Notes under the pieces: generated by a model
Seen by the model: only the letters and a program-made list of their open reading frames with translations
What the model was told of the DNA's origin: nothing
The model's database searches: none
Made by a program: the position numbers and the translations under genes
NCBI RefSeq assembly: GCF_014651675.1
Contig: NZ_BMXI01000016.1
Coordinates: 62,001 to 126,000, forward strand
Source: Roseibacillus persicicus
GTDB taxonomy: Bacteria; Verrucomicrobiota; Verrucomicrobiia; Verrucomicrobiales; Akkermansiaceae
Length of the DNA: 64,000 bases
Reading direction: 5' to 3'
In this document: in pieces, positions 1-64,000 of the stretch
Layout of the letters: each line of letters begins with the position of its first letter
Position numbering within the stretch: the first letter of the stretch is position 1

Positions 1-2116
1 CCTCCGCCATGTTCTCTTTCTCCATCACTCCGCGAGCCAGATGCTTGGCTGCCGCAAAGTACTCGGTCTCATTCATCATCACGAGAGCCTGCAAGGGTGT
101 ATTGGTTCGCTCGCGTCGGGCAATGCAGGCATCCCGATTGGGAGCATCGAAAATCGTCATCTGCGGTGGTGGCAGTCCCCGCTTCCAGAAGGAGTAGACA
201 CTGCGACGGTAGACCTCATCTTCTTTGGCTGGCTCAAAATTGCGCGGAAAGGAGGAAGGCATCGTGACGATTTTCCAGAGTCCCTCGGGCTGGGGAAACT
301 TGACACTGTGCCCATACATCGCGGGATTCAAGAGCCCGCTCACTGCGAGAACCTGGTCGCGAATCACCTCGGAATCGAGCCGGAAACGAGAACCCCTCGC
401 CAGCATGCGGTTCTCCGGATCACTGACAAAAGCTTCTCGCGGAGCCTCGGACCTTTGCTGATAGGTCTCGCTCAAGACGATGCTTCGCACCAGAGATTTG
501 ATATCCCAGCCTGACTCGACAAACTCAAGAGCGAGGTGGTCCAGGAGTTCGGGATGACTCGGCCATTCCCCTTGCGCACCAAAGTCCTCGGAAGTCTTCA
601 CGATTCCAACGCCAAAGAACTGCTGCCAAAAGCGATTCACTGCCACCCGTGCAGAGAGAGGATTGACGGGATCGACCAACCACTCGGCGAGGTCCATGCG
701 ATCAACGTGGTCATCTTTTTTCAAAGGAGGAAGAAAGGACGGGGTATCGCGAGGTACGATTTCTCCAGGATTATCATAAGCTCCCCGAATCAGGACATGT
801 GATGGCCGGGGGTCTTCCCGTTCTTTCATCACCATCGCCCCCCGCATGGAATTCTGCAGCGCCTGACGTTCGGCCTCCAACGAAGAACGAACTTCGCCAC
901 TGCTCGCGGAGATGCTCAATTCCAACTCCGCCAAACGCGCTTTCTGCTCGGGAGTGCCGACCAAGATATAGGGAGGTTGCAAACCTTTCTTAAAGTCCGG
1001 CGTGCCTCTTCTTCCTGTTTCGGGCTCACCGTCAAAGTTATTGAAGAAGGCATACATCGAGAAGAAATCCTTCTGCGAAATCGGATCATATTTGTGGTCG
1101 TGGCATACCGCGCACTGCAGCGTCAATCCCATGAAGGCGGTTCCCACCGCCGACACACGGTCGATGACGTTTTTAGTGAAGCTCTCCTCCGGAAGAGCGG
1201 TTCCGACATCGATGATGATGTGCAAGCGATTGAATCCCGAGGCGATCAGCTGATCGGTTGTCGGGTTCTCATACAGGTCACCGGCCACCTGATACTTCAC
1301 AAACTCATCATAGCTCAGGTTCTCATTGAACGAACGTATGACCCAATCACGATAAGGAGTGAGATCGCGAAAGTGGTCGTGATGGGCTCCGTTGGTGTCG
1401 GCAAATCGAACCAAGTCCAACCAATACTTCGCCATGTGCTCTCCGTAGCTCGCTTGCCCCAACAATCGATCCACGAGCTTTTCGTAAGCATCCGCAGACT
1501 CATCGTGGAGGAAAGCGTCGACCTCATCCAGCGTGGGAGGAAGTCCGGTCAAATCCAAGCTTACCCGACGAATCAGGGAGCGGCGGTCGGCCCTTTCGCT
1601 GGGACTCAAGCCCTTTTCCTCCATTTTGGCCAAGGCGAAGCGGTCAATCGGATCCCCACTCCAATCCGAGAGGGAAACCTCGGGCAGCTCATGCTGGCGG
1701 GGTGGCACGAAAGCCCAAAAGTCCTCATACTCCGCCCCCTGCTCAATCCATCTTTTGAGAACATCCTTTTCCTCTGAAGTCAGAGGCTTGATGTGGGACT
1801 TCTTTTCCGGCGGCGGCATGATGTCGTCGGGGTCGTCGGCAATGATTCGCTGCCAAACCTCACTATTTGCCAAATCCCCCGGCTTAATTGCCTGCACCCC
1901 ATCCAGCACACGGTAGGCCCCCTGATCTCCATCCGGAATATCGAGACGCAGGTCCCCTTTGCGTCCCTTGTCCGCGTCAGGCCCGTGACAGGCAATGCAC
2001 TTTTTGGACAAAAGCGGGCGGACGTCCTCATTGAAACGGAGTTGGCCATCCGCAGCAACCGCCCTGCCTAAAGAAAGGCTGAGCAGTAGGATCAAGGGCA
2101 GGGAAAATGAATTCAT
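1..2116 (-). CDS. PSD1 / planctomycete cytochrome C, DUF1549 and DUF1553 protein (C-terminus cut by window edge)
   Basis: The frame is open from ATG at 2116 to the left edge, giving 705 visible residues; the end lies outside the window. Residues 1-22 form a signal peptide ending in AVAA. A c-type haem motif CIACH sits at residues 40-44, in the position of the PSD1 domain (planctomycete-type cytochrome C). A second CAVCH at about 335-339 is the motif typical of DUF1549. Near the left edge, residues around 640-680 carry the DUF1553 signature (FDAPNRD, then RTNTPLQAL). In Verrucomicrobia and Planctomycetes these secreted proteins are common near sulfatases, and one follows queC here, but their enzymatic role is not established. 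Periplasmic or outer-membrane location is inferred from the signal peptide. Confidence 0.93.
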   Translation of the reverse strand, partial: MNSFSLPLILLLSLSLGRAVAADGQLRFNEDVRPLLSKKCIACHGPDADKGRKGDLRLDIPDGDQGAYRVLDGVQAIKPGDLANSEVWQRIIADDPDDIMPPPEKKSHIKPLTSEEKDVLKRWIEQGAEYEDFWAFVPPRQHELPEVSLSDWSGDPIDRFALAKMEEKGLSPSERADRRSLIRRVSLDLTGLPPTLDEVDAFLHDESADAYEKLVDRLLGQASYGEHMAKYWLDLVRFADTNGAHHDHFRDLTPYRDWVIRSFNENLSYDEFVKYQVAGDLYENPTTDQLIASGFNRLHIIIDVGTALPEESFTKNVIDRVSAVGTAFMGLTLQCAVCHDHKYDPISQKDFFSMYAFFNNFDGEPETGRRGTPDFKKGLQPPYILVGTPEQKARLAELELSISASSGEVRSSLEAERQALQNSMRGAMVMKEREDPRPSHVLIRGAYDNPGEIVPRDTPSFLPPLKKDDHVDRMDLAEWLVDPVNPLSARVAVNRFWQQFFGVGIVKTSEDFGAQGEWPSHPELLDHLALEFVESGWDIKSLVRSIVLSETYQQRSEAPREAFVSDPENRMLARGSRFRLDSEVIRDQVLAVSGLLNPAMYGHSVKFPQPEGLWKIVTMPSSFPRNFEPAKEDEVYRRSVYSFWKRGLPPPQMTIFDAPNRDACIARRERTNTPLQALVMMNETEYFAAAKHLARGVMEKENMAE

Positions 2117-2303
2117 CAGTCTGATGTCTCTTTACGGCCAAAATTGCCGAAATTTGCCAAATATCTGCTTATCGAAATGCAATTGACACTAGAGACAACA
2201 TCCAGAGGGCTGAATGACTCGCGAACTCCTCATCTAGCACGCGAACGAACCGACTCGCGCGCCCTGCTCTTGCAATTCCGACTGCAACTCTCAAATTAGC
2301 GCA

Positions 2304-2963
2304 ATGAAGACGGTTATCCTCCTTTCCGGTGGCATGGACTCCACAGTCGCCCTCTGGCATACCCTCGCGGAAGGCCATGAGGTGGTGGCCTGTTTGGGCG
2401 TTGATTATGCCTCCAAGCACAATGCCAAAGAATTGCCCATGGCTCGCTGGCAAGCAGAGAAAGCCGGAGTCCCCTTTCAAACCGCGAACCTCACATTCAT
2501 GAACCAGCTGTTCCAAAGCGACCTCCTCCAATCTGGCGGCGAGATCCCAGAGGGCCATTACGAGGAAGAGAACATGAAAAGCACTGTGGTCCCCTTTCGC
2601 AACGGGATACTTCTCGCTGTCGCGGCCGGCTTTGCCGAAAGCGTGGAGGCAGAAGGCCTGGTCATTGCGGCCCACTCCGGCGACCACGCCATCTATCCCG
2701 ATTGCCGGGAAGACTTTCTCGCGCCCATGGCTCAAGCCATCGCGGCAGGGACTTACGCCGACGTCTCGGTGCTGCGCCCTTTCGTTGCCTTGCGCAAGGA
2801 AGACATCGCCAGCCGCGGTGCGGAACTCGAGGTCGACTTCACCCACACCTGGTCCTGCTACAAGGGCGGAGATATCCATTGCGGCAAGTGCGGAACCTGC
2901 GTGGAGCGAAAAGAAGCGTTTGCCATCGCTCAATTGGAAGATCCGACCGTATATCTAGCGTAA
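2304..2963 (+). CDS. queC: 7-cyano-7-deazaguanine synthase QueC
   Basis: 219 residues, the usual length for QueC. The enzyme converts 7-carboxy-7-deazaguanine to preQ0 with ATP and ammonia in queuosine biosynthesis. The PP-loop SGGMDST is at residues 8-14. The C-terminal zinc site is complete, with C185, C193, C196 and C199 in the family pattern GxHCGKCGTCxER. No queD, queE, queF or tgt lies in the window, so the gene stands apart from the rest of the pathway. It is divergent from the PSD1 gene across 187 bases and ends 10 bases before the sulfatase, with which it may be co-transcribed. I saw no preQ1-type aptamer upstream. Confidence 0.96.
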   Translation: MKTVILLSGGMDSTVALWHTLAEGHEVVACLGVDYASKHNAKELPMARWQAEKAGVPFQTANLTFMNQLFQSDLLQSGGEIPEGHYEEENMKSTVVPFRNGILLAVAAGFAESVEAEGLVIAAHSGDHAIYPDCREDFLAPMAQAIAAGTYADVSVLRPFVALRKEDIASRGAELEVDFTHTWSCYKGGDIHCGKCGTCVERKEAFAIAQLEDPTVYLA

Positions 2964-2973
2964 CACCCCCGCG

Positions 2974-4389
2974 ATGCGTTTCCTCTTTCTCACCCTGCTC
3001 TCCCTCGTTGGCCTACAAGCCGAGCGCCCCAACATCGTTATCATGCTCAGCGACGATCTGGGCTACGGCGAGCACCAGCATCTCAACCCCGACCGTGGCA
3101 AGATCCCGACCCCACATCTGGATACCATCGCGGCCAGCGGAATGACCTTTACCGATGCCCACAGCGGCTCTTCGGTCTGCACGCCGACTCGCTACGGACT
3201 CCTCACAGGTCGCTACTCTTGGCGAACGACTCTGCAGAGAGGGGTCCTCACCGGCGGCAAGTCTCTCATCGCAGAGGATAGAGTGACCATCGGCCATTAC
3301 CTCAAGAAGCAAGGCTACGACACGGCCATCATCGGCAAGTGGCACTTGGGAACCCTCTATGATGGCAAGCACAAGGACAAGCAAGTGCCAGTAGGCTCCA
3401 AGGTGAGCCAAGGCCCCATCGAGCGTGGTGGCTTCGACCTCTTTCGCGGCTTCCACCACGCGCGACAGATGGACATTTGGATCGAAGACCAGACCGTCAC
3501 CGAACACCTCCCGCCCGTTGAAATGCTCCCTCGCCTCACCCAAGAAGCAGTCCACTATATTTCTAGTAGAAAGAAAGAGGATGCCCCTTTCTTTCTCTAC
3601 CTGCCTTGGAATTCCCCTCACAGCCCCGTGGTACCCAGCCCCGAATGGCAGGGCAAAAGCGGCCTCAATCCCCATGCCGACTTCGTGATGCAGACCGACG
3701 ACAGCCATGGCCAGGTGATGGAAGCCTTGCGCACAACAGGACTACTGGAGAATACACTCGTGATTGTCACCTCCGACAACGGCACTTCCGCGCCCACCTC
3801 CAAGCTACCTCAATTGCTGGAGAAGGGTCACCACCCCAGCGGTCCTTTCCGCGGTTCCAAGGCCGACATTTGGGACGGCGGCCATCGTGTGCCCTTCTTG
3901 GTCTCGTGGCCGGGCAGAGTTCCACAGAAGAGCCAGTGCCCGGACCTCATTTGCCTCACCGATTGCTTTGCGACCGTGGCCGATCTTTTGGAAAAACCCG
4001 TCGCGGAAAATGTCGCGGAAGACAGCTTCAGCTTCCTCCCCCAACTCATGGGCAAAGCGAGTGAAAATTCCCGCGAGGAGGTCGTTCATCATTCCGTGGA
4101 AGGGCATTTTTCGATTCGCGATGAACGCTGGAAGCTCATTCTCTGCCCGGGTTCGGGCGGCTGGAGCACCCCCAAGGTCAGGTCCGCGCTCAAGCAAGGT
4201 CTCCCCACCGAGCAACTTTACGACATGGCAAAGGACAAAGAGGAAACCACCAACCTCGCCAGCGAAAATCCCGAAATCGTGGCAGCCCTTCGCAAGGAGC
4301 TGGAGCGCCTGATCGCCCGGGGACGTTCCACCACCGGCCCCAAGCTCACCAACGATGCACCAATTGTCTTGGAAAAGTGGCGCAAGTAG
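2974..4389 (+). CDS. secreted sulfatase, cysteine-type (arylsulfatase family)
   Basis: 471 residues. Residues 1-16 are a signal peptide ending LQA. The metal-binding aspartates D27-D28 lie in SDDLGYG. C69 of CTPTR (C-x-P-x-R) is the residue that a formylglycine-generating enzyme would oxidise to the catalytic aldehyde. The downstream TSDNGTS motif supplies the other metal ligands. The protein should hydrolyse sulfate esters, probably on polysaccharides, outside the cytoplasm; the substrate cannot be read from sequence. It starts 10 bases after queC with no clear Shine-Dalgarno. It is a clear paralogue of the sulfatase at 48612, sharing the pattern NPD, KIPTPHLD, SSVCTPTRY and LLTGRY. No formylglycine-generating enzyme gene is present here. 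Confidence 0.95.
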   Translation: MRFLFLTLLSLVGLQAERPNIVIMLSDDLGYGEHQHLNPDRGKIPTPHLDTIAASGMTFTDAHSGSSVCTPTRYGLLTGRYSWRTTLQRGVLTGGKSLIAEDRVTIGHYLKKQGYDTAIIGKWHLGTLYDGKHKDKQVPVGSKVSQGPIERGGFDLFRGFHHARQMDIWIEDQTVTEHLPPVEMLPRLTQEAVHYISSRKKEDAPFFLYLPWNSPHSPVVPSPEWQGKSGLNPHADFVMQTDDSHGQVMEALRTTGLLENTLVIVTSDNGTSAPTSKLPQLLEKGHHPSGPFRGSKADIWDGGHRVPFLVSWPGRVPQKSQCPDLICLTDCFATVADLLEKPVAENVAEDSFSFLPQLMGKASENSREEVVHHSVEGHFSIRDERWKLILCPGSGGWSTPKVRSALKQGLPTEQLYDMAKDKEETTNLASENPEIVAALRKELERLIARGRSTTGPKLTNDAPIVLEKWRK

Positions 4390-4549
4390 GAGGGAAAAGT
4401 AATTCCCTGGCACCACTTCAGACGTTAGAACCAGCGCCATCAACGCGCGCGACCCCAAAGCTCTCCTCGCCTACCTCCGGGACTGCCTCGCGGAGGAACG
4501 ATCCCGTTCGGGAATCCCTTCCATCTTCGCGAGCAAGATTCGCAAACGC

Positions 4550-7147
4550 GTGATCATCAAGGGCGAGGAAAAAGCGCTCTACAGCGAGTTTGGCTCCATT
4601 GACTTGCCTCCCACCGAACTGGAAGTGCTCGCCACCACGGCCAGCCTTTTGCAGCGCGACACCGACCTCTTCTACGTTTCCATGGTCGTCGCCTCGCGTG
4701 ATTCCAACGGGAAGGCGCTGCATACCCCGGTTCTCCTCTATCCCGTGGAGGTGCGGGCCGAAGGCAAAGCTCCCGAGTTGAAGATCGACCATAGCCGGGT
4801 GGCACTCAACCCCGCCCTTCACCACCTGTTCGACCTCCCCGCAACCTTTGAGAATGAGCTTCTCGACTTGATTCCGACCGGCGAGCTCAACCTCGCCACC
4901 CCGGGGCTGATTGCCAAAGACCTTTCGACCCATCTGGAAGCACTCGACGTCTCTCTTTTCGAGCAATATCCAAACCTCCTCAAGTCCTCGGAGATTCAAA
5001 AACAGACCGGAAAGAAAAATCCTGTTTTGCTCCCAGCCTCCGCTCTCCTTCTCACCGAGAAGTCCAAAAATGTGGCTGGTCTTTTACATGAGCTGGACGA
5101 ACTCCTTTCGTGCTCAGCCGACTCCTATCCCCCGGCCTTGGGCGCGCTATTGGGACGCTCTATTCCCGAAAAGATTGAGGCAAAGACTAGACCGGCCCAC
5201 GACTTCGCCCCCGCCTTGCTGAGCCCAGCGCAAAGCCGACTTTTAAAATCAGCAGACACTCAACCTCTCACCGTCTGCCATGGTCCACCCGGGACTGGAA
5301 AATCATTCACGATTGCAGCCACCGCCATAGACCAAATCGCACGAGGCAATTCAGTCCTCATCGCCTGCCGTTCCGACGAAGCGGCAGCGGTCGTGGAGGA
5401 AAAAATCGCGGAGATGGTCACCGAAAGCCAACTGGTCATTCGCGCCGGTCGCAAAGGTCACCTCAAGAATCTCAAAAGCCTTCTGAAACAACTTCTGGGG
5501 ACCAATCCAGTCAACGAAGCACCCTCCGGCCTGCCCCGAGTCAACCTCTCCAACACTGATCGCAGCCTTTCACTCCTCCGAAAAAACCTCGCCCGGAAGT
5601 TAAGCGCCGATCTGCGGACCTCTTCTCTATTCGCATCGGAGCCTCGTGGGCTATGGCGGAAACTGAATCACTGGAAGCACAGTCTTCGGGTAAAGAGAGC
5701 TCCCCTGCTCGCGGATCTCGTGGCTGAGATCACCAAGACCCATGCCGATCGACTGAGACTACTGGAGGCCTACAACGAGCAAACCCACCAGGAGCACCTG
5801 CACAAGCACCTGAAGAATCTGCACTCGCGAGACACCCTCAAACGCTACCGCGAAGCCCTGGGCAGACGGATTCCCGCCTCACAAGAGAAGGAACTCCTCG
5901 CCTTGGACCTCAAGGCCCTGGTTCGCTACCTCCCAATCTGGATCACAACCACGGACGACATCCATCGCGTCCTCCCGCTCAAGCCCGCAGTCTTTGACAC
6001 CGTCATCATCGATGAAGCCACGCAATGCGACCTCGCCTCGACCCTTCCCATTCTCTACCGAGGAAGCCGCGCCTTCATTACCGGCGATCCCCAACAACTC
6101 CGCCATCTTTCTTTTCTTTCCAAAGACCGACTCGACAGTCTGGCGGCAAAACACCAGCTCTCTCCCGAGGAACGCGAACACTACGACTTCCGCAAGGTTT
6201 CTTTCCTCGATCGAGCGCTTGCCATCACCGCCGGCACCACGTCCCGCACTTTCTTGGATGAGCATTTTCGCTCTTTACCTCCATTGATTGCCTTTTCCAA
6301 CGAACACTTCTATCACGGCAATCTCCATTGCATGAGAGAGGTTGAGACCTTGGGACAAGATGCTCCCCAGCCGGCCATCGTGACCCACCAGGTCTCGGGA
6401 AAGAGAGAGAAAGACGGAATCAACGAGCAGGAAATCTCGGCAGTCTTCCTGGAGTTGCGGAAGGTTCTGACAATGCCTGCCAGCACTCCATCTCTCGGAT
6501 TCCTTTCCCCCTTCCGCGCTCAGGTCGACTCCTTCCAAGAGCGTTTGCAAAAGGAATTCACGCCCAGCGAGCAACAACGCCTCTTGCGCGATCACCAGCT
6601 GATTGCCGGAACCGCACACTCTTTCCAAGGAGCAGAAAGAGACACCATGCTCCTCTCAATGGCGATTGACCCGAGCAGTCCCGCAGCAGCCCGACGGTTT
6701 TTGGAACGTCCGGATGTCTTCAACGTCTCCATCACGCGGGCACGCCATGAGATTCAATTATTCACCTCGATCTCCCCCGGCGAACTTCCCCAGGACTCCC
6801 TCCTCGCAGCCTATCTTCTCCACGCTTCCGAGCCCAAGCGAACAATGCAGAGCATTCAAAGCGAGAAAATCGCTTTACCTGACGACCTCCTGCCGCAGCT
6901 CGCACAATTGGGATGGACGTTGATTGCGAGTGCAACCAAAGTCGCCGGCATGCCCACGGATCTGATCTTCAAACGAAAGGACGACCTCATCGCCATCGAC
7001 CTGATCGGGACCGCAGGTAGCCGCGGGCAGGCAGTCTCAGTCGAAAAGACCCTGATGCTCAAGCGCGCGGGCCTGACCTTGATTCCTCTCTCCCTCGCGG
7101 AATGGGAAGTGCGCAAGGAGGACTTTTTGGCGATAACGGCCCAATGA
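4550..7147 (+). CDS. UPF1-like SF1 helicase with DUF4011-like N-terminus and degenerate nuclease-like C-terminus
   Basis: 865 residues from GTG 4550. Helicase motifs are clear: Walker A GPPGTGKS at 245-252, motif II DEATQ at 488-492, motif III GDPQQLRH at 512-519, SPFRAQVDSF at 653-662, motif V TAHSFQGAERD at 688-698 and motif VI SITRARHE at 727-734. This order fits the UPF1/SMUBP2 branch of SF1. Residues about 1-110 (TPVLLYPVEV, then VALNPAL) resemble the DUF4011 region. Residues 782-858 resemble the Vsr/MTES_1575 PD-(D/E)xK fold, with D804 and D817 at plausible metal positions and a Trp-containing end, but D817 replaces the usual Glu. The reading frame is open and looks coding back to 4403, with no ATG, GTG or TTG; ATC 4439 would add 37 residues. 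The cellular role is unknown; DNA/RNA maintenance and defence are both possible. Confidence 0.85.
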   Translation: MIIKGEEKALYSEFGSIDLPPTELEVLATTASLLQRDTDLFYVSMVVASRDSNGKALHTPVLLYPVEVRAEGKAPELKIDHSRVALNPALHHLFDLPATFENELLDLIPTGELNLATPGLIAKDLSTHLEALDVSLFEQYPNLLKSSEIQKQTGKKNPVLLPASALLLTEKSKNVAGLLHELDELLSCSADSYPPALGALLGRSIPEKIEAKTRPAHDFAPALLSPAQSRLLKSADTQPLTVCHGPPGTGKSFTIAATAIDQIARGNSVLIACRSDEAAAVVEEKIAEMVTESQLVIRAGRKGHLKNLKSLLKQLLGTNPVNEAPSGLPRVNLSNTDRSLSLLRKNLARKLSADLRTSSLFASEPRGLWRKLNHWKHSLRVKRAPLLADLVAEITKTHADRLRLLEAYNEQTHQEHLHKHLKNLHSRDTLKRYREALGRRIPASQEKELLALDLKALVRYLPIWITTTDDIHRVLPLKPAVFDTVIIDEATQCDLASTLPILYRGSRAFITGDPQQLRHLSFLSKDRLDSLAAKHQLSPEEREHYDFRKVSFLDRALAITAGTTSRTFLDEHFRSLPPLIAFSNEHFYHGNLHCMREVETLGQDAPQPAIVTHQVSGKREKDGINEQEISAVFLELRKVLTMPASTPSLGFLSPFRAQVDSFQERLQKEFTPSEQQRLLRDHQLIAGTAHSFQGAERDTMLLSMAIDPSSPAAARRFLERPDVFNVSITRARHEIQLFTSISPGELPQDSLLAAYLLHASEPKRTMQSIQSEKIALPDDLLPQLAQLGWTLIASATKVAGMPTDLIFKRKDDLIAIDLIGTAGSRGQAVSVEKTLMLKRAGLTLIPLSLAEWEVRKEDFLAITAQ

Positions 7148-7233
7148 GCCGACCTCACCTCGAAGTCTCCTAAGAGCAGAGAAACCTTCTCCTACCAGAG
7201 GGAAAAATACCGGGTTCACTGCCCACCCAGCAA

Positions 7234-9954
7234 CTAGCTCTGCCAAACGAGGCGAACGCAGTCCAAACGGAGTCGCGAGTGCTGCAAGGCTTGCAGCACT
7301 TCGGACTTCACCTCCTGAAGCGCGGCAATCTCCTCGGGGGTAACCTGCGAATTCCGGGTTGCAAGGTCTTCGAGACGGGCCAGAGCATCATCAAATGACT
7401 GGTTCGCCCTTTCCAAGGCCTCCTCCTGTGGCTTCTTGCTTTTCGCTTCGGCGAGTTGATTCGCCTTCTTTAACAAGGCAGGAAAAATGTTTTTCCGAAA
7501 GCTCTCCTGACTAACAATGCGGTGCGGATCAGCCGGACGAAGAGGAATCTCTCGAAAGAGGTCTTCGCCACTTCGGTCCGCTTCCCGATGGTCAACGGTG
7601 ATGGGGATGACGGTGGGCGCGAGGAATCGGTCGATGTGCAAGCGCTCCGGTGCCAGGCTTTCCAGGATGTATCCACATTGCAGGTAGATACCTTTTCCCT
7701 TTCCTGTCTTCCAATGCGCGAAGCTGGAGTTGCCGGTATCGTCAGCCAGAAACTGATCCAATGCGGTCCGGAAGGTCGGATGATCGGCCGTGAGGAAGGT
7801 CAGGTCTTCACGAAAGAGAGCTTCCGAACGCTCAAAAGTTACGGCCAAACCGTCTTCAGGCAAATCGGCAAAGGTTTCACTGAGGCGCTGACCGCGCTTG
7901 AGGTGATAGTTGCGCTCGGCGAGATCGTCGACATCGAGGCCCAATTGGTCAAAGAGTCTGAGCGAGAAACTCTCGAACTGCCGGTCCCCGTCGGCATCAT
8001 CCACCGCCTCGAGCAAAGCTTCGGCCCTCTCGGTCGGAGGCGCGCCCAGAGCGAGCAAACGGTCGTGACCACTTGCGAGTTCGTCCGCGACCTCATCGCG
8101 ACGGGCTTGGGTCTTTTTGAGAAATGCCTCGAACTCTTTCGGCCGGGGATCCTGCACGAATTCCATCAACTCGGGCAGAAGCTCGGCAGTCAACGTGGCC
8201 GAGCCTTTCAAAGGTTTTTCAAATGCAGCCAAACCCTCCGCCAACCAACGGGTCAACAGCTCATAGCTGGTGTCCTGGACATACGGCACATGAATCAAAA
8301 TATCCTCGGTCTGGCCAATGCGGTCGAGTCGTCCAATCCGCTGCTCCAGCACTTCGGGATTCTGCGGGAGGTCAAAGAGAACCAGATGGTGCGCAAATTG
8401 GAAGTTGCGTCCCTCGCTCCCGATCTCGGAACAAATCAAAATGCGGGCCCCATCCGGATCGGCGAACCAAGCCGCGTTGCGATCGCGCTCCATGATGCTG
8501 AGCTCCTCGTGAAAGAGAGCGGTCTCGACATTGACGAGCTCCAACAGGTTTTCCTGAATCCGAATCGCGGCATCGGTGGTATGGGTGATGAGAAGAACCT
8601 TATCTTCCCCCAATTCCTTCAAAAGATTGGCCAGCCAGGCCGAAGCCTTCTCCCCTTCCCCCAAGGGATAGAGCTGCAACCGGCGGACCGGAAAACCAGT
8701 GAGGCGGTCCCTCGTGTTGCGGAACAGCACGCGGCCGGTGCCAAAGGAATCAACGAGCTCCGAGATCAGCGCCGCACGCGCATCTTCATCCCCTGCGGAA
8801 AGAGCGGCCAAGTGCTCGCTTGCGCGGGGCGAATCCTTCACGAAGGGAGCGAGCGCCTTCTTCGTCGGCATCTCTCCTTCATTCAAGGTCTCGACCACTT
8901 CGGCCAAGGGCTCATAGGACTTCGCCTCTTCGGCAAAGTCTTTCAGATTGGTATAGCGATCGGGATCGAGGAGACGAAGGCGAGCGAAGTGACCTTCCGG
9001 CCCCAACTGCTGGGGAGTCGCAGTGAGCAGGAGCAGGCTGGGCACCACCCCGGCAAGGGCTTCCACCATTTCGTAGGATGGGCTCGAGACCTCGGGACTC
9101 CATTCCAAGTGGTGGGCCTCGTCCACAATCAAGAGGTCGAAGCCGGCCTGACGCGCCTGCTCGGAACGCTTGTTAGATTCTGCTAGAAAATCCGTGGAGG
9201 CGAGAATGAGCTGACTATCAAGAAAAGGATTGGCCTCCGGATCACTGGCCTCGATGGACGCTGCCCGCCCTTCGTCGAAGAGAGCAAAGAGCAAATTGAA
9301 GCGCTTATACAACTCCACAAACCACTGGTGAACGAGCGCCTCGGGCACGAGAATCAGAATGCGATTGGCGCGACCTGTTAGATGCAGATGATGAAGAATC
9401 AAACAGGCTTCAATTGTCTTTCCCAAACCAACTTCATCAGCAAGCAGAAGGCGCGGATAGAGGCGCGAGGCCGCCTCCGCGACGATGGCGAACTGATGAG
9501 GAATGAGATCAATGCGAGCACCAGAAAATCCACGCGCAGGCGATTGACGCACCTTCGTGTTCCAGCGCAGAGCTCTTTGCCTGAAGTCAAAGATGCGGAA
9601 GTCGTCACAAATTCCCGCCAGAAGTCTGTCGTCGGGAGAAGAAAAGCTGAGGGTATCAAGGAGGTCCACTTCCTCGAGAATGGTCTCGTCAGTGCAGTGA
9701 TACTTCACGATACCCGACTCCCCATGTTCGACTTTTGCCACGGTGAACTCACCCGCGAATTGGTCCTCCACGATATCTCCCTCCTTGAACAACACCCGCA
9801 CCAAGGGAGCGGTCTGCAGCGCGTAGCGGCGGGTTTCTTCAGCAGCAGGAAAAAGGACGACCACTTGGGCCCCCTCTACTTCCACAATCACGCCCAGACC
9901 CAACTTGGGTTCCGAGCGACTCATCCAACGTTGTCCAGGTGCGGGGCGGGTCAT
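7234..9954 (-). CDS. rapA: RapA/HepA-like SNF2 family ATPase
   Basis: 906 residues, slightly shorter than E. coli RapA (968). The N-terminus (APGQRW, EPKLGLG, VLFPAAEETRRYA) matches the RapA Tudor-like region closely. ATPase motifs follow: DEVGLGKT at 173-180, DEAHH at 278-282, LLLTATPQQL, then in the second lobe EIGSEGRNFQ and EQRIGRLDRIGQ. RapA binds core RNA polymerase and recycles stalled or post-termination complexes; that function is inferred by family. Residues about 540-906 are the less conserved spacer and C-terminal domains. It converges on the SF1 helicase, 86 bases away, and is alone on its strand. Confidence 0.93.
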   Translation of the reverse strand: MTRPAPGQRWMSRSEPKLGLGVIVEVEGAQVVVLFPAAEETRRYALQTAPLVRVLFKEGDIVEDQFAGEFTVAKVEHGESGIVKYHCTDETILEEVDLLDTLSFSSPDDRLLAGICDDFRIFDFRQRALRWNTKVRQSPARGFSGARIDLIPHQFAIVAEAASRLYPRLLLADEVGLGKTIEACLILHHLHLTGRANRILILVPEALVHQWFVELYKRFNLLFALFDEGRAASIEASDPEANPFLDSQLILASTDFLAESNKRSEQARQAGFDLLIVDEAHHLEWSPEVSSPSYEMVEALAGVVPSLLLLTATPQQLGPEGHFARLRLLDPDRYTNLKDFAEEAKSYEPLAEVVETLNEGEMPTKKALAPFVKDSPRASEHLAALSAGDEDARAALISELVDSFGTGRVLFRNTRDRLTGFPVRRLQLYPLGEGEKASAWLANLLKELGEDKVLLITHTTDAAIRIQENLLELVNVETALFHEELSIMERDRNAAWFADPDGARILICSEIGSEGRNFQFAHHLVLFDLPQNPEVLEQRIGRLDRIGQTEDILIHVPYVQDTSYELLTRWLAEGLAAFEKPLKGSATLTAELLPELMEFVQDPRPKEFEAFLKKTQARRDEVADELASGHDRLLALGAPPTERAEALLEAVDDADGDRQFESFSLRLFDQLGLDVDDLAERNYHLKRGQRLSETFADLPEDGLAVTFERSEALFREDLTFLTADHPTFRTALDQFLADDTGNSSFAHWKTGKGKGIYLQCGYILESLAPERLHIDRFLAPTVIPITVDHREADRSGEDLFREIPLRPADPHRIVSQESFRKNIFPALLKKANQLAEAKSKKPQEEALERANQSFDDALARLEDLATRNSQVTPEEIAALQEVKSEVLQALQHSRLRLDCVRLVWQS

Positions 9955-10092
9955 CAGGCTTTCGGCTGAAGGGCATGAACCACTTGTGAAGAGATTGCAA
10001 CCCTCGGACTGGAAACTTTGTGAATGGAGTTATCTCTGGCTGCTAGCAAGGTATCTCCCGATCCCGAAAGGCGCTCTTCCCCACGACTCAAA

Positions 10093-10113
10093 CCAAGGGC
10101 CGAAGTCCCTTGG
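10093..10113. repeat. perfect 7-bp inverted repeat in the rapA / aminotransferase intergenic region
   Basis: CCAAGGG and CCCTTGG are separated by a 7-base loop, in the 279-base divergent gap between rapA and the class V aminotransferase. No T-run follows on either strand, so a terminator is unlikely. It could be a regulator site or chance. No small gene was seen in this gap. Confidence 0.35.
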
Positions 10114-10233
10114 TAACGGAATGCGCGCGCAAGATAAACCACTAGAAAGAGAAGAACTCTCCAGCTCATTGCCTACAAAACTCTCCCCAAAAAACGCTCG
10201 ACAGAAACCATTGATGTTTCACATTTCCCGCGC

Positions 10234-11316
10234 ATGGCCAAACCTAAGCTCTTTTCACCCGGACCGATTGACGTTGCCCCTGAAACCTATGCTGCCATGT
10301 GCGGACCTACCATTGGTCATCGTGGCGCGGACTTTGAGGAGCTCTATGCCTCGGTCCAACCCGGTTTACAGGAAATCGCAGGAACTTCCCGCGGCGTCTT
10401 TCTCAACACTTCCTCAGCCTGGGGAATCATGGAAGGCTCCCTCCGCAACCTCACCCAGAAGAAGGTGCTGAACCTCTGTGGCGGAGCCTTCTCCGACAAG
10501 TGGTATGGAGTGGCCAAAAGCTGCGGCAAAGAGGCTGAAAAAATTCAGGTCGAGTGGGGTCAGCCCATCGACCCCGCGGACGTCCGCGCCAAGCTTTCCG
10601 AAGGAGGATTCGACACCGTGACCCTGGTGCACAACGAGACCTCCACCGGCTGCATGAACAATCTGGCGGAGATCGCCGCCGTGGTGCGCGAGTTCGATGA
10701 CGTCTTGCTCATCACCGACACGGTCTCGTCCTTTTCGGCCGTGCCGACCCCGTTTGATGAATTGGGAATCGATGTCCTTCTCTGCGGAGTTCAAAAGGCA
10801 CTCGCCCTCCCTCCCGGCCTCTCTCTTTTCGTAGCCAGCGAGCGCGCGCAAGCCCGGGCAGCCACCACTCCTGATCGCGGTTATTATTTCGACTTCGTGG
10901 AGTTCCAAACCAATCACGAAAAGAACAACACCCCATCGACCCCGGCCATTCCACACATCTATGGCTTGAAAGAGCGAGTCGATGTGATGCTGGCGGAAGG
11001 ATTGGAAAACCGTTACGCGCGCCACGCCGCAACCAACCAGGCGCTTCTGGATTGGGCCGCTGGACATGGTTTCGAGAGTCTGGCGCCCGAGGGCTTCCGC
11101 TCGAAGAGTCTAGGCTGCTTCGTCACGCCAGACGACCTCGACCTCTCCGGTTGGATCAAGGCCGTGCGCAATAACCACGGATTCCTGATCAACGGAGGAT
11201 ACGGCAAGATCAAAGGCAAGACCTTCCGAATCTCCAACATGGGCAACGAGACCCTCGAGACCATGCAGGAACTCTTTGTCGCCCTGGATGAAGAGCTTCC
11301 GAAGTTCCGCAAATAA
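10234..11316 (+). CDS. class V pyridoxal-phosphate aminotransferase (serine-pyruvate / alanine-glyoxylate type)
   Basis: 360 residues. The start FSPGPIDVAPE and GHRGADFEELY are typical of the alanine-glyoxylate / serine-pyruvate / phosphoserine-like class V group. D162 in ITDTVSS should contact the PLP ring nitrogen and K188 in GVQKALALPPG is the Schiff-base lysine. Related enzymes move an amino group from alanine or serine to glyoxylate or pyruvate, or act on 2-aminoethylphosphonate; sequence alone does not settle the substrate. It is cytoplasmic. The next gene, a methyltransferase, begins 3 bases after the stop, so the two form an operon. Confidence 0.88.
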   Translation: MAKPKLFSPGPIDVAPETYAAMCGPTIGHRGADFEELYASVQPGLQEIAGTSRGVFLNTSSAWGIMEGSLRNLTQKKVLNLCGGAFSDKWYGVAKSCGKEAEKIQVEWGQPIDPADVRAKLSEGGFDTVTLVHNETSTGCMNNLAEIAAVVREFDDVLLITDTVSSFSAVPTPFDELGIDVLLCGVQKALALPPGLSLFVASERAQARAATTPDRGYYFDFVEFQTNHEKNNTPSTPAIPHIYGLKERVDVMLAEGLENRYARHAATNQALLDWAAGHGFESLAPEGFRSKSLGCFVTPDDLDLSGWIKAVRNNHGFLINGGYGKIKGKTFRISNMGNETLETMQELFVALDEELPKFRK

Positions 11317-11318
11317 GG

Positions 11319-12020
11319 ATGCGTCGAGAGGAGATCACCGCCCTGTTTGACCAACAAGCGCAGTCCTACGACCAACAGTGGGACCGCTTGTCGGCGCTCA
11401 ACGGAGCCCTGCACCTCCTCACCAGCACCCTGCTCGCCCATCTTCCCGTGCAAGCCCGTATCCTCTGTGTGGGCGCGGGAACTGGCGCGGAGATTCTCCA
11501 TCTGGCGAACACTTTTCCGGAGTGGGAATTCTGTGCGGTAGAGCCCTCGGGCGCCATGCTGAAGTCGTTCCGCGAGAAAGCCGCCGAGCATAATATCCTT
11601 TCACGCTGCCACCTCCACGAAGGCTACCTCGACACCCTCCCGCCCCGGGAAAAATTCGACGCCGCCACTTCCTTCCTCGTTTCCCAATTCATTCCGAATC
11701 GAGAGGAGCGAATTGCATTCTTCCACGCGATTGCAGAACACCTTCTCCCCGATGGGATTCTGGTCACTTCCGACTTGGCCGGGGATTTAGCCAGCCCCGA
11801 AGGGCAGAATCTAACAGAGCTTTGGTTCAAACTGATGAGCCAAGCCGAATTCTCCCAAGAAGGTCTCGATAGAATGCGTCAGACCTATCAGCGCGATGTC
11901 GCGGTTCTCCCGTCGGGCGAAGTTGAGCTCCTTTTAACCGAAGCAGGATTCCCGAAACCTGTGCGTTTTTTCCAGACCGGACTGATTCATGCCTGGTATT
12001 CCAGACGGCTTCTTCCTTGA
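11319..12020 (+). CDS. class I SAM-dependent methyltransferase
   Basis: 233 residues. The SAM-binding motif I is ILCVGAGTGAEI at about residues 48-59, followed by the acidic end of strand 2 (CAVEPSG). The rest has the layout of the Methyltransf_12/25 group. The substrate is unknown. The gene follows the aminotransferase by 2 bases and is probably translated from the same transcript, but no pathway link is obvious. A gap of 91 bases without a terminator separates it from the next gene. Confidence 0.82.
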   Translation: MRREEITALFDQQAQSYDQQWDRLSALNGALHLLTSTLLAHLPVQARILCVGAGTGAEILHLANTFPEWEFCAVEPSGAMLKSFREKAAEHNILSRCHLHEGYLDTLPPREKFDAATSFLVSQFIPNREERIAFFHAIAEHLLPDGILVTSDLAGDLASPEGQNLTELWFKLMSQAEFSQEGLDRMRQTYQRDVAVLPSGEVELLLTEAGFPKPVRFFQTGLIHAWYSRRLLP

Positions 12021-12111
12021 CGGACTAGCCTTCCTTCGGCGCGAAAGGGATGCTTGGTCTTTCGCAAGATTTGCGGAAGATCCGGCGTAATTTCCAACGT
12101 AATCTTTCAAG

Positions 12112-13398
12112 ATGACTTCACGACTCGCCATCCTCTTCCTCACTCTCGCCATGCCCTTGCACGGGCAGGACTTCTACGAGGAATCGCCGGTGAAGTATTC
12201 CAAGACCGAGGCGGATACCGCCCTAACCCGAATCCAGAAGCGAATCGAATCCGGCGAGTCCCTTCTGAGGGGGGAAAGCGACCGCGAAATCCTGCAAGAA
12301 GTCCTCGATATTCTGGAGGTTCCCGTCGAGTCCCAGGTTCTCGTCTACTCCAAGACAAGCGCGCAGAACTCGCACATCTCCCCCTGGACCCCCCGAGCCA
12401 TTTACTTCTCCGACAACGCTTATATTGGTTGGGTTCAGAATGGAAATATCGAGACGATCACCTTTGATAAAAAGCTGGGAGCCGTCTTCCACCTCATCGA
12501 TCTCAATCGGCGCGAAAAAGGGAAGGCCCCCGAGTTCCGCCGCGAACGCGGTTGCCTGAGCTGCCACGCCAGCTCTGCCACCGACGGCGCGCCCGGCATC
12601 CTGGTGCGCTCGGTTTACCCTGATTCCGGCGGCCGGCCCTTATTCGACTGGGGGTCTTTCGACACCTCCCACCACAGCCCCGTCACCGAGCGGTGGGGCG
12701 GTTGGTATGTGACGGGTAAGGCTGGTCCTGCGGGGCATCTGGGCAACCAGACCTACACCCACGATGATGGGCGAAAGTCTCTTACTGGGGACGGACCGGT
12801 AGTCGACCTGTCGGAACACCTTAATACCAAACCCTATCTCGGGGGCGGCAGCAGCGATGTGGTGGCGCTCATGATTTTGGAACATCAGGTCACAGTCCAC
12901 AACGCCATCCTGAGTGGCCATCTCGCGACCCAGCGATTCCTTTTCCAAAACGAAGCGATCCGCAAGGCCACCGGCGAACCGGCCGACACCCCCCTGAGCG
13001 AAACCTACCGCCACGCCTTGGAACATTATGGGGACAAGATTGTGCGCGCCCTGCTCTTCGAAGGAGAATTCGAATTCGTTGATGACGGAGCCGAGGGCTC
13101 GGAGGCTTTTCAGAAGGCCTTCGCTGCCGGTGCGACGACCAGCAAGGACGGGCGCTCCCTCCGGGACCTGCGACTCTACGAACGACTCTTCAAATATCGC
13201 TGCAGCTACATGATCTACAGTGACTCTTTCCGGGACTTGCAACCTTTGCTCAAAGAAGAGGTTCTGCGGAAGCTGCGCCAGATTTTAACCGAGCCGGAGG
13301 AACACCCTGATTTCGGATATCTCTCGAAATCAGAGAGAAAGCGGATTCTCAAGATTCTGGAGGAGACCTTGCCCGTTTGGAAAAAATTGCAGGAGTAG
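12112..13398 (+). CDS. secreted protein with a single c-type haem motif, function unknown
   Basis: 428 residues with a signal peptide (about 1-19, ending PLHGQ). One CxxCH motif, CLSCH, lies at residues 148-152 in [11 protein letters not shown], which suggests covalent haem attachment after export. The middle section is rich in aromatic and glycine residues ([18 protein letters not shown] at 90-107). The C-terminal 100 residues are helical and charged, and a mid-protein CSYMIYSD is present. The protein is much longer than a simple cytochrome c, so most of it must be another domain. I do not recognise a named family. Periplasmic location and an electron-transfer or haem-dependent role are inferences. 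Not clearly in an operon with its neighbours. Confidence 0.8.
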
Positions 13399-13570
13399 CT
13401 GCAGACCGAAGCGCAAAGCCACCTCGCAGGCGGGCTCATCAATTCAGGGCTCTTTTGCCAGAGTTTGCATCTCTGCGGTTTATCCCCGCCAAGATTTCCC
13501 CAAAACGCTGGCAATTTTCTGGAATTCCGCTGTTTTCAAAAATCGCCCGCCATGGCATCTCCTCCTTCAC

Positions 13571-14668
13571 ATGGCTCACACAATTGCAGTTCTACCCGGC
13601 GACGGCATCGGTCCCGAAGTGATGGATCAGGCTCTTCGCGTTCTGGATTCGGTTAAAGAAAAATTCTCACTCGAAGTCTCGGCTACGACTCATCTAGTAG
13701 GTGGCGCGGCCATTGATGATAGCGGCACTCCCCTCCCCGCCGACACCTTGGCGGCCTGCGAAGCCTCTGACGCAATTTTGTTCGGCTCGGTCGGTGGACC
13801 AAAATGGGAAAACCTTCCCCCTGACATCCAGCCCGAGCGCGGAGCTCTTCTGCCTTTGCGCAAGCATTTCGGTCTCTTCGCCAACCTCCGCCCCGGCGTT
13901 TGCCTGCCCCAGCTGATCGATGCTTCTCCGGTGAAAAACGAACTGATCAGCGAAGGCTTCAACGTCCTTTGTGTGCGTGAGCTGACCGGTGGAATCTACT
14001 TTGGAACTCCCAAAGGACGCGAAGAGCGCGAAGGCGAGGAAGCCGCCATCGACACCATGGTCTATCGCCGTTCCGAGATTGAGCGCATTGCGCACGTCGC
14101 CTTCAAGGCCGCGCAAGGTCGCGACAAACGCCTGACCTCCGTGGACAAGGCCAACGTGCTCGCGGTCTCCGTTCTTTGGCGCGAAGTCATCGAAGAAGTA
14201 GCGAAGCAGTACCCGGACGTCACCCTCGATCATCTCTATGTCGACAACGCCGCGATGCAGCTCATTCGCCGCGCCCCGGACTTCGACGTGATTGTGACCG
14301 GCAACTTGTTCGGTGATATTTTGTCCGACGAAATGGCAATGATTTCCGGCTCCCTCGGGATGCTCCCTTCCGCCTCTCTCGCCGAGATTGACGAGAAAGG
14401 ACTCAGCTTCGGCATGTATGAGCCCTCCGGAGGTTCCGCCCCCGACATCGCTGGCCAAGGTATTGCCAACCCGGTTGCCCAGATTCTCTCTCTTTCCATG
14501 CTCCTTCGCTATTCCCTCGGCGCAGTGGAAGCAGCCGATGCCATCGACGCGGCTGTAGCCAAGACCATCGAAGACGGCTTCCGAACCGGCGACATCTACA
14601 GCAAGTCGGAAGGGGAAACTTTGGCAAACACCAAGGAGATCACCGACGCCATTCTGGAGCGCCTGTAA
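13571..14668 (+). CDS. leuB: 3-isopropylmalate dehydrogenase
   Basis: 365 residues, normal for LeuB. It oxidises and decarboxylates 3-isopropylmalate with NAD in leucine biosynthesis. GDGIGPEV at residues 10-17 and the active-site segment [13 protein letters not shown] are family signatures, as is the C-terminal [18 protein letters not shown]. The catalytic Tyr region is [11 protein letters not shown]. No leuA, leuC or leuD is nearby, so the pathway is dispersed. A 172-base gap precedes it. The following small gene starts 63 bases downstream. Confidence 0.95.
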
Positions 14669-14731
14669 ACACGGACTCTCCTTGAGAAACACGCCCCAGC
14701 CGTCTTCACTTTCTACGAAAATCGAAACGGT

Positions 14732-15103
14732 ATGGACGTTTATCAAGCCCCAGCGCAAAGGAATGAGCCCGACCCCAACTCTCTGCGAGAGCTGGTCCAT
14801 GGGTGGGAGCGCATGCGACTGCGCTTCAACCTCATTCTCTTGCCGCTAGGCCTGATTGACCTCCTGCTCTGGAGCTATCAGGATTGGACCCAACTCGTCT
14901 TTCTGCTCCCGGGAGCCTTGCTTTTCGGAATCGGGGCCAATTGCTGTTACTTCCTCGGACCTTTGGCAGAGCTGTACACTCGGGCCCTACTTCCCGAAGT
15001 CACTCCCCGCCAACTCTTCTACTGGGCGGGAGTGGTTTTCTCGCTCCTCATCATCCTCCTCTCGGGAGCCTTCGGCTTCGTATTCAACGAACTTGTTTTA
15101 TAA
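14732..15103 (+). CDS. small integral membrane protein, unknown
   Basis: 123 residues with three predicted hydrophobic segments: about 31-47 (FNLILLPLGLIDLLLW), 53-78 and 95-121. The first 28 residues are polar and probably cytoplasmic. There is no recognisable motif. It ends 6 bases before miaA and may be co-transcribed with miaA and the LptF/G permease. It is not a known MiaA partner. Confidence 0.68.
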   Translation: MDVYQAPAQRNEPDPNSLRELVHGWERMRLRFNLILLPLGLIDLLLWSYQDWTQLVFLLPGALLFGIGANCCYFLGPLAELYTRALLPEVTPRQLFYWAGVVFSLLIILLSGAFGFVFNELVL

Positions 15104-15109
15104 AAGCCC

Positions 15110-16003
15110 ATGGCGGCCTCTCCTCTCTACATCTGCGGACCCACCGCTTCGGGAAAAAGCAGTCTCGCCCTCAACTTGGCCGAGGCTCTCGATGGCGAGA
15201 TCATCAATGCCGACGCCTACCAGCTCTATCAGGGGCTCGAAACCCTCGCCGCTTCGCCCACCCTGGAAGAGCAGGAAGCTGTCCCCCATCATCTCTACTC
15301 CGTCCTCGACTTGGCCGAGACTCTCGACGCCAATCGCTACCGGAAGATGGCGCTGCCGATCATCGAGGAGATTCAATCGCGGGGGAAAACGCCCATCATC
15401 GTAGGCGGCTCGGGCCTCTATCTCAAATTCCTGACCCATGGCCCCTCCCCGGTCCCCCCGGGCGACCCCACAATCCGGGCCGAACTAGACCTGCTTTCTC
15501 TCGAAGAATTACTCGCCCGTCTGGAAACCCTCGACCCTGCCGAAGCCGCGACCATCAACCGCCAGAACCGCCGCTACGTCACCCGCTCACTCGAGCTCTG
15601 CCTGCTGACGGGTCAGCCCGTCTCGGAGCTTCGCAAAGATTGGCAACAGCCCGACCCGCCCGACCTGCGGGGAGTCTACCTCGATTGGCCACGCGACGAG
15701 CTCGCCGACCGCATCGCCCAACGGACAGCAATTATGCTCGCGGGGGACGCCTTGGACGAGGTTGCCGCCCTTCCCCCCGACGCCACTACTGCGGCCAAAG
15801 CGATTGGGGTAGCGGAGATTCAGGCTCACTTGGCGGGAAAGAAAACCCTGGAAGAAACCAGCGAACGGATCACCATCGCCACCCGCCAATACGCCAAGCG
15901 ACAGCGGACCTGGTTCCGCAAAGAAGCCTGGCTGACCCCCATCGAACGCAATGAGCTGCCAGAAGAGCTGCTTTTGGAGTTTGAAATTGGCGAAACAAAG
16001 TAG
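15110..16003 (+). CDS. miaA: tRNA dimethylallyltransferase MiaA
   Basis: 297 residues. The P-loop GPTASGKS at residues 10-17, the DAYQLY substrate segment at about 35-40 (corresponding to DSxxxY in E. coli), and the C-terminal ATRQYAKRQRTWFR motif identify MiaA. The enzyme transfers dimethylallyl from DMAPP to N6 of A37 in tRNAs reading UNN codons. The internal insertion domain (about 115-200) is present. DMAPP would come from the non-mevalonate pathway that dxs in this window begins. The gene begins 6 bases after the small membrane gene. Confidence 0.94.
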   Translation: MAASPLYICGPTASGKSSLALNLAEALDGEIINADAYQLYQGLETLAASPTLEEQEAVPHHLYSVLDLAETLDANRYRKMALPIIEEIQSRGKTPIIVGGSGLYLKFLTHGPSPVPPGDPTIRAELDLLSLEELLARLETLDPAEAATINRQNRRYVTRSLELCLLTGQPVSELRKDWQQPDPPDLRGVYLDWPRDELADRIAQRTAIMLAGDALDEVAALPPDATTAAKAIGVAEIQAHLAGKKTLEETSERITIATRQYAKRQRTWFRKEAWLTPIERNELPEELLLEFEIGETK

Positions 16004-16017
16004 GAACGTCTTTCCCA

Positions 16018-17127
16018 GTGCGCATCTCCGACCGCTATCTCGGCCGCCAGGTCTTCAACGGAACCATCATGGCGGTGGTGCTGCTCTGTATCATCTTGAT
16101 CATGGGGATTCTCTTCCAAGAGATTCGCGAACTGTTGGTCAAATATCAGGCTCCCCCGCTGTTGCTGCTCAAGTTTCTCCTCTACAGCTTGCCTTACCCC
16201 CTGATGTTTGCCCTTCCTCTGGGCTTTCTTGCCACCGTATTGCTGGTCATCGGGAGACTTTCCACCCAGAACGAACTGGTCGGCTTTCGCACCTCGGGGG
16301 CGAGCTTGATTCGACTCAGCGCTCCGATCTTTGCGCTGGGCCTCTTCTTCAGCATCGTCTGTTGGTTTCTCGCAGGTGTCTTTTCCCCCATGGCCAAGCT
16401 CAACTCGCGAAAGCTGATCGACGAAAGCCTGAAAAACGACCCGCTTTCTCTCTTGGCTACCCGATCGGAGACCAAGTTGCCGGGCTTCCAGGCCTTTGTG
16501 ACCCAAAAGGACGGGAAGACCCTGCAAGGCTTTCACCTCTATCAACTTTCGGACGACAAACGGAACCCCAAGCCAGAAACCTACGTCTACGCCACCTCGG
16601 TTGACCTAGAACTCGACGATACCGACGGAGACGAGATCGACGACAATTTCATTCTCTCTTTCAAAGACGCCTTCATCGAGGAGATCAACCCGAAGGCCTC
16701 CAAGTCCGGGAGCAACTTCATCACCGCCTCAACAGCAAAGCCCTGGCCACTGGCCTTTCCCTCTCTCCGCATCCCTGACAAGCCGAGTTACCGGACAAAT
16801 TTCAAGCTCTTCAGCCAGCTCAGGCAACCCCAGACCAAAGAGGAATTCAATAGCCTCTTTACCGAACTGCAAAAACGCCACGCACTCGCTTTGGCCTGCT
16901 TGTCCTTTGCCTTCATTGGAATTCCCCTCGGTATTTCGAGCCAACGGAGAGAAACGGTTTCCGGTCTGGTCACCGCGCTCATCGTGGCGCTGGTCTACTT
17001 TGTCCTTCTTTTGACCGCAGAGAACTTCGAGAACCAGCCCGCGATTTGCTCGCTAATGATGTGGCTGCCCAATCTGCTCTGTATCATCCTCGGCGTCTTT
17101 CTGCTTCGTCGCGCGAGCCGCCAGTAA
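16018..17127 (+). CDS. LptF/LptG family permease
   Basis: 369 residues from GTG 16018, 14 bases after miaA. It has six expected membrane segments: two near the N-terminus, one at about 95-120 and three after residue 280. A periplasmic domain of about 150 residues lies between (the charged stretch around 150-270). N-terminal RISDRYLGRQVFNG and PYPLMFALPLGFLATVL are typical of LptF/LptG. With LptB and LptC these proteins extract LPS from the inner membrane, which fits a Gram-negative envelope. Only one copy is present here; whether it is F or G cannot be told with confidence. Confidence 0.88.
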   Translation: MRISDRYLGRQVFNGTIMAVVLLCIILIMGILFQEIRELLVKYQAPPLLLLKFLLYSLPYPLMFALPLGFLATVLLVIGRLSTQNELVGFRTSGASLIRLSAPIFALGLFFSIVCWFLAGVFSPMAKLNSRKLIDESLKNDPLSLLATRSETKLPGFQAFVTQKDGKTLQGFHLYQLSDDKRNPKPETYVYATSVDLELDDTDGDEIDDNFILSFKDAFIEEINPKASKSGSNFITASTAKPWPLAFPSLRIPDKPSYRTNFKLFSQLRQPQTKEEFNSLFTELQKRHALALACLSFAFIGIPLGISSQRRETVSGLVTALIVALVYFVLLLTAENFENQPAICSLMMWLPNLLCIILGVFLLRRASRQ

Positions 17128-17154
17128 TCGGGAGGCCGTCCCGGGCACGAGATT

Positions 17155-17529
17155 TTAGTCCCGACGAATCCGGATGATCGTTTCTCCCGGCCGATACAGG
17201 TCGAGAAGATCGCGCCCGCGCAGCTCCTGAAACTCCAAGTCCTGCCGGAGAGCGCTCAGCTCGCGATTCTTTTGATCTTCCAGGGCCAGGGTATCTTGCT
17301 CCGCTGCCCGGGTCGCCTCCAGGTCAGCTTCCAAACGCTTCAATTCTTTCCACTGCGGAAAAACAGTCACCCCCACCGCGACACAAATGAGAATCATGAG
17401 GAGGGCAAAGGCTCCCCGATTGAGAATCGCAATGCTCTTGGTGCGAGCCTCCATCACCTGCCGGGTCGGCTTGCGACGACCGGACTTGTTTGCGGGCTTC
17501 CGCCGGGGAGTTGTTTTTCGCGCTGCCAT
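17155..17529 (-). CDS. FtsB/DivIC-like septum formation initiator
   Basis: 124 residues. The layout is a basic Lys/Arg-rich cytoplasmic tail (1-30), one membrane helix (about 38-58), then a coiled coil (62-100) that ends in a short GETIIRIR tail. This is the bitopic plan of FtsB/DivIC, part of the FtsQLB complex. The length and position fit, but sequence identity in this family is low. It lies outside the dcw cluster, with another unknown membrane gene upstream on the same strand. Confidence 0.72.
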   Translation of the reverse strand: MAARKTTPRRKPANKSGRRKPTRQVMEARTKSIAILNRGAFALLMILICVAVGVTVFPQWKELKRLEADLEATRAAEQDTLALEDQKNRELSALRQDLEFQELRGRDLLDLYRPGETIIRIRRD

Positions 17530-17621
17530 GAGGCCCTCAGAATGCCCGAACTAGTTAATCTTTGCAAAATAAAAAGGCTCCCTCCGAGCACGGGTTCACG
17601 TCCGGCAAGCCTTCTTCGAAA

Positions 17622-18248
17622 TCACGAATCATCCTTTTCTGCCAGAGCGCTGTGAACACCTTTCAAATCCTCGCGACGAAAGGCTTCGCGAGAGAGCAGA
17701 CCAAGGGAAAGAGCGAGAAAAACACAATGAAAGGAAAAGCTCCCCAACAGGGCTCGCAACTGGGTGTCCACTCCGGTTTGAATCCTCTCTGCCCTCGCTT
17801 TCTGCTCCGCCAGCGTCCAATCCGGTTCGCTCCGCGCAATCAGAAGACCAAAACGAATCGCATAGCCACCAGTCACGGTCGGGGCAAAGAGTGAACTCAC
17901 CACGAGAAACGCACTCACAAAAAGACAAGAGAATCCTCCCAGGAATCGAAACCGCGTCCCCTTCTCCCGAAAACCAAAAAACTGAACCATGAGACCCAGT
18001 GCCGCAGCCATCCCCGCAAACATCGAAGCCGAAAGGGAAAACCGGACCGCAGCCTCGAAGCGTTCCAGCGACACCTTTTGAAATTCTTCCCGCGCGGCGA
18101 CCGACTCGAACTGATCCGGCTCCAAAACCGAGCGCAAAGCATTTTCCAGAGAACTCTCAATCGACACCTTGAGCATAGCGGGGCCGAACCAAGCGGCCAG
18201 CAGACTGAAGAATACTCCCACGGCACACAGAAAGCCCAAGACCCGCAT
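17622..18248 (-). CDS. putative integral membrane protein, unknown
   Basis: 208 residues. Hydrophobic stretches occur at about 1-25, 75-92, 100-125 and 172-190, so four membrane segments are likely. The region between the first two (28-72) is acidic and probably extracytoplasmic. No family motif was recognised. The gene lies 12 bases downstream of the pseudouridine synthase on the same strand, so the two likely share a transcript. Confidence 0.65.
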   Translation of the reverse strand: MRVLGFLCAVGVFFSLLAAWFGPAMLKVSIESSLENALRSVLEPDQFESVAAREEFQKVSLERFEAAVRFSLSASMFAGMAAALGLMVQFFGFREKGTRFRFLGGFSCLFVSAFLVVSSLFAPTVTGGYAIRFGLLIARSEPDWTLAEQKARAERIQTGVDTQLRALLGSFSFHCVFLALSLGLLSREAFRREDLKGVHSALAEKDDS

Positions 18249-18260
18249 CGTCTCGAAAGC

Positions 18261-18992
18261 TCAGGCTTTTTCCGCCCGATGGAAAGAGCAGAGTTGCAGC
18301 TCGTCCGCCGTCAGCATTCGCCACTCGCCGGGTTGCAGGGCTGGGTCCAAGCTCAAAGGTCCCATAGTCTCGCGATGGAGGGCGGTGACTTTCACGTCGA
18401 AGCGGGCAAACATCCTCTTCACCTGATGATGCTTTCCTTCATAGATGGTGAGGAGGCATTGCCGGCCGGACAAGAGTTCAACTTGGGCGGGCTGGGTGGC
18501 GACCTGTTCTTTCGCAAACCAAATGCCCTTTTCAAAGGCCACGACTATCTCAGGAGTCACGTCACCATCGCAAGTCACCCGATAGCGTTTACCCAGCTTA
18601 CGTCCGGGTTCAGTGAGAGCCTCGGTCAAACTGCTGTCATTGGACAAAATCAACAGACCCGAGGTGAAACGGTCCAAGCGCCCTGCCAGATGCAGCTCAG
18701 TTGCCCAAGGTTCGCCAATCAGATCGACCACCGTCCGGTGCTCGAGATCAGAGGTCGCACTCACAACCCCCAACGGCTTGTGCAACATCAAAGAACGCGC
18801 CACCCGGGCCTGCAGAACCTCACTTCCACATTCAACGCGGTCGAAGGGACCCACCTGAAACGCGCCTTCGGGACAGACGACTCCATTGACTCGCACCATT
18901 CCTCTGGAAAGACGCTCCCGAACTTCGCGCCGCCCCCATTGGCCCCACTTTCCTACCATCCGATCCAAGCGCACCGCCGAATTGTCAGACAA
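18261..18992 (-). CDS. RsuA/RluB-family pseudouridine synthase
   Basis: 243 residues. An S4 RNA-binding domain occupies residues 7-60 (RLDRMVG, RERLSRGMVRVNG). The catalytic domain follows, with GRLDRFTSGLLIL at about 104-116; the Asp of RLD is the catalytic residue that attacks uridine. GKHHQVKRMF is also family-typical. It should convert a uridine in rRNA to pseudouridine; the target (16S or 23S) cannot be assigned. The frame begins at TTG 18992 or GTG 18974; neither has a good ribosome-binding site. It is divergent from the Cys-rich peptide gene across 205 bases. Confidence 0.9.
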   Translation of the reverse strand: MSDNSAVRLDRMVGKWGQWGRREVRERLSRGMVRVNGVVCPEGAFQVGPFDRVECGSEVLQARVARSLMLHKPLGVVSATSDLEHRTVVDLIGEPWATELHLAGRLDRFTSGLLILSNDSSLTEALTEPGRKLGKRYRVTCDGDVTPEIVVAFEKGIWFAKEQVATQPAQVELLSGRQCLLTIYEGKHHQVKRMFARFDVKVTALHRETMGPLSLDPALQPGEWRMLTADELQLCSFHRAEKA

Positions 18993-19123
18993 GATCGCCG
19001 GAACAACCAGATTTAGTTATTTCCCCTCTCTTTTTCGCCGGAAAAAAAGCATTGCTAACCAGTGGGTTTGGCAAAAAACCAATCTCGCGCGCAAATTTCT
19101 TCAAAAAAGTTCAGACAAACCGG

Positions 19124-19151
19124 TTGCGGAGCGGCTTTTATCTCATAGATT
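19124..19151 (+). promoter_or_regulatory. possible sigma-70 promoter for the Cys-rich peptide
   Basis: TTGCGG (19124-19129) and TAGATT (19146-19151) are 16 bases apart, 47 bases before the ATG at 19198. Both boxes are imperfect, so this is only a candidate. Confidence 0.35.
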
Positions 19152-19197
19152 ACTGCTGAGCTCAGCTCGTTGAATCGACTACAACCAAATCAAAACT

Positions 19198-19488
19198 ATG
19201 AAATCAATCCTGTCCACACTCCTCGCTTCCCTCTTCCTTGCAGGCTTCGCTCTCGCGGGCGACTGTGAAAAGTGCAAGAAGGGCGACAAGAAAGAAGAAG
19301 CTCTCATCGCTGGCGACTGCGAGAAGTGCAAGAAAGGCGACAAGAAGGAAGAAGCTTTGATCGCTGGTGACTGCAAGAAGTGCAAAAAAGGCGACAAGAA
19401 AGAAGAAGCTGCCCTTGCTCATTGCGGAAAGTGCAAGAAAGACGACAAGCACGAAGAAGAAGAGAAGGAAGAGGTTTTCGCAGCCTAA
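19198..19488 (+). CDS. secreted Cys-rich, Lys/Glu-rich tandem repeat peptide
   Basis: 96 residues: a clean signal peptide (1-20, ending FALA) and then four 18-residue units at 21-38, 39-56, 57-74 and 75-92. Units 1-3 follow the pattern GDCxKCKKGDKKEEA; unit 4 is diverged (HCGKCKKDD). Each unit carries one CxxC pair, so the mature protein has eight cysteines and is otherwise almost all Lys, Glu, Asp, Gly and Ala. Codons are highly uniform (AAG, GAC, GAA), as in well-expressed genes. A good hairpin terminator follows 28 bases after the stop, so it is a single-gene unit. I know no named family. Metal binding or redox buffering in the periplasm are inferences; a structural disulfide-linked role is also possible. 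Confidence 0.82.
   Translation: MKSILSTLLASLFLAGFALAGDCEKCKKGDKKEEALIAGDCEKCKKGDKKEEALIAGDCKKCKKGDKKEEAALAHCGKCKKDDKHEEEEKEEVFAA
19258..19473 (+). repeat. 54-bp tandem repeat, four units, inside the Cys-rich peptide gene
   Basis: Units at 19258-19311, 19312-19365, 19366-19419 and 19420-19473. The first three are nearly identical in DNA, which points to recent duplication; the fourth is diverged. The unit is an exact multiple of three, so gain or loss keeps the frame. Confidence 0.9.
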
Positions 19489-19516
19489 GCGAACCCTTAC
19501 TTAATCAAGACTTTAA

Positions 19517-19543
19517 AGCTCGTCGCTCCGACGGGCTTTTTTT
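19517..19543 (+). terminator. intrinsic terminator after the Cys-rich peptide gene
   Basis: AGCTCGTCG and CGACGGGCT form a 9-bp stem with one G-T pair and a 3-base loop, followed by a run of seven T. It ends the single-gene transcript before the SDR gene. Confidence 0.85.
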
Positions 19544-19589
19544 GTGCCTCAATATCTGGACTTTCCGAGGATTGGGCGCAACTTGCCAA

Positions 19590-20282
19590 ATGGCTAAAAT
19601 ACTCCTCATCGGCGGAAATTCAGGTATCGGACTGGCGAGCGCGCGCAAGCTGAAGGCTGACGGGCACGAAGTCATTGCGGCCGCACGGGGAAAAGACCAA
19701 TTGGAAAGCCTTGGAATCCCCTGCCAAGAATTCGATGCAACCGCAGTGAGCAAACTCACACTACCGGAACAACTCGATGGGCTCGCCTATTTTCCCGGCA
19801 CGATCAACCTGAAACCGTTTGCGCGCCTCGACAAGGACGCCTTTCTCAACGACCTGCAAATCAACACTCTGGCAGCCGTCGAGGTGATTCAACAAGCCCT
19901 CCCTTCCCTCAAAAAGTCTTCGGCAGCCTCCGTCGTTCTTTTCTCGACCGTTGCGGTTCAACTCGGGATGCCGTTTCACTCCTCAATCGCAGTCTCCAAA
20001 GGCGCCATCGAGGGCCTCACCCGCGCCTTGGCCGCAGAACTGGCTCCAACGGTACGGGTCAACGCCATCGCTCCCTCCCTGACCGATACTCCCCTCGCCT
20101 CCAGCCTAATCTCGAGTGAAGACAAGCGAACCAATGCCGAGAACCGTCATCCCCTCAAACGACTGGCCAGCGCTGAAGAGTTGGCTAATTTGACCGCCTA
20201 TCTCTTGGGCTCCGAATCCGCCCCCCTCACCGGCCAAATTCTTCATCCGGACAATGGTCTATCGTCCGTGAAACTCTTCTAG
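19590..20282 (+). CDS. SDR-family oxidoreductase lacking the catalytic tyrosine
   Basis: 230 residues from ATG 19590. The start is set by the Rossmann strand MAKILLIGGNSGIG; the frame is open further upstream but only through the terminator. The nucleotide motif GGNSGIG is at 8-14, S119 is the expected catalytic serine and K137 the lysine. The tyrosine of the YxxxK motif is replaced by I133 in HSSIAVSKG, so normal proton transfer cannot occur. The rest is well conserved (VRVNAIAPSLTDTPLA at 156-170, TGQILHPDNG near the end). I recall similar Tyr-less members in other bacteria, which would make this a subgroup trait and not decay. Function unknown. Confidence 0.85.
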   Translation: MAKILLIGGNSGIGLASARKLKADGHEVIAAARGKDQLESLGIPCQEFDATAVSKLTLPEQLDGLAYFPGTINLKPFARLDKDAFLNDLQINTLAAVEVIQQALPSLKKSSAASVVLFSTVAVQLGMPFHSSIAVSKGAIEGLTRALAAELAPTVRVNAIAPSLTDTPLASSLISSEDKRTNAENRHPLKRLASAEELANLTAYLLGSESAPLTGQILHPDNGLSSVKLF

Positions 20283-20365
20283 AAGGAGCGCAAATCCTCT
20301 CATTTGCCACGCGCAAAATACTGATTCATTGCCCTGCGACGCCCGCAGAGCCATGATGCGAGGGT

Positions 20366-20596
20366 ATGCAAAAACACGATCTACTCCACGAGTTCCCCGA
20401 GCACCGCGAACGCATTCATGAACTGAAGATCAGCGACAACCACTTTCGTCGCCTTTTCGACAGCTACCACGAAGTGAACGACGAGGTTCACCGCATCGAA
20501 ACGGGGGTCGAAAACACTGACGACCCGGTCCTCAATCAACTGCGCTTGGACCGGCTCAAGCTGAAGGACGAGCTCTACGCCATCATCGCGGCCTAG
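20366..20596 (+). CDS. YdcH family (DUF465) small protein
   Basis: 76 residues. The N-terminal LLHEFPEHRERIHELK and DNHFRRLFDSYHEVNDEVHRIE are typical of DUF465/YdcH, a short helical hairpin protein of unknown function, mostly coiled coil. It stands alone, 83 bases after the SDR gene. Confidence 0.9.
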   Translation: MQKHDLLHEFPEHRERIHELKISDNHFRRLFDSYHEVNDEVHRIETGVENTDDPVLNQLRLDRLKLKDELYAIIAA

Positions 20597-20720
20597 CAGC
20601 CCCTTCAACTGGCGCCACAGATCCTCTGGCCTGCGCTTCCCCAAAGGTTCACGGCAACCCCTCCTCGAGCTTTTTTCCGGAAACTCTCAGGAGCCCGTCG
20701 CCATCGCCGGAGGTCAGCGG

Positions 20721-20769
20721 CAATAATTCGACAATTACCCCTTGCCGACTCCTATAATTCGACTATTCT
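20721..20769 (+). promoter_or_regulatory. promoter-operator of the arsR-like gene: two TAATTCGAC half-repeats with -10 boxes
   Basis: Two related sites, AATAATTCGACAATTA (20722-20737) and ATAATTCGACTATT (20754-20767), are 32 bases apart. The first is nearly palindromic (TAATT/AATTA arms). A perfect TATAAT lies at 20753-20758 within the second, and TTGCCG/TATTCT with 16-base spacing lies at 20742-20769. Overlap of the repeats with the promoter is what ArsR-type autorepression would need; binding itself is inferred. Confidence 0.5.
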
Positions 20770-20775
20770 TGAAGT

Positions 20776-21099
20776 ATCGAAACGACTGACGCCAGCCAAG
20801 CCTTTGCCGCCCTCGCCCATCCCGTGCGATTGGAAGTCTTTCGCACCTTGATCTGGAACTCACCAGAGGCAATCGCAGCGGGACAACTGGCGGAGAAGAT
20901 GGAGATCCCAGCCAACACTTTGTCTTTCCACTTAAAGGAACTGACCAATGCCGGACTGGTATTCTCCCGTCGCGAAGGCCGCTCCATCCTCTACGCGGTT
21001 CAGCCAACAACCGTCCGCGAGCTGGTGACCTTTTTCGTCGGGCATTGCTGCCAGGGGCGCCCCGAGCTGTGCCAACCCGAATCTGACAACTGCTGTTAA
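20776..21099 (+). CDS. ArsR/SmtB-family transcriptional regulator
   Basis: 107 residues if read from ATC 20776, 91 from the first standard start, GTG 20824. The winged-helix domain is clear (VRLEVFRTL, LAEKMEIPANTLSFHLKEL, GLVFSRREGRSILYAV). The N-terminal ETTDASQAFAALAHP, which forms helix 1 in this family, is encoded upstream of the GTG with no ATG, GTG or TTG before the stop at 20770. Thus the GTG start would remove a conserved helix, and ATC sits where homologues have Met. The C-terminus carries thiols: HCC, LC and a terminal CC pair, likely arsenite or other soft-metal ligands. It probably represses itself and the next gene, which starts 9 bases after its stop. Confidence 0.85.
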   Translation: METTDASQAFAALAHPVRLEVFRTLIWNSPEAIAAGQLAEKMEIPANTLSFHLKELTNAGLVFSRREGRSILYAVQPTTVRELVTFFVGHCCQGRPELCQPESDNCC

Positions 21100-21108
21100 A
21101 TAAAAGTT

Positions 21109-21564
21109 ATGATGACTATCGCCGAACTGAAATCCGCCCTCGCTCCTCACTCGGACAAGATCCTGCAAATCCAGCTTCCAGACCAATCGCTGGTGCCCGC
21201 GCACTTCCACATCACCGAGGTCGCCTTTCTCAAGAAGGACTTCATCGATTGTGGCGGCACGATTCGCCATGAAGGACGTTGCCAGCTGCAGGCCTGGGTC
21301 GCCGATGACTACGACCACCGGGTGCCTGTCTCCCGCTTTCTCAAAATCCTGGAACACGGAGCTCCCGTCCTTCCCACCGAAGCCCTTCCGGTGGAGGTGG
21401 AGTATGAGCACCCCGTCATTTCACAATTTCCTCTCGTCGAGGTGAAAGTGACAGACGAGACCGTGACCCTGGTGGTGGAAAATCGCCACACTGACTGCTT
21501 GGCGAAGGATGTCTGCGGACTCACTCCCGAGCCCTCGTGTGCCCCCGGCTCCGGCTGCTGCTAA
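21109..21564 (+). CDS. DUF6428-like protein, partner of the ArsR regulator
   Basis: 151 residues, soluble. The central LVPAHFHITEVAFLKKDFIDCGG and QLQAWVADDYDHR resemble DUF6428 proteins, which I recall next to arsR in arsenic-related operons of Bacteroidota and others. The C-terminus is cysteine-rich (DCLAKDVCG, SCAP, ending GCC). Second in a two-gene unit with arsR; no arsenate reductase, ArsB/Acr3 or methyltransferase follows. Function is unknown; metalloid binding or stress response is inferred from context and cysteines. ATG at 21109 or 21112 are both possible. Confidence 0.72.
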   Translation: MMTIAELKSALAPHSDKILQIQLPDQSLVPAHFHITEVAFLKKDFIDCGGTIRHEGRCQLQAWVADDYDHRVPVSRFLKILEHGAPVLPTEALPVEVEYEHPVISQFPLVEVKVTDETVTLVVENRHTDCLAKDVCGLTPEPSCAPGSGCC

Positions 21565-21678
21565 CCCGGGAGCCCGGCTCTGAGCCTGAGGTGGGCCAGG
21601 TTTTACACAATACACCCACTTCATGCTCACTCCCCCATTGCCAAAGCGCGCTGGCTCTTTCAAGCTGGCTCTCCAGCA

Positions 21679-23097
21679 ATGTCTCCCATTCTCCTAATAG
21701 TCGATGACGAGAAACCCACCCGCGATGGACTGCGGATGGCGCTGGATGAGACCTTTGATGTCTATGTGGCGGCAGATCTGACCCAAGCTCGGGAAGTTCT
21801 GAAGAGCGAGAATGTGGACCTCCTCCTCACCGACCTGAGGCTGGGGGCCGAGTCCGGGATGGACCTCATCGAGGAAGCGCTCGCCCTCCCCAAGCCCCCG
21901 GTCGCGGTGATGATGACCGCCTACGGATCGGTCGACACGGCCGTAGAGGCTATGCGTCGCGGGGCCTTTCACTTCGTGACCAAGCCCCTCAATCTCGATG
22001 AGGTGGAGAACCTTTTGCAAAAGGCGGCCCGCACTCGCAAGCTGGAGAAGCAGAATATCGAGCTCAAAACAGAGAATGTCCGGCTGCGGAAAAAAAGCTC
22101 TCAGGCTCCTTCTGGCCTCGACCGTATTCTGGGCAAATCCGACGCCATTCGCCGCGTGACGGAAATGGTGGAGCAGGTCGCTGCGACCCGGGCCACCGTC
22201 CTCATCGAGGGCGAATCCGGAACGGGTAAGGAATTGGTGGCCCACGCCTTGCACGATCTCTCCGGGCGCCCGGCGGAAAAATTCGTCATCGTCAATTGCG
22301 CCGCCCTCTCTCCCCAGTTGCTGGAGTCGGAGCTCTTTGGTCATGAAAAAGGAGCCTTCACCGGTGCCAGCCAGCGCCGTATCGGACGCTTCGAGCAAGC
22401 ACATGGAGGAACCTTGGTCTTGGATGAAATCGGCGAAATTGACCCCGCCACCCAAGTCAAACTACTCCGCGTCCTCTCCGAGCGCTCCGTCGAACGAGTC
22501 GGTTCGAACACCCCCATCGAAGTCGATGTCCGCCTCGTCGCCGCCACGAACAAATCCCTGCGCCAGTTGGTAGCTGACGGTGAGTTTCGCGAAGACCTCT
22601 TTTTCCGGCTCAATGTGCTGAAGATCGACATGCCGCCCCTCCGCTCGCGGCCGGAGGACATCGTGCTTCTGGCCAATGCCTTCCTGACAGAATTCGCCGA
22701 GGAAAACTCACGTCCCATCAAGCCCCTCGCTGATGACGCTCTCGCGGTGGTGCGGAATTATCCCTGGCCTGGCAACGTGCGCGAACTCCGAACCGCGATG
22801 GAACACGGAGTCATTCTTTCAAACACCGACCAAATCGAGGCCCGCCACCTGCCGGGGTTCGTCTTGGGACAAGAGAACGGCTTCCCCATTCCATCGGATG
22901 AACAGATTGGAGTCGAAAAGAATCTTGCGCCGCACGCTGAACTCAACTTGCATGCGCTCGAGAGTGACGCCATCCAGCGAGCGCTGAGACAAACTGACGG
23001 AAACAAAACAAAAGCAGCAAGCCTTCTCGGTATTAGCCGCAGAACCTTGCAACGAAAATTGAGCGAAAGCCCATCCCACGACTCTAAGACTCTCTAA
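21679..23097 (+). CDS. NtrC-family sigma-54-dependent response regulator
   Basis: 472 residues in the standard order. Receiver domain at 1-115 with D9-D10, phospho-acceptor D52 and K102. Linker coiled coil at about 112-140. AAA+ domain at about 145-385 with Walker A GESGTGKE at 178-185, the sigma-54 contact loop GAFTGA at 225-230 and Walker B LVLDEIGEID. The Fis-type HTH is at the C-terminus (NKTKAASLLGISRRTLQRKL). It activates sigma-54 promoters on phosphorylation by a sensor kinase. No kinase gene is adjacent, and targets are unknown. Confidence 0.95.
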   Translation: MSPILLIVDDEKPTRDGLRMALDETFDVYVAADLTQAREVLKSENVDLLLTDLRLGAESGMDLIEEALALPKPPVAVMMTAYGSVDTAVEAMRRGAFHFVTKPLNLDEVENLLQKAARTRKLEKQNIELKTENVRLRKKSSQAPSGLDRILGKSDAIRRVTEMVEQVAATRATVLIEGESGTGKELVAHALHDLSGRPAEKFVIVNCAALSPQLLESELFGHEKGAFTGASQRRIGRFEQAHGGTLVLDEIGEIDPATQVKLLRVLSERSVERVGSNTPIEVDVRLVAATNKSLRQLVADGEFREDLFFRLNVLKIDMPPLRSRPEDIVLLANAFLTEFAEENSRPIKPLADDALAVVRNYPWPGNVRELRTAMEHGVILSNTDQIEARHLPGFVLGQENGFPIPSDEQIGVEKNLAPHAELNLHALESDAIQRALRQTDGNKTKAASLLGISRRTLQRKLSESPSHDSKTL

Positions 23098-23122
23098 CTC
23101 CCCTTCTCACAACGACCTCAAA

Positions 23123-24916
23123 ATGAACCAAAACGGCTCAGCTAATCTGGCAACCCTGACCCTCCGGGCAACTTTCTTCATCCTTCTCCTCGTCATGGCC
23201 GTCCTTCATGTCACGAGCCTTTTTCGAGGATTGGATTCGGCCCATGGCATGGAACAAGCCGCCATCGCTCGCGAAGTCGCCCGCGGCAACGGACTCGTCA
23301 CCAAGGTTCTCCGCCCGGCTTCGATTCGCCAAAACCGAGAAGCGACCAACGAGACGGGCACACTGGCCGACGCCTGTAAGAACACCTACCACGCCCCCCT
23401 TCAACCCCTGCTCCTCGGAGCCGTCTTCCGCGCGCAGGGCGCACAGAACTTCGAGGCCTGGCGCCCTGGAAAGAACGAATATATCTATCAACTGGACCGC
23501 GTGGTCGCCGGGTTTTCCATCGTTTGCATGATGCTGGCGATTGGGGTGACCTATCTCTTGGTCTGCCGGATATTTGATGCCCGCATCGCCTCCACCACCG
23601 CTCTTCTCATGCTTTTCTGCGAGCTTTTCTGGAAAATGTCGATGAGCGGACTCCCCCAAATGCTCATGCTCTTGCTGTTCACTTGCGGGTGCTACTTCGC
23701 TTATCGCGCCATTGAGGCCAGTGAAGAAGGCGGACTTCCGATTCTGCACGCTCTCCTGGCTGCAGTCTTTTTCGCCCTCCTTTGCCTCACCCACTGGCTC
23801 GCGATCTGGATTGTGATCGGATATGCAGTGATGGCGGCTCTCTTCATCAAGCCCAGAGGGGTCGCGGGCATTATCGCTCTGGTGGCGGTTATTGCCGCAG
23901 TGATTGTTCCTGTGCTCCAAAACATCAAAGTCTCGGGGAACCCCGGCGGAACGGCAGTGCTCGTTCTTTTCGAAGGTCTGGCCGGTTCCGAGGAATATGC
24001 CATGCGTAGCCTCGAGACCATCCCGCTCAACCTCCGCCAGCTTGCGATCCACGTGCTGCGTCTTTCGGTCATGCAGACCAAAGATCTCTACGCCTACTTC
24101 GGAGCCATCATCGCCGCCCCGATTTTCTTCGTGGCCCTCTTTCACCCCTTCAAAAGAGCGTCCATCAGTCATTTCCGCTGGGTTCTCCTCGTGATGTGGA
24201 TCTCAGCCACCCTGGGAATGGCCCTCTTTGGATTAAAAGGAGGAGAGAACTCGCCCAATCAGCTCCACCTCCTCTTCGCCCCCCTCATGGGAGCCTATGG
24301 ACTGGCCATGCTGAGCGTTCTCTGGTCCCGCCTCGAATTCCCGAAAACCATTCCTCTGATGTCCCACGCCCACTTGGCCCTGGTGGTCGTCATCTCCGCG
24401 AGCCCCTTCATGCTGCGGATGCCGTTCGACGTCTTGAACTCACTCTCCAGTGGAGAAAATATCGCTCCGAACTATCCTCCCTACGCGCCGAGCATCCTCG
24501 ATAGCAGCATCGTGGACTACGCGGACAAAAACGAAATCATCGCCTCGGACCAACCGTGGGCAGTGGCCTGGTATGCCGACCGGCGCTCACTCTGGCTCCC
24601 CATCAAGCTCTCTGAGCTTGAAACGATCGAGAATATTGCCGATGCGGAAGAGACCCCGATTGTGGGAGTCCTGACCACCCCAATCTCAAGCGGCACCCGT
24701 CCGCTGACCGAAACCGCAGGCTTCTACGGCGAGTATCTGAGCCTGATGCTCGATGGCTGGGCCGCTCTGGCCACCAGCACCTCACCCGAACGTCGGTTGG
24801 TCAGCAAGGAAGACCGTGAGCTCAAGGGCTTCTACTCCCGCTACCCCTTCCCCCGTGTGCTCTTCTTCCGTAGCTCCCCCATGGTTCTCTACACCTCCCG
24901 CAGCCCAGGCTCATAA
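23123..24916 (+). CDS. GT-C-like (GT39/ArnT-type) integral membrane protein
   Basis: 597 residues with about ten membrane segments in the first 440, starting with 13-32. The first outer loop has LDSAHGMEQAAIAREVARGNG at about 36-56, the layout of GT-C glycosyltransferases in which an acidic residue in this loop is catalytic. The C-terminal 140 residues (from about 455) are extracytoplasmic and hydrophilic. Such enzymes transfer a sugar from a polyprenyl-phosphate donor to lipid or protein. Substrate is unknown and the assignment rests on topology and the loop pattern. Confidence 0.65.
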   Translation: MNQNGSANLATLTLRATFFILLLVMAVLHVTSLFRGLDSAHGMEQAAIAREVARGNGLVTKVLRPASIRQNREATNETGTLADACKNTYHAPLQPLLLGAVFRAQGAQNFEAWRPGKNEYIYQLDRVVAGFSIVCMMLAIGVTYLLVCRIFDARIASTTALLMLFCELFWKMSMSGLPQMLMLLLFTCGCYFAYRAIEASEEGGLPILHALLAAVFFALLCLTHWLAIWIVIGYAVMAALFIKPRGVAGIIALVAVIAAVIVPVLQNIKVSGNPGGTAVLVLFEGLAGSEEYAMRSLETIPLNLRQLAIHVLRLSVMQTKDLYAYFGAIIAAPIFFVALFHPFKRASISHFRWVLLVMWISATLGMALFGLKGGENSPNQLHLLFAPLMGAYGLAMLSVLWSRLEFPKTIPLMSHAHLALVVVISASPFMLRMPFDVLNSLSSGENIAPNYPPYAPSILDSSIVDYADKNEIIASDQPWAVAWYADRRSLWLPIKLSELETIENIADAEETPIVGVLTTPISSGTRPLTETAGFYGEYLSLMLDGWAALATSTSPERRLVSKEDRELKGFYSRYPFPRVLFFRSSPMVLYTSRSPGS

Positions 24917-24919
24917 ATC

Positions 24920-25222
24920 ATGGCAAAAAAAAATTCCAAGCTACCACCTTTTGAGGAAGCTCTCGAGAAGCTCGAAGGGATCGTCAATTTGATGGAAACC
25001 GAGAGCCTTCCGCTCGAAGCCCTTTTAAACAACTACGAAGACGGCCACGAGCTCATCGCTCATTGCCAAGGTCTCCTCCAAAATGCCCGCGAAAGAATCG
25101 ATATCGTGCACATGAACGATGCGAATAACAAAGCGGTTACTGAAAACAAGCTCGCCAGCGAAAGCACTTCAAGCGACACTCTCCCTTCCGAAGCCGCGTC
25201 CGATGACACCCGACTCCTCTAA
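24920..25222 (+). CDS. xseB: exodeoxyribonuclease VII small subunit
   Basis: 100 residues, start ATG 24920, 3 bases after the previous stop. The conserved core LPPFEEALEKLEGIVNLME and LEALLNNYEDGHELI, followed by CQGLLQNARERIDIV, is diagnostic. XseB binds XseA to form the ssDNA exonuclease; xseA is not in the window. The C-terminal 35 residues are Ser/Thr-rich and poorly conserved. Its end overlaps dxs by 20 bases, the common xseB-dxs arrangement though without ispA. Confidence 0.92.
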   Translation: MAKKNSKLPPFEEALEKLEGIVNLMETESLPLEALLNNYEDGHELIAHCQGLLQNARERIDIVHMNDANNKAVTENKLASESTSSDTLPSEAASDDTRLL

Positions 25223-27128
25223 CTCACCAGCCGAAACCGTTCCTCTTCCCAATCCCGCGATCTTGCCTACCATCAAGTCGCCTGCGGATGTTAAGAATTT
25301 ACCCGAAGATCAATTGGAAGGCTTGGCAGCCGAGGTGCGAGACACCTTGATCAATTCGCTTTCCAATACTGGAGGTCATCTCGGCCCCAATCTTGGAGTT
25401 GTCGAGCTCTCCATCGCTCTCCACCGCGTTTTCAATACTCCGGACGACAAGTTCGTCTTCGATGTTGCCCACCAAGGCTACGTCCACAAGATGCTGACCG
25501 GTCGCGCGGACAAGATTGACACCATCCGCCAATACAAGGGCCTCAATGGCTTTCTGTTGCGCACGGAATCCGAGCATGACTGCTACGGTGCCGGCCATGC
25601 GGGCACCGCGCTCTCCGCAGCCCTCGGAATGGCCGCCGCCCGCGACCAGAAGAAGGAAGATACTCACGTCGTGGCAGTAGCGGGCGATGCCGCCTTCACT
25701 TGCGGACCTACTCTCGAAGCACTCAATAACATTGCGGAGACCACCAAGCGTTTCATCGTCGTGCTCAATGACAACGAGTGGTCCATCGATAAGAACGTGG
25801 GAGCGATTGCGAAGTACTTCAACGCTCTCCAAACCCACTCGGCCTACTCTGCCGTGCGCGACAAGGCCTCTGAATTTGTGCAAAAAGTCGGGGGAGAATC
25901 CGTCCGCAAGTTCGCCCACAAAATCGAACGCTCGGCCAAGAACCTTCTGTTTCCCAACGTTCTTTTCGAGAAATTCGGCCTCCGCTATTTCGGCCCAATC
26001 GACGGTCACAACCTTGAGCTCCTGGTGCAAACCTTCGAATACCTCAAGAAGCAGGACGAACCTGTCGTCCTCCATATTATCACCGAAAAAGGACGTGGCT
26101 ATCAGCCTGCCTTGGAGAAACCGGGCAAATTCCACGGTCTGGGACCTTACAATGTGGAGGACGGTGCAACCGAACCCGGAGCTCCCACCTACTCGGAGAT
26201 TTTTGGACGCAGTGTGACCGACTTTGCGAAAAAGGATGAGAAAATCCTCGCCGTAACCGCAGCGATGCCTGGCGGAACCAAGCTCGATATTTTCAAGAAC
26301 GAGATTCCCGAACGATACTACGACGTCGGGATTGCCGAGGAACATGCGGCCCTCTTTGCCTCCGGTCTCGCGACTCAGGGAATGCGTCCGTTTCTAGCGA
26401 TCTACTCGACTTTCATGCAACGCGCCTTCGACATGATCGTCCACGACATCGCCCTGCAGAACCTTCCCGTGCGTCTTTGCATGGACCGCGGTGGCCTTTC
26501 CGGCGATGACGGTCCGACTCACCACGGTCTCTTCGATATCGGCTATTTGCGGCACATCCCCGGCTTGATTCATATGCAGGCCAAGGACGAAGAAGAATTC
26601 GTCGACATGCTCTGGACGATGGCCAATTACGATGACGGCCCCACCGCAATCCGCTACCCCCGTGGAGCTGGCACCGGTGCCAAGCCCAAGGCCGAACCCC
26701 AGTTGCTGGAAATCGGAAAAGGAGAGCTGGTTCAAAGTGGTAGCGACGTTTGCCTCATCGGACTCGGTTCAATGTTCGAGATGGCCGAAGCCACCGCCGC
26801 CGAGCTGAAGAAAGACGGCTGGAGCGTGGGCCTCATCAATCCCCGCTTTATCAAACCTCTCGATGCGGAATTGATTCTCTCCGAAGCCCGGAAGGCTAAA
26901 GTCATCTGCACCTATGAGGACCACGTCCTCGCCAACGGCTTTGGCGCCAGCATCATCGAACTTCTCCACGAAAACGGAATCACGACCCCAGTCGAACGGA
27001 TCGGCTGGCCCGACGAATTCGTGGAGCATGGCAAGCCAGATATCTTGCGCGCAAACCACGGTCTGACCGTGGAGAACGCTCTGGCCAAGATTCGAGCTGA
27101 GCTTCCTTCCGTTGCGGCCAGCGCGTAA
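25203..27128 (+). CDS. dxs: 1-deoxy-D-xylulose-5-phosphate synthase
   Basis: 641 residues from ATG 25203, overlapping the end of xseB; this start gives normal Dxs length, while the frame opens further upstream. Dxs condenses pyruvate and glyceraldehyde 3-phosphate with thiamine diphosphate, the first step of the non-mevalonate isoprenoid pathway. The ThDP site reads GDAAFT at 161-166 instead of the usual GDGxxT, with N189 in VVLNDNE completing Mg binding. The pyrimidine-domain DRGGLSGDDGPTHHG and the C-terminal transketolase domain are intact, so activity is expected. Confidence 0.95.
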   Translation: MTPDSSNSPAETVPLPNPAILPTIKSPADVKNLPEDQLEGLAAEVRDTLINSLSNTGGHLGPNLGVVELSIALHRVFNTPDDKFVFDVAHQGYVHKMLTGRADKIDTIRQYKGLNGFLLRTESEHDCYGAGHAGTALSAALGMAAARDQKKEDTHVVAVAGDAAFTCGPTLEALNNIAETTKRFIVVLNDNEWSIDKNVGAIAKYFNALQTHSAYSAVRDKASEFVQKVGGESVRKFAHKIERSAKNLLFPNVLFEKFGLRYFGPIDGHNLELLVQTFEYLKKQDEPVVLHIITEKGRGYQPALEKPGKFHGLGPYNVEDGATEPGAPTYSEIFGRSVTDFAKKDEKILAVTAAMPGGTKLDIFKNEIPERYYDVGIAEEHAALFASGLATQGMRPFLAIYSTFMQRAFDMIVHDIALQNLPVRLCMDRGGLSGDDGPTHHGLFDIGYLRHIPGLIHMQAKDEEEFVDMLWTMANYDDGPTAIRYPRGAGTGAKPKAEPQLLEIGKGELVQSGSDVCLIGLGSMFEMAEATAAELKKDGWSVGLINPRFIKPLDAELILSEARKAKVICTYEDHVLANGFGASIIELLHENGITTPVERIGWPDEFVEHGKPDILRANHGLTVENALAKIRAELPSVAASA

Positions 27129-27141
27129 TTGCCAGAAAATC

Positions 27142-27480
27142 ATGCCTCTGCGGCTCCTCTTCGTTTGCTCCATGAACCAATGGCGCAGTCCGACTGCAGA
27201 GGCCATTTATCGCAATCACACCGGCGTTGCGGTCCGTTCGGGCGGAACAAGTCCCAAGGCCCGCCGTCGGGTATCCGCTACTGATATACACTGGGCGGAC
27301 CTCATCCTCGTGATGGAGGAGCAGCACCGGGAACGCTTGAAAAGGCAGTTTCCCGATGCATACCGCCAATGCCGGATTGAGGTCCTCGAAATCGAGGATC
27401 GGTATCGGGCAATGGACCCGAGACTCGTTACAGAGCTTCGCTCAGCCATCGATCCTTTGCTAGAAGACGAGCTGGCGTGA
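27142..27480 (+). CDS. low-molecular-weight protein tyrosine phosphatase-like protein (COG4551 type)
   Basis: 112 residues from ATG 27142. The N-terminal RLLFVCSMNQWRSPTAE resembles the LMW-PTP P-loop (CxxNxxRS), with Cys and Arg retained. GWAD-like IHWADLILVME and the final ...YRAMDPRLVTEL fit the COG4551 subgroup, which is shorter than true LMW-PTPs. Substrate unknown. It begins 13 bases after dxs and converges with the secreted protein gene that ends at 27491. Confidence 0.85.
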   Translation: MPLRLLFVCSMNQWRSPTAEAIYRNHTGVAVRSGGTSPKARRRVSATDIHWADLILVMEEQHRERLKRQFPDAYRQCRIEVLEIEDRYRAMDPRLVTELRSAIDPLLEDELA

Positions 27481-27490
27481 ACCCGACGCA

Positions 27491-28321
27491 CTACTCAATC
27501 TCAATCACCAACTGTGGCACAGGCTTTCCTGCAGCAGTTTCCGCTGGATACCAAGTGGCCTTAAAGCCTTCGTGAAGAGACTTTCTCTGGTCGAACAAGA
27601 TCTTGCCGGTCTTTGCGACTTCCGAACTGAGGGAGATTGTCTTTTTGGCGAGATTTTTACTCTCTACCGAGAATTCAGCGGCACCCTTCGCCAGCACTTT
27701 CTCGTCTCCTAAATTGATCTCGTCATGGAGGTCGAATTTGAACTTTTTACCATCGATTCCCACAGCGCGAATCTCATCCCCCTTCAGCTTCTTCTTGAGC
27801 TCTCTCTCCTCGATTTCTTCTCTAATGCGATAAAGATCCGGAATCACAACTTCCACCCCGGCGCGAAGTGGATTCTTACTTTCCGTTTCCACAATCGAGG
27901 TCGAGATCTTGATCTCCTCTCCATCCAGTTCGTGCACGACCTTAATCTTGGTTCCCCCCTTGTGAGTGGCGAGCAATTCAAATTTTTCAGCATCAACACT
28001 GGCGGCCTGGGTGGTCTCGAATCCATCTTTTTCCACCGATCGTTTTTGCCATTTTCCACCGATCTCTTCTTCCAGCACAAAGTGCACATCCAAAGCCCGA
28101 AAAAGAGAGATTCGCTCCATTTCTCCTTTCGATTTGACCTTGAGGTAAATCTTGGCAGCTCCCTCTTTCCCCCCGATTGCGTAGTCAAACTCCCGCTCCT
28201 CATAACCAACCCAGACCCCCTCCCATGGCTTTTCAGTCAAGATTGGTAGTTCGTCGGCACCCAGAGTGCTTGCAGAAATCAGTACGGCTCCGATCAGATG
28301 GGGGAAGGAAGTGAATTTCAT
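27491..28321 (-). CDS. secreted protein, unknown
   Basis: 276 residues from ATG 28321, chosen because a clear signal peptide follows (MKFTSFPHLIGAVLISASTL, cleavage near residue 20). The mature part is rich in Lys, Glu and Val with alternating beta-like segments, and without Cys. No domain recognised. Its small divergent neighbour begins 60 bases away. Confidence 0.7.
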   Translation of the reverse strand: MKFTSFPHLIGAVLISASTLGADELPILTEKPWEGVWVGYEEREFDYAIGGKEGAAKIYLKVKSKGEMERISLFRALDVHFVLEEEIGGKWQKRSVEKDGFETTQAASVDAEKFELLATHKGGTKIKVVHELDGEEIKISTSIVETESKNPLRAGVEVVIPDLYRIREEIEERELKKKLKGDEIRAVGIDGKKFKFDLHDEINLGDEKVLAKGAAEFSVESKNLAKKTISLSSEVAKTGKILFDQRKSLHEGFKATWYPAETAAGKPVPQLVIEIE

Positions 28322-28381
28322 CGACTGAGAACTAGCAAAACGAGGGCTTTTCAACCAGCGATTTCCCTTCAAGAATAAGGT

Positions 28382-28681
28382 ATGAATTCAACAGAATTGA
28401 TTGACCGTCTCAACAATGCCCAAGGAGAAGCTCCCTCCGATCTTTCCGCCGAACTCAAGGTTCTTTGGCTCGCCAAGGCTGGGAATTGGCATGGAGCACA
28501 CGATATCGCCCAAGACCTTCCCGACCCCAATGGAGCCTGGCTTCATGCCCACCTTCATCGCCAGGAAGGCGATTTGGGGAACGCCTCCTACTGGTATCAT
28601 CGAGCCAACCAAGTCACCCCTTCATCTGACCTTTCTATCGAAGACGAATGGCGCAAACTTGTGTCGGCTTTCGCGAAATGA
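28382..28681 (+). CDS. conserved small soluble protein, TPR-like
   Basis: 99 residues without signal or membrane segment. LKVLWLAKAGNWHGAHDIAQ and AWLHAHLHRQEGDLGNASYWYHRA form two helical pairs that resemble tetratricopeptide units. I recall similar short proteins in many bacteria, with unknown function. Single gene, divergent from the secreted protein. Confidence 0.75.
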   Translation: MNSTELIDRLNNAQGEAPSDLSAELKVLWLAKAGNWHGAHDIAQDLPDPNGAWLHAHLHRQEGDLGNASYWYHRANQVTPSSDLSIEDEWRKLVSAFAK

Positions 28682-28738
28682 AACTAAAATCGGCTCTAAA
28701 TTAACAATTCACGTCAACCATCTATCAATCCAACAAGC

Positions 28739-28767
28739 TTGCAATCTTCACACCTTGATGATAAATG
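28739..28767 (+). promoter_or_regulatory. possible sigma-70 promoter of ugd
   Basis: TTGCAA (28739-28744) and TAAATG (28762-28767) with 17-base spacing, 21 bases before the ugd ATG. Imperfect boxes; a short leader would result, consistent with the absence of a Shine-Dalgarno sequence. Confidence 0.35.
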
Positions 28768-28787
28768 CGGGCCATTAGTTAACTTTC

Positions 28788-30104
28788 ATGAAATTATCCA
28801 TCATCGGAACCGGCTACGTCGGTCTCACCACCGGAGCCTGCTTTGCTGAAGTCGGGCATGAAGTCACGTGCGTCGACAACAACGAAGAGAAAGTCAAAAC
28901 CCTGCTCGAAGGAAAAATCCCGATTTTCGAGCCAGGCTTGGAAGATCTGGTGAAGCGCAACGTCGCGGCAGGTCGCCTGAAGTTTACAACCTCGACCGCA
29001 GACGGTGTCCGCGATGGAGATGTTGTTTTCATCGCGGTTCCCACCCCACCCCAGCCGGATGGCTCGGTCGACCTTTCCTTCATCGAAAAGGTCGCTCGTG
29101 AAATCGCCGAATCTCTCAAGCCCGAATACGGCTTCCGCGTCATTGTCGACAAGTCAACAGTCCCCGTCAAAACCGGCTCCAAGGTGGAAGAGACAGTCCG
29201 ACGCTATGCGCCAGAAGGCGTTGAATTCTCAGTGGCATCCAACCCCGAGTTCCTGCGGGAAGGTTGCGCAGTCGATGACCTCCTCAACCCCGATCGCGTG
29301 GTCTTCGGCGTCAATAACGATGCCGCAGCAGACATGATGCGCCGCATCTATGATCCCTTCAACGCCCCCGTGCTGGTCACCGATATCGAGTCCGCAGAAC
29401 TCATCAAGCATGCTGCCAACTCCTTCCTCGCGCTCAAAATCTCCTACATCAATGCTGTAGCCCGTGTTTGCGAAAAGTCCGGAGCGGACATTGAAAAAGT
29501 CGCGGAAGGAATCGGTATGGATGCCCGCATCGGCCGCCAGTTCCTCAATGCGGGATTGGGCTATGGAGGCTCTTGCTTCCCCAAAGATGTGAAAGCCTTT
29601 ATCAACATTTCCGAGAGCCTCGGCTATCCCTTTGAGCTTCTCAAGCAGGTGGAGTCCATCAATGAGGATCAACGTAGTCTCTTCCTCTCCCGCATCCGGG
29701 AGAAATTGTGGGTCCTGCAGGAAAAGAAAATCGCTCTCTGGGGCCTTGCTTTCAAACAGAATACCGATGATGTCCGTGAGTCCGTTGCCATCAAGCTTGC
29801 CAACGACATGATGGCCGAAGGAGCTGACCTCACGGGTTGGGATCCCCAGGGTATGGAGACCGCCAAGCGATTTGGCAACCTCCACGAAAGCTTCACCTAC
29901 GGTGAAGATATGTATGCTTGCCTCGATGGCGCTGAAGCACTCGTGATCGGAACCGAATGGCCCGAGTTTGCCAATGCCGATCTTGAGGAGATCAAAAAGC
30001 GGATGCGCACTCCCCTCATCTTCGATGGTCGCAATCTTTACGATCCCGAAGTCATGGCCGCACACGGGATCGAGTATCACTCCATCGGACGGGCTTCCGT
30101 CTAG
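28788..30104 (+). CDS. ugd: UDP-glucose 6-dehydrogenase
   Basis: 438 residues. The NAD-binding GTGYVGL is at 7-13, the catalytic cysteine C263 in GYGGSCFPKD, and KHAANSFLALKISYINA at about 207-223 is typical of the UDP-glucose/GDP-mannose dehydrogenase family. It oxidises UDP-glucose to UDP-glucuronate in two steps for capsule, LPS or exopolysaccharide. The assignment to UDP-glucose over GDP-mannose is by similarity. Monocistronic, with a strong terminator shared with the convergent dcw operon. Confidence 0.9.
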   Translation: MKLSIIGTGYVGLTTGACFAEVGHEVTCVDNNEEKVKTLLEGKIPIFEPGLEDLVKRNVAAGRLKFTTSTADGVRDGDVVFIAVPTPPQPDGSVDLSFIEKVAREIAESLKPEYGFRVIVDKSTVPVKTGSKVEETVRRYAPEGVEFSVASNPEFLREGCAVDDLLNPDRVVFGVNNDAAADMMRRIYDPFNAPVLVTDIESAELIKHAANSFLALKISYINAVARVCEKSGADIEKVAEGIGMDARIGRQFLNAGLGYGGSCFPKDVKAFINISESLGYPFELLKQVESINEDQRSLFLSRIREKLWVLQEKKIALWGLAFKQNTDDVRESVAIKLANDMMAEGADLTGWDPQGMETAKRFGNLHESFTYGEDMYACLDGAEALVIGTEWPEFANADLEEIKKRMRTPLIFDGRNLYDPEVMAAHGIEYHSIGRASV

Positions 30105-30131
30105 CATAAGGCGCGAACTTTTATTCAAAAG

Positions 30132-30162
30132 AAAAAGCCCGGGGATTTCCCCGGGCTTTTTT
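30132..30162. terminator. bidirectional intrinsic terminator between ugd and murG
   Basis: A 12-14 bp stem built on AAGCCCGGGGA and TCCCCGGGCTT with a very short loop, flanked by A5 on the left and T6 on the right. It therefore ends ugd on the plus strand and the murG end of the dcw operon on the minus strand. Confidence 0.92.
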
Positions 30163-30229
30163 GCTTAGAAAGTTTGCTAGGCGAAATGTTCGAGCTCGGA
30201 TTGCCCGCAGCCTGAATCGCTCCCCCTCC

Positions 30230-31309
30230 TTAGGAAGCCGAAGTTTCCCCGACCACCACATTCACAATCTCTTCCACCGCGCTGCCCTCTCCCAAAATTC
30301 GAGTTTGGGTCACAAGGGCTTCCCGCTCTGGAGCACCGGGCAATAGCTGGCGCGCGAGAGCAGCCAGCTTTTCTCCATCAAGATCCTTTTCCTGAGCCAT
30401 GAGAGCCGCTCCGGCATCGGCGAACACCTTCGCATTTGCGGTCTGGTGATCATCCGCTGCGTAGGGATACGGAATGAGAACAGAGGGCAGAGCCAAGTAG
30501 GCCAACTCGGTCATGCTGGAAGCTCCCGATCGACAGATCACCCCATCCGCTACAGCATAGGCCGAAGGCATATCGTCACAGAAGTCGAGCGTGTGATATC
30601 CCTCACGGCCCCCGACCAAACCCTTCACTCGTTCGAAATCCAATTGCCCTGCCACATGGAGTACTTGGCACTCCAGGGACTCGGCAGCCTCCACAACCAG
30701 GGTATTAAGACCACGCGCCCCCTGGCTACCGCCAAAGACCAACAAGGTGGGCTTCGCCGGGTCCAGCCCCCACTTGGCCGCAGCCTCTTCACGGGATGGC
30801 AGATTCTCGAGCTCCCCACGAACCGGAGTGCCCACGACTGCAGTATCCCGACCGGGAAAATACGAACTCGCAGCTTCCAAGCCCAACAACACCTTGGTGC
30901 AGTACTTGGCTATCATGATGTTCGTCTTGCCGGGAACAGCGTTGGAATCATGAACATAGGTCCGCAGTCCGAGCTTCTTTCCCGCATAAGCCGGCGCAAA
31001 GGAAGTGAAGCCCCCCATTCCAAGAACCACTTCCGCCTTTTCCGTTTTCAAGAGTTGCTTGCACTGCCCAATCGACTTCACCAACCCGAGAAGGAACGGG
31101 ATCATCTTTGGAGACAGCGTGGAGGGCTTGGCCACTGCCGGCATCACTTCGAAGCGCAAGTTTTCATACTTGGCGGAAGCCTCGGCATCGACCTTCTTCT
31201 CGGAAATAATCAGCAGAGGCTCATGCCCTTGCTTCAGAAGTTCTTCCGCGACCGCGATTCCGGGAAAGAGGTGACCGCCTGTCCCTCCGCATGCAATGAC
31301 GACTTTCAT
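30230..31309 (-). CDS. murG: UDP-GlcNAc:undecaprenyl-PP-MurNAc-pentapeptide GlcNAc transferase
   Basis: 359 residues. GGTGGHLFPGIAVAEEL at about 8-24 is the N-terminal lipid I binding loop, and the C-terminal SQGARGLN and RSGASSMTELAYLALPSVLIP bind UDP-GlcNAc. MurG makes lipid II on the inner leaflet. It is the last gene of the dcw operon here, separated from ftsW by 76 bases; murC, murB and ddl do not follow. Confidence 0.95.
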   Translation of the reverse strand: MKVVIACGGTGGHLFPGIAVAEELLKQGHEPLLIISEKKVDAEASAKYENLRFEVMPAVAKPSTLSPKMIPFLLGLVKSIGQCKQLLKTEKAEVVLGMGGFTSFAPAYAGKKLGLRTYVHDSNAVPGKTNIMIAKYCTKVLLGLEAASSYFPGRDTAVVGTPVRGELENLPSREEAAAKWGLDPAKPTLLVFGGSQGARGLNTLVVEAAESLECQVLHVAGQLDFERVKGLVGGREGYHTLDFCDDMPSAYAVADGVICRSGASSMTELAYLALPSVLIPYPYAADDHQTANAKVFADAGAALMAQEKDLDGEKLAALARQLLPGAPEREALVTQTRILGEGSAVEEIVNVVVGETSAS

Positions 31310-31385
31310 AATATTGGTGGAGCTGGAGATACGACAGCGACGCTCAAAGGACCACCCCCCTTTGCATCATACTCAGTCGTAGAGC

Positions 31386-32543
31386 TCAAAGCTTGAGCGC
31401 GAATTTACGCTCCTTGGTATGAGGCATGGCCGCGGAATCCACAAAGACCGCCCGGCGATGAATGCTCATCAAAAGTCCAATCGAGCACATGGTGAAGACC
31501 AAGCTGGATCCCCCGTAACTGAGGAAAGGAAGAGGCAAACCAGTCACGGGAAGCGAGCCCGTGACAACCCCCATATTCAGGATACCCGGCACCACCACAA
31601 TCATCGTGATCCCGGCCGCCAAGACCTTTCCAAAAAACTCACGGGCGTAGAGAGAAACAGCCAGACCACCAATCGTGATGAGAACAAATGCAAAAACCGT
31701 AATAAGGGTGCAAACCAACCCGAGTTCTTCACCCAGGGCCGCGAAAATGAAATCAGTATGTGCGAATGGGAGAGCCCCATGCTTCTCGGCTCCATACCCC
31801 AGGCCCGTTCCAAAAATGCCACCATTGGAAAAAGCCTCGAGCGCGCGGAAGGTCTGCCACCCATCACCTAGACGAACTTCCTCGAGGTGCATATTCCGGA
31901 ATGCAAGAATCCGGCGCAAACGGATCTCATCTTGGGAAACAAACCAACATAGAGACCAAATCGAAATCCCTGCAGTCGAGAGCAAAAGCAAAATACGGGT
32001 TCCTGCCACGAAGAGAATCGCCATCCCGACCACTCCAAGAACCATCGTTGTACCTAAATCTTTCTCAAACAGAATCAATACACACGGAATCCCCAGTAAG
32101 GCACAGGGAATCACATATCCTCGAATGAAAGTGCGAGCCTCAGCCTGATAGCGGGCAAACCAAGCCGCCAACGCAATCACTACAATGGGCTTGGCAAGCT
32201 CCGAAGGTTGTAGCACGGGCAGACCGGGAAACTTGACCCAGCGGGTTTCACCATGAACCTCAACATTGAGACCCGGAATGTAACAACAAGTCAGCAAGAC
32301 ACAGGCCCCACCCAACAAATAGGGCCATAGGTCTTGCAACTTGGAGTAGTCAAAAAGCGCTAGCGCCCAAGCCCCGAGAGAACCGAGACAGAGCCAGAGC
32401 AGCTGCTTCTTGACCAACGCATAAGGGTCGGCGGCACCACGCATCTCCTCTGACCAGACACTCGTGCTGGACAGCATCACCAACCCAAGAACAACCAGGG
32501 CGGCGACGGCAGAAAGAAGAATGATGGCGCTGTTTCGACCCAT
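31386..32543 (-). CDS. ftsW: SEDS-family division protein FtsW
   Basis: 385 residues with about ten membrane helices. The conserved loop GDGWQTFRALEAFSNGGIFGTGLGYG and the C-terminal PVTGLPLPFLSYGGSSL are diagnostic of SEDS glycosyltransferases (FtsW/RodA). Position next to murG and with ftsI in the same cluster argues for FtsW, the septal lipid II polymerase. Starts 4 bases after the stop of the LysM gene. Confidence 0.93.
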   Translation of the reverse strand: MGRNSAIILLSAVAALVVLGLVMLSSTSVWSEEMRGAADPYALVKKQLLWLCLGSLGAWALALFDYSKLQDLWPYLLGGACVLLTCCYIPGLNVEVHGETRWVKFPGLPVLQPSELAKPIVVIALAAWFARYQAEARTFIRGYVIPCALLGIPCVLILFEKDLGTTMVLGVVGMAILFVAGTRILLLLSTAGISIWSLCWFVSQDEIRLRRILAFRNMHLEEVRLGDGWQTFRALEAFSNGGIFGTGLGYGAEKHGALPFAHTDFIFAALGEELGLVCTLITVFAFVLITIGGLAVSLYAREFFGKVLAAGITMIVVVPGILNMGVVTGSLPVTGLPLPFLSYGGSSLVFTMCSIGLLMSIHRRAVFVDSAAMPHTKERKFALKL

Positions 32544-32547
32544 TGCG

Positions 32548-33471
32548 TTATTGAACTGGGATCTTCACGGTGATGCCGGGGCGCATCTTCTTGGGATCAA
32601 CATTGCGGTTGGCAGCCAACAGCTTGTCGACAGAGATTCCATTGCGATTCGCGATGGCCCAGAGGGTATCGCCCTTGCGCACGGTATAGCTCTTTGTCGC
32701 AGGCTTCGGGGGTGCTTGCTGCACGACAACAGGCTCCGGTGCCGGGGCTGGCTGGGGAGCTGGCTGTGCTTGTGGAGTAACGTTGACAACAGGTTCAGTT
32801 CTGACGAACTCTTGGACCGGCACGGGCTGCGTAGTTGGGAACGGCTCGGGAGCATGGTCGACTGGCTGAGCAGTCCCTACGATCTCGTATTCCGCGGGCA
32901 AACCGTTTCTAACAGGCACCTCTACGATAGGAGGCAATGTCTCCTGGATGATTGGGTCGGGCGCGGTGACTTCAGCCATGGCAGGAGCGGACGGCAATTC
33001 CGGCGCGATAGGATCGGGCAAGATAAGTGCTACTCCCGCACTCAGTGGAGTGTTGCCATTGATGCGGCGAAGCTCTTGCACATCGACACTATGCTTACGA
33101 GCGATACGCTCGTAGGTGTCCCCTGCTCCAACCCATTCCCAACGATCTCCGGGGCCAATTTTGGGTTTGGCAGCTTGTTCGGGCCGGGAAGCGACTTGAG
33201 GTTTGCTGGCTGGGGTTGCCACAGGTGTATCCTTCACCGCCAGCTCACTATCATTCGTGCTACTGTGCACCACGATCGCGACGATGGCTGCAACATGCAG
33301 AATGAGAATAACAACGAGCGCCCGGGCGACGCCCAAGTTCGGTTCTTCAACAGAGAAATCTCCGCCCGCCGCAGCGGCTGAAACACGCTGCTTTCTCTTT
33401 CGAGTCTTGGCGTGCAGGAATCGAAAGCCCTTCTTTGGCTTTCTCTTGGTTTGGAATGCTTTGGTCTTCAT
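32548..33471 (-). CDS. LysM-domain membrane-anchored protein in the dcw cluster
   Basis: 307 residues. The N-terminus is very basic (1-30), then one membrane helix at about 48-68, then a Pro/Ala/Gln-rich linker and two LysM domains: about 112-152 (GAGDTYERIARKHSVDV) and 258-305 (YTVRKGDTLWAIANRNGISV). LysM binds the GlcNAc-MurNAc backbone, so the protein probably sits in the periplasm on peptidoglycan. It is placed between murD and ftsW with 10- and 4-base spacings, so co-expression with septal synthesis is likely. This gene is not part of the classical cluster; a role in division is inferred from location. Confidence 0.88.
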   Translation of the reverse strand: MKTKAFQTKRKPKKGFRFLHAKTRKRKQRVSAAAAGGDFSVEEPNLGVARALVVILILHVAAIVAIVVHSSTNDSELAVKDTPVATPASKPQVASRPEQAAKPKIGPGDRWEWVGAGDTYERIARKHSVDVQELRRINGNTPLSAGVALILPDPIAPELPSAPAMAEVTAPDPIIQETLPPIVEVPVRNGLPAEYEIVGTAQPVDHAPEPFPTTQPVPVQEFVRTEPVVNVTPQAQPAPQPAPAPEPVVVQQAPPKPATKSYTVRKGDTLWAIANRNGISVDKLLAANRNVDPKKMRPGITVKIPVQ

Positions 33472-33481
33472 ATGTGGTCTC

Positions 33482-34792
33482 TTATTTCAGTTGGTTTACA
33501 ATTTGGCGGAACGCCTCTCCTCTTTCGACGTAGCTTGAATACTGGTCGAATGAAGAAGTCCCGGGGGAAAAGAGAACAGTTGATCCCGCGGGGGCCAGCC
33601 CCTGCGCAATCTTCACTGCCTCTTCGAGAGTTTCTACGGTTTCGGTCTTGACGCTCTTCGAGAAGAGCTCGCCAAGTTTGGCTCCGATTTCGCCAAAAGT
33701 TACGGTAGCCAATGTTCGCTTTTGGAGGACTTCCAGAAGCGGGCTGTAGTCCAGCCCCTTCTCCTTGCCTCCAGAAATTAGAACAATAGGACGGGAGAGC
33801 GCGCGAAGCGCCGATTCAAGAGCATGTAAATTGGTTGCCTTGGAGTCATTCAAGTACTCGACCCCATCCAAGGTGCGAATCAACTCGCAACGATGAGGTG
33901 GCGGACAAAAGGTTTTGAGCGCCTTTTTAATATCATCGAAATTGACCCCCGCCGCACTGGCTGCGCCGGCTGCGGCCATAATATTCTCCGCATTATGGAG
34001 TCCGCGCAAGTTGGTATCCTCCAGACAAACGAAGGGTTCGTCCTGATGATAGATATGCCCGTTGCGCATGGTGAATTCACAACCATTCTCCTCGTCCCAT
34101 TCGCTCATGAAGCGAACTACTCGCGCTTTGATCGAGTCGAGTTCCTCCCCCGACTTGGCGATGATGACATCGTCGCCAGTCATGTTCTCGAAGATGCGCT
34201 TTTTCGCCGCCCGATAGTCCTCGAGAGTGCGGTAGCGATCCATATGGTCCGGCGCAAAGTTCAGCCACACGGCGACTTCGGGATGAAAAGTATCAATCGT
34301 CTCCAGTTGGAAAGAACTCGCCTCCAAAGCAACCGCCGCAGGAGGGTTCTCATCCAAGACAACATCGGAAAGCGGACGACCATGATTGCCACAAGGAACA
34401 CAGGAGACGCCCCCTTCATTGAGGAATGCTGAGATCAACTCCGTGGTAGTGGTCTTGCCATTGGTCCCGGTGATCGCCACCACCAGTCCCTCGTAGTTCT
34501 GGAAGCCCAACTCCATCTCACCGATGAAGCCATTGCTTTTCTTGGCAAAGGCTTGGGCAAATTCTCCTTCGGTCTCAATGCCAGGACTCAAGACAACCAG
34601 GTCGAATTTGTTTGAGTCAGCGGTGGAGGCCGTGGAGTCCCCTTCCAGACGAATCTCCGAAGGCCACTCTCCTTTGATCTCGTTCGTATCATAGACGGTC
34701 ACTTTGGCCCCCAGTTTGAGACACAATTCCGCTGCAGCCCGACCACTCCGGCCGGCCCCTAATATGGCTACGTTCTGTCCTTCGAGTTTCAT
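33482..34792 (-). CDS. murD: UDP-N-acetylmuramoylalanine-D-glutamate ligase
   Basis: 436 residues from ATG 34792; the frame opens further upstream but inside mraY. The start MKLEGQNVAILGAGRSG begins the Rossmann-like domain, and the ATG overlaps the mraY stop (TAATG). TGTNGKTTTTE is the ATP loop, and KATNLHALESAL is also typical. It adds D-Glu to UDP-MurNAc-L-Ala. Translational coupling with mraY is likely. Confidence 0.94.
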   Translation of the reverse strand: MKLEGQNVAILGAGRSGRAAAELCLKLGAKVTVYDTNEIKGEWPSEIRLEGDSTASTADSNKFDLVVLSPGIETEGEFAQAFAKKSNGFIGEMELGFQNYEGLVVAITGTNGKTTTTELISAFLNEGGVSCVPCGNHGRPLSDVVLDENPPAAVALEASSFQLETIDTFHPEVAVWLNFAPDHMDRYRTLEDYRAAKKRIFENMTGDDVIIAKSGEELDSIKARVVRFMSEWDEENGCEFTMRNGHIYHQDEPFVCLEDTNLRGLHNAENIMAAAGAASAAGVNFDDIKKALKTFCPPPHRCELIRTLDGVEYLNDSKATNLHALESALRALSRPIVLISGGKEKGLDYSPLLEVLQKRTLATVTFGEIGAKLGELFSKSVKTETVETLEEAVKIAQGLAPAGSTVLFSPGTSSFDQYSSYVERGEAFRQIVNQLK

Positions 34793-35967
34793 TAGAGAAT
34801 TTTCAATGTGGCGAGTCCGATCATGGCGAAGAGAATGGAAAGGATCCAAAAGCGGACGATCACTTGGGTTTCCTTCCATCCACCCAACTCAAAGTGGTGA
34901 TGGATGGGTGACATGCGAAAGATTCGTTTACCGGTGGACTTGAAGCTCGCGACCTGAAGCACGACCGACATGGCCTCCATCACAAAAACTCCACCGATAA
35001 TCACCAAGAGAAGTTCCTGCCGGACGCAAATCGCAGTGGTGCCAATACACCCTCCAATCGCCAACGAACCCGTATCCCCCATGAATACTTTTGCAGGAAA
35101 ACAGTTGAACCAAAGAAAACCAAAACCCGCTCCTACGAGGGCCATCATCACAACAACCAGCTCCCCCACCGCAGGGTTGAACGGCACGTTGAGATAGTCG
35201 TGGGCATTCTCATTGCCAGCCACATAGGCAAGAACCGCATACGCCAACGAAACGGTGATGGTGCAGCCAATGGCCAGACCATCCAATCCGTCTGTTAGGT
35301 TCACGGCGTTGGAAGCCCCCATGATAACCACGACAAAGAAAGGAATCGCGAAGAATCCCATCGCAATGATAGGAGATTTGGAGAGAGGGAACGAGAGGTC
35401 CGAAATGCGGCGTGAGCTTTCTTTCCACACTTCCTCGCTGTCGGCAAACAACCAGAGATTGGTCTCCGGCTTGGTAAAAACAAAAAGGGCCACCAATAAC
35501 CCGATTACCAGCTGCCAGAAAAGCTTGGTCCTACCGCTGACGCCGTCGGAAGTCTTCTTCACGACCTTGGCGTAATCATCGACAAAACCTAGCAGACCCA
35601 ATCCCAGCATCGCACACATCGTGACCGTCACGAAGGGGTTAAGCACCCGGCCGCAAATCAGAACTGCAACTAGAACTGAACCCAAAATCATCACTCCACC
35701 CATGGTAGGAGTGCCTGCTTTCTGGCCGTGCAGCTCCGCCAATTTGTGTACTTCATCCGCCGTCCGAATCGGTTGGCCGACCTTCAGCGAAATCAACTTA
35801 CGGATGATACGGGGACCAAATGTGAGAGTGAGACCAAAGGTCATCAAGGCCGCAAGTCCTCCTCTAACAGAAAGATATTTAAACAAGCGCAAGAAGCTAA
35901 AGGTATCAGCCCAGCTCTCTCCGGCCTCATTGGCCTTCATCCAAAGTTCGTAAATCCAGTATAACAT
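34792..35967 (-). CDS. mraY: phospho-N-acetylmuramoyl-pentapeptide transferase
   Basis: 391 residues from ATG 35967, which overlaps the murF stop (TAATG). About ten membrane segments. Signatures are GTPTMGGVMI, GFVDDYAKV, NLTDGLDGLA (catalytic Asp cluster) and the histidine loop SPIHHHFELGGWKE near the end. It makes lipid I on undecaprenyl phosphate. Slightly longer than E. coli MraY (360), because of an extended N-terminus and loops. Frames starting upstream of 35967 lie inside murF and are not used. Confidence 0.95.
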   Translation of the reverse strand: MLYWIYELWMKANEAGESWADTFSFLRLFKYLSVRGGLAALMTFGLTLTFGPRIIRKLISLKVGQPIRTADEVHKLAELHGQKAGTPTMGGVMILGSVLVAVLICGRVLNPFVTVTMCAMLGLGLLGFVDDYAKVVKKTSDGVSGRTKLFWQLVIGLLVALFVFTKPETNLWLFADSEEVWKESSRRISDLSFPLSKSPIIAMGFFAIPFFVVVIMGASNAVNLTDGLDGLAIGCTITVSLAYAVLAYVAGNENAHDYLNVPFNPAVGELVVVMMALVGAGFGFLWFNCFPAKVFMGDTGSLAIGGCIGTTAICVRQELLLVIIGGVFVMEAMSVVLQVASFKSTGKRIFRMSPIHHHFELGGWKETQVIVRFWILSILFAMIGLATLKIL

Positions 35968-37328
35968 TAGTCTTGGGGGAAAATTTGTTTCATTACTTTC
36001 TCGATGGCGGCGGTGCGACTGCCTTTGAAGAGGACGACGTCGCCAGCTTGCAGCTCTTGGGTTAGCCACTGCGCGGCATCCTCGCGCGAATCAAAATGAC
36101 GGTCACTTCCAGCGCCTTGGGAAATCCCCTTGGCCCCCGTTCCAACCGAAACAACCTGGACCTCCCGCTCTGCCGCGAACTCACCGAGCGAATGATGCGC
36201 CTGGGGAGCGGTTTCACCGATTTCGGCCATCATCCCGAGCACCGCAAAGTGTCGCCCACCCGGTCCCGCTTGTCTCTCGACAAGGGTCTCTAGACCTGCT
36301 CGCATCGATTCGGGGTTTGCATTGTAGGTATCGTCCAGAATCGTGATATCGCGCGACTTGAAGGAGCGCAATCGCCCGCTGGTCAACTCCGTCGCGACCA
36401 GCCCCTCGGCAATCTCGCCGAGAGTCAGTCCCAGGCAACGTCCTGCGGCAGCGGCTAACAAGGCGTTTGTCACCATATGACGACCAGCAACCGAAAGCTC
36501 TACGGGAATTCGTCCTTCGCCCTCTATCACGAGAGTAAACTTCATCCCCTCTCCGGAACCATCGATTTCTTCGGCTCTCACTTCGCCCCGACCGTTGCCA
36601 ACAGCTACCACGGAGGCCTTCGTTCTGGCCTTGAAGTAGTTGAGATAGTCACAGGAAGCGGGGACCATTAGGGTTCCGATTTCTGGCAAAGCTCTTGCCA
36701 AGGCACCCTTCTCCTCCGCGATCGCGTCGCGTGTTCCCATGTATTCGATATGAGCACTTCCAATATTGGTGATGATGCCCAGATGCGGCAGCGCAATTTC
36801 GCAAAGAGGAGCAATCTCACCGGGATGGTTCATCCCCATCTCAAAGACTCCAACCTCATCATCTTCGGTGAGAGACAGCACACTGAGAGGCACACCGATA
36901 TGATTGTTTAAGTTCCCTTGGGTCGCCCGCACCTGATACCGCTGACTCAGCACTGAACGGGTAAAGTCCTTGGTGGAAGTTTTGCCATTGGAACCAGTCA
37001 AGCCCACGACCGGAATCGCAAGTTCTACCCGCCACCAACGAGCCAAGCGTTGCAACCCGATCAAGGTATCAGGAACCACGATCAAGCCCTCACGATTGAC
37101 TGCCGCTTCTTCACTATCGACCAAGGCTCCAACCGCACCCGCATCCAATGCGGAGCCGACGTAATCGTGTCCATCGAAGCGCTCTCCCCGCAGGGCGATA
37201 TAGAGCTCGCCCCCTGCTAGCTGACGAGTATCGGTCGATACTCCATTGACCACAACGATATCTCCTCCCCCGTTGGGAAGTTCTCCACCGATGGCATCGG
37301 CAATCTCAGCTAGCGTAATATCCTTCAT
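35967..37328 (-). CDS. murF: UDP-N-acetylmuramoyl-tripeptide-D-alanyl-D-alanine ligase
   Basis: 453 residues. TGSNGKTSTKDF is the ATP loop, GMNHPGEI the middle motif, and ILDDTYNANPESM the C-terminal motif, all typical of MurF. It adds D-Ala-D-Ala to the UDP-MurNAc tripeptide. Its ATG overlaps the murE stop by four bases (ATGA) and its stop overlaps the mraY start. Confidence 0.95.
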   Translation of the reverse strand: MKDITLAEIADAIGGELPNGGGDIVVVNGVSTDTRQLAGGELYIALRGERFDGHDYVGSALDAGAVGALVDSEEAAVNREGLIVVPDTLIGLQRLARWWRVELAIPVVGLTGSNGKTSTKDFTRSVLSQRYQVRATQGNLNNHIGVPLSVLSLTEDDEVGVFEMGMNHPGEIAPLCEIALPHLGIITNIGSAHIEYMGTRDAIAEEKGALARALPEIGTLMVPASCDYLNYFKARTKASVVAVGNGRGEVRAEEIDGSGEGMKFTLVIEGEGRIPVELSVAGRHMVTNALLAAAAGRCLGLTLGEIAEGLVATELTSGRLRSFKSRDITILDDTYNANPESMRAGLETLVERQAGPGGRHFAVLGMMAEIGETAPQAHHSLGEFAAEREVQVVSVGTGAKGISQGAGSDRHFDSREDAAQWLTQELQAGDVVLFKGSRTAAIEKVMKQIFPQD

Positions 37329-38815
37329 GCGCTTTCTTTTTGATTCAATCTTTCCACCACTTCGATGGCCTTTCGCACCTCAACGCGGTCGTCGAAGGTG
37401 GTCCTTTCGCCCCTGAAGATCTGATAGTCCTCATGTCCTTTCCCTGCGATGAGGATGATATCGGTAGGCTTGGCTGCTTCGATTGCAGTGCGGATAGCCT
37501 GCCGACGGTCGGGGACACTACGAAACGCAGTTCCGACGAAACCTTTCTCCACGTCCGCGATGATCGCAGCCGGGTCTTCATCGCGAGGATTGTCTGAAGT
37601 AACAATGCAGAAATCGCTATCCTTCTCCGCTGCCCGAGCCATCGGAGCTCGCTTCCCACGATCGCGGCTTCCTCCGCAGCCAAAAACCGTGATCAAGCGT
37701 GACGGATTGAGTTCCCGAAGAGTTCGACAAACATTCTGAATCGCGTCGGGCGTATGAGCGTAATCTACAAAAACCGCCGCCCCATTGATCATCCCGGCAA
37801 GTTCCAGTCGACCTGGAACCCCGGTAACATTCTTCAGAGCTGCAACGGCATCGCGCAAAGAGACCCCAATGGCATCGACCGCAGCCAAGGCAGCCAATGC
37901 ATTTAAAACATTGAAGCGACCGATCATAGGTAGCCTTACCAGGAAGGACTTTCCTTTCGCTTCCATTTGAAACTCCATGCCTTTCGCGTTTTGCTTGATT
38001 CGGCCTGCTTGAAAGTCGCAATTACTACCAAAACCGTAGCTCACCAACTTGAGGCGACCTTCGAAGTCTTTCATGAGCTCTTCACCATAGCGATCGTCGC
38101 TATTAATCACCCCGACACCCTTGGGACTATGGGCAGCCATATCGCTAAAGAGAATCTTCTTGGCCGCGAAGTAGTTGTCCATCGTGCCGTGATAGTCCAA
38201 GTGATCTTGAGTCAGATTGGTAAAGACCCCTACCTGAAAGTTCAGTCCCCGCACCCGACCTTGCTCCAATCCGTGAGAAGACACTTCCATCGCAACTCCG
38301 TGACAGCCGTTATCACGCATACGGCCCAGAAGGTTTTGCAACTCGATCGCACCAGGAGTTGTGTGGGTCGAAGTTGTCACTTTAACCCCATCATCCACCT
38401 GAATCGTGCCAATCATTCCAGCCCGCTGCCGGACCTGCTTCAGAATACCGTGAACCAAAAAGGCAATCGTTGTCTTCCCGTTGGTTCCGGTTATACCGAT
38501 CAGATTGAGATCAGCCGAAGGCGATCCTGCCTGAAGATCCGCGAGAATAGCCAAGGCGTCCCGGGAATTGGCAACTTGGATCCAAGTGCCGTCAAAGCCA
38601 TCGATTGGTCCCTCCTCCGCTACAATAGCTGCTGCCCCCCCCGCAATCGCGGTGGGAATGTATTTATGCCCATCAAAGACCGTCCCCTTAACCGCAACAA
38701 AAATACTGCCAGTTTGAACAAAACGGGAGTCGTCAATTACTGTGCCCAACTCACCCTCGCGGGGGCCAGTAATGCGGGCCTTCGGGAGGCAGGGAATGAT
38801 TTCGCTTAGGTTCAT
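37325..38815 (-). CDS. murE: UDP-N-acetylmuramoylalanyl-D-glutamate-2,6-diaminopimelate ligase
   Basis: 496 residues. ATP loop GTNGKTT at 110-116, HLDYHGTMDNYFAAK at about 205-219, and DNPRDEDP at 408-415. The DNPR motif specifies meso-diaminopimelate in MurE, so the organism has DAP-type peptidoglycan. Overlaps ftsI (stop region) and murF by four bases each. Confidence 0.95.
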   Translation of the reverse strand: MNLSEIIPCLPKARITGPREGELGTVIDDSRFVQTGSIFVAVKGTVFDGHKYIPTAIAGGAAAIVAEEGPIDGFDGTWIQVANSRDALAILADLQAGSPSADLNLIGITGTNGKTTIAFLVHGILKQVRQRAGMIGTIQVDDGVKVTTSTHTTPGAIELQNLLGRMRDNGCHGVAMEVSSHGLEQGRVRGLNFQVGVFTNLTQDHLDYHGTMDNYFAAKKILFSDMAAHSPKGVGVINSDDRYGEELMKDFEGRLKLVSYGFGSNCDFQAGRIKQNAKGMEFQMEAKGKSFLVRLPMIGRFNVLNALAALAAVDAIGVSLRDAVAALKNVTGVPGRLELAGMINGAAVFVDYAHTPDAIQNVCRTLRELNPSRLITVFGCGGSRDRGKRAPMARAAEKDSDFCIVTSDNPRDEDPAAIIADVEKGFVGTAFRSVPDRRQAIRTAIEAAKPTDIILIAGKGHEDYQIFRGERTTFDDRVEVRKAIEVVERLNQKESA

Positions 38816-40698
38816 TGGCTGGCTAGCGGCGCTACGACCGCACGGGTAGGTTTTAGGTTCATGGCGGAGGCCAAGCGGCCCGCAACTTTCGAGAAGATGG
38901 GAGCGGCAATAGTGCCGCCTCCATGTGAGGCATTGGGAGTGCGCGGATCATCGATGACCACCACGCAAACAAACTCGGGATTATCAACTGGAAGCATTCC
39001 GGCAAAGGAGGCGACTTTGCGATTCTTATCGTATCCCCCATCGATCACCTTCCAGGCGGTGCCAGTCTTGCCCGCCACACCGAAGCCCGGAACCGCTCCC
39101 AGGGTCGCTGTCCCTCCAGGCTCAGTCACAGTGGCCAATGCGCGGCGCATCATCTTGGCGGTCTCTGGAGAGATCACCTGACGAATCACTTCTGGTTCAT
39201 AGGTTTCAATCCGTTGCCCGTTGGGCATCATCACCGATTTCACAAGAAGTGGCTTCATCAACTTGCCACCGTTGGCGATTGCGCAATAGGCATTGGCAAC
39301 CTGCAGCGGGGTGACGTTGACGGCATAGCCATAGCACTTGGAAGCAAACTCGCGATTATTGGTGCTCCGACTGGTTAGGCCAGCCTGCTCCCCACCAAGA
39401 TCGATACCAGTTCTCTTTCCGAAACCATAGGCTTCCATGTAATCATAGAAGCGCTCACGTCCCACCATCTTCGCAAATTGATAGGTTCCGATGTTGCTCG
39501 ATTTGGCCAAAACCTCTTCCAAGGTCAACCAACCGAAGGGGGCATAGTCTTTCACGGGTGGCTTCAACTCGTTGCAGACTCCATCGTGACAGAAGACGCG
39601 GGTCCAAGAGTTGGCCAATCCACACTCAATTGCGGCTGAGGTCGCAATGATCTTGAAAGTCGATCCGGGCTCATAAACGGCTTGAGTGGCATAGTTCACT
39701 CCCGCCACATCGACATTTTCACGCTTATTAAGATCATAAGTCGGCCGACTGGCCATGGCCAGAACCTCTCCGGTCTGTGGCTTCATCACCACGATCGCCC
39801 CCCTCACCGATTCGGCAAAGGCCAAACCCGCATCGAGTTCCTCTTCGACTATTGCCTGAAGCCCGAGATCCAGCGCCAACTGGACATCCCTCCCAGTGAT
39901 GGGAGGCATGATCACGCCACTTGTTTTCCCCAAGGGAAGATTGCGGGCATCCCGCTTGGTGATCTCGTAACCATCCTTGCCATGAAGGTAGCGCGACATC
40001 GCTTTCTCGATTCCCGCAACGCCCTCACCCTTGTAATTTACGAGTCCCACTACATGGGCCGCGAGCTTGGGATTGGGATAAATTCGCCGATAGCTTTTTT
40101 CAAAACGAAGACATTGGATACGGTTCTCTTTAACCGAATCCTGAATCCGGTCGGCAATCTCCTCGGGAATCTCCTTCGCCAGAATCTGCTCTCCTCGAGC
40201 ACCTCTCTTGACCGGACCAATCTTGGCCAAAAGATCATCGCGATGCTCATACTCGTCCAAGTGCGGGGTCAAGATATTGGCGAGAAAAGCAAGGTGCTGC
40301 TGCACGATCTCCTCATCACTTCGATTGGAAAGGATATCGTGACGGATCGAGCTGACAATGCGGTCTCTCCGTTGTTCACTGCCCGAAGCCCAGTCTTCAT
40401 GAAGCACCGCGCGGGCATGAGCGACTCCGGCGGCAACCACGGAAGCGTCTGCTAGATTTTTCTTATCTACTATAATTGTAGTAACCGGATTATTTCGAGC
40501 AATCACCTCTTCATTACGATCGACGATGTATCCATTCTGAGCCAGCAACGGACGCTTGACGGTCCGGCCTGGATTAGAGCTCGAGAGATCGTCAGCAGAC
40601 CCCCATTGCAAGTAAATGAGACGACCCGAAAGCGCGCTGAGCCCGGCCACCAGAGCCAGGCACACCATCAAAACACGCACTTGTAATCCTTTGGTCAT
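38812..40698 (-). CDS. ftsI: class B penicillin-binding protein FtsI (PBP3-like)
   Basis: 628 residues. One membrane helix (about 8-27), a pedestal/dimerisation domain to about 255, then the transpeptidase domain with STFK at 346-349 (catalytic S346), SSN at 400-402 and KTGT near residue 545. It crosslinks septal peptidoglycan as partner of FtsW. No PASTA domain is visible at the C-terminus. Its ATG follows the FtsL-like stop directly. Confidence 0.94.
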   Translation of the reverse strand: MTKGLQVRVLMVCLALVAGLSALSGRLIYLQWGSADDLSSSNPGRTVKRPLLAQNGYIVDRNEEVIARNNPVTTIIVDKKNLADASVVAAGVAHARAVLHEDWASGSEQRRDRIVSSIRHDILSNRSDEEIVQQHLAFLANILTPHLDEYEHRDDLLAKIGPVKRGARGEQILAKEIPEEIADRIQDSVKENRIQCLRFEKSYRRIYPNPKLAAHVVGLVNYKGEGVAGIEKAMSRYLHGKDGYEITKRDARNLPLGKTSGVIMPPITGRDVQLALDLGLQAIVEEELDAGLAFAESVRGAIVVMKPQTGEVLAMASRPTYDLNKRENVDVAGVNYATQAVYEPGSTFKIIATSAAIECGLANSWTRVFCHDGVCNELKPPVKDYAPFGWLTLEEVLAKSSNIGTYQFAKMVGRERFYDYMEAYGFGKRTGIDLGGEQAGLTSRSTNNREFASKCYGYAVNVTPLQVANAYCAIANGGKLMKPLLVKSVMMPNGQRIETYEPEVIRQVISPETAKMMRRALATVTEPGGTATLGAVPGFGVAGKTGTAWKVIDGGYDKNRKVASFAGMLPVDNPEFVCVVVIDDPRTPNASHGGGTIAAPIFSKVAGRLASAMNLKPTRAVVAPLASQ

Positions 40699-41037
40699 CT
40701 ACTCTGCACTAGCCATCTCAGGGACAGCCCCGATGGCGGAAATATCTTCAATCACTTCCAAGGGAATTCCCCGGAGGTTGGTCTTGGAAGCCACTAGGGT
40801 GTTGCGGAGATCCCAGCGGTTCTCCAATTGCCCGAGACGAATATCGAGATTCGTCACATCACGCTCATGCTCCTTGATGCGGCGCTCCACGCGCTCGATC
40901 TCGCGAACGACTTCCAGCTGGCGGTTCTTCATCACCGTATGAAAGACACCAGTTGTCCCCAACGATAGCGCCGTCAAAATCAAGAGGGCAAACATGGCGG
41001 GACTGAGATTGGCTTTCTTCTTTTTGTTTTTGCTCAT
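40699..41037 (-). CDS. FtsL-like small bitopic division protein
   Basis: 112 residues. Basic tail (1-9), a single membrane helix (about 14-36), then a coiled coil (about 40-75) with heptads such as VVREIERVERRIKEHERDVTNLDIRL. Between rsmH and ftsI, exactly the place of ftsL. Sequence alone would not prove it; topology and position do. It overlaps rsmH by four bases. Confidence 0.78.
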   Translation of the reverse strand: MSKNKKKKANLSPAMFALLILTALSLGTTGVFHTVMKNRQLEVVREIERVERRIKEHERDVTNLDIRLGQLENRWDLRNTLVASKTNLRGIPLEVIEDISAIGAVPEMASAE

Positions 41038-42092
41038 CGTCTTTTTGCCAGGCGCAGCTTGGCACTGCGGGCGCGTGTGTTCTGGGCCAACTCCCCTTCG
41101 GTGGCCGCGATGGCCTTGCGCGAGACGAGGTCCCAGGCAAGGTCAGGATTGGGGCGAGGTTCCGGCCACTCGGGCCGGTCGAGAAACTTGACGCTTCTCT
41201 TTTTCAAAAATTGTTTCACCAAACGGTCTTCCAAACTGTGGAAAGTGATGACCGCGAGAACTCCGCCGGGCTTGATGACATCTTCCGCCGCCTCCAAACC
41301 GGCCGTCACCGAGTCTAACTCGGTATTGACCGCCATGCGAAGGGCTTGAAAAACCCGCGTGGCAGGATGCTTGCGACCACGGCCGCCCATCACCTTTTCC
41401 ACACAACTCGCAAGTTGCAAAGTGGTGGTGAACTCTTCCTCTTCGCGAGCGCGCACGATGGCGGCGGCGATTCGGCGGGAGGCTTTTTCCTCCCCATACT
41501 GAAAGAAGATATTGGCGAGATCCTCCGCGGAACGCTGGTTCACCCAATCGGCCGCGGTCTCCCCCGCCGCCTGATCCATCCGCATATCGAGAGGGCCATC
41601 CTTTTGAAAAGAAAACCCGCGCCCGGCCTGATCCAGCTGCCAGGAGGACACCCCCAAGTCCAGCAGCACACCATCAACAGACCGCGCGGGCACTACCGAA
41701 CGCATCTCCGAAAAATTTCCCTGCTCGGCGCGAAAGCGGTCACCAAAGACCTCCAGTCGTTTGCCCGCATAGGCCAAGGCATCGCCATCGCGATCCATTC
41801 CCACCACGTGAGCTCCAGCTTCTAACAGCCGCTCACTATGTCCCCCGCCACCGAGGGTGCCATCTAAAATCAATTTGTCCTCTTCGGGCTCCAGACCAGC
41901 CAAGACCTCGTCCATTAGAACGGGCTTGTGATAGAACTCCTGCTCATTACCTCCACCAGCTTGTTCGCCGCTGGAGGAATTATGGAAAACGTGACCCCGC
42001 CATCCCGGCACCACCGAGTCCACCATCCGTCCTAAAACGGCAAGGCAGTCGGTCGAGCCGGCGAGTGCCGGAATGAATGCGGGTGTCAGCAT
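41034..42092 (-). CDS. rsmH: 16S rRNA (cytosine(1402)-N4)-methyltransferase RsmH, with unusual N-terminal start region
   Basis: 352 residues from ATG 42092. The family normally begins at the equivalent of FYHKPVLMDEVLAGL, which starts only at about residue 53; motif I DGTLGGGGHSERLL and MDRDGDAL follow. The preceding 51 residues are unlike RsmH, and their first codons lie inside the repeat array. Alternative starts are ATG 42029 or the two GTG codons shortly after; an in-frame ATG next to FYHKPVL is absent. RsmH methylates C1402 of 16S rRNA. Downstream the gene overlaps the ftsL-like ORF by four bases. Confidence 0.92.
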   Translation of the reverse strand: MLTPAFIPALAGSTDCLAVLGRMVDSVVPGWRGHVFHNSSSGEQAGGGNEQEFYHKPVLMDEVLAGLEPEEDKLILDGTLGGGGHSERLLEAGAHVVGMDRDGDALAYAGKRLEVFGDRFRAEQGNFSEMRSVVPARSVDGVLLDLGVSSWQLDQAGRGFSFQKDGPLDMRMDQAAGETAADWVNQRSAEDLANIFFQYGEEKASRRIAAAIVRAREEEEFTTTLQLASCVEKVMGGRGRKHPATRVFQALRMAVNTELDSVTAGLEAAEDVIKPGGVLAVITFHSLEDRLVKQFLKKRSVKFLDRPEWPEPRPNPDLAWDLVSRKAIAATEGELAQNTRARSAKLRLAKRR

Positions 42093-42604
42093 GTTTTCCA
42101 GTGTTCCAATCCTGTTTTTATCCAGTAAATCCGTAGTGTCGAAGGAGGCCCGAGGCCTGCCCTTCGCGCGTCACTTGGAAAGTTGCCACCCCGCGCCCAC
42201 GATTGGACGACGCGAAAAATCCCTCACCAGCAAGGCAGAAGGTCTTCGCCATCCAGGTCCGCAAGCGGAGGGGTGACAACAGTGTTCCAGTGTTCCAGTT
42301 ATCCAGTAAAGTCGTCAGGAAACTGTCACCACTCCGGGCCTCTCGAGGGCCCTCTCCCAGCAAAGCAATCTCTTTGGCAAGGCAGTTCTGCCGAGCAAGA
42401 GCTTTCGATTCGCGCCGGAGTGGCGACATTGTTCCAGTTATCCAGTTATCCAGTAAAATTGTCGGGAAACTGCCGCCACTCCGAGCCTCGCGAAGGCTCG
42501 TTCCGGGCAGAAAGCACCTTTCGGCAAGGCAGTCTTGCCGGGTCGGAGTTTTCGCTTGGTATCGGAGTGACAGCATTGTTCCAGTGTTCCAGTTATCCAG
42601 TAAA
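42083..42604. repeat. tandem array of 147-bp repeats with nested 8-bp sub-repeats, in the mraZ-rsmH gap
   Basis: The 528-base gap between mraZ and rsmH holds no gene. The landmark TCCAGTAAA occurs at 42121, 42302, 42449 and 42596, so two exact 147-base periods and one of 181 are present. Each unit begins with an octamer array (TGTTCCAG, TGTTCCAG or TTATCCAG in tandem, then TAAA), followed by a GGAAACTGYCRCCACTCCG block, a short GC-rich stem (GGGCCTCTCGAGGGCCC-like, GAGCCTCGCGAAGGCTC-like) and a GGCAAGGCAGT block. The copy nearest rsmH is most diverged. On the minus strand this lies in the 5' leader of the rsmH-to-murG transcript. Confidence 0.9.
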
Positions 42605-42620
42605 TTCATCGTTCCACGCC

Positions 42621-43127
42621 TTAGCCAAAGTCGACTGAGTCGTAGAGGTCTTCCAAAATCTTCGCTTCCTTCTCGCGCAGCTCTTCCACATCTTTGGGGG
42701 CAACCAGGTCGAAGGCTGCCCCGCGCCCAAAAAGGTGGACTGACTCCCCCGCCTCCAGGCCGTGTGCTTGCGCGGTCTTCTTGGGCACCGCCAACTTGCC
42801 CTGGTCGTTCAAAGTCACCGATTCGCTCCCTGCGTACACCGCTTGCTTCTGCGCGTTGCGAACGCCCGGGGCCACCTCGGCATTGGAGGCAATCGACTCG
42901 ATAACCGCTTCGAATGCTTCCTGAGTCATCGCCCGCAGGACGGGAACCTTGAGGTGCTTCCACTTCAAGAGACGCAGCTGAACGGTCTGGCCACTGGCAG
43001 GACGCCACGCAGAGGGCACGGAAACTCGATACTTGGTATCTAGTTTGTGTTCTACGACGCCTTCAAGGCTCTGACTCGGTACACCCACGCTTTGACTTGG
43101 TTCCTTTCGGTGCACAGTAGTACACAA
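42621..43127 (-). CDS. mraZ: transcriptional regulator MraZ
   Basis: 168 residues from TTG 43127. This start is favoured by an AAGGGG ribosome-binding site five bases upstream. Two SpoVT-AbrB-type motifs, DTKYRVSVP and DQGKLAVPKK, are the MraZ DNA-binding loops. MraZ usually opens the dcw cluster and represses it, as here; the other genes follow after the repeat array. The first 20 residues are longer than in most MraZ. Upstream, TGTAC motifs recur (about 43154, 43122, and inside the coding start), a possible operator. Confidence 0.93.
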   Translation of the reverse strand: MCTTVHRKEPSQSVGVPSQSLEGVVEHKLDTKYRVSVPSAWRPASGQTVQLRLLKWKHLKVPVLRAMTQEAFEAVIESIASNAEVAPGVRNAQKQAVYAGSESVTLNDQGKLAVPKKTAQAHGLEAGESVHLFGRGAAFDLVAPKDVEELREKEAKILEDLYDSVDFG

Positions 43128-43329
43128 TAAGTCCCCTTTGGGTCAATATTTTAATACTGAGTACACTTTGGAAATCTTAATAACTATTGCGGTTGCAATG
43201 TTTTTAGAATTTTCATTTCGTGTCAGCGGATATTTAATAAAACTTTAATAAGTTACACAAAAGAGCTGGGAACGTCATATTTCCCCGTTCTTCGCGTTTC
43301 CTTTTTCTAAAATTGGAGCACCCTTCCCC

Positions 43330-44640
43330 GTGCGCGAAATCCTCACTGGGGCCGGCCCCTTCCGTCATGCGAACGTTCGTCTCTATGCCTTTTTCACGAT
43401 TTTTTATAATGCGCGGGCCTACTACCCTATTTTCGCGATTCTCTTTCTCGATCTGGGACTGAGTCGGGAGCAGTTCCTCACCCTCAATGCCGTTTGGGCT
43501 GCCGCCATCTTCCTGTTGGAAGTCCCGTCTGGAGCGTTGGCTGACACCATTGGGCGCAAGAAACTCCTCGTCGCGGCTGGTGCGATGATGACCGTCGAGA
43601 TGGCCCTCCTTCTCTTTGCGCCCCAGAACGGAGGCTGGGTTCTTCTACTCATGGTCTTTGCCAACCGTCTCCTCTCAGGGGCCTCGGAGGCTTCCGCCAG
43701 TGGTGCCGACCAAGCGCTCGCCTACGACACTTTGCAGGAGAAGGGTGAGGAGGATCAGTGGGACGGGGTGCTGGCCTCGGTCATGACCTTCCGCTCAGCG
43801 GCCTACTTCACAGCCATGATTCTGGGCTCACTCCTCTATGACCCCTCGGTCTTGGCGAAAGTCATTCCTGCTCTGGGCGATCTCGAGAAGTCCCTCACCC
43901 TCCGTCTGCCCATCGCGCTGGTATTCTTGCAGGGGATTGCCTGTTTCTTCTTTGCCCTCCGCATGCGCGACATCGAGACCGACGATGAAGAGCGCCCTTC
44001 TTTGAAAAAAGCCTTCCGCACGACCCTTTCCGCTGGCAGATGGGTCATCACCACCCCCCTCGCGCTCATGGTGGTATTGGGCGGTGTACTGGCGGACTCG
44101 TTTGCGCGCACCTTTGCGACCCTGACTTCAGACTATTTCCGCTTCATTCAGATCCCGGAATGGCTCTTTGGCTTTTTGGGAGCGACTTTTGCAATCACCG
44201 GCATCTTCATCCCAAAGATCGCCAAATCCCTTTCGCAGAGATTCACTCCCCGCGCTCACCTTCTTATTATCGTCTGCTGGTCCGCCGGAGCGCTCATACT
44301 TCTCGGACAAGCCTGGCCCTGGTGGGGCATCATCCCCGCGATTCTCACCATGGCGGTTCTGTCTTGGACCGACTTCCTCACTTCGCGCGAGCTCAACAAG
44401 ATCGCAGCCTCCTCACAGCGCGCCACCATTTTGTCGGTCAAAGGACTGATCTTCAATCTCGGTTACGGCCTCGCCTCCCTCAGTTTCGCCGGAGCCGTGG
44501 CCGGCTTTCACCAAAATGGACAGTCCAAAGACGAAGCCTTTCACTCCACCCTACTCTGGCAACCGGCCTTGCTGGCAATCCTGATTGTGATCTTCGCGCT
44601 GTGGTCGAGACGGATTCCCCAGCCCACCCGCGAAACCTGA
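43330..44640 (+). CDS. MFS transporter
   Basis: 436 residues from GTG 43330, with twelve likely membrane segments. GALADTIGRKKLL at about 72-84 is the conserved loop 2-3 motif of the major facilitator superfamily. Residues 185-230 form the long central loop. Substrate unknown; sugar or drug efflux are both possible. Divergent from mraZ across 202 AT-rich bases. Confidence 0.9.
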   Translation: MREILTGAGPFRHANVRLYAFFTIFYNARAYYPIFAILFLDLGLSREQFLTLNAVWAAAIFLLEVPSGALADTIGRKKLLVAAGAMMTVEMALLLFAPQNGGWVLLLMVFANRLLSGASEASASGADQALAYDTLQEKGEEDQWDGVLASVMTFRSAAYFTAMILGSLLYDPSVLAKVIPALGDLEKSLTLRLPIALVFLQGIACFFFALRMRDIETDDEERPSLKKAFRTTLSAGRWVITTPLALMVVLGGVLADSFARTFATLTSDYFRFIQIPEWLFGFLGATFAITGIFIPKIAKSLSQRFTPRAHLLIIVCWSAGALILLGQAWPWWGIIPAILTMAVLSWTDFLTSRELNKIAASSQRATILSVKGLIFNLGYGLASLSFAGAVAGFHQNGQSKDEAFHSTLLWQPALLAILIVIFALWSRRIPQPTRET

Positions 44641-44661
44641 AAATCCATCGCGCGGGCGCGC

Positions 44662-45411
44662 TCACACAAATTCAATCTCACCCCATCGCAGCGGGAGATG
44701 CATATTGATGACTCCCTGCGGTGACCACACCCAGTTGTCTTCGGGATGGGTCATCTCGCCGGTTTCTTTGTCCGTAAGGTCGCTGCCGTGGGGTGGCACG
44801 CGAACATACTTTCCGTCTTTCACTGGATGCTTCCACTGCACGCGGGAAAAATTGATGCGCCAGATATCCCCGGGCTTGGGAGGGCAGGCTGCGTCCTTAT
44901 GATACTTCTTCAGCTCCGCCCACGGGAAGGAAACATGGGCATCCCAGCCATCATCTTCGCTCCTCGGGTTGTTGAGAGTTCCGTGCACGATGACCTTCTT
45001 GCGGAGGCCTTCCATGTTGCAACCCCAGATTGGCTCCCCTCCCTGATTGTAGGGCTTGGGCAGAGAGAGCTCCCAGATCGTTCCAAGCGCGTTCATCTCG
45101 AACTCGTAATAGTTCAAGCCATCGCAATCGGGATCGATGAAGACCTCAAAGTCATTGTCGTGAAAGATGACCTCGTTCTGCTTCTTGATGGTGCCCCAGA
45201 CATGGGGCTCTTCCATCTCCGCGCGGACATGGAGAAACTCCTCATCCCAAGCCATCTTGACCCGGGTGCGAAACCTCGGCTTCAGCTCCTCCTTGCCTGT
45301 GATGTCGACGAACTCGTCCGTCCAGTGGCAGACCTGCCAACTCGCCTCGCTACGGAGTCGGTGAACATGATACCTCTTCCGCATCTCGGGCTTCCAGTCG
45401 TCATCGGGCAT
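44662..45411 (-). CDS. carbohydrate-binding module family 9-like protein
   Basis: 249 residues, no signal peptide. WDEEFLHVRAEMEEPHVWGT and HDNDFEVFIDPDCDGLNYYEFEMNALGT are typical of CBM9-like domains, as is the end WRINFSRVQWKHPV and NWVWSPQGVINMHLP. Aromatic residues suggest sugar binding, but the missing signal means it may be cytoplasmic, or the start may be further upstream. No attached catalytic domain. Confidence 0.85.
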   Translation of the reverse strand: MPDDDWKPEMRKRYHVHRLRSEASWQVCHWTDEFVDITGKEELKPRFRTRVKMAWDEEFLHVRAEMEEPHVWGTIKKQNEVIFHDNDFEVFIDPDCDGLNYYEFEMNALGTIWELSLPKPYNQGGEPIWGCNMEGLRKKVIVHGTLNNPRSEDDGWDAHVSFPWAELKKYHKDAACPPKPGDIWRINFSRVQWKHPVKDGKYVRVPPHGSDLTDKETGEMTHPEDNWVWSPQGVINMHLPLRWGEIEFV

Positions 45412-45463
45412 GCCGGGACGCTACCTGAATCAGGGAAAAATGTCAGCGTGGAAGCATCTCCCC

Positions 45464-46336
45464 CTAGGAGCACTGCTGCCGCGCCGCTTGCAAAGTATTC
45501 TTCATCAGCATGGCGATGGTCATGGGACCCACTCCGCCGGGGACGGGAGTGATCGCTTCGGAGAGCTCCGCGACTTCGTCAAAGGCCACGTCACCTGTTA
45601 GACGATAACCGCGCTTCTTGCTTGCATCGTCCACGCGGTTGACTCCCACGTCGATGACGACTGCGCCGGGTTTGACAAACTCTTTGGTCACCATCTCCGG
45701 CCGGCCCACGGCGGCGATAATGATGTCGGCTCGGCGGCAAACCGCGGCGAGATCTTTGGTACGGGAGTGCGCGATGGTGACAGTGGCATCAGCACCTTTG
45801 GCCACCAAGAGCAGGGCCATAGGCTTGCCCACAATCATGCTACGGCCGACCACAACCACCTCTTTACCGGCGGTATCGATGTCGTATTCCGCGAGCAGCC
45901 TCATGCAACCGGCAGGAGTGCACGCGACGAAACCAGTAGGGTCTTCCAAGGTCAACTTGGCCACGTTTTCAGGGTGGAAACCATCGACATCTTTCGCCGG
46001 ATCAATGGCGCGCACGATGGCGGCTTCGTCGATTTGACTGGGCAAAGGAGACTGCACGAGGATACCGTTAATGGTCGAATCGGCATTGAGCTCGCGCACC
46101 ACTTCGAGAAGCTCGTCCTCCGTGGTGTCGACGGAGAGAACAATCTTGCGCGAGTAGATTCCCAGTTCTTCGCAAGTGCGAACCTTCGAACCCACATAAA
46201 CCTGCGAGGCAGGGTCTTCCCCCACCAACACCACAGCCAAGCCGGGACTGATCCCCTGATCCTTCAGCGCCTGGACCTCGCCCCGGCACTCTTCCAAAAC
46301 TTTTGCGGAAACCGCTTTTCCATCAATCAACTTCAT
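45464..46336 (-). CDS. folD: bifunctional methylenetetrahydrofolate dehydrogenase/cyclohydrolase
   Basis: 290 residues from ATG 46336. [14 protein letters not shown] (catalytic Lys), [18 protein letters not shown] and [16 protein letters not shown] are diagnostic, ending [14 protein letters not shown]. It interconverts methylene- and formyl-THF with NADP. The frame is open further upstream, but that part is antisense-like reading of the acyltransferase gene. Its ATG overlaps that gene by four bases. Confidence 0.95.
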
Positions 46337-46992
46337 CGGTCGCCGCGATTCAAGCTGTCCCGCATCACTTCCTCCACCTTTTTCCGCTCTAATTCGAATT
46401 CTTCCCGCCCGAGGTCCGCCGGAACATGAATTTCTTTGCCGAAAGTGATCTGCACTTTGCTGAAGGGCTTGGGAATTTGAAATTTGTCCCAAGAGTTCAG
46501 CTGCCAATAGCTCTCGTAGTTTACCAGAAATGGAATGATGGGAACTTGGGTGATGGAGGCCAATTTGACCAAACCGGGCTGGACCACATAGCGCGGTCCC
46601 CGGGGACCGTCGGGCGTGATCACAACATGGTGACCGGCTTCGAGTTCGCGGCGCAAAGCAACCAAAGCCGCAGCCCCTCGTCGCGAAGAGGAACCACGCA
46701 CCGCCCCCAATCCGAAACACTCCATCGCCGCAGCCAGGGTTGCCCCATCCTTGCTCGCGCTGGTCAGAACCACCCCCGGTCGAAGAGACGACCAAGGTCC
46801 CGAGGCGGCAGCCGCACCAATCATGCGATTGTGATACAGGGCAAAGAGTCGGGGCGACGAGGTGGATGGGCCTTCGCACTGATACTCAACCGTCAAGCGA
46901 AGAGTGCGCGCCAGCGAGACCGCAAACCAACCGGCCGTGTTCCCAATGGCAATCGCCTTCCAACCGCCTCTCACCTCATTGCTCTTGCTCAT
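46333..46992 (-). CDS. DUF374 lysophospholipid acyltransferase-like protein
   Basis: 219 residues. HNRM at about 54-57, [15 protein letters not shown] at about 97-111 and [15 protein letters not shown] at about 124-138 are typical of the DUF374 branch of the LPLAT superfamily. It has one hydrophobic N-terminal segment, so it likely sits on the inner membrane. Acyl transfer to a lipid A-type or phospholipid acceptor is inferred. Coupled to folD. Confidence 0.88.
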
Positions 46993-46999
46993 CTTCTTT

Positions 47000-48490
47000 C
47001 TAACTCAAGGCCGAACCCCGCAGGCTCTCGCTCAAAAACTGACGACGGGACAGCACCTCGCGATAGCGTTCATGCTCTTCTAGATTTGGCTCGCAGCGAC
47101 TCCCTTCGGCGGGTTCGGCGGCATAGGCCGCAATCTCCTGATAGGTGAGGTCTTCCCCGCTTTCTGCAAAGAAAGTGACTGCTGACTGCAACGCAGCTCC
47201 AAGGGCCGCGCCATCACCACCCTTCACCGCCGCAACAGGAAGCCCCAGCACATTGGCCACCAGTTGGCGCCACACCTGGCTGCGCGACCAGTCCCCCGCG
47301 ACATGGACATGCTTGGGCTCGAAACCCAGCTCCGCGATGCGCTCCAGACTGTGCCCAAACTCCAGCGCCACTCCCTCGGCCGCCGACCGAGCTAGATTGG
47401 TCGCGGTGTAATTCTCGCGAGTGATCCCGTGAAGGAAACGGGTGGGAACGGTATAGTCTCCACTTTCCACCGGGGGCAAAAATACCAGACCTTCTGCGCC
47501 ACAGGGTGCCGCACTGACGGCGGCTTCCAATTGCGCGGAAGTCCAGCCGAAGGTGCTACTGATCATCTCCAACGGATCGGTCGCAGCCATCGTTGCCACG
47601 GTGGGCATCCATTGGTCGGTCGAATCACAAAAACAATTCACCTCACCCCGGGGATCAATGATGGGCTCGGCACTCACGCCCGAGACCCGGCCTTCTTGAC
47701 CCAGTCGCACCGTCACTCCGCCCGCCGACACATTGCCTGCTCCGATCGCCTCCATCATCGAGAGGCCTCCTCCCGCACTCACCAGAATCTCGCCAGTCAA
47801 GCCCCAGGAAGCAGCCAAGTCGTGACGTAGCGGACCTTGCGCTCCCCGCGAGGAACAAAGGGGAGGCATCCGCTCCAATAGCCGCGGGTCAATGAGATTG
47901 AAAAGCGGCTCGGACCAACTCCGACTGCGCACATCCATCAACCCACAGGCCGAAGCATCGCCAAACTCCATTCGCTTGCTACTAGTGAGCCAGTAATTCA
48001 GAAAATCGTGGGGCATCAATACTGTGGCGAGGCGCTGATAATGCTGGGGCTCGTTCTTTTTCAGCCAATGTAAAAAGGCCGGGGCACCATCGCTCGCAAT
48101 CACGTTGCCGGTCAGCTCGATCATCCCGGGAGGCCCGCCAAAGGCCTGGCTGATTTCCTCGCTCTCCCGCCACATCGAGCTGTCCCCCGCCAACTTTGCA
48201 GGTCGGATAATGCGATTGTCACTATCCAAGGTCACAACTCCATGACTCTGCGCGCTAACACCGATTCCCGCCACTCGATCCCGTCCGGGTCCCAGACGGG
48301 AAAGACACTGCCGCACGGCTGAATCCAGAGCCGAGATCCAACTCGCCGGATCCTGCTCCCTGACTCCGGAGGGCGCACCTGCTAGGCACTGATGATCGGC
48401 GGAGCCCTCGGCGACCACGGCAGCAAGCTCCAGGTCCAACGCCACGACAACCGTGCGATGAACATTGGAGTCAATGCCGAGGAAAAACAT
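47000..48490 (-). CDS. FGGY-family carbohydrate kinase (xylulokinase-like)
   Basis: 496 residues. The N-terminal FLGIDSN phosphate-binding strand, GIGVSAQSHGVV at about 74-85 and the C-terminal VHVAGDWSRSQVWRQLVANVLGLPVAAVKGGDGAALGAAL are typical of FGGY kinases near xylulokinase. It phosphorylates a sugar or polyol in the cytoplasm; the exact substrate is not established. Divergent from the second sulfatase across 121 bases, which suggests a shared glycan context. Confidence 0.87.
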   Translation of the reverse strand: MFFLGIDSNVHRTVVVALDLELAAVVAEGSADHQCLAGAPSGVREQDPASWISALDSAVRQCLSRLGPGRDRVAGIGVSAQSHGVVTLDSDNRIIRPAKLAGDSSMWRESEEISQAFGGPPGMIELTGNVIASDGAPAFLHWLKKNEPQHYQRLATVLMPHDFLNYWLTSSKRMEFGDASACGLMDVRSRSWSEPLFNLIDPRLLERMPPLCSSRGAQGPLRHDLAASWGLTGEILVSAGGGLSMMEAIGAGNVSAGGVTVRLGQEGRVSGVSAEPIIDPRGEVNCFCDSTDQWMPTVATMAATDPLEMISSTFGWTSAQLEAAVSAAPCGAEGLVFLPPVESGDYTVPTRFLHGITRENYTATNLARSAAEGVALEFGHSLERIAELGFEPKHVHVAGDWSRSQVWRQLVANVLGLPVAAVKGGDGAALGAALQSAVTFFAESGEDLTYQEIAAYAAEPAEGSRCEPNLEEHERYREVLSRRQFLSESLRGSALS

Positions 48491-48611
48491 ATAGTGGAGA
48501 GTGAAAGTCGCTACAGCACATCTGACAATCGCGAAACCCGTTCTATCCTGCCCTCACGACAAATGCTCGATTCGGCGATAAGAGCTTTCTGCCCCACGCG
48601 TAATCGCTCTC

Positions 48612-50060
48612 ATGAAGTCACTTTTAACAATAGCGTTTCTCTGTCCCCTCTTGGCCTCGGCCAAGCCCAATATACTCCTCATCCTTGCCGATGACATGGG
48701 CTACGGAGACGTGCAAGCGCTCAACCCCGACTCCAAGATTCCTACTCCGCATCTCGATTCCCTCGCGCGCGACGGCATGGTATTCAGCGATGCCCACACC
48801 CCCTCTTCAGTCTGCACTCCCACCCGCTACGCGCTACTCACTGGTCGCTATTGCTGGCGCTCTCCTTTAAAGAAAGGGGTTCTCGTTCCCCCGAAAGACA
48901 AGCCCCTCATCGAGAACGACCGCCCCACCCTCGCCTCTTTTTTGAAAAAGCAAGGCTACCGAACGAACATGGTCGGCAAGTGGCACCTCGGGATGGGATG
49001 GGCTCTGGACGAAAATGGCCAAGTCGACTTTCAAGGCAAAATCTCTGATACCCCGGTCGAGAAGGGCTTTGACCACTGGTTCGGAGTCGCAGCTTCCCTC
49101 GACATGGTGCCCTACACCATGATTCGCGACCACGAGGCGGTGTCTCAACTCACCGAGACCCAGCCGAACCAACCCTTCCCCCGATACACCCGCAAAGGTC
49201 CGAAAGGACCAGACTTCGATCCCGGCGATGTCCTGGACGATTTGGCCAAGGAGGCCGATCTGGTGATCGCGGACTCAGCCAAAAGCAAAGCCCCCTTCTT
49301 TCTCTACCTTCCCCTCACCGGCCCGCACAAACCGGTTTGGCCTCACGAGCGCTTCGTCGGCAGCACCGAGTTGGGGCCCTACGGAGACTTCGTGCACCAG
49401 GTAGACCACACTGTGGGCCTGGTGTTGGAGTCTTTGGAAAAGCACGGAGTCGCAGATGACACCCTGGTCATCTACACCTCGGACAATGGCTCCTTCATGT
49501 ATCGTCGAAAGGACAGCCAACAACACCACCTCGCCAATCCCGGGGATCAGGGCTATCGACCTTCGGACCATCAAAGCAACTACCATTGGCGCGGAACGAA
49601 GGCGGACATCTACGAGGGCGGCCACCGGGTTCCCTTTTTGGTCCGTTGGCCCGAGAAGGCCAGGGCAGGATCGGTCTCGAAAAAGACCATCACGCTCACC
49701 GACATCTTCGCGACGGTGGCGGAAGTGACTGAAAGCCCGCTCCCAGAACAAGCGGAGGACTCCTATTCCTTCCTGAACTCTCTCCTGGGCAAAGAAAAGG
49801 CCAGTCGGCCACCGGTCATTCATCACTCGGCCAACGGAACCTTCGCCATTCGCGAGGGAGACTGGAAACTCATTCTTTCCAGTGGTTCAGGCGGCCGCCA
49901 ACGCCCACTCGGCAAGCCCTTCGAACAAGGCTACCAACTCTACGATCTGCACGAGGATCCACAGGAGTCAAACAACCTCATCGAGGAGCGACCCGAGATT
50001 GCGAAACGACTCGAGAAGGCATTTGCGAAAATTGCCCGAGACCACAAAACCTCGCAATAG
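48612..50060 (+). CDS. secreted sulfatase, cysteine-type (arylsulfatase family)
   Basis: 482 residues. Signal peptide 1-17 (ending LASA), D27-D28 in ADDMGYG, and C68 of CTPTR as the formylglycine precursor. Paralogue of the sulfatase at 2974. The middle differs: this one has an insertion around 160-190 and a longer region near FMYRRKDSQQHH. Substrate unknown; extracytoplasmic. Opposite the FGGY kinase and converging with rnr. Confidence 0.95.
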   Translation: MKSLLTIAFLCPLLASAKPNILLILADDMGYGDVQALNPDSKIPTPHLDSLARDGMVFSDAHTPSSVCTPTRYALLTGRYCWRSPLKKGVLVPPKDKPLIENDRPTLASFLKKQGYRTNMVGKWHLGMGWALDENGQVDFQGKISDTPVEKGFDHWFGVAASLDMVPYTMIRDHEAVSQLTETQPNQPFPRYTRKGPKGPDFDPGDVLDDLAKEADLVIADSAKSKAPFFLYLPLTGPHKPVWPHERFVGSTELGPYGDFVHQVDHTVGLVLESLEKHGVADDTLVIYTSDNGSFMYRRKDSQQHHLANPGDQGYRPSDHQSNYHWRGTKADIYEGGHRVPFLVRWPEKARAGSVSKKTITLTDIFATVAEVTESPLPEQAEDSYSFLNSLLGKEKASRPPVIHHSANGTFAIREGDWKLILSSGSGGRQRPLGKPFEQGYQLYDLHEDPQESNNLIEERPEIAKRLEKAFAKIARDHKTSQ

Positions 50061-50137
50061 CGTCTCCGCTGAAATGGTTCGAGGGCAAACGAAAGCACCA
50101 GAGAACAACTCTCTGATGCTCAATTCGAACTCGATGA

Positions 50138-52495
50138 CTACTTCTTCCGGCGACCGCCTTTAGAGGCCTTCTTAGCCGGCTTTTTGGATGAGCTCTTCTT
50201 GCTGCCGGAGGAAGACTTGCTCCCCCGTCCGCGGGATGAAGACTGTCCCCGTCCCCCGCTGCTTTTCTTCGCATTTCCAGTCCGTGGTTGAATGTCCTGC
50301 CCGGGGACGATCTCCGCTATCTCGAAGTCGACCCGCTGCTCGACAAAGTCCACTTTGGCAACCTTCAACGACACTTTCACTCCAGTTTGCAAGGTCTGGT
50401 CCTTCTGAACAAAAGACGGTCCCCCGCCATTGAAGCGCCAACCGCGCCCGGGAAGATCCTCGAACTTCACCAAGCCCTTTTGCATGATATCGGTTGCCTC
50501 AACGAACAACCCCATGGAGCGAACTTCGGTGACCACCCCTTCGAATGTGGGCGGGTCGTCGGATACCCGGGTCATTTCCAACCACTCGAGTAGCTTCAGG
50601 GTCTTTGTTTCCTGTTCCGCAAAACTTGAATTCCGCTCGGTCTCGGAGATATGAATAGCCGCCTCTTTGCAATCCTGCTGGCGCATGGTCCGGTCGGGTT
50701 TCTCCGGGCGGTTCTTGAGCAAATCCTGGAGTGCGCGATGCACAATCAAATCCGCATAACGTCGAATCGGGCTGGTAAAGTGAGCATAATCAGCCTTTGC
50801 CAAACCATAGTGACCAAGAGGCTCTTCGGAATACTCGGCTCGCTTCAGGCTGCGTAGCAGGCCCAGCTTGATGTTATGCTCCTCCGGGGTGCCCTTCGCC
50901 TGATCCAGCAAGGATTGCACGTGAGCCCGATTGGTCAGATCGCCGACCTGATAACCGTGAACTCGCGCCAGTTCGCCATACTCCATCAACTTTTCCGGAT
51001 CCGGATCGTCGTGAATTCGATAGATGGCCGGCTTCTGGCGATCGCGCAGGGCCTTGGCCACTGACTCATTGGCTGCCAGCATACACTCTTCGATCAACTG
51101 GTGGCTCTCGCAGTGCTCCACCTTTTTAAATCCAGTGGCTGCCTTGGTTTCCTCATCAATGAGCACTTTGATCTCGTCCATCTCCATATCGAGTGCCCCT
51201 CGCTTGAAGCGGCGTTTGCGGAGAACCGTCGCCAATTTCCAAGCCTCGGGAATCATCGATTCCAGTTCCTTCTTGAGCTTGCCAGTGAAACGATCGGGGA
51301 CGCTTCCCCCATCCAGGACCACTTGGGCATCTTCATAGGAAAGCTTGGCCTGACTATTAATGAAGGCGTCTACAAAAGTGCTCTTCGTCATCAAACCCTC
51401 GGCATTGAATTCCATAATCGCGCACTTCGTCAGGCGAACCTCATCTGGTCGCAACGAACAAATGCCATTACTTAAATTCTCCGGTAGCATGGGCAGAACC
51501 CGATCAACGAGATAAGTCGAGTTGCCCCGCTTGAGAGCCTCCTTGTCGAGGGGGGTGCCGGGCTTCACATAATGGGAAACATCCGCGATATGGACGGCAA
51601 GGGTCCATCCTCCGCCCTTTTTCCGCTGCACCCAAATGGCATCATCGTGATCCTTGGCATCGAAGGGGTCGATGGTAATCACCAGACGATCCGTCCAATC
51701 CTCGCGACGCGCCTTCTCGCTATCGGGAACTTCCACCGCCACACGCTCCGCTTCCCTGATCACATCGTCGGGAAAATGGGTCTGCAATCCATACTTATGA
51801 ACCACGCTCATGATATCGACTCCGGGGCTATCAGGCCAACCGATGATCTCTTTGACCCGTCCGCGGGGATCCTGCCCTTTCTTCCACTCGATCAGCTCGA
51901 CGGCAACCTTCTGGCCATCCTTGGCCTCGGAGCCAGGCTCGACTTCCAATGTCTGCGGTAGGGCTTCGGAATCCGGTTGGATGTATGCAAATCCCTTGCG
52001 ACTAAAGTAGACGCCCACCACCAGACGGTCGGTGCGGTCCACGATGCGGGTGACCGTTCCGTGGGGATCGATTTCGCCCTCGCGGCCACGCTTCAGGACC
52101 ACCTTGACCTCCACGGTATCACCATCCATCGCGGTGCCGGTTTTTCCTCCGGGGACGTAGATGCGCTTGATCGCGTTCAGGTCAAAGCCGCTCTGCTCGT
52201 TGGCCTCTTCATTGGAATCGGGGTAGACCGTTCCATGTCCTTTCGGAAAAATCCGGATGCGGCCAATCAGGAGACCCTTGCCTCCCTTTCCATCGCTCTT
52301 GGAGACTTCGATGCGGGCCTTCTTACCTGGACGCAGGCTGCCGTCCGCAACCATGGCTGCAAGCAGACGGCGGAATTCGGCGCGCTCCTTGGGTGCAAGC
52401 CCGAGCTCGCGTGCCATTTCACTTTTCGTTAATGGGCGTGCGCCCGGCTTGGCGAGCAACTCGAGGATGCCCTGTTTCATTTGTTCTTCGTTCAC
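50138..52495 (-). CDS. rnr: ribonuclease R
   Basis: 785 residues. A winged-helix segment (1-62), cold-shock/OB regions (about 75-215), the RNB catalytic domain with IDPFDAKDHDDA at 275-286 (Asp metal ligands), an S1 domain (about 655-735), and a Lys/Ser/Gly-rich tail of about 45 residues. It degrades structured RNA 3' to 5'. The basic tail probably adds RNA binding. Single gene. Confidence 0.95.
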   Translation of the reverse strand: MNEEQMKQGILELLAKPGARPLTKSEMARELGLAPKERAEFRRLLAAMVADGSLRPGKKARIEVSKSDGKGGKGLLIGRIRIFPKGHGTVYPDSNEEANEQSGFDLNAIKRIYVPGGKTGTAMDGDTVEVKVVLKRGREGEIDPHGTVTRIVDRTDRLVVGVYFSRKGFAYIQPDSEALPQTLEVEPGSEAKDGQKVAVELIEWKKGQDPRGRVKEIIGWPDSPGVDIMSVVHKYGLQTHFPDDVIREAERVAVEVPDSEKARREDWTDRLVITIDPFDAKDHDDAIWVQRKKGGGWTLAVHIADVSHYVKPGTPLDKEALKRGNSTYLVDRVLPMLPENLSNGICSLRPDEVRLTKCAIMEFNAEGLMTKSTFVDAFINSQAKLSYEDAQVVLDGGSVPDRFTGKLKKELESMIPEAWKLATVLRKRRFKRGALDMEMDEIKVLIDEETKAATGFKKVEHCESHQLIEECMLAANESVAKALRDRQKPAIYRIHDDPDPEKLMEYGELARVHGYQVGDLTNRAHVQSLLDQAKGTPEEHNIKLGLLRSLKRAEYSEEPLGHYGLAKADYAHFTSPIRRYADLIVHRALQDLLKNRPEKPDRTMRQQDCKEAAIHISETERNSSFAEQETKTLKLLEWLEMTRVSDDPPTFEGVVTEVRSMGLFVEATDIMQKGLVKFEDLPGRGWRFNGGGPSFVQKDQTLQTGVKVSLKVAKVDFVEQRVDFEIAEIVPGQDIQPRTGNAKKSSGGRGQSSSRGRGSKSSSGSKKSSSKKPAKKASKGGRRKK

Positions 52496-52655
52496 TAAAA
52501 AAATCTTTCTATTAGAGGTTTCCCTTCAGTCACAGGCAGGCAGCACGATACGAGGCTACCAGCGTGTCCCAAAGGGATGAGGGGGAATGACGAAATTTCC
52601 GAATTGAACGAGGAATCAGAGGAGCGGCATGGGGGTGGTCGCTCGCTCATGAGTC

Positions 52656-53684
52656 TTAATTCCCGGTGGGAAATTCGTCGGTGATGAGAGCGATAAAACG
52701 CTCTCCCGATGAGGTGAGAGTCGCAGTAGAACCTGTTCCTGTCAACCTCCCAATCGTATAGTGCTTATGATCAATGCGTGTCGAGCGCACATAGGTGACC
52801 GTTGGCTCACTCACTTCCCGATTGCTAGGCGCGATTCCCACAATGAAGCCAGAGCGGGTAAAGGCGATCTCCCAAGACTTGCTGGGTTTACTATGATTCC
52901 CAAAGCCCATCCAGCGATAGCGCTTCACGATTGGCAGCGGCCCGCTCCCTGTCCGTGGAACGGTGACGCGGTAGTGCTGGGGCAAAGCGTGAATGTGCTT
53001 GGCCAAATTGAAGTTGGGATCCTTCTGGAGCTTGAGATAGATCTCCGACAAGTCCAAGCCAGAGAGATTGAGCCCATTGCAATTGCCGTGAGGATTGGCA
53101 GAATTCAGAAAATGCCGCATCCAGTCGTCGAAGCGCTCGCTGAGCATGATATCGAGCTCCAAATGAACGTGTGCGCGGGCGTTGTTGAGGCCTGAACCGG
53201 TCGACCCCAGAATCCCCAGAACACTCCCCGGAGAAACCTGTTGTCCAATCTCAGCGGAAGTCGACGCCAAGTGCGCATACAGCGAGTAAAAAGGGCCGTA
53301 GCCCCAGTCATGCCTCACCACGACATATTTGCCATAGTTGGAGCGGGAAGCTGACGAATTGACATGAACAACTACACCACTCGCAATGGACTTCACCGGG
53401 TCAGTAGGAATCCCCCGCGCATCACGTGCGACCGGACGGATATCAAGCCCTTCATGAAAGCGGGTGTAAACTCGGCCTTCCGGAAACTCCCGCACATTTC
53501 TAACAAAGCCCCAGGAACCCGATTCCGGTGGCTTGCTGGCCAGATTGGTTGGCATATAGAAGGATGCCAAATCACCTCGAAGAAGCGCGTCGTTTGCGGT
53601 CGGGAACGCGAGGCTGAGCCGTTGCCCGCGGACTGAACTAACAGAGAGAATACATAGGAGAGCAAGGGAAAGAAGACTTCTCAT
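52656..53684 (-). CDS. M23 (LytM-type) metallopeptidase
   Basis: 342 residues from ATG 53684, which overlaps the stop of the preceding gene (ATGA). Signal peptide 1-20. The zinc ligands are H-E-G-L-D and H-V-H of RAHVHLELD, with YGKYVVVRHDWGYGPFYSLYAHL between; the fold is LytM/M23. Such enzymes cut peptidoglycan cross-links or act as amidase activators. The C-terminal 130 residues are a separate beta-rich region. Confidence 0.88.
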   Translation of the reverse strand: MRSLLSLALLCILSVSSVRGQRLSLAFPTANDALLRGDLASFYMPTNLASKPPESGSWGFVRNVREFPEGRVYTRFHEGLDIRPVARDARGIPTDPVKSIASGVVVHVNSSASRSNYGKYVVVRHDWGYGPFYSLYAHLASTSAEIGQQVSPGSVLGILGSTGSGLNNARAHVHLELDIMLSERFDDWMRHFLNSANPHGNCNGLNLSGLDLSEIYLKLQKDPNFNLAKHIHALPQHYRVTVPRTGSGPLPIVKRYRWMGFGNHSKPSKSWEIAFTRSGFIVGIAPSNREVSEPTVTYVRSTRIDHKHYTIGRLTGTGSTATLTSSGERFIALITDEFPTGN

Positions 53685-54169
53685 TTTTTCTGCTTCTTCC
53701 ATTCCTGAACAGACTGTCCAATACGAGGCATCATCTTGTCAGCCATTCCGATCTCGCGGGTCGTGAGGCCTTGCCAGATGACGATGTAGCCGTCGTTGAC
53801 GGTGGAATCAATCTCCACCACATCGAGAGGACGCCCGTTGACGCGGGACATCAGAAGCTTTCCTTGGTTGGCATTGGTCAGGGCTGCAAGCCGCTGCGCT
53901 CCGGTGCGATTCAACTTGAATAGCACTCCGTAGGAATAGCCATCAGCAGCAGGAAATGGCCGAAAAGATTCGATATCTCTCGTTGAGATTTCAGGCGAAA
54001 GACGGAAGTAAACCCGCATCCCCAAGACCTCCTGGGGCACCGACATCTTGGGCCCATCAGTCTCCGCCCCCTGCAGATTGAACTGCACCACCATGGCTTC
54101 ATCTTTCTTACTGCCAGCCATCAAACTGAGGCAGCAAAGGAGCCAAACGGCGAGGATGGAACGTTTCAT
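53681..54169 (-). CDS. secreted protein with SecD P1-head-like domain
   Basis: 162 residues; signal peptide 1-19. Residues about 80-140 (VLFKLNRTGAQRLAALTN, then IVIWQGLTTREIGMADKM) resemble the SecDF P1 head. It lacks the membrane domains of SecD, so it is not a translocase. Translated together with the M23 peptidase, overlapping by four bases; a role with it in the periplasm is inferred. Confidence 0.65.
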   Translation of the reverse strand: MKRSILAVWLLCCLSLMAGSKKDEAMVVQFNLQGAETDGPKMSVPQEVLGMRVYFRLSPEISTRDIESFRPFPAADGYSYGVLFKLNRTGAQRLAALTNANQGKLLMSRVNGRPLDVVEIDSTVNDGYIVIWQGLTTREIGMADKMMPRIGQSVQEWKKQKK

Positions 54170-54300
54170 ACCCCTCTCGTATCGAAAAAACTGGCAGAGG
54201 TCAAAGTCCGAGCCTGTTCTTTTTCGACGCGAATTTCACTGCCGCATTTCGCTCGGTTCCTGCCTTGCCAGAGACGGGGGCTGTCGGTCAGGCTCAGCGC

Positions 54301-54819
54301 ATGAGAGCACTCCTAACCACCTTCAGCTTACTGCCGTTTTTATTCCTACTGAGTTGCGCGGTGAGCGGAGGAGGATACAGCGGCGGCGGGACCCCCAATA
54401 TGGGCGGCCCAACGGTCGAAGAACGGAAGGCCCAAATCGCCACCGAGCCGCGCGGGGACTTTTACTACGGTCGCCGCTATCATGTGCACAAGACCCGCTT
54501 CTGGGGCTTTTTGCGGAAGCCGGGCCAACCTTGGAGCTCGGCCAAGCTTGTGGTTTTCAACGAGAAGATGGGCAAGCAACCCGACCGCCTCTCCGAGATG
54601 GGCCCTCCCGATCAGCGATACGGCTTTGACAACAATTATGAGTATCGCATCAAAGGTTACTTCACCGGAGAGAAGGTCTACGAAATCAACTCCAACCAGT
54701 TTCTCCCCGAGTTCATGCTGACGGGCTACGAGCAACTGGACAAGGATCCGGGCTGGCTCTTCTCTCCCAGAGATCACTACGACCCGTCGCGCATCACTCT
54801 CACTCCACGCTCTTACTAG
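54301..54819 (+). CDS. putative lipoprotein, unknown
   Basis: 172 residues from ATG 54301, chosen because the lipobox LLSC (Cys at about 19) follows a short hydrophobic segment. The mature N-terminus is Gly-rich. Aromatic residues are frequent (FYYGRRYHVHKTRFWGFL). No domain recognised. It ends 12 bases before the DAHP synthase start. Confidence 0.75.
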   Translation: MRALLTTFSLLPFLFLLSCAVSGGGYSGGGTPNMGGPTVEERKAQIATEPRGDFYYGRRYHVHKTRFWGFLRKPGQPWSSAKLVVFNEKMGKQPDRLSEMGPPDQRYGFDNNYEYRIKGYFTGEKVYEINSNQFLPEFMLTGYEQLDKDPGWLFSPRDHYDPSRITLTPRSY

Positions 54820-54831
54820 ACTTCCAAGGCT

Positions 54832-55872
54832 ATGACCCAGCTCACCGACCTCAACGTTGTTGCCAACAATCCCCTGCCCTCCCCGGCTTTCCTGCAATCC
54901 GAGATTGCCGCTACCGCCGAGCAGACCGAACTCATCGACCGCTCGCGCCGGGAAATTAGCGACATCCTTTTCCGCAAGGACGACCGCTTCCTCCTGGTGG
55001 TGGGTCCCTGCTCGATTCACGATCCCGAAGCTTGCGAGGAGTATGCGGAAAAGCTGGCCGCGCTTTCCCAAGAAGTCCGCGACAAGATCCTCATCGTCAT
55101 GCGGGTCTATTTCGAAAAGCCCCGCACTACGGTCGGTTGGAAAGGTCTCATCATGGACCCGGATCTGGACGGTTCGGACGACATCATCAAGGGGCTCATG
55201 GAGGCCCGCAACTTCCTTCGCAAAGTTCTTTCTCTCGGACTACCGACTGCGACTGAATTGCTCGATCCCATTACCCCCCAGTTCATTGCGGACCTCATCA
55301 GCTGGTCTGCGATTGGCGCGCGGACCTCGGAATCGCAAACTCACCGGCAGATGGCCTCAGGGCTGTCCATGCCCTTGGGATTCAAGAACGCGACCTCCGG
55401 CTCGCTGAAAGCTGCCACCAACGCCATCAAGGCGGCATCACAGAGCCAAACCTTCCTCGGGGTCTCGGCCCAGGGAATCGCTTCTGCAGTGACAACCCGG
55501 GGCAATCCCCACTGCCACCTCATCCTGCGGGGTGGAGAAAATGGCCCCAATTACGACAAAGCCAGCATCTCTCGCTCGTGTGAAGTCCTGAAAGAATCCG
55601 GGCTCATCGAAACCGTCATGGTCGATGCTTCGCACGCAAACTGCGGCAAAAAACATGAGCAAATGCCGGCGGTCTTCGAGAACATCATCGCGCAGCGCGT
55701 CGCGGGCAACCAGGCCATCACCGGAGCCATGCTGGAATCCCATCTCGTGGCCGGCAACCAGCCCTTTCCCCAGCCGCTCGAACAGCTCAGCCGTGGTCAA
55801 TCCATCACCGACGAGTGCATTGACTGGGCGACCACCGAACGCTTGGTCAGAGAGGCCGCTGCCGCGCTGTAG
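54832..55872 (+). CDS. 3-deoxy-7-phosphoheptulonate synthase, class I
   Basis: 346 residues, the AroF/G/H type. VVGPCSIHDP at about 61-70, RVYFEKPRTTVGWKG and the C-terminal DASHANCGKKHEQ are class I signatures. It condenses PEP and erythrose 4-phosphate at the head of the shikimate pathway. The feedback type (Phe, Tyr or Trp) cannot be read safely. Followed at 3 bases by a pseudouridine synthase. Confidence 0.94.
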   Translation: MTQLTDLNVVANNPLPSPAFLQSEIAATAEQTELIDRSRREISDILFRKDDRFLLVVGPCSIHDPEACEEYAEKLAALSQEVRDKILIVMRVYFEKPRTTVGWKGLIMDPDLDGSDDIIKGLMEARNFLRKVLSLGLPTATELLDPITPQFIADLISWSAIGARTSESQTHRQMASGLSMPLGFKNATSGSLKAATNAIKAASQSQTFLGVSAQGIASAVTTRGNPHCHLILRGGENGPNYDKASISRSCEVLKESGLIETVMVDASHANCGKKHEQMPAVFENIIAQRVAGNQAITGAMLESHLVAGNQPFPQPLEQLSRGQSITDECIDWATTERLVREAAAAL

Positions 55873-55875
55873 ACC

Positions 55876-56541
55876 ATGCAAACTCCCCCGCTGGAGTGTC
55901 TCTATGAGGACGAATGGATGATCGCGGTCAATAAGCCCGCCGGTCAACTCGTTCACCCCGCCGACCACCCGCAGCCGGATGACATTGTCACCATGAAGCT
56001 GGTGCGCGATTATCTGGGCACGCGCGTGTATGCCGCCCACCGTCTGGATCGACCGACTTGCGGGGTGCTGATTTTTGCCAAAGGAAAAACCGCCGCCCGA
56101 GCGCTGGGGCGTGCCTTCGACCGCAAACAGGTGAGCAAAATTTACCAAGCCATCGTGACGGGCCAACCAACGACCGAGACTTGGACTTGTCGCGAACCCC
56201 TGCGGAAGGACGAGAATGCCCCCGCCAAGGAGGCAATCACGGACTTTCGCCTGCTGAAATCCGTGGGGCTCGATCTGGCCCTTTTGGAAGCCCTTCCACG
56301 GACCGGGCGCTACCACCAGATCCGCAAGCATCTCCAAATTTGCGGCCACCCCATCGTGGGAGATTTTCGCTATGCGGGAAAAGAATTCTGCCACGCGCAG
56401 AGCGAAAAACTGGGCACGGAAACACGAATGCTGCTGCAATGCAAACAGATGGAACTTCCTCATCCTGTGGAAAATAGAGCTTTAACTATCAAAGCGCCGA
56501 TCGATCCCTGCTTCGAAAAATTACTTAAGAGTCATAAATAG
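55876..56541 (+). CDS. RluA-family pseudouridine synthase, TruC-like
   Basis: 221 residues, no S4 domain. HRLDRPTCGVLIFAK at about 56-70 carries the catalytic Asp, and YHQIRKHLQICGHPIVGD is the family motif. Length and start VNKPAGQLVHP fit TruC (tRNA U65) more than RluA/C/D. The target is by similarity only. It follows the DAHP synthase by 3 bases. Confidence 0.88.
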   Translation: MQTPPLECLYEDEWMIAVNKPAGQLVHPADHPQPDDIVTMKLVRDYLGTRVYAAHRLDRPTCGVLIFAKGKTAARALGRAFDRKQVSKIYQAIVTGQPTTETWTCREPLRKDENAPAKEAITDFRLLKSVGLDLALLEALPRTGRYHQIRKHLQICGHPIVGDFRYAGKEFCHAQSEKLGTETRMLLQCKQMELPHPVENRALTIKAPIDPCFEKLLKSHK

Positions 56542-56569
56542 TCACTATTAATGACATCTTAAATATATA

Positions 56570-56598
56570 TTGACTGCTGACTAATCCTGTCATAATTA
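56570..56598 (+). promoter_or_regulatory. sigma-70-type promoter before the giant TSP3 protein
   Basis: TTGACT (56570-56575) and TAATTA (56593-56598) with 17-base spacing. CATAAT with a 15-base gap is the alternative -10. A leader of about 190 bases would follow, without a Shine-Dalgarno before the ATG at 56793. The 251-base gap otherwise holds nothing coding. Confidence 0.5.
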
Positions 56599-56792
56599 CT
56601 GTGCACGAAATTGAACACCGGTAAATTTTACTGGGTTTTCAATTTCAGCCCACAAGCCCCCACCTTCCAAAAAGCCCGCAAAGCATTGGATAAGAGCCCC
56701 TTGAGGGAACCCCAGATAAGACTGGCATGCCGAATGCCACTGAATAATGAGACCAAAAATCTCAGAATTCATCCCTTACCTACCCTGTATCC

Positions 56793-59700
56793 ATGTTCAC
56801 CCACATCCTTCAAAACAAATCAAAATCCAGCGCCACGGCCTATCTGGTCGCGCTCGGACTGAGCTGCACAGCGGCTCATGGCAGCGACTCCGACAATGAC
56901 GGCATCCTCGATACCATTGAGAATCAGGACTCCCAAGTATCGGCCAATGACCTCGTCTTGAACAACCTCACCGACGCGCTGGTCACCGCCAACGGCGGCA
57001 TCCTGAGCCCTATTCAGCAGCTTGGAGCCTCCAACAACATTCCGGCCCAGTCGTTCGAGGACGACACCGCTGGCTACGGCTATTTCCGCATTGCGAAATG
57101 GACTGGCGACCAATCGTCCAGCCTCAACCAGAAGCTTCACTACGGAATTCAGGTCCGGGATCTGGGGACTGAAATCGGTGCCTACTGGGCAACGACATCT
57201 ACTGCCGACGTTCGCTTGGTCTCAAATACTGGCGAGCGCATTGAGGCCAACATCAAGCATGGAGCGATGGAGGTTCAGCCCCTCTCCACCCAATATGGCG
57301 AAATCTATCAATACAGCGTGCCTCTCACTGCTGAGACTTTCCAGACCAGCAACTCCCGCCTCACCGCAGTTCTCTCCGACCTCGCCTACATCGAGATTCG
57401 GGCGGAGTATTGGGGTTGGGCTCGCGGAGTAGAAAGCTTTCTCGTCCCCGCCGGACAATTCTGGAATGGAGCGCCCGACACCGATGGCGACGGAACGCTC
57501 GACTACCTCGACACGGATTCCGACAACGACGGCACCTCTGACCTTGTGGAAGGAACTGTCGACAGCGACGGAGACGGCTTGGCTGATTACCGCGACCGCG
57601 ACTCGGACAACGACGGAATCCTGGATTCCATCGAGGGTTCCGCAGACTTGGATGGAGACGGCCTCCGTAACGCAATCGACCTCGACTCCGATGGCGACAA
57701 CTTGGCCGACTCGCTGGAAGGCAATGTTGATACCGACGGCGACCTCACCGCCAACTTTCTCGATAGCGACTCCGACAACGACGGAGTATTGGACTCTGCT
57801 GAAGGAGCTCAGGACCTTGATGGTGACACTCTGGCCAACTACCTCGACACGGATGCCGACGATGATGGGATCCCTGATGGCAGCGACCCCGACGCCGACG
57901 GCGACGGCATCTCCAACTTCGAAGAAGCCTTTGCAGTTGGCAACTCGGTCAACCTGATTAGTAACGGCGATTTTGATGAGCTTGATGCCGATTTGGGTTC
58001 CCAGTATTCGCAGACTCTCGGTCTACTTGACGACGGGATAGCCCAACCCGAAGGCGCTTTTGATGTGGTTGAAAGCGCGAAGGATGCCACGGTGAATTTC
58101 CCCGACTTCGGTGATGCCAATGGCGGCGGCGACTACATGGTGGTTTGGACCGGCCCGACTTCCGGCGAGCTGGTTTGGAGCCAGGAAGTGGAAGTCACTC
58201 CCGGGACCGACTATGTGTTTTCCGCAGCAGTGGCCTCTACCTTGGCAGGCTTGGAACCCGCGCTCGACTTTCGCGTCGACGGATCTTCCCTCGGTGTTCC
58301 AATTGTTGGAGGCGATGTTGCCGAGTGGAATCGGACCTACGCAGGCTTCAATAGTGAAGAAGCCACGACTCTGACGCTCGCGATCTACAGCGTCAAAACA
58401 ACCCTTCAACAGACCGGTTTCGGTCTCGATGCCATCGCACTTTCCCCCATCACCACGGATACCGACGGTGATGGAGCGGCCAACTACATGGATGCCGATT
58501 CCGACGGTGACACCCTCGCCGATTCCTACGAAGGCCAGAACGATCCCGACGGTGACGGCCTGCCCAACTTCTTGGACTTGGACTCCGACAACGACACCAT
58601 CGGTGACGAAGAGGACGGCGACGCGGACCCTGACGGAGACGGCATCCCCGGATACGCGGATACGGATTCCGACAACGATCTCATCGAAGACTTCCGTGAA
58701 GGCTTTGGCGACTTCGACGAAGACGGAATCCCCGACCACCTCGACAACGATGCCGACAATGACGGCAACATCGATGCTCCGGGAGAAGACTCCGATAACG
58801 ACGGAATCTGGAACGAGGAGGAAACTCTCTCCGCCGATACCGATGATGATGGCACTCCTGACTACCTGGACACCGACTCCGACAACGACGGACTTTCCGA
58901 CGCTCTGGAGGGCCTCAATGATATCGATGCGGATGGCACTCCCGATTATCGTGACTATCAGCCGGCCTTCAGCCCAAGTGGCTACGCCTTCGAGTCCTAC
59001 AATGCGGAGACCCAACTCGCCATCGTCGACGTCAATGCCGGAGTCTTCGTCGACCTGGGGAATACCGACCATGGCCTGAACTACAATGCCATCGCCTACC
59101 GCACGGCGGACAACTACATCTACGGACTGAATCGCAGCTCCAACGACCCCGAGCTCTTGCGCTTCGGCAGTGATGGCAGTGCGGCCGTAGTGGGCCTCAT
59201 CTCCGGCCTCCCCCGCTCCTACGTGGCAGGCACTTTCGCCGATGACGGCTTATACTGGGTCTCCGGTGGTGGTCGACTCTACGGCATCGACGTCGACGCC
59301 CTCACGGTGGTCAAAGATGTCGCCCTTTCCCCCAACCCCAAAGGAACCGAGATCGATCTCGCGCACAACTTTGTGGATGGAAAGCTCTACGGTAGCACCG
59401 GCAGCGGCGTGTTCTTCCACGTGGACCGCGACACCGGCTCGACGACTGTTCTGAGCAATAACGGAAAGACCTTTGGCGCACTGATTTGTGACTTCAACGG
59501 CGCAGTCTACGGTTTCGATAACCGGGGAACTGGAGCCTTCCGCGTGAACTTGAGCAACGGCTCAGTCACCTGGGTAGCCAATGCACCTAAAACCAATATC
59601 AACGACGGAACCATCAACCCGACCCAGATTCTGGTAGTCGACACCGATGGTGACGGCATCAGCGACGAGTTCGATATCGACGATGACAACGACGGCGTCT

Positions 59701-61667
59701 TGGACCCGGATGAAGGAAGCGGCTACGACCCCAGCGGAGACGAAGACGGAGATGGTATCCGCAACTGGACGGACAATGTCGACAACGGCAACGACGGTGA
59801 CGGCTCTCTCACTGACTATACCGACACCAATGGAGCCGGTATCCCCGATGTCTTTGATGTCGACCGGGATGGCACTCCGAACCACTTGGACGACGACGCC
59901 GATGGAGACGGACTCTCCGACACCACCGAAGCTGCGGGCGACGCCGATACCGATGGGCTCCCCAACTTCCTCGATAGCGACTCCGACAATGACGGAATCG
60001 AAGACGGAACCGACGGCCTGGGTGATACCGATGGTGACGGCATTCCCGACTATCTCGACAACTTCGATGACCGAGACCAGGACAACGATGGCATCCCCAA
60101 CGGATTGGAAGGAACCGGCGACACCGATGGCGACGGTCTTCTGGACTACTTCGACACCGACTCCGATGACGACGGTTATTCCGACTCGGAAGAAGCCGGC
60201 GCCGACCCCACGAATCCACGCGATTCCGACGGAGATGGCATCCCCAACTTCCAGGACTTTGACGATGACAACGACGATGTTCCAACCGCCAACGATCCTT
60301 GCCCTCTTTGCAACCTCGCTGACAACTACATCGAGTTCGACATCCGCAACGTCGACATTCTCGCCGACTATGACGTCTACCCTGGCTACTACGACTACGC
60401 CCGCGACGTTTGGAACGAGGTGAAGTTTCTTCTCAACTGCAACACCGAGGGCATCCCCCTCGAGCAAGAGAAGCGTGGCTTCGACGAAGAAAGATTCTAC
60501 TTGGCCGAGGATTGCGAAGTGTTTGTTACCGTGATTTTCGACGGTGCGGATTACCACAACAGCCTGGCCTTCTATGATGCGGAAGACCCTGCGGGAACTT
60601 GGACCGAGATTTGGAAAAACTTCGTTACCGGCCCCACCGCACCTCTCATCCCCGGCTCTTCCGTGAGCTTGGGTGTGATGCCTGCCGGAACCCAACTCCG
60701 CTTCGGCCTGGTGATGGATGGCGGCAATGGCGGGACCAGAAAGATCTATCAGGATTCTTTCCTCAATCCCGGTGGACAAGAGTTCTGTGCATCCAAGATT
60801 GAGCTCACCAGCATCGAGAGTGACCCCATCATCCTCGCCTTCGAAGATCAGCTCTTCGCCGGCCGTGACAACGACTTCAATGACGTTATCATCATGGTCG
60901 AGTGCATCCCCTCCGCGCTTGGAACCGCCCAGTTCGCTGGAGTTGTTTCCGAGAACGAAGACGCGGTCGCCTCCGCTGCTGTCACCAGCCTGTTGACTGC
61001 TGAAGGGATGAACGATGCAAGCTTCGAGTCGACGGCCGAGCTGCTCTACGTTCCCGAAGGACTGAACAGCCTGACCTTCGACCTTGTTGGAGACCAAAGC
61101 GATTTGGAAGGAAGCTTCGCGCTCTACGACTACGACAAGCTGTCCAGCGTGAGCCCGAATACCCTGAGCTATCGCGAGGTGGCGGCCGAGCTTGCCGAAG
61201 TCATCTTCGACGACCGTCAGGACGAGGTGGGAGCCTCCGTCACCATCAACCCGGTTGCCCTCGGACTGGATGGCAAGCACCTTGCGCTCGTCTACCTACC
61301 CGGCAACACCTTCGACAAGTTCAACAGCAATCCGCACCGTTACACCCCACGTGGTGAAGGCGACGACCTGAAACGCCAGCCACTCTTCAGCGTCATCAAT
61401 GCCAACCCGGGCTCAGCAGACCAGTTCCTCTTCTTCACCAACGAGACTTCGACTCTGGTTTGTATCGAAGACTTGAGCCGTGCGGATGCGGAAGGTGAAG
61501 CCGGAGCGGCCAGTTCCAATAGCTTTGCCGGAGCCCAGATTCGCATCACTCCCGCACTGAGCTTGGTCAGTTTCCACTACGGTCAATATATGCACGGGAC
61601 ACCTGATGTCACTGCCGACTGGACTGGCACCGACGGATACTCTGACGAACAGAATGGAGACTATTAA
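56793..61667 (+). CDS. giant secreted thrombospondin type-3 repeat protein with DUF6923-like and DUF4114-like domains
   Basis: 1624 residues. Signal peptide about 1-30. Order by rough residue: N-terminal beta domain (35-225), TSP3 block 1 (228-380), CBM-like beta-sandwich domain (385-553), TSP3 block 2 (555-723), a propeller-like DUF6923 region (728-946), TSP3 block 3 (950-1170), then a DUF4114-like C-terminus (FEDQLFAGRDNDFNDVI around residue 1350-1370) and a last domain. TSP3 units follow DxDxDGxxD and bind Ca2+. No LPXTG or PEP-CTERM tail is present. Probably surface-exposed or secreted, for adhesion or glycan binding (inferred). The FG-GAP gene follows at 34 bases. Confidence 0.9.
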   Translation: MFTHILQNKSKSSATAYLVALGLSCTAAHGSDSDNDGILDTIENQDSQVSANDLVLNNLTDALVTANGGILSPIQQLGASNNIPAQSFEDDTAGYGYFRIAKWTGDQSSSLNQKLHYGIQVRDLGTEIGAYWATTSTADVRLVSNTGERIEANIKHGAMEVQPLSTQYGEIYQYSVPLTAETFQTSNSRLTAVLSDLAYIEIRAEYWGWARGVESFLVPAGQFWNGAPDTDGDGTLDYLDTDSDNDGTSDLVEGTVDSDGDGLADYRDRDSDNDGILDSIEGSADLDGDGLRNAIDLDSDGDNLADSLEGNVDTDGDLTANFLDSDSDNDGVLDSAEGAQDLDGDTLANYLDTDADDDGIPDGSDPDADGDGISNFEEAFAVGNSVNLISNGDFDELDADLGSQYSQTLGLLDDGIAQPEGAFDVVESAKDATVNFPDFGDANGGGDYMVVWTGPTSGELVWSQEVEVTPGTDYVFSAAVASTLAGLEPALDFRVDGSSLGVPIVGGDVAEWNRTYAGFNSEEATTLTLAIYSVKTTLQQTGFGLDAIALSPITTDTDGDGAANYMDADSDGDTLADSYEGQNDPDGDGLPNFLDLDSDNDTIGDEEDGDADPDGDGIPGYADTDSDNDLIEDFREGFGDFDEDGIPDHLDNDADNDGNIDAPGEDSDNDGIWNEEETLSADTDDDGTPDYLDTDSDNDGLSDALEGLNDIDADGTPDYRDYQPAFSPSGYAFESYNAETQLAIVDVNAGVFVDLGNTDHGLNYNAIAYRTADNYIYGLNRSSNDPELLRFGSDGSAAVVGLISGLPRSYVAGTFADDGLYWVSGGGRLYGIDVDALTVVKDVALSPNPKGTEIDLAHNFVDGKLYGSTGSGVFFHVDRDTGSTTVLSNNGKTFGALICDFNGAVYGFDNRGTGAFRVNLSNGSVTWVANAPKTNINDGTINPTQILVVDTDGDGISDEFDIDDDNDGVLDPDEGSGYDPSGDEDGDGIRNWTDNVDNGNDGDGSLTDYTDTNGAGIPDVFDVDRDGTPNHLDDDADGDGLSDTTEAAGDADTDGLPNFLDSDSDNDGIEDGTDGLGDTDGDGIPDYLDNFDDRDQDNDGIPNGLEGTGDTDGDGLLDYFDTDSDDDGYSDSEEAGADPTNPRDSDGDGIPNFQDFDDDNDDVPTANDPCPLCNLADNYIEFDIRNVDILADYDVYPGYYDYARDVWNEVKFLLNCNTEGIPLEQEKRGFDEERFYLAEDCEVFVTVIFDGADYHNSLAFYDAEDPAGTWTEIWKNFVTGPTAPLIPGSSVSLGVMPAGTQLRFGLVMDGGNGGTRKIYQDSFLNPGGQEFCASKIELTSIESDPIILAFEDQLFAGRDNDFNDVIIMVECIPSALGTAQFAGVVSENEDAVASAAVTSLLTAEGMNDASFESTAELLYVPEGLNSLTFDLVGDQSDLEGSFALYDYDKLSSVSPNTLSYREVAAELAEVIFDDRQDEVGASVTINPVALGLDGKHLALVYLPGNTFDKFNSNPHRYTPRGEGDDLKRQPLFSVINANPGSADQFLFFTNETSTLVCIEDLSRADAEGEAGAASSNSFAGAQIRITPALSLVSFHYGQYMHGTPDVTADWTGTDGYSDEQNGDY

Positions 61668-61701
61668 TCCCTCCTTCCCCTAGTTCAAAGTAAGACCTCA
61701 A

Positions 61702-63117
61702 ATGATGAACCTCCCGCATTTTCTCGCGCGCAAGCAACCTCTCGCCCTTCTTTGTTTTCTGGTTACTGGAGAAGCGCCTGCCGAGCTGGTGAAGCTAACT
61801 GCGAGTAATGCGGGAGCGTTCGATCGTTTCGGACAATCCGTGGCAATGACCGAGGACTTCCTCATTGTCGGAGCCCATGAGGAAGACACTGGATTCAGCA
61901 AGGCGGGATCAGTCTACGTCTATGACCGCGACACCCACGCCTTTATCCGCAAGCTGAATGCCTCTGACGCTGGCTCCAACGACTTGTTCGGCTGGTCTCT
62001 GGCGGCGGAAGGCAATCAGGTTCTAGTGGGAGCTCCCGGCAATGATTCCGGCGCCTGCTACCTCTTTGACCTCAATACCGGAGCCGAGCTCAACAAGCTC
62101 ACTCCCTCTGACGCCGCGAGCGGCGATCAATTTGGCCATTCCGTGGCCATGACCTCCACAACCATCCTTGTTGGTTCCTGGTTGATGGAAGACAGCGATA
62201 TTAGCCCGTCGGAGGATTCCGGCGCGGCCTACCTCTTTCACCGCAGCAACGGACAAGAATTGCACCGTCTGCGTCCTGCCGACATCGCGGAAGCGGATCA
62301 GTTCGGCGGCAGCGTAGCCCTCACTGGCGACTATGCTTGTGTCGGCTCTCTCTTCGATGACCACAGTGGAGTCTCCGACGCCGGCTCCGTCTACCTGTTC
62401 GACCCGTCAACCGGTGCTGAACTGCGCAAGATTACGCGGGGAACACCTGCCGAAGGCGACACCTTCGGTTCGATGCTGGCAGCAAAAGGCGACCTCCTAG
62501 TCACGGGAATTCCGGAAGCGGGAGACTTTGGAGCCCGGGCCGGGGTCACTTCACTTTTTAGCCTGCCCAGTGGCGAACACTTGACTGACATCATGCCGCC
62601 CTCTCTTTCCGAGGGGGATCAATTCGGGCAATCGGTGGCGATTGACGACTTCATCGTTGTCGGTGCTTTCCGAACCGATTCAGGTTCGAAAAATGATGTT
62701 GGTTCAGCCTTTGTTTTCAGCACTACCGGCCACTACCGCAATACGCTGCACCCCAGCGACGGAGCAACTTCCGATTTTTTTGGTGGAGCAGTGGCCACTC
62801 AAGGCGACGAGTTTCTGATCGGCGCGACTCAGAACGATGATGACGGACCATCCTCAGGTTCAGCCTATCTCTTCGAGGACGAATTGGACCTCATTCTCAA
62901 CGATCTCACAATTGCTCTCTCTGGCAACAACGTCACTCTCAATTGGACCGGAACAGCCGAAGGAGAATACCGGATTTTTGCAACCAGCGACTTGTCCAAC
63001 TGGCCGACCACTCCCCTGCAAACCGTGGTCCCCACCTCATCCAGTGCGAACTTCATCCACACCAATGGAGCGGACGCGAGCAAGCTCTTCTACCGGATTG
63101 AAACCGGTAGTAACTAA
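61702..63117 (+). CDS. seven-repeat FG-GAP beta-propeller protein
   Basis: 471 residues. Signal peptide about 1-25 (MMNLPHFLARKQPLALLCFLV). Seven FG-GAP units of about 48-52 residues, each with DxFGxSVA and a following VG or IG, enough for one seven-bladed propeller like integrin alpha. The last 70 residues form a separate beta domain (LNWTGTAEGEYRIFATSD, ending LFYRIE), common in Verrucomicrobia surface proteins. Likely binds ligand or matrix at the surface. Overlaps the convergent ABC gene by 3-4 bases. Confidence 0.9.
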   Translation: MMNLPHFLARKQPLALLCFLVTGEAPAELVKLTASNAGAFDRFGQSVAMTEDFLIVGAHEEDTGFSKAGSVYVYDRDTHAFIRKLNASDAGSNDLFGWSLAAEGNQVLVGAPGNDSGACYLFDLNTGAELNKLTPSDAASGDQFGHSVAMTSTTILVGSWLMEDSDISPSEDSGAAYLFHRSNGQELHRLRPADIAEADQFGGSVALTGDYACVGSLFDDHSGVSDAGSVYLFDPSTGAELRKITRGTPAEGDTFGSMLAAKGDLLVTGIPEAGDFGARAGVTSLFSLPSGEHLTDIMPPSLSEGDQFGQSVAIDDFIVVGAFRTDSGSKNDVGSAFVFSTTGHYRNTLHPSDGATSDFFGGAVATQGDEFLIGATQNDDDGPSSGSAYLFEDELDLILNDLTIALSGNNVTLNWTGTAEGEYRIFATSDLSNWPTTPLQTVVPTSSSANFIHTNGADASKLFYRIETGSN

Positions 63118-64000
63118 CCGTTTGAGGAGCGTTCGGTCACCAGACCTTTGTTGAACTCCAAGACTCGGTCGGCTTGCTCCATGGTGCTTGGCCGGTGAGT
63201 AATGAAAATCGTGGTGCGTCCTTTGGCAAGATGTGAGACCGCTTCCTGAACGCGGGCCTCGCTCTCGGCATCCAGAGCACTGGTAGCTTCATCCATAATC
63301 AAAATCGGAGCATCCTTTAGAAAAGCACGGGCAATGGCAATACGCTGGCGTTGACCACCGGAAAGCGAACCACCACGCTCCGAAACCATGGTCTGGTAGC
63401 CTTGTTCCTGCTTCTCGATAAATTCAGAGGCGAAGGCTTTGCGCGCGGCTTCGTGCACCTCCTCCTCGCTTGCATCCGGACGGCCCATGAGAATGTTTTC
63501 GTAAATCGTGCCCCGAAAGAGAACCGGCATTTGAGGCACCAGGGCAATCCGATTGCGCAGCTCCCGTTTGGAGTAATCACGCACATCCACTCCATCAATG
63601 ATCACGCTCCCACTAGAAACCTCGTAGAAACGAGGAATCATATTGGCGAAAGTCGTTTTACCTCCACCGCTTTCCCCTACCAAGGCCACAGTCTGCCCGG
63701 ACTCGATCCGTGCATTGACCCCTGTCAAGACCTCCTCGTCTCCATAAGAAAAGCGAACGTCACGAAACTCGACCTCCCCTTTCGCTGCTGGAGGAAGCTT
63801 TGGATTCTCGGGCTCGGGAAGGCTATCCTCCGCATCCAGAATCACCTTCACCCGCGCCATGGAAGCCTTGGCCTGCTCCAGAATTCCGTAGAGATTCCCC
63901 AACCTCTTCACCGGATCATAGGCGAGAAACAAGGCGGTAGCCACCAACATAAAATCCTCAAACGACATGTCCTTTTTGGCTCCCAAATAAAGCGAAAAGG
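63114..64000 (-). CDS. MsbA-like ABC exporter (N-terminus beyond right edge)
   Basis: The C-terminal 295 residues are visible; the frame is open to the window edge. They hold the end of the membrane domain and the whole nucleotide-binding domain: Walker A GESGGGKT, the Q-loop, signature SLSGGQRQRIAIARA, Walker B ILIMDEATSALD and switch FITHRPST. The exporter fuses membrane and ATPase domains. MsbA-type lipid flipping is likely for a Gram-negative, but other substrates are possible. Confidence 0.9.
   Translation of the reverse strand, partial: FSLYLGAKKDMSFEDFMLVATALFLAYDPVKRLGNLYGILEQAKASMARVKVILDAEDSLPEPENPKLPPAAKGEVEFRDVRFSYGDEEVLTGVNARIESGQTVALVGESGGGKTTFANMIPRFYEVSSGSVIIDGVDVRDYSKRELRNRIALVPQMPVLFRGTIYENILMGRPDASEEEVHEAARKAFASEFIEKQEQGYQTMVSERGGSLSGGQRQRIAIARAFLKDAPILIMDEATSALDAESEARVQEAVSHLAKGRTTIFITHRPSTMEQADRVLEFNKGLVTERSSNG

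Follow-up and report, generated by a model that had tools for sequence, protein, structure and literature searches.

The stretch of DNA analysed here, referred to as the window, comprises 64,000 nucleotides of Roseibacillus persicicus and carries at 19198-19488, on the plus strand, an open reading frame for a small repeat protein that would be exported and whose cysteines fall in close pairs. The features of the locus, all on the plus strand, are as follows.

19120..19151, plus strand: putative promoter, TTGCGG (19124-19129), 16 bases, TAGATT (19146-19151), with TCTCA at 19141-19145; assigned by eye against relatives
19158..19197, plus strand: leader, A/C-rich toward the start codon and without a Shine-Dalgarno-like motif (ACCAACCAACC..); from base composition
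19198..19488, plus strand: repeat-protein gene, 96 aa, exported cysteine-pair type; from the open reading frame and its homologues
19198..19257, plus strand: signal peptide, residues 1-20 (MKSILSTLLASLFLAGFALA), probable cleavage after ALA; by eye, with the N-termini of 18 relatives aligned
19258..19311, plus strand: unit 1, GDCEKCKKGDKKEEALIA; from the sequence
19312..19365, plus strand: unit 2, GDCEKCKKGDKKEEALIA, identical to unit 1 in protein, 6 bases different in DNA; from the sequence
19366..19419, plus strand: unit 3, GDCKKCKKGDKKEEAALA; from the sequence
19420..19485, plus strand: unit 4, HCGKCKKDDKHEEEEKEEVFAA, 22 residues, histidine type; HCGKC-type units recur in relatives
19515..19547, plus strand: intrinsic terminator, 11-pair stem (19515-19539) and T tract, hairpin of -13.8 kcal/mol

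The original prediction, made from the letters of the window, described a secreted peptide in which a signal peptide is followed by four 18-residue units. The N-terminus is signal-peptide-like as judged by eye, so that secretion holds as far as tested, and one CxxC with a charged tail is indeed seen in all four units. The length of 18 residues is correct for units 1-3 and wrong for unit 4, and the statement that the first three units are nearly identical in DNA was overstated, as the number of differing bases out of 54 is 6 for units 1 and 2, 10 for units 1 and 3, and 9 for units 2 and 3. That units 1 and 2 encode the same protein despite their base differences suggests that selection maintains the repeat and that it is more than a recent duplication. 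The genome contains a single copy of the gene. An AlphaFold2 model of the protein gave no confident fold (mean pLDDT 45.5), and a search of solved structures returned no match (best E 0.33).

Distribution and architecture of the repeat family

Matches with an E value of 1e-3 or better were found in 83 of the 260 genomes of the same taxonomic family, representing 5 of 16 genera. The open reading frame is therefore not a chance one, and it is a genuine gene under selection. A profile search of the order extended this to 88 of 386 genomes, spread over 7 of 50 genera, with 87 of these genomes inside the same family; across the phylum 15 of 387 drawn genomes match, 14 of them again in that family and the remaining one weakly (E 3.6e-5) in a distant family. 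Judged from these matches, the repeat proteins are a lineage-specific and widespread family among Akkermansia relatives. With both searches combined, a match is present in 17 of 18 genomes of genus g7 and 63 of 73 of genus g13, while genus g3, probably Akkermansia itself, gave none in either the family-wide or the order-wide search. One match lies in a metagenome-assembled genome titled Akkermansia muciniphila (L004, contig CAMDCV010000029.1), a name that is probably wrong given the lack of matches in g3.

The description of the protein as belonging to no known family stands, as no Pfam or NCBIfam model reached its cut-off for the window protein; the best NCBIfam match, HPE1_fam_CxxC, scored 21.8 bits where its cut-off is 45, and in Pfam no model came near its cut-off. 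For 19 members of the family, Pfam gave scattered single-member matches (25 of the 28 families listed), the best of which was PF00451 Toxin_2 with an E value of 5e-5 for one member; we take these to be matches of cysteine composition. Searching plasmids returned no match at E 0.01, and the PHROGs matches fell in six families with one member apiece. The literature, as far as our search reached, yielded no description of the repeat family, which is apparently undescribed.

For comparison we assembled 94 loci from 92 genomes (two each from G133 and G142), and dropping ten sequences that were truncated or frame-broken left the 84 intact members that underlie the counts of units, composition, pN/pS, cysteine spacing and terminators given below. 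A set of 58 relatives includes 14 holders of the gene, fixed from translated matches; the loci of nine further weak matches showed no family-like frame, and the count of 14 also leaves out a handful of weak ones, at E 0.39 or worse, for which there was no locus (e.g. in G011, G023 and G049).

The most constant feature of the family is the pairing of its cysteines. Units were cut with a regular expression, which left five proteins unsplit and some units joined, and exactly two cysteines are found in 364 of the resulting 425. The paired cysteines are separated by two residues in 187 units, three in 70, four in 85 and five in 20, with separations of one or six in one unit each. There are 478 gaps of 2-4 residues from one cysteine to the next, whereas 200 shuffles gave 220 on average and never more than 253. 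Cysteine spacing, unit length and copy number all vary across members: arrays have about 3 to 10 units, and the number of cysteines from residue 21 onward ranges from 6 to 23 with a median of 12 (even in 69 proteins, odd in 15). The mature part consists largely of lysine (26%), glutamate (17%), aspartate (14%), cysteine (11%) and glycine (10%), and aromatic residues and arginine are nearly absent, with one Arg, one Tyr, no Trp and 11 Phe in 9529 residues from residue 21. Units mostly end in hydrophobic residues, the last being alanine (TLA, ALA, LLA etc.), and alanine is also the C-terminal residue of 80 of the 84 proteins.

Comparison of units within arrays gave a pN/pS of 0.13 (pS 0.316, pN 0.040), a value that draws on the 56 of 84 members with usable unit pairs, each weighted once, and on pairs that match in length and differ at no more than 40% of their residues, a filter that lowers pN. 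In one g7 array (L050) six units with the same protein sequence have five distinct coding sequences, and in a g13 array (L144) four identical units have two DNA versions one base apart; both old and recent duplications thus occur.

Genome G133, which has a normal cysteine array (L117), additionally carries a look-alike. At the low end of one of its contigs, on the minus strand, a signal-peptide-like start is followed by Lys/Glu units ending LLAGD (L187, G133:C27:1-6000), and more units of this kind lie at the high end of another, also on the minus strand (L176, G133:C28). As both lie at contig ends they may be one gene. The unit ends resemble those of the family (..ETLLAGDKKKKDKEE..), and the array is cysteine-free in the parts seen; a possible kinship to the family is suggested by its unit ends and composition, this being the one such array seen.

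Expression signals and gene neighbourhood

The codon usage of the window gene is ribosomal-protein-like. Its codon adaptation index of 0.796 exceeds those of all 43 non-overlapping open reading frames of at least 150 aa in the window (median 0.615), in agreement with the uniform codons, as for high expression, that had been predicted. The reference consisted of 16 plus-strand open reading frames from the ribosomal protein operon region, not individually curated and probably including one or two spurious ones, which themselves average 0.722 (range 0.58-0.80). When the same protein was recoded at random, 0.15% of 2000 trials reached 0.796. A terminator belonging to the gene had also been proposed. 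The hairpin in the window alone proves little, since a scan of the window finds two such sites and shuffles yield about as many (mean 1.8); across the family, a hairpin lies 3' of the gene in 80 of 84 members, as against 12.6% of 913 control open reading frames, which bears the proposal out. The 40 bases 5' of the start codon average 76.5% A+C in the family (n=91) and 52.7% in 895 control open reading frames, and ACCAA occurs in the leader of 68% of the family and 4.6% of controls; the leader in the window, with an A+C fraction of 0.65, is weaker than is typical of the family. Taken together, codon use, terminator and leader indirectly support high expression, and the repeat gene is probably strongly expressed.

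A sigma-70 consensus scan of 18900-19700 found nothing. A motif search of 91 of the 94 upstream regions returned an AT-rich block followed by GAATAA or GAACAA, which in genus g7 takes the form GGGAACAAA, 15 bases, TTCTCA, with fixed spacing. The exact g7 element has seven matches in seven of the 18 g7 genomes and is absent from the other 11; every match lies at a family gene, six in the extracted loci and the seventh, in G140, 79 bases 5' of the start codon. Allowing one mismatch gave 15 matches, 12 at family genes and three elsewhere. In the 73 g13 genomes a one-mismatch g13 pattern, too strict for most members in that it matched a family gene in 14 genomes, gave 20 matches: 13 at known family genes, one at a new member in G156, four inside the end of a gene that by eye resembles that of ribosomal protein S21, and two elsewhere. 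The new member (L209, G156:C215:1-9000, gene from about base 3702) has very short units of 13 residues, GCKKECDDEAVLA, and was reached through the promoter element alone, having gone unreported by the protein searches. The element is therefore almost exclusive to the repeat gene in g7 and g13, and the search of these 18 and 73 genomes for co-regulated genes revealed no regulon. As the promoter region in the window has no clear GAAYAA block, the element, which may be a promoter of the ECF or sigma-70 type or else an operator, is a feature of the family only in part. Nine upstream regions from g7 (L049, L050, L051, L116, L118, L119, L128, L130 and L138) also contain GGAAC and GTTCT or GTTCC as an imperfect inverted repeat 17 bases apart, perfect in L049 (TTGGAAC/GTTCCAA) and L128 (GGGAAC/GTTCCC). 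This inverted repeat may function as an operator, or as an ECF-like promoter used by the repeat gene only.

The repeat gene is flanked in the window by a divergent pseudouridine synthase gene on one side and a short-chain dehydrogenase gene (19590-20282) on the other. The dehydrogenase gene lies 3' of the repeat gene and on the same strand in seven of the 94 loci including the window, the other six of 93 being one from g1, one from g16 and four from g7 (L046, L051, L056, L129, L130 and L151), and the match to it begins 143-181 bases past the stop codon of the repeat gene. This common position suggests that the g1, g7 and g16 copies are probably orthologues in an old position. We do not read the dehydrogenase as a functional partner, given the terminator between the two genes in the window and the 87 loci that lack it. 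A pseudouridine synthase gene is upstream in one of the other 93 loci. Further downstream in the window (20824-21564) an HTH_20 (ArsR-like) gene is followed by a DUF6428 gene whose product has C-terminal cysteines, possibly a metal- or arsenic-responsive pair; counterparts of these two genes and of the response-regulator gene of the window were found in none of the other 93 loci.

Using genus labels assigned by hand from the search tables, we counted 27 clusters of neighbours that span at least two genera, and these mostly differ in distance or orientation (25 of the 27 listed). The exception is a set of matching upstream genes in four g7 loci and one g13 locus. Elsewhere the neighbours are conserved mostly within one genus, as in sizeable groups confined to g13 (the largest covering 30 of its 60 loci) that by eye resemble tgt, yajC and secD. 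The repeat gene is best seen as a stand-alone, single-gene unit without a consistent partner.

Possible roles of the repeat protein

We favour, with a probability of roughly 0.4, the reading that the repeat protein is abundant, exported and left unmodified, and that it serves as a poly-dithiol sponge for soft metals or oxidants. The product of a free-standing and probably strongly expressed gene would be exported by Sec and cleaved by signal peptidase I, and its mature chain would stay unfolded in the periplasm or outside the cell. A hydrophilic spacer of Lys, Glu and Asp would carry the single cysteine pair of each unit, and the presence of one pair per unit suggests a string of independent two-thiol modules. 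In what is the most conjectural step, each pair would bind a soft metal ion (of the Cu, Zn, Cd, Hg or As(III) type) or oxidize reversibly to a disulfide, such that the sponge buffers the envelope of the members of the lineage that are presumably free-living, that of the window being probably aquatic. In favour of this reading are the paired and closely spaced cysteines, the scarcity of aromatic residues and arginine, the low pN/pS within arrays and the lack of a confident fold in the AlphaFold2 model. Ribosomal-protein-like codons, the terminator in nearly all members and the lack of a consistent gene partner fit a self-sufficient bulk product of this sort. DsbA (PF01323) was found in none of the 14 holders, and VKOR occurs in six of them, the genome of the window included, and in 19 of 44 non-holders, and is thus equally common in both. 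With these two proteins searched for, reduced thiols are conceivable in the other eight holders, and the pairs of the window protein may be disulfides since its own genome encodes a VKOR-type protein. A model for CzcI, of cation efflux, matched three of 19 members weakly (best E 0.0061, not significant).

Modification by an MNIO enzyme, as in copper peptides of the bufferin or oxazolin type, is very improbable. The HvfA model does match one of 19 members weakly (E 0.033), but the enzyme (PF05114) is absent from the genome of the window, and among the 58 relatives it is found in 3 of 14 holders and 6 of 44 non-holders; in the three holders that have it, the enzyme is on another contig or 1.6 Mb away. 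With PF05114 missing from the genome of the window and unassociated with the gene in relatives, we reject an MNIO-modified peptide, and together with the uneven occurrence of oxidative folding genes this leads us to favour an unmodified dithiol sponge.

Several observations count against a sponge. Neither a metal gene nor a sensor is ever consistently beside the repeat gene, and the purifying selection on charged tails and the recurring ..LA ends exceed what a plain chelator needs. The strongest counter-observation is the cysteine-free array of G133, which a purely thiol function leaves unexplained. The metal chelator or thiol buffer of the original prediction fits the paired cysteines, and a purely thiol role is weakened by this array. 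The same array speaks for a hydrophilin-like protectant against crowding, desiccation, osmotic or acid stress, in which the function lies in the highly charged, near-neutral unfolded chain and the cysteines play a lesser part. Lys, Glu and Asp together account for 57% of the residues in the mature part and Gly for 10%, the net charge of members has a median of -4 (range -30 to +15), the look-alike shares similar unit ends, and two of 19 members weakly match the acid-shock repetitive model Asr (best E 0.012). The Asr matches are, however, not significant, just one cysteine-free array of unproven kinship has been seen, and the cysteine pairs are what the family keeps most constant, so that we think a protectant quite unlikely. 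The cross-linked coat of the original prediction is also less favoured, since the cysteines lie in close pairs rather than evenly spaced, and such close pairs are more consistent with loops inside a single unit than with cross-links from chain to chain. A scaffold of the envelope or matrix, in which arrays are networked by interchain disulfides as a flexible layer or glue, nevertheless accords with an exported, repetitive protein whose units are alike within an array (as in L050) and whose copy number varies freely, and with the VKOR of the window's genome; as repeat length and spacing vary widely among relatives and one genome has the cysteine-free look-alike, we regard it as unlikely while still a serious candidate.

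The ends of the units themselves raise a further alternative, namely a polyprotein that a protease cleaves after the ..LA ends, freeing many short two-thiol peptides that act extracellularly. The unit ends do resemble the end of the signal peptide, with two small or aliphatic residues and an alanine before the next cysteine pair, the C-termini of 80 of 84 proteins end likewise in alanine, and units are alike within an array. Tandem duplication of a module would yield the same architecture, some unit boundaries vary, and neither a protease nor a transporter is consistently linked, which makes this reading more doubtful than either a scaffold or a protectant. To the same doubtful degree, a dedicated promoter may drive bulk synthesis of a chain of near-identical two-thiol units, alike in one species and different from one species to another, that are clipped at ..LA into metallophore-like peptides or co-assemble; were this true, the arrays would be an exported thiol system without a modifying enzyme or fixed partner gene.

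If the dithiol sponge is the right reading, a gene with high expression is given over in Akkermansia relatives to an exported chain of thiol pairs for which no maturation enzyme is required. The lack of a match in g3 suggests that the gene may mark life in oxygenated, metal-exposed water as opposed to the gut. The arrays also constitute a natural series, with differing unit numbers and altered cysteine spacing, that is useful for relating spacing to metal or redox behaviour.

Comparison with known systems

The repeat family is real and conserved, with a clear architecture, and is a kind of exported cysteine-repeat protein. Chlamydial cysteine-rich outer membrane proteins are also exported and cysteine-rich and come from the same superphylum; their architecture is unlike that of the repeat family, and our family searches gave no sequence link to them. 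Asr, the acid-resistance repetitive protein (NF033636), is similarly repetitive, charged and exported, but it is not known to have cysteine pairs and its model is matched by just the two members mentioned above. HPE1_fam_CxxC (NF041110) shares an N-terminal signal peptide followed by CxxC and is weakly matched by nine of 19 members, whereas the window protein falls below the cut-off and its alignment is confined to residues 1-53. Like metallothioneins, the repeat proteins are small, cysteine-rich, poor in aromatics and rich in lysine, and their cysteines are paired. Metallothioneins contain 20-30% cysteine and usually have CxC and CC motifs; the repeat proteins, in contrast, would be exported, contain 11% cysteine and are tandem arrays of one module in which CxC and CC are nearly absent (12 and 1 among the members), a scarcity that also counts against a sponge. 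No metallothionein model is among the Pfam and NCBIfam matches listed (25 of 28 Pfam families for the 19 members).

The nearest known architecture is that of Buf_EGKCG/oxazolin (HvfA), the MNIO-modified copper-binding RiPPs. The precursors are reported to have Sec signal peptides and 17-residue repeats with two EGKCG motifs each, and rarely to lack an MNIO, the rare ones that do perhaps acting unmodified (PMC12452194). On that description the two groups have in common a Sec signal peptide (by eye for the repeat family), a variable number of repeats and two cysteines per short repeat. The HvfA model gave no significant match to the 19 members and none at E 1 to the window protein (P0001). Unlike Buf_EGKCG/oxazolin, 11 of the 14 holders of the repeat family are without MNIO and the enzyme is never adjacent, and the repeat proteins have Asp/Glu/Lys tails and ..LA unit ends and belong to a different lineage. 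Should the favoured reading be right, the repeat protein would represent a less elaborate equivalent of bufferins and oxazolins, which have been described recently.
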